Positions 1 through 13,398 of a DNA stretch of 13,398 nt are shown here, piece after piece. Where the stretch lies: positions 1 to 13,398 of the forward strand of contig PBCD01000007.1 of the NCBI GenBank assembly GCA_002717855.1. Direction: 5' to 3'. Source of the stretch: Rickettsiales bacterium (GTDB lineage Bacteria; Pseudomonadota; Alphaproteobacteria; TMED127). A program made the position numbers and the translations under genes. Position 1 is the first letter of the stretch, and every line of letters begins with the position of its first letter. Under the pieces are notes generated by a model that had not been told where the DNA came from, searched no databases, and saw only the letters and a list, made by a program, of their open reading frames with translations.

Positions 1-313
1 CCTTGATTATTTCAGCTGAATGATAAACATCATGAATAAATGCATTCAAAGCTAATGATCTCTGAATTATTCCCTTACTTATTTTAATCCACTCTAGACT
101 AGAGATTACCCTTGGGAACATGTCAAATGGTATTAATCTCTCACTAGTATCAAAATTATTATATACTGAAAAAGTAATACCAATTTTTTTAAACAAGTCT
201 TCTGCTTCTGTTTTTCTCTTTATAATGGTGCTTTCAGGCAAAGATCTTGCCCAGTCCATTATTTTAGAATAATGTTTTCTAATTTTTGAATTACTTACAG
301 TTTCATTAAACAT
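1..313 (-). CDS. Circularly permuted ATP-grasp type 2 family protein (5' part, runs off left edge)
   Basis: Translating the minus strand from the ATG at 313-311 gives 104 uninterrupted residues that reach the window edge, so the C-terminal part lies outside. It begins MFNETVSNSKIRKHY and carries the hallmarks I recognise from the N-terminus of the CP_ATPgrasp_2 (DUF404/DUF407) family: an EAEDLFKKIGITFSVY block, then TSERLIPFDMFPRVI, then LNAFIHDVYHSAEII. The family is predicted to form amide or peptide bonds using ATP. Its genes often cluster with alpha-E-domain and transglutaminase-like genes, but the substrate is not known. The start is fixed by an in-frame TAG at 334-332, with no other start codon between. 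AAGGA at 324-320 lies 6 nt before the ATG and sits inside the glutamine riboswitch. Family assignment is confident from recalled family sequence; the function is inferred only from the family. Confidence 0.85.
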   Translation of the reverse strand, partial: MFNETVSNSKIRKHYSKIMDWARSLPESTIIKRKTEAEDLFKKIGITFSVYNNFDTSERLIPFDMFPRVISSLEWIKISKGIIQRSLALNAFIHDVYHSAEIIK

Positions 314-315
314 TT

Positions 316-360
316 GCGTTCCTTCGGCATCCTACCTACTTCCGACCAAAAGGTTGAACG
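316..360 (-). promoter_or_regulatory. Glutamine-I riboswitch (glnA RNA motif)
   Basis: On the minus strand the 5' strand CGTTC (360-356) pairs perfectly with GAACG (321-317) to form P1. ACC-TTTT-GGT (354-345) forms the P2 hairpin. The core CGGAAGTAGG (344-335) and the 3' block CCGAAGGAACGC (327-316) match the conserved nucleotides of the glnA glutamine aptamer as I know it from cyanobacteria and marine metagenomes. A short P3 can form from GGT (336-334) and GCC (328-326). The likely Shine-Dalgarno AAGGA (324-320) overlaps the 3' strand of P1, and the start codon of the ATP-grasp gene is 2 nt downstream of the motif. Glutamine binding would therefore be expected to hide the ribosome binding site and lower translation. 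The motif match is seen directly; the off-switch direction is inference. Confidence 0.92.
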
Positions 361-370
361 ATAATTTAAG

Positions 371-403
371 ACTATATTGTTGATAGAATAAAATCAAGGT
401 CAA
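371..403 (-). promoter_or_regulatory. Candidate sigma70-type promoter for the riboswitch transcript
   Basis: On the minus strand, TTGACCTTGATT (403-392) offers two overlapping -35-like hexamers. TATAGT (376-371) is a possible -10, with a 15-nt gap from TTGATT or 21 nt from TTGACC. Transcription would then start a few nucleotides before the first aptamer stem at 360, which is a sensible place. Neither spacing is the ideal 17 nt, and hexamers like these are common in such AT-rich DNA, so this is tentative. Confidence 0.3.
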
Positions 404-453
404 TTTTAATAATAAACTTTATTAATTCTTTTAAAATTAATAATGTAAATAGT

Positions 454-1293
454 ATGAAAAATTTGAATAAAGATATTATTATTTTTTCCGATATTGACGG
501 AAGTTTTATGAATCATGAAGATTATTCATTTGATGAACTAAAACTTTTTGTAGCTAGAATTAGTAAAATTAGCAAAATAATTTTTGTATCAAGTAAAACA
601 TATGAGGAGATAATTAAACTTAAAAAAAAATTAAAAATATCATTTCCTTTTATAGTAGAAAATGGAGCTTGTATTTTTTTTCCAAAAAATGATTTAAATA
701 TAAAAAGAAGTAAAATAAATTTCATAGAAATTGGTGATCATATAGGCTACAAAATTTCAAGATACATCTCAAAGGATTATAAATTAAAATTAAACTTTTT
801 AAAAAAAGAATTTAGTTTTAAATTTTTTAGTGAAATTAATATTAAAAATGCAAAAGAAATTACTAATTTGAATTCTTCCTCCTTGTTAGATAGTAAAAAA
901 AGGATGTTTACAGATCCAATCTTTTGGCAAGATAAAGAAAATAAAATTTTGGACTTTCAATCAAGATTGAAGGATTTGAAACTTGAAACTTATTTTGGTG
1001 GCAGATTTATTCATGTTTCTGACAATTTTAATAAAGGAAAATCCGTTAATAGGTTTTTAGATATAATAAAATTAAATTATAATCAAAAACCTTTGACTAT
1101 CTCAGTGGGTGATAGCCATAATGACTTGAGTATGCTTGAAATTACAGACTATAGTTGTGTTATAAAAAATGCAAAAAAAAAAAATCTTATTCTTAAAAAA
1201 TTAAAAAATAAGTATTATAGTAAGCATATCGCGCCTGAAGGCTGGAAAGAGTCATTAATTTACGTATTAAAAAAGGAGAAAATTTATTTCTGA
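454..1293 (+). CDS. gpgP: Glucosyl-/mannosyl-3-phosphoglycerate phosphatase (HAD family)
   Basis: This 279-residue cytosolic HAD hydrolase should remove the phosphate from glucosyl-3-phosphoglycerate, giving the compatible solute glucosylglycerate. HAD motif I is DIDGS (D13 nucleophile, D15 acid/base) in FSDIDGSFMNHEDYSFDEL, motif II is at SSKT (46-49), the motif III lysine lies in NFNKGKS (about 194-196), and motif IV is GDSHNDLSML (219-228). ENGACIF (69-75) and the C-terminal APEGWKES are typical of the MpgP/GpgP branch (HAD-IIB). The glucosyl rather than mannosyl substrate is inferred from the adjoining GpgS-type synthase gene, whose reading frame overlaps the end of this one by 8 nt. The start has no obvious Shine-Dalgarno sequence. 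A 12-A run at 1173-1184 is crossed without loss of frame. Confidence 0.88.
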   Translation: MKNLNKDIIIFSDIDGSFMNHEDYSFDELKLFVARISKISKIIFVSSKTYEEIIKLKKKLKISFPFIVENGACIFFPKNDLNIKRSKINFIEIGDHIGYKISRYISKDYKLKLNFLKKEFSFKFFSEINIKNAKEITNLNSSSLLDSKKRMFTDPIFWQDKENKILDFQSRLKDLKLETYFGGRFIHVSDNFNKGKSVNRFLDIIKLNYNQKPLTISVGDSHNDLSMLEITDYSCVIKNAKKKNLILKKLKNKYYSKHIAPEGWKESLIYVLKKEKIYF

Positions 1294-2500
1294 TTTTTAT
1301 CAAAATGGTACTGTTGCAACTTTGCATAATTTTTCTAATAGAAAAACAGAGGAATTAGAGGCTGAATTAATTGAATTTTCAAAGTTTAGACCTATAACGT
1401 TGATACTTCCTTCTCTATTTTCTGAATTAAAGGGATCAGCATTACCAAATATTATTGAAGAAATTAGTCAGGTAAAATATATTCAAAATATAGTAATAGG
1501 CTTAGATAGAGCAAATGAAAATGAATTTGCAGAGGCAAAAAAGTTTTTCAAAAATTTACCTCAAAAACACGAGATATTATGGAATGATGGACCAAATCTT
1601 CGAAATTTAGACAATCAATTAAAAGAACAAAATTTAGCTCCTCAAGAAATGGGCAAAGGACGAAACGTTTGGTATTGTATGGGTTATATTTTAGCGTTAG
1701 GAGATGCTGAGGCTGTTGCGCTTCATGATTGTGATATTTTAACTTATAATAGAAACTTATTAGCAAGACTTATATATCCGGTAGCTAATCCTAAATTTAA
1801 TTTTGATTTTTGTAAGGGCTTTTATCCTAGAGTATCAAACTACAAAATTAAAGGAAGAGTTGCAAGGTTACTTGTTACACCTTTATTAAGAGCATTAGAA
1901 AAAACAATAGGTTTTAAGGAGTACATATCTTTTTTAGATTCATTTAGGTATCCATTAGCAGGAGAATTTTCTTTTAGAAGAAGAGTTCTTAAAGATATAA
2001 GAATACCATATGATTGGGGCTTAGAGATTGGTGTTCTGTCTGAAATGTATAGAAATTACGCTGGCAATAGACTTTGCCAAGTTGATATTGCTGATCTATA
2101 TGATCATAAACATCAAGATATTTCAATCAATGACAAATCTCAAGGACTATCTAGAATGTCTATTGATATTACTAAAGCAATAATAAGAAAGTTAGCTTCT
2201 CAAGGTGAAACTTTTTCTATGTCAATTTTTAGATCTTTAAAAGCAACATACTATAGAGAAGCATTAGATTTTGTGCAGATTTTTAAAAAGGATGCTTTAA
2301 TGAATGCATATGATTTAGATGTTAATGAAGAAGAAATTGCAGTAGAACTTTTTGCTCAAAACATAATGGTAGCTGGAAAAGTTTTTCTAGACTCACCAAT
2401 GGAAACCCCAAACATTCCGACTTGGAATCGAGTAGACACAGCTATACCTAGTTTTCTAAATGATTTAAAGCTAGCTGTTGAAAAAGATAACAACTCATAA
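1286..2500 (+). CDS. gpgS: Glucosyl-3-phosphoglycerate synthase (GT81), probable AUU start
   Basis: GpgS transfers glucose from an NDP-glucose to 3-phosphoglycerate, the first committed step of glucosylglycerate synthesis. The protein has the GT-A fold signature of the family: ITLILPSLFSELKG, then IVIGLDRANENEF, NVWYCMGYILA, the metal-binding HDCDI (DCD at 148-150), YPLAGEFSF, DWGLEIGVLSE and the C-terminal DHKHQD (273-276). The first conventional start codon in frame is TTG at 1322, but the in-frame sequence before it reads SDFYQNGTVAT, which matches the conserved N-terminus MSDF-QNG-TTLHNL of GpgS proteins as I recall it. At the place where the family has its initiator Met there is ATT (1286-1288). 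It is preceded by a strong AAGGAG (1273-1278) with a 7-nt spacer. I therefore start the gene at this AUU, giving 404 residues and an 8-nt overlap with the phosphatase gene. Enzyme identity is confident; the start is a strong inference. Confidence 0.9.
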   Translation: MSDFYQNGTVATLHNFSNRKTEELEAELIEFSKFRPITLILPSLFSELKGSALPNIIEEISQVKYIQNIVIGLDRANENEFAEAKKFFKNLPQKHEILWNDGPNLRNLDNQLKEQNLAPQEMGKGRNVWYCMGYILALGDAEAVALHDCDILTYNRNLLARLIYPVANPKFNFDFCKGFYPRVSNYKIKGRVARLLVTPLLRALEKTIGFKEYISFLDSFRYPLAGEFSFRRRVLKDIRIPYDWGLEIGVLSEMYRNYAGNRLCQVDIADLYDHKHQDISINDKSQGLSRMSIDITKAIIRKLASQGETFSMSIFRSLKATYYREALDFVQIFKKDALMNAYDLDVNEEEIAVELFAQNIMVAGKVFLDSPMETPNIPTWNRVDTAIPSFLNDLKLAVEKDNNS

Positions 2501-2511
2501 TTTTTTAAAAG

Positions 2512-4247
2512 ATGACAAGAAATACCTTTAGTAAAATTGTTAAAAAATATATTTATTTAATTTACGGTAATAGTATTAGTACTTCTCAGGTAAATAAATT
2601 ATTTATTACAATAGAAAAAATTTTTAAATCAAAAAAAAAAAAAAATCAACAGATCAATTATGGACTGAGAAAGATATTCTTTTAATTACTTATGCTGATT
2701 CATTATCAAAAAATAGTCAAAAAAATCTAAAAACATTAAATCAGTTTCTAAACCAATTTTGCAAAGAATTTTGTATGATTCATATTTTACCTTTTTTTCC
2801 ATATTCTTCGGATGACGGTTTTGCAGTCATTGATTACAAAAAAATAAAAAGTGATCATGGAGATTGGACAGATCTAAAAAAAATAACAAAAAATTTCAAA
2901 GTTATGGTAGATCTTGTAATCAATCACTGTTCATCTGAAAGTCAACTATTTAGAAATTTTTTGATTAATAAGGTTCCTGGTAAAGGATTTTTTATTAGTG
3001 ATGATAATAAATTTAAAGAATCAGTAAAAATTGTCAGACCTAGAAGCTCTTCACTTTCTAAAAAAGTACAATTAAGTAACAAAGAAGCTTACGTATGGTG
3101 TACCTTTAGTCATGATCAAGTAGATTTTGATTTTAAAAATCTAGATGTACTAATATACTTTTTTGGAATCATAAAGTTTTATCTTGATCAAAATATAAAA
3201 GCGCTAAGATTGGATGCTGTGGCTTTTTTATGGAAAAAACTAGGTACTAGATGTATTAATTTACCAGAAACACACGAAATAATTCGTTTAATAAGAATAA
3301 TAGTAGAATACTATTATAACGAGGTTTTAATAATAACCGAAACAAATATTCCTAGTCATGAAAACTTGAGCTACTTTGGTAATAATAATGAAGCACACTG
3401 TATCTATAATTTTACTTTTGCACCCTTGTTAATTCACTCAATTATTTCTGGAAATAGTTTTTATTTAAAAAAATGGTCTAGGGGAATGCCACCTGCTCAA
3501 GAAAAAAATGCATACTTAAATTTTATATCCACGCACGACGGAATAGGGTTAAGACCTTTAGAGGGAATTTTACCTGATATTGAAATTGAAAAGTATATCT
3601 TATTTTTAAAAAATCAAGGTGCATTATTAACTTATAGAAAGGATAAAAACAAGGAATCTGTATATGAAGTTAACATTACATTGCTTAATTCTTTACAAGA
3701 AACCTATGATGGTAAGGATAAATTCGATATGCAACGTTTTATTTTAGCTCATGCAATCTTATTTTCCGTTGAGGGCATACCTGCTATATATATTCAAAAT
3801 TTACTTGGTTCTAAAAATGATAATTCAAAGGTTAAAAAAACTGGGCTTAATAGATCCATCAATAGAAGAAATTGGAAATACGACGATGTTAAATTTAAAT
3901 TAAAGAATAGTGTAACAAAAAATTTTAAAATATATAATTCCCTTACCAATTTAATGAAAATTAGAAAAAAACAACCAGCATTCCATCCAAATGCCACTCA
4001 ATTTACTCTACAACTGGAGGAAGAGTTTTATGGTATATGGAGACAAAGCATTGATAAAAGTCAAAGTATTTTTTGCATAAATAATTTGACTAAATTTAAA
4101 AAAAAAATATCTCTCCTTGATATAAATTTAATATCAACGGACAAATGGTTTGATTTAATATCAAAGAAGAAATTGAATAATATCGATGACGAGTTAAAGT
4201 TTAATCCTTATCAAACTTATTGGATAACAAACAAAAAATTTAGGTGA
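2512..4247 (+). CDS. ycjM: Glucosylglycerate phosphorylase (GH13_18, YcjM-like), frame broken at poly(A)
   Basis: This is a GH13 subfamily 18 (sucrose-phosphorylase-like) enzyme closely resembling E. coli YcjM along its whole length. It should phosphorolyse glucosylglycerate to alpha-glucose-1-phosphate and D-glycerate. Counting from the internal Met at 2775, visible parts are PFFPYSSDDGFAVIDY, the nucleophile D147 in ALRLDAV, the acid/base E189 in IITETN, D255 in ISTHDGIGL, and the late block AIYIQNLLGS with LNRSINRR. The N-terminal domain is split. ATG 2512 opens a frame encoding IYLIYGNSISTSQVNKL, while the homologous continuation STDQLWTEKDILLITYADS is in another frame from 2646. The shift falls in 15 consecutive A at 2631-2645; 13 or 16 A would join the frames into about 578 residues, close to the usual family length. 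Without the join, only a truncated product from 2775 (490 residues, missing the first beta-alpha elements) could be made. The gene is 11 nt downstream of gpgS, so probably in the same operon. Confidence 0.86.
2631..2645 (+). repeat. 15-A homopolymer at the phosphorylase frameshift
   Basis: A run of 15 uninterrupted A separates the two frames of the glucosylglycerate phosphorylase gene. It is the longest homopolymer I see in the window. Runs of this kind are prone to polymerase slippage in vivo and to length errors in sequencing. Confidence 0.95.
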
Positions 4248-4258
4248 ATATTTTATTG

Positions 4259-4281
4259 AACTGTTTTAAAGATAAACGGTT
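4259..4281. terminator. Weak inverted repeat between convergent operons, possible terminator
   Basis: AACTGTTT (4259-4266) and AAACGGTT (4274-4281) can pair over 8 bp, with one U-G wobble and a 7-nt loop. The repeat lies in the 48-nt gap between the convergent phosphorylase and katG genes, where a two-way terminator would be expected. It is not followed by a clear T-tract on either strand, so an intrinsic terminator is doubtful. Confidence 0.35.
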
Positions 4282-4295
4282 GAAAATAAACAAAA

Positions 4296-6461
<2,166 letters not shown>

Positions 6462-6530
6462 TTACACGGGATAAATTAAAACTCCCATTATTATTATTTA
6501 ATAACAAGCTTGATCAAATTCAAGAGTCTA

Positions 6531-6547
6531 ATTAGAACAATTCTAAA
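6531..6547 (-). promoter_or_regulatory. Irr box (ICE motif)-like palindrome upstream of katG
   Basis: Read on the minus strand, TTTAGAATTGTTCTAAT consists of TTAGAA and TTCTAA arms separated by 3 nt. This closely matches the iron control element TTTAGAA-N3-TTCTAAA recognised by Irr in alphaproteobacteria; only the outermost base of one arm differs. It lies 99 nt before the katG start and just after the irr stop codon. Whether Irr activates or represses from here cannot be told. Confidence 0.6.
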
Positions 6548-6550
6548 TTA

Positions 6551-6967
6551 CTATTCTTCTAGATTTATAACCACGGTAACGTTTTTAATATTGTAACCTT
6601 TAGGAGATTTTGGTAGTTTTTGAATTATCACTTGATCGTTGTTAATATCTAAAAGCTTACCAGATTTTTCAATATAAAAATGATGATGGTTATCTAAGTT
6701 TGTATCAAAGTAAATTTTATCTGAAGAGGCTCTGACAACATTAAGCATACCATAGTTTTTAAAAGAATTGAGATTATTGTAAACAGTTGCAAGAGAGATT
6801 TTAATTTTATTTTTTTTTGCTTTTCTGTAAACATCTTCAGCGGTGAAGTGACAATGACCTTCAGAATAAATTAAATTTATTAGTTGTTTTCTTTGACTCG
6901 TTAGTTTCAAAGGAGATTTGTCTAACATGTAGAATACTTTTTTTATTATTTCACTTTTATTCAGCAT
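6551..6967 (-). CDS. irr: Iron response regulator Irr (Fur family)
   Basis: This 138-residue cytosolic DNA-binding regulator belongs to the Irr branch of the Fur superfamily, which senses iron through haem in alphaproteobacteria. The winged helix occupies about residues 15-80, with LTSQRKQLI, GHCHFTAEDVYRKA and the recognition helix SLATVYNNLNSF. Irr-specific features follow: YFDTNLDNHHHFYIEKSGKLLDI with the HHH triplet at 94-96, and the C-terminal LPKSPKGYNIKNVTVVINL. The N-terminal GCPxH haem-regulatory motif of Bradyrhizobium Irr is absent, as in many other Irr proteins. It is transcribed away from the polyketide synthase gene and toward katG. PerR is an alternative name for the family, but the HHH and the tail favour Irr. 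Confidence 0.85.
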   Translation of the reverse strand: MLNKSEIIKKVFYMLDKSPLKLTSQRKQLINLIYSEGHCHFTAEDVYRKAKKNKIKISLATVYNNLNSFKNYGMLNVVRASSDKIYFDTNLDNHHHFYIEKSGKLLDINNDQVIIQKLPKSPKGYNIKNVTVVINLEE

Positions 6968-7077
6968 TTAGTTAATTTAATACTTAACTTGCTTAAATAC
7001 CATATAATTTTAATTTTTTTTAGATTTAAATTGCCTCTAGCAGTGATTTTTTTTTAAAAGTTACCAAATATATATTT

Positions 7078-8082
7078 ATGGCTTATATATCTGGTTTATG
7101 TTCAAGTTTTCCAAATTTTAAGGTTTCTCAAAGCCAAATTGAAGAATTTGGAAAATTTATATTCAGAAATAATCATATTAACAATTTACTTAAGGTTTAC
7201 AAAAATTCTGGAGTAAAAACAAGATATCTTGTTGAGAATTTAGATTGGTACACTTCAAAACACAGTTGGAAAGAAAGAAACAATTTGTTTAAAAAGCATT
7301 CTATTGAACTACTTAAAAAATGTATTTCATCTACTTTGAAAAAAACAAACAAATCTCCAAATGAAATTAGTGGCATTGTGTTAATTAATAGTACTGGAAT
7401 TGCCACTCCTACATTAGACGCAGAATTAATAAATTATTTCAATTTTCCAGGTCACACAAAAAGATTACCAATTTTTGGTTATGGTTGTGCTGGAGGTGTT
7501 TTGGGATTATCAAGAGCAGTTGATATGTACAAGTCTTCATTCAAAACAGTGTTGGTTTGTTGTGTTGAAATATGTAGTTTGACGTTTAGACCTCAAATTT
7601 TCTCTAAAGCAAATATTGTAAGTACAGCATTGTTTGGTGATGGTGCAGTTTCTTTTTTGATAGGGGATAAAGGCGATTGTGAAATTTTAAAATCGTCAGA
7701 ATATACATGGAAGAACACTTTGAACCTTATGGGATGGAATGTTGAAAATGATAGCTTAGGAGTTTTATTTGATAAATCTATACCAGAATTTATTTCTTCT
7801 AAATTAAAACCTATTATAAATGATTTTACATCAAAAAAAATTGATGGATTTATCATGCATCCTGGGGGTTCTAAAATTATTAATTCTTACAAAAAAATTT
7901 TTTCAAATCACAACTCACTGCTAAAGTCTAAAGAAGTGCTAGAAAAGTATGGGAATGTCTCCTCTGTTACAATTTTTTTGGTCTTATTGACTTTCTTTAA
8001 TGACCCTATGTCAAGAGGTAATTTTTTAATGTCAGCTTTGGGACCTGGATTTACAGCTGGTCTAGCAGAGGTAAAAATATAA
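7078..8082 (+). CDS. Type III polyketide synthase (chalcone/stilbene synthase-like)
   Basis: This 334-residue thiolase-fold enzyme should condense an acyl-CoA starter with malonyl-CoA units to form pyrones or resorcinols. The catalytic triad is visible: C137 in FGYGCAGGVLGLSRA, H261 in GFIMHPGGSK and N293 in YGNVSSVT. LFGDGAVSFLIGD (185-197) and the C-terminal LSALGPGFTAGL-type block (here MSALGPGFTAGLAEVKI) are typical. It is slightly shorter than usual (about 350-400). Its stop codon overlaps the ATG of the next gene by 1 nt (TAATG), pointing to translational coupling with an ICMT-like methyltransferase. This is the arrangement of BpsA/BpsB and SrsA/SrsB, which make methylated alkylpyrones or alkylresorcinols. 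A lipid-like polyketide product is inferred from that pairing; starter and chain length cannot be read from the sequence. Confidence 0.92.
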   Translation: MAYISGLCSSFPNFKVSQSQIEEFGKFIFRNNHINNLLKVYKNSGVKTRYLVENLDWYTSKHSWKERNNLFKKHSIELLKKCISSTLKKTNKSPNEISGIVLINSTGIATPTLDAELINYFNFPGHTKRLPIFGYGCAGGVLGLSRAVDMYKSSFKTVLVCCVEICSLTFRPQIFSKANIVSTALFGDGAVSFLIGDKGDCEILKSSEYTWKNTLNLMGWNVENDSLGVLFDKSIPEFISSKLKPIINDFTSKKIDGFIMHPGGSKIINSYKKIFSNHNSLLKSKEVLEKYGNVSSVTIFLVLLTFFNDPMSRGNFLMSALGPGFTAGLAEVKI

Positions 8083-8585
8083 TGATAAATTTTGGACTTT
8101 TGTTAGTTTTATATATATTTTTTTCGAGGGTTTTAGAATTATTTATAAGTTACAGAAATACGAAAGAATTATTAAAATTAGGTGCTAAAGAACATTTTAA
8201 ATTTCATTATTACTTGTTAGTTTCTTTTCATATAATTCTTATTGTATATTTTTTTATAAAGTCTTTAATTGTTGATATAAATATTGATGTAAGTTTAATA
8301 GGTTTTATTATTTTGCAATTTCTGAGATTTAAAGTTCATTTAGATTTAGGGAAATATTGGACAACTAGAATAATTGTTTTAGAAAGCGTACCTTTGATTA
8401 ATCACGGTTTATATAAACATTTTAAACATCCAAATTATTTAATAGTTATTCTAGAAATTATTTTTTTGTGCTTAATATTTGATGATATTTTGGCACTAAT
8501 ATTTTTTTCTACTATAAATATATTTTTAATAATATTAAGAATTTTATACGAGGAAAAAGCAAATAAAAATCGAGGAAGATTCTAA
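8082..8585 (+). CDS. Isoprenylcysteine carboxyl methyltransferase (ICMT) family membrane protein
   Basis: This 167-residue integral membrane protein has about four or five hydrophobic segments (roughly 2-22, 44-62, 68-84 and the hairpin 118-152). The ICMT-family SAM-binding signature is present in the C-terminal half: LGKYWTTRI (89-97), GLYKHFKHPNYL (109-120) and RILYEEKANK (153-162). Beside type III polyketide synthases, bacterial members such as BpsB methylate the polyketide hydroxyl rather than prenylated cysteine, and I infer that role here. The start overlaps the synthase stop by one base. It ends 54 nt before the photolyase gene. Confidence 0.85.
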   Translation: MINFGLLLVLYIFFSRVLELFISYRNTKELLKLGAKEHFKFHYYLLVSFHIILIVYFFIKSLIVDINIDVSLIGFIILQFLRFKVHLDLGKYWTTRIIVLESVPLINHGLYKHFKHPNYLIVILEIIFLCLIFDDILALIFFSTINIFLIILRILYEEKANKNRGRF

Positions 8586-8639
8586 ATATAAATTAAAAGA
8601 TAGTATTGAATACTCCTTTTACTCAATTATTTAATAATA

Positions 8640-10091
8640 ATGGAAATTTCAATAATTTGGTTTAGGTATGACCTAAGAACTAATGATAATGAAGCTCTTT
8701 TTCAAGCCACATTAAATCACAGATGTTTGCCAATATATATTTTGGATACAAATTATTGTGCACTAAAAACAACCAGTCATTTTCATCTAAATTTTATAAA
8801 TGATTCACTTGAGGATTTAAATCTTCAACTTAAAAAGTTAAATGGAAATTTGAATTTTTATAAAGGATCAACAATTGAGATTTTTAAGTATTTACTTGAA
8901 AAATTTAAATTTACAAAAGTTTTTTCCAATAAGATTTTTAAAAATTATTTTCATTCCAACTTAGACACCACTATTGAAAGTTTCTTTTTGCTAAATAAAA
9001 TTGATTGGATTCAAACTAATCAGTTTGGAATACAACTTAATAAAAGGGTGAGAGGCACCTGGTCAAAAAATTGGAATAGTCAAATTTCTAAACCAATCGT
9101 TAGTGATATTCGATCTTCACAATTTCTGAATGAAAATAAAAAAATTAATTTTGAAACAGAAAAAATTAAATCTAATGAACAAGTTTTTTATCAACCAGGA
9201 GGAACAAAAAATGCTAAAAAACTGCTAGACTCCTTCATAAAGAAAAGGTGTAAGGATTATCAAAGTAAAATGTCTTCTCCATTACATGCTCAGTTGGTAT
9301 GTTCACGTTTAAGTCCTCACATTACATTTGGTACTATTTCTTTAAAAGAAATTATGAAAAAAACTAACAATTGTATAAAAAACAATTCTGTTCTTGATTC
9401 TAGATCAATTTATTCTTTTAAAAGAAGACTCGCGTGGCATTGTCACTTTATTCAAAAAATATATGATCAACCCGATTTAGAATCAAAAAATCTGCATCCT
9501 TTCTTTGAAAATATTAGAAAAAATGAGTTTGATGACACAAAATTTAGATTATGGAAAGAGGGAATGACAGGTTACCCTTTTTTAGATGCTTGCTTAAGGT
9601 TTCTCAAAGTTCATGGATGGATAAATTTCAGAATGCGAGCAATGATAGTATCTTTTGCATCCTATCAATTATGGTTATGTTGGCTTAAAACTTCAGAATA
9701 CTTAGCTTCTGTTTTTTCTGATTTTGAACCAGGTATCCATTACTCCCAAATGCAAATGCAATCGGGTACTACTGGAATAAATACAATCAGAATTTACAAC
9801 GTTGTGAAGCAGTCTTATGACCAAGATCCAGAGGGAAAATTTATTAAAAAATGGGTTCCAGAACTGAGTAAATTACCTGCATACCTCATTCATGAACCAT
9901 GGAAAATAAATTACTTAGAAGAAAAAGAGTTAAACTTTAAATTAAACAAGCATTATCCGAACAGAATTGTTGATAACTTTGAATCAACTAAAAATGCAAA
10001 GGAAAAGATTTGGAAAATAAGAAAAGAATTTGGGTTTAAAGAACTATCTAGTGAAATAGTAAAAAAACATGCAAGTTTGAAAAGAAATTAA
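8640..10091 (+). CDS. Deoxyribodipyrimidine photolyase/cryptochrome family protein
   Basis: This 483-residue flavoprotein is expected to repair UV-induced pyrimidine dimers using light, or to act as a blue-light sensor. The N-terminal Rossmann-like antenna domain starts [20 protein letters not shown] (residues 1 to about 130). The FAD domain includes [66 protein letters not shown] and [14 protein letters not shown]. Where classical CPD photolyases have NNGGWQWAASTG, this protein has [13 protein letters not shown] (367-379), replacing both Trp of WQW. The motif belongs to a recognisable subfamily also annotated as photolyase/cryptochrome. It is preceded by only 54 nt after the methyltransferase gene, so co-transcription is possible. 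Repair versus signalling cannot be decided from sequence alone. Confidence 0.9.
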
Positions 10092-10126
10092 TTTTTTTTT
10101 TATATTTTGATGATACAGTTATTTTT

Positions 10127-10354
10127 GTGAAATTAATATTTAATTTTATTATAGTTTTCTTTTTTATTTCTTGTTCTAATGATGTCAATAATTTCTTGAA
10201 ACATAAAAAATTAATGGAAAGAATTGAAGGTCCATGCCATTGGGTTTATGTTGGATATGATTATGAGATTTTAAATCCTGCAATAGTAATAACCCCTCCA
10301 AATAACAAAGAATACGTTTTGTGGAATCAAGTTTGTTCCAAAAAAATCAAATAA
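10127..10354 (+). CDS. Small putative lipoprotein of unknown function
   Basis: A 75-residue product starting at GTG. The N-terminus MKLIFNFIIVFFFISC has a short basic n-region, a hydrophobic core and a lipobox-like FISC with C16 as the putative lipidated cysteine; the -1 residue is Ser rather than the commoner Gly/Ala. The mature part contains GPCHWVYVGYDYEI and a second cysteine near the C-terminus (QVCSKKIK), which could form a disulfide with the cysteine in GPCHW. I do not recognise the family. It follows the photolyase gene by 35 nt and is 3 nt upstream of another small gene, so it probably belongs to the same transcript. Confidence 0.6.
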   Translation: MKLIFNFIIVFFFISCSNDVNNFLKHKKLMERIEGPCHWVYVGYDYEILNPAIVITPPNNKEYVLWNQVCSKKIK

Positions 10355-10357
10355 AAT

Positions 10358-10555
10358 ATGAAAGTTAAAATACTCAGACTTGTTACAGATCATTCATCGT
10401 GGTGGAAAAAAAAAAAATATAGAAGTGAGTCTTCCAAGGAATTAAATTTTTTTAGAAAACTAGGTTGGAAACTAAAAAAAAAAGAAAAAGTTTTTTATAC
10501 AAGTGAAGTAATTGAAACGAGAAGCTTTCATGAGTATTACTTGTTTAAAAAATAA
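10358..10555 (+). CDS. Hypothetical small basic protein
   Basis: This encodes 65 residues, strongly basic (many Lys) and rich in aromatics, with no signal peptide or membrane segment. It contains a SSWWKKKKYRS stretch and ends EYYLFKK. The gene starts 3 nt after the lipoprotein stop and has no strong ribosome binding site of its own, so it probably depends on the upstream gene for translation. A 12-A run (10406-10417) and a 10-A run are crossed in frame. I do not recognise the family; it could be a spurious frame, but the tight spacing and the ATG argue for a gene. Confidence 0.5.
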   Translation: MKVKILRLVTDHSSWWKKKKYRSESSKELNFFRKLGWKLKKKEKVFYTSEVIETRSFHEYYLFKK

Positions 10556-10621
10556 TTGAATAATAATTTATAATGATGTAATAAAAAACCACAGATTTAT
10601 TGAGAAAAAAGGGAGAGATTT

Positions 10622-11140
10622 ATGAGAATTTGTGACAGACCTGAATTTAAAAGCAAAAAACCACCATTAACCTTTAGAGAAAATGATTTAGTGTTGAATG
10701 CTGTGAAAAAAATGTCGAAAGAAAATTATGGTTCCGTTGTTATAACTGACAGTAAAAAAATTGTTAAAGGCATAGTAACTGAGAGAGATTTAATGAAAAG
10801 GTTGCTTAACAACGGAATGAACCCTAAGACAACAAAGTTAAAGCAAATTATGACAAGTCCTGTTAAGTTAGCAGATAAAGATGACGAGCTCGTGGTTTGG
10901 TTGAGACAGATGTCTAATGAAAGATTTCGACACGTTCCAGTTGTGGACAAATCAGGAAAGTTAATTAATATAATGTCACAAGGAGATTTTGTTTCTTATA
11001 CATGGCCAAATCTCTTGTATCAAGTAAAGGAACTAGCAAAAGAAGGTTATCCTCGCGTAAATCAGGTTGCAATAATTTTACTTGGTGTTTTGTTTTATAC
11101 AATTGTTTTAATGTTTGCCTTTGAAACATTGGGGAACTGA
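10622..11140 (+). CDS. CBS-pair domain protein with C-terminal membrane helix
   Basis: This encodes 172 residues. Two CBS motifs form a Bateman module: CBS1 about 13-62 (ENDLVLNAVKKMSKENYGSVVITD, then GIVTERDLMKRLL) and CBS2 about 75-126 (IMTSPVKLADKDDELVVWLRQM, then RFRHVPVVDKSGKLINIMSQGD). Such pairs usually bind adenine nucleotides. A hydrophobic helix at about 147-168 near the C-terminus suggests a tail anchor that leaves the CBS module in the cytosol. There is no attached enzyme or transporter domain, so the partner is unknown. The start is supported by a good GGGAGA ribosome binding site 5 nt upstream. The gap of 66 nt from the preceding gene could hold its own promoter (TATAAT at 10569-10574, without a convincing -35). 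Confidence 0.88.
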   Translation: MRICDRPEFKSKKPPLTFRENDLVLNAVKKMSKENYGSVVITDSKKIVKGIVTERDLMKRLLNNGMNPKTTKLKQIMTSPVKLADKDDELVVWLRQMSNERFRHVPVVDKSGKLINIMSQGDFVSYTWPNLLYQVKELAKEGYPRVNQVAIILLGVLFYTIVLMFAFETLGN

Positions 11141-11178
11141 TATAATAAGATCATTAATCTCATAGTTTTAAACATATT

Positions 11179-11646
11179 TTATTTTATTATGATTTTTCCA
11201 ACCATACCCATATCTTTGTGACTTAAATTATTACTATTATTTTTAACATTACATTCAAGATCGTTAAACTCACCTGTTTTAATTGGAACAAACCACCATT
11301 CAATTTTGTATGAAGGAAATACCTCGACTTCTCTGATTATACCTTTTATTTCAGCAACTTTTTTTTCCCCTAATGTTAGTTGAACTTTTCGGGTGAATAT
11401 GGAGTGCGAAAATTTTGTTGAAGTGAAGTAATGTTTGGCGTCACTTTGATTTATCAATTCTAATTTATAGAGTTTTCCTACGTTAAATTCTAAAGTGGAT
11501 GGTTCAAAATAATACTTTGAGTTATTTTCCCCTTTTAAGTAAACTTTTTTTGAAATAGGCTTTTGTATAGTAAGATCAGCGGAATAAACAGTGGTATCCT
11601 TAAAAAGGATATTGAAAAAAATTATAAAAAAAAAAACCTTAAACAT
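11179..11646 (-). CDS. Exported cupredoxin-like protein
   Basis: I start this at the ATG at 11646 (155 residues), because that gives a clean signal peptide, MFKVFFFIIFFNILFKDTTVYSA; a TTG at 11664 would add six residues in front. The mature protein has the look of a single-domain periplasmic cupredoxin: an early ligand H72 in DAKHYF, a central KIEWWFVPIKTGEF strand, then C132 (DLECNV), H143 and Met (146 or 148) in LSHKDMGMVGKI. This arrangement fits a type 1 copper site of the H...C...H...M kind, suggesting electron transfer or copper handling. It is the last gene after glycosyltransferase and nth on the minus strand, 30 nt after nth. The physiological partner is unknown. Confidence 0.75.
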   Translation of the reverse strand: MFKVFFFIIFFNILFKDTTVYSADLTIQKPISKKVYLKGENNSKYYFEPSTLEFNVGKLYKLELINQSDAKHYFTSTKFSHSIFTRKVQLTLGEKKVAEIKGIIREVEVFPSYKIEWWFVPIKTGEFNDLECNVKNNSNNLSHKDMGMVGKIIIK

Positions 11647-11676
11647 CTTTTCTTTTAGCTTCAAAATAATTGTAAT

Positions 11677-12330
11677 TCAAGCTTTTTTGTGTCTAAAAGC
11701 TTTTTTTCTTTTAGGGAAACATTCCTTACAAATCTTGCATAATGTACCGTCACAACCTCTAGCAGTACAATATTCTCTTCCATAAAAAATAATTTGAAGG
11801 TGAAGTTTGTTCCATGATTCAATCGGAAATAATTTTTTTAAGTCTATTTCTGTTTGTTTAACACTCTTACCATTAGTTAATCCCCATCTTTGTGCTAACC
11901 GATGAATGTGAGTATCAACTGGAAATGCAGGAATTCCAAAACCTTGAGAAATTACAACACTTGCCGTTTTGTGACCTACACCGGGAAGTTGTTCTAGTAA
12001 TTTAATATCTTTCGGAACTAAACCTCTATATTTTTCTACAAGAATCTTTGATAATTCTTTGATTGATTTTGATTTTTTGGGGGCTAATCCACAAGGTCGA
12101 ATAATTTCATAAATTTGTTTGACATCAACTTTCTGCATTTTTATGGGAGAGTTTGCCAATTTAAATAATTTTGGTGTTACTTTGTTCACTCTTTCATCTG
12201 TGCATTGAGCACTCAATAAAACAGATATTAACAGTTCAAATATATTATTATGCTTAAGAGGAATAGGTGTTGACGGATAAGTCTTTTCAAGAAAATTTTT
12301 TATAAAGATTGCTTTGTCAAATCTCTTCAT
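11677..12330 (-). CDS. nth: Endonuclease III (Nth), base-excision repair glycosylase
   Basis: This 217-residue DNA glycosylase/AP lyase removes oxidised pyrimidines. The HhH-GPD fold is evident: LLISVLLSAQCTDERVN, the helix-hairpin-helix LEQLPGVGHKTASVV with catalytic K121, and FPVDTHIHRLAQRWGL with catalytic D139. The C-terminal iron-sulfur region has cysteines at 188, 193, 198, 201 and 204 (YCTARGCDGTLCKICKEC). This is a spacing different from the C-x6-C-x2-C-x5-C of E. coli Nth, although enough cysteines remain to bind a 4Fe-4S cluster. It starts 6 nt after the upstream glycosyltransferase gene and is followed by the cupredoxin gene, so the three look co-transcribed. Confidence 0.95.
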   Translation of the reverse strand: MKRFDKAIFIKNFLEKTYPSTPIPLKHNNIFELLISVLLSAQCTDERVNKVTPKLFKLANSPIKMQKVDVKQIYEIIRPCGLAPKKSKSIKELSKILVEKYRGLVPKDIKLLEQLPGVGHKTASVVISQGFGIPAFPVDTHIHRLAQRWGLTNGKSVKQTEIDLKKLFPIESWNKLHLQIIFYGREYCTARGCDGTLCKICKECFPKRKKAFRHKKA

Positions 12331-12336
12331 CTTAAA

Positions 12337-13398
12337 TTAAAAAATTTTAAATTCTTTTAATGAAAAAAAGTAAACTTTACTAAATTCTTCTGATATAAAA
12401 CTATCTGAAAATTCTTTAAGCACTAAATTCCTACTATTAATACCCATACGCTTAATTTTTTTCTTATCTGAAATTAATGTTTTTATATTAGTAGCAAGTT
12501 CAAGATAATCTCTAGGATTACAATTTAATCCGTTATATTCATGTACACTTATCTCCTTACATCCTGCTACGTTACATGAAATTAAAGCTAAACCACAACT
12601 TGCAGATTCCAGTAGACTTTTTGGAAAACCCTCCCTGTATGATGGTAATATACCAATTCTTGACTCTCTTATGTATTTTATCACGTTTGTTTTGGAATCA
12701 ATCCACGTTAATCCTTTAAGTTTATTAAATTCTACTAATTGTGAGTTTGATATAGATGACCTATTATTATGATCTGATCCCCCAAGTAACAAAATCTTTA
12801 AATCTAATTTTTTTGACTTTAAGTACTTAAATGCCTCAACTAATTCAAATATTCCTTTGTCAATTAACATTCTTGAATGCAAAATTAAATCATATTTTTT
12901 TTTTATTTTTTTATCAGGACTAAATTTATTTACATTAACTCCTGAACCAGGGATTATAAACGTTTTACATTTTTGAATTATTTTTTTATTTTTAAAGAAA
13001 TTGTAGTCATCTTCATTTTGAAAAACGACTATATTATTTCTTTTGTTAAAAAAAAGTTTAAAAATTTTTTCAATTATAAACTTGATCATAAATACTTTTA
13101 TTCCCTTATTTATAAAAAGATAACCCAAACCTACAATACAATGAATTTTAATGATTTTTGGAAAAAAAATTGAGCTTAAACAAGCATATGTTATTGGTTT
13201 GAGAGCAATACTTTGAAGAATATCAGGTTTAATTTTTTTTAAAAGCATAAAAAAAGTTGCTATTTTTTTAATTTCCTTGAGAATATTGAGATTTTGTCGA
13301 TCGAAATTAAAACTTAATACTTTTATTCCATGTTTTTGAATGTTCTGTATTAGGTTTGAAGTTTTACATATAACAAAAACTTCAAACCCATCTTTGAC
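12337..13398 (-). CDS. Glycosyltransferase family 4 (GT-B), 5' end off right edge
   Basis: The frame stays open from the stop at 12337 to the window edge, giving 353 residues. The residues before the first internal Met at 13248 (VKDGFEVFVICKTSNLIQ, then HGIKVLSFNF) are the typical second strand region of a GT-B N-terminal domain, so the real start is outside the window. The C-terminal donor-binding domain has IPGSGVNVNKFSP, DLILHSRMLIDKGIFELVEAF, ILPSYREGFPKSLLESASCGLALIS and GCKEISVHEYNGL, the E-x7-E signature of GT4 enzymes. A role in capsule, O-antigen or other surface polysaccharide synthesis is likely; donor and acceptor sugars cannot be predicted. It is followed closely by nth, an unrelated gene, so this may be the end of a polysaccharide cluster lying to the right. 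Confidence 0.88.
   Translation of the reverse strand, partial: VKDGFEVFVICKTSNLIQNIQKHGIKVLSFNFDRQNLNILKEIKKIATFFMLLKKIKPDILQSIALKPITYACLSSIFFPKIIKIHCIVGLGYLFINKGIKVFMIKFIIEKIFKLFFNKRNNIVVFQNEDDYNFFKNKKIIQKCKTFIIPGSGVNVNKFSPDKKIKKKYDLILHSRMLIDKGIFELVEAFKYLKSKKLDLKILLLGGSDHNNRSSISNSQLVEFNKLKGLTWIDSKTNVIKYIRESRIGILPSYREGFPKSLLESASCGLALISCNVAGCKEISVHEYNGLNCNPRDYLELATNIKTLISDKKKIKRMGINSRNLVLKEFSDSFISEEFSKVYFFSLKEFKIF

Follow-up and report, generated by a model that had tools for sequence, protein, structure and literature searches.

A class-I glutamine aptamer precedes a CP_ATPgrasp gene in Alphaproteobacteria and probably places it in the nitrogen-limitation response

Glutamine riboswitches of class I (the glnA RNA, RF01739) were described by Weinberg et al. 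2010, whose target list names PII, glutamine synthetase, glutamate synthase, ammonium transporters, and PMT1479 (PMC2864571), and a review confines them to cyanobacteria, environmental sequences excepted (PMC6316151). The gene module found here behind such an element, which encodes a CP_ATPgrasp ligase, an Alpha-E protein, and a transglutaminase, has been proposed to be a peptide-synthesis or protein-tagging system in two papers on the structure of Anbu, which also cite its induction in nitrogen limitation (PMC5666114, PMC6376114). The corresponding Anbu operon of P. putida (PP_2685-2688: ATP-grasp, Alpha-E, transglutaminase, and Anbu) has three of its four genes induced in nitrogen limitation: PP_2686-2688 go up 11- to 15-fold in the wild type, 17- to 37-fold when relA/spoT is mutated, and still 14- to 20-fold in an rpoN mutant, while the Anbu gene PP_2685 shows little induction outside the relA/spoT mutant (PMC7801951). 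Since these genes are still induced in the rpoN mutant, sigma54 is not the whole story in P. putida. In B. cenocepacia, the cluster is named among the common targets of sigma54 and NtrC, and its DUF404/407, DUF403, and two transglutaminase-like genes show log2 changes of -8.2, -9.4, -9.4, and -6.0 in an ntrC mutant relative to the wild type (PMC5491218). As reported in these studies, nitrogen control is shown in both species and strict sigma54 dependence in B. cenocepacia only. A marine metagenome study associates the same domains with urea metabolism (PMC3597751).

The window, i.e., the whole stretch of 13,398 bases analysed here, contains the following elements at one end:

2-313, minus strand: CP_ATPgrasp_2 gene, cut by the window edge after the N-terminal 104 aa (PF14403, E 8.2e-10)
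313-362, minus strand: glutamine riboswitch aptamer RF01739, full length (cmscan; also before the orthologue in all 23 genomes of the order that have the gene)
317-321, minus strand: P1 3' strand GAACG (cmscan alignment)
320-324, minus strand: putative Shine-Dalgarno (SD) sequence AAGGA, inside the aptamer and 6 nt before the ATG
337-344, minus strand: conserved junction CGGAAGUA, invariant in 17 aligned leaders
356-360, minus strand: P1 5' strand CGUUC (cmscan alignment)
371-397, minus strand: promoter-like block TTGATT-N15-TATAGT just upstream of the aptamer, a candidate promoter whose TTG.TT and ATA columns are invariant in 17 aligned leaders

A cmscan search of the whole window on both strands, with the 4227 families of Rfam 15 at the gathering threshold, gives a single match, to RF01739 at 362-313 of the minus strand, which scores 56 bits against a curated cut-off of 35 (E 2.6e-10) and covers positions 1-53 of the 53 of the model; a permissive scan of bases 1-1000 returned it again together with two weak matches to eukaryotic families. 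The first-pass annotation had read a near-consensus glutamine-I aptamer before the ATG of a CP_ATPgrasp_2 gene and had suggested this very covariance check, and both the element and its coordinates (given as 311-363, which adds only a flanking base and the remainder of the ATG) proved right: GAACGCAA of the window aptamer leads directly into the ATG of the CP_ATPgrasp ORF, and the linker between GAACG and this ATG consists of CAA only. The SD sequence, which had been placed within the P1 3' strand, lies there only in part, as AAGGA (324-320) takes its first three nucleotides from the joining segment GAAG and its last two from P1. This SD-like string is built into the aptamer, because GAAGGAACG is invariant in 17 aligned leaders. 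What is unusual in the window is its location 6 nt before an ATG, a spacing that recurs only at L101 and L107, the loci of the two nearest relatives (L001 and L002), among 75 aptamer loci with an identified next gene. Compared with class I as described, the window element is a full-length aptamer with the same conserved junction, and it differs in having an alphaproteobacterial host, in abutting the ATG with an AAGGA of its own that can serve as SD, in its predicted OFF direction, and in preceding an ATP-grasp ligase operon, a target absent from the list in PMC2864571.

The gene fragment matches PF14403 (CP_ATPgrasp_2; 38.6 bits against a cut-off of 32) and PF04174 (CP_ATPgrasp_1; E 1.9e-8) over the same last 38 residues; the full orthologue of L001 (468 aa) reaches 505 bits with PF14403 and, as to CP_ATPgrasp_2 membership, PDB 3n6x was matched at E 1.7e-166. 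In L001 the CP_ATPgrasp gene is followed by genes for Alpha-E (PF04168) and then a transglutaminase-core protein, and Alpha-E and transglutaminase matches come after CP_ATPgrasp in all of the 35 loci examined (L001-L034 and L044). The window ends inside the first gene, and its operon presumably continues as in L001. The first three families of the Anbu operon are common to the L001 operon, which differs from it by the presence of a leader riboswitch and by having no proteasome family among the five ORFs of at least 100 aa that follow the transglutaminase gene; these match the MarR, COQ7, FGE-sulfatase/PEGA, MotA_ExbB, and VWA families, and over this stretch the L001 locus does not match an Anbu operon.

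Conservation of the arrangement was followed from the 104-residue fragment, which matched 440 relatives when a single genome was searched for each species; the 80 best were retained, the nearest being L001 and L002 (93 and 92% identical), both from uncultured Alphaproteobacteria, and the upstream sequences of 34 loci were inspected. Of these 80 loci, 24 have an aptamer core no farther than 400 nt before the gene. Within the order of the L001 genome, RF01739 occurs in 23 of 32 genomes and CP_ATPgrasp in the same 23, the other nine having neither, and the two adjoin each other in every one of the 23 (G042 was read apart from the other 22); these 32 genomes are related, and the counts are not independent events. 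The first-pass annotation had staked its proposal on the aptamer lying upstream of orthologues, where these 23 gene-bearing genomes all have it. This distribution speaks against a chance or model-driven match with no riboswitch behind it: the motif is small, which is all that speaks for such a match, whereas RF01739 was found in only 6 of 385 sampled genomes of the class (under stricter filters) against its presence at CP_ATPgrasp throughout the gene-bearing genomes of the order. With the E-value obtained in the window also against it, we regard this explanation as practically negligible.

Extra aptamer copies in the order are confined to two genomes, G023 with one and G017 with three identical ones. 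The copy of G023 (locus L116, region 1361-3312) is the strongest found in the order, with 66.4 bits, and precedes a porin-like gene of the Gcw_chp family and an ammonium transporter gene of the marine subtype. Those of G017 (L113-L115) are found on contigs with a long structural-looking protein which, judged by eye, are probably phage. The glutamine riboswitch reported in phage Melnitz belongs to the same RNA class, again from streamlined marine microbes and the phages that infect them (PMC9004378), and may be compared with these phage-like contigs; the paper places it at ssrA and phage genes, whereas that of the window stands in a chromosomal operon.

At 102 aptamer loci classified by the gene that follows, the next gene is CP_ATPgrasp in 41 cases, GlnA in 15, AmtB in 10, GltB in 9, and unmatched in 27, a count of the best-scoring loci only in which tandem copies count twice and from which one AmtB row (L186, sub-threshold and with its gene on the wrong side) is to be dropped. 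Among the 27 unmatched, three are visibly CP_ATPgrasp (L146, L148, and L151) and two are so by coordinates (L099 and L160), seven are similar to the glutamate synthase small subunit (named by eye; one is a fragment), eight encode small exported-looking proteins, one is the Gcw_chp and ammonium transporter locus of G023, and six are unassigned. The identified targets, the small proteins apart, are nitrogen-assimilation genes and the CP_ATPgrasp operon, and the copies before glnA, amtB, and gltB match genes named in PMC2864571. By lying before CP_ATPgrasp, the window aptamer likewise occupies the 5' leader of a nitrogen-metabolism gene, in the sense that the homologous operon is reported to be nitrogen-regulated in two species (PMC5491218, PMC7801951). 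The small exported-looking proteins (L169-L171, L178-L180, L185, and L187; ~110-127 aa) are preceded by paired aptamers in three genomes of the order of G025; the two sequences tested had no Pfam family above cut-off, and the proteins of this group are possible new nitrogen-regulated small proteins.

The association of this aptamer with CP_ATPgrasp recurs in other lineages. In TMED25 (L031, G031), the only genome with RF01739 among 101 of its order, the one aptamer found also lies before CP_ATPgrasp. G203, one of the six positive genomes of the class sample, has eight aptamers arranged as four tandem pairs, which precede a CP_ATPgrasp/Alpha-E/transglutaminase operon, two ammonium transporter genes, and glnA (CP_ATPgrasp being identified by similarity and the other genes by family checks). 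In its order, aptamers occur in 49 of 100 genomes, mostly as tandem pairs among the matches listed, and CP_ATPgrasp in 65 of 100, of which 30 are of the G203 kind (86-100% identical) and 35 are distant (36-52% identical; two of them contig-edge fragments). Every one of the 30 genes of the G203 kind, a third lineage, is preceded within 250 nt by one aptamer or more (26 from listed rows and four from a separate check). The genomes hosting the 35 distant genes are without aptamer in this set of 100, as are six sampled loci of this second CP_ATPgrasp lineage, and 19 of the 49 aptamer-bearing genomes have no CP_ATPgrasp match. A strict co-occurrence of gene and aptamer everywhere was accordingly rejected on these 19 aptamer-only and 35 gene-only genomes. 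The aptamer is also present in 12 of 28 genomes of the order of G025 and in 9 of 20 of that of G021, where the next gene, when identified, is other than CP_ATPgrasp. On the protein tree, the aptamer label changes at least twice, also when the G203 lineage is added (a 36-row tree that carries a long-branch warning), and TMED25, with its aptamer, is joined to two loci with sigma54-type sites with a support of 100/100; the trees are unrooted here and do not give the order of states.

These sigma54-type sites (TGGYA-N6-TTGCA) occur upstream of seven loci, all devoid of aptamer (L021, L024, L028-L030, L032, and L034), that is, in none of the 24 aptamer loci and in 7 of the 56 others, so that no locus of the 80 has both; 49 of the 80, mostly Rhodobacterales, have neither. 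The pattern was picked after reading the upstream sequences, which makes the count post hoc, and its background amounts to 21 matches in the 939,182 strand-bases of L001-L034, the seven counted sites included (0.022 per kb per strand). The sigma54 consensus is GG-N10-GC, which the pattern fits. In the window, the promoter form TGGYA-N6-TTGCW has no match anywhere. The riboswitch stands, then, where a sigma54-type promoter, probably acting with NtrC, stands in some relatives, and the two controls may be equivalent. A compensation for the loss of RpoN in the window's order was considered and rejected, as RpoN is encoded in 27 of 34 genomes. The seven absences all fall among the 23 genomes with an aptamer-bearing CP_ATPgrasp and may be due to single-cell genomes being incomplete. 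The order of G203 shows RpoN in 0 of 100 genomes, with or without aptamers, and such a compensation may still apply there.

The presence of RpoN in 16 of those 23 genomes, where classical nitrogen control may still act, bears on whether the aptamer could be a conserved passenger with little effect on a gene whose operon is controlled elsewhere. Against this stand the presence of the aptamer tied to that of the gene across the 32 genomes of the order, its recurrence in separate lineages, and an aptamer core that stays invariant between variable linkers: in 17 aligned leaders (of 25, including that of the window) the TTG.TT ... ATA block and the aptamer are conserved and the linker varies. We consider such a passenger role very improbable.

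Leaders of this kind also give indications about the direction of the switch. Twenty-two leaders have a linker of ~38-50 nt, which has two alternative pairing partners: the aptamer core and the bases preceding the ATG. When the aptamer is enforced in these 22, the calculated cost of opening the region from -13 to +3 increases by 3.4 kcal/mol on average. With shuffled linkers the average change is -0.7, and none of 150 shuffled-set means goes above 0.5; for 14 representatives the mean rise is 3.2, and the shuffled means reach 1.1 at most. The cost is higher with the aptamer in 17 of the 22 leaders, and for 14 of the 22 no more than 3 of the leader's own 150 shuffles come up to the observed change; five show a zero or negative difference and no OFF signature (L007, L009, L017, L020, and L044), and the signature is weak in L018, L019, and L023. 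Taken singly, the core:linker duplex (p 0.000-0.284) and the linker hairpin (p 0.010-1.000) give mixed results across the 22. The model thereby favours an OFF switch for most, not all, of the linker-bearing leaders. In the window, L001, and L002, the linker has three bases and the aptamer's own AAGGA is found 6 nt before the ATG; the secondary-structure model predicts an SD exposure of 0.58 in the free state and 0.60 in the aptamer-enforced state for the window, 0.65 and 0.60 for L001, and 0.53 and 0.60 for L002. The calculated energies do not prove that the SD of the window is hidden, as its exposure is about the same in both states, and occlusion there presupposes that the ligand-bound fold keeps the joining bases in place.

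The opposite direction, a real aptamer acting as an ON switch by which glutamine exposes the ribosome-binding region and the operon is made when nitrogen is plentiful, has a precedent in the type 1 and type 2 glutamine riboswitches of cyanobacteria, which according to a review activate expression on binding (PMC6316151). That of Synechocystis gifB, type 1, belongs to the same aptamer class, also serves nitrogen signalling, and is activated by glutamine, whereas the present leaders mostly look repressive. The five leaders with zero or negative differences and the inability of the model to separate the two states in the window fit an ON switch too; a start region harder to open in the aptamer state in 17 of 22 leaders and the reported induction of homologous operons in nitrogen limitation (PMC5491218, PMC7801951) do not, and we judge it unlikely. 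The first-pass annotation had suggested that glutamine controls the CP_ATPgrasp_2 gene by repressing it when plentiful: the placement over this gene is upheld by its conservation upstream of orthologues and by the nitrogen context, and repression appears the likelier direction, based on the folding calculations and on the expression of homologous operons. A glutamate- or glutamine-derived peptide or nitrogen store, which the annotation also proposed, would be a speculative candidate for what the enzyme makes or uses.

We therefore favour a repressive class-I glutamine riboswitch in the 5' leader of the ATP-grasp/Alpha-E/transglutaminase operon, acting as part of the nitrogen-limitation response, which we consider probable; the aptamer is a genuine class-I one and very probably controls a nitrogen-limitation operon at translation. 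Transcription would start, probably, from a housekeeping-type promoter just upstream of the aptamer. With plentiful glutamine, the aptamer would fold and the ribosome-binding region would be hidden, in the clade of the window by burial of the aptamer's own AAGGA and in most other leaders of the order by a freed linker segment pairing with the bases that precede the ATG. In nitrogen shortage the glutamine level would drop and the operon would be translated, which would make it part of the nitrogen-limitation response.

Divergently from the riboswitch operon (454-4247, plus strand) lies a glucosylglycerate-type cluster, with genes for a member of the mannosyl-3-phosphoglycerate phosphatase family, a synthase resembling GpgS (NF040724, E 1.6e-98, which falls short of its cut-off), and a GH13 protein similar to sucrose phosphorylase. 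At 16 of 35 loci this cluster lies, at least in part, no more than 8 kb to one side or the other of the operon; by their titles these loci are alpha- and gammaproteobacterial. Glucosylglycerate is reported to accumulate in nitrogen-starved mycobacteria (PMC6608630). In 4296-6967 (minus strand), a catalase-peroxidase gene is preceded on its own strand by a gene for a Fur-family regulator, and the region 7078-10091 (plus strand) contains a gene for a type III polyketide synthase similar to chalcone/stilbene synthases, which touches a gene for an ICMT-type methyltransferase; a DNA photolyase gene comes next.

A wider joint reading, quite conceivable but held tentatively, is that the operon forms a core part of the glutamine-sensing nitrogen regulon in streamlined marine Alphaproteobacteria, that riboswitch and sigma54-type promoter have exchanged places at this gene at least two times, that the expression platform in the window clade is the aptamer alone with its invariant AAGGA as ribosome-binding site, and that the nearby glucosylglycerate genes suggest one linked low-nitrogen programme.

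The aptamer is of a known kind, and the literature searched for glutamine riboswitch and ATP-grasp contained no description of this target. Class-I glutamine riboswitches are now placed in many alphaproteobacterial and some gammaproteobacterial genomes, and the locus offers a case of an RNA sensor standing where relatives have a sigma54-type promoter. For the module itself, the glutamine sensor in its leader, which one lineage also has at glnA and amtB, provides a physiological condition in which to seek its product.
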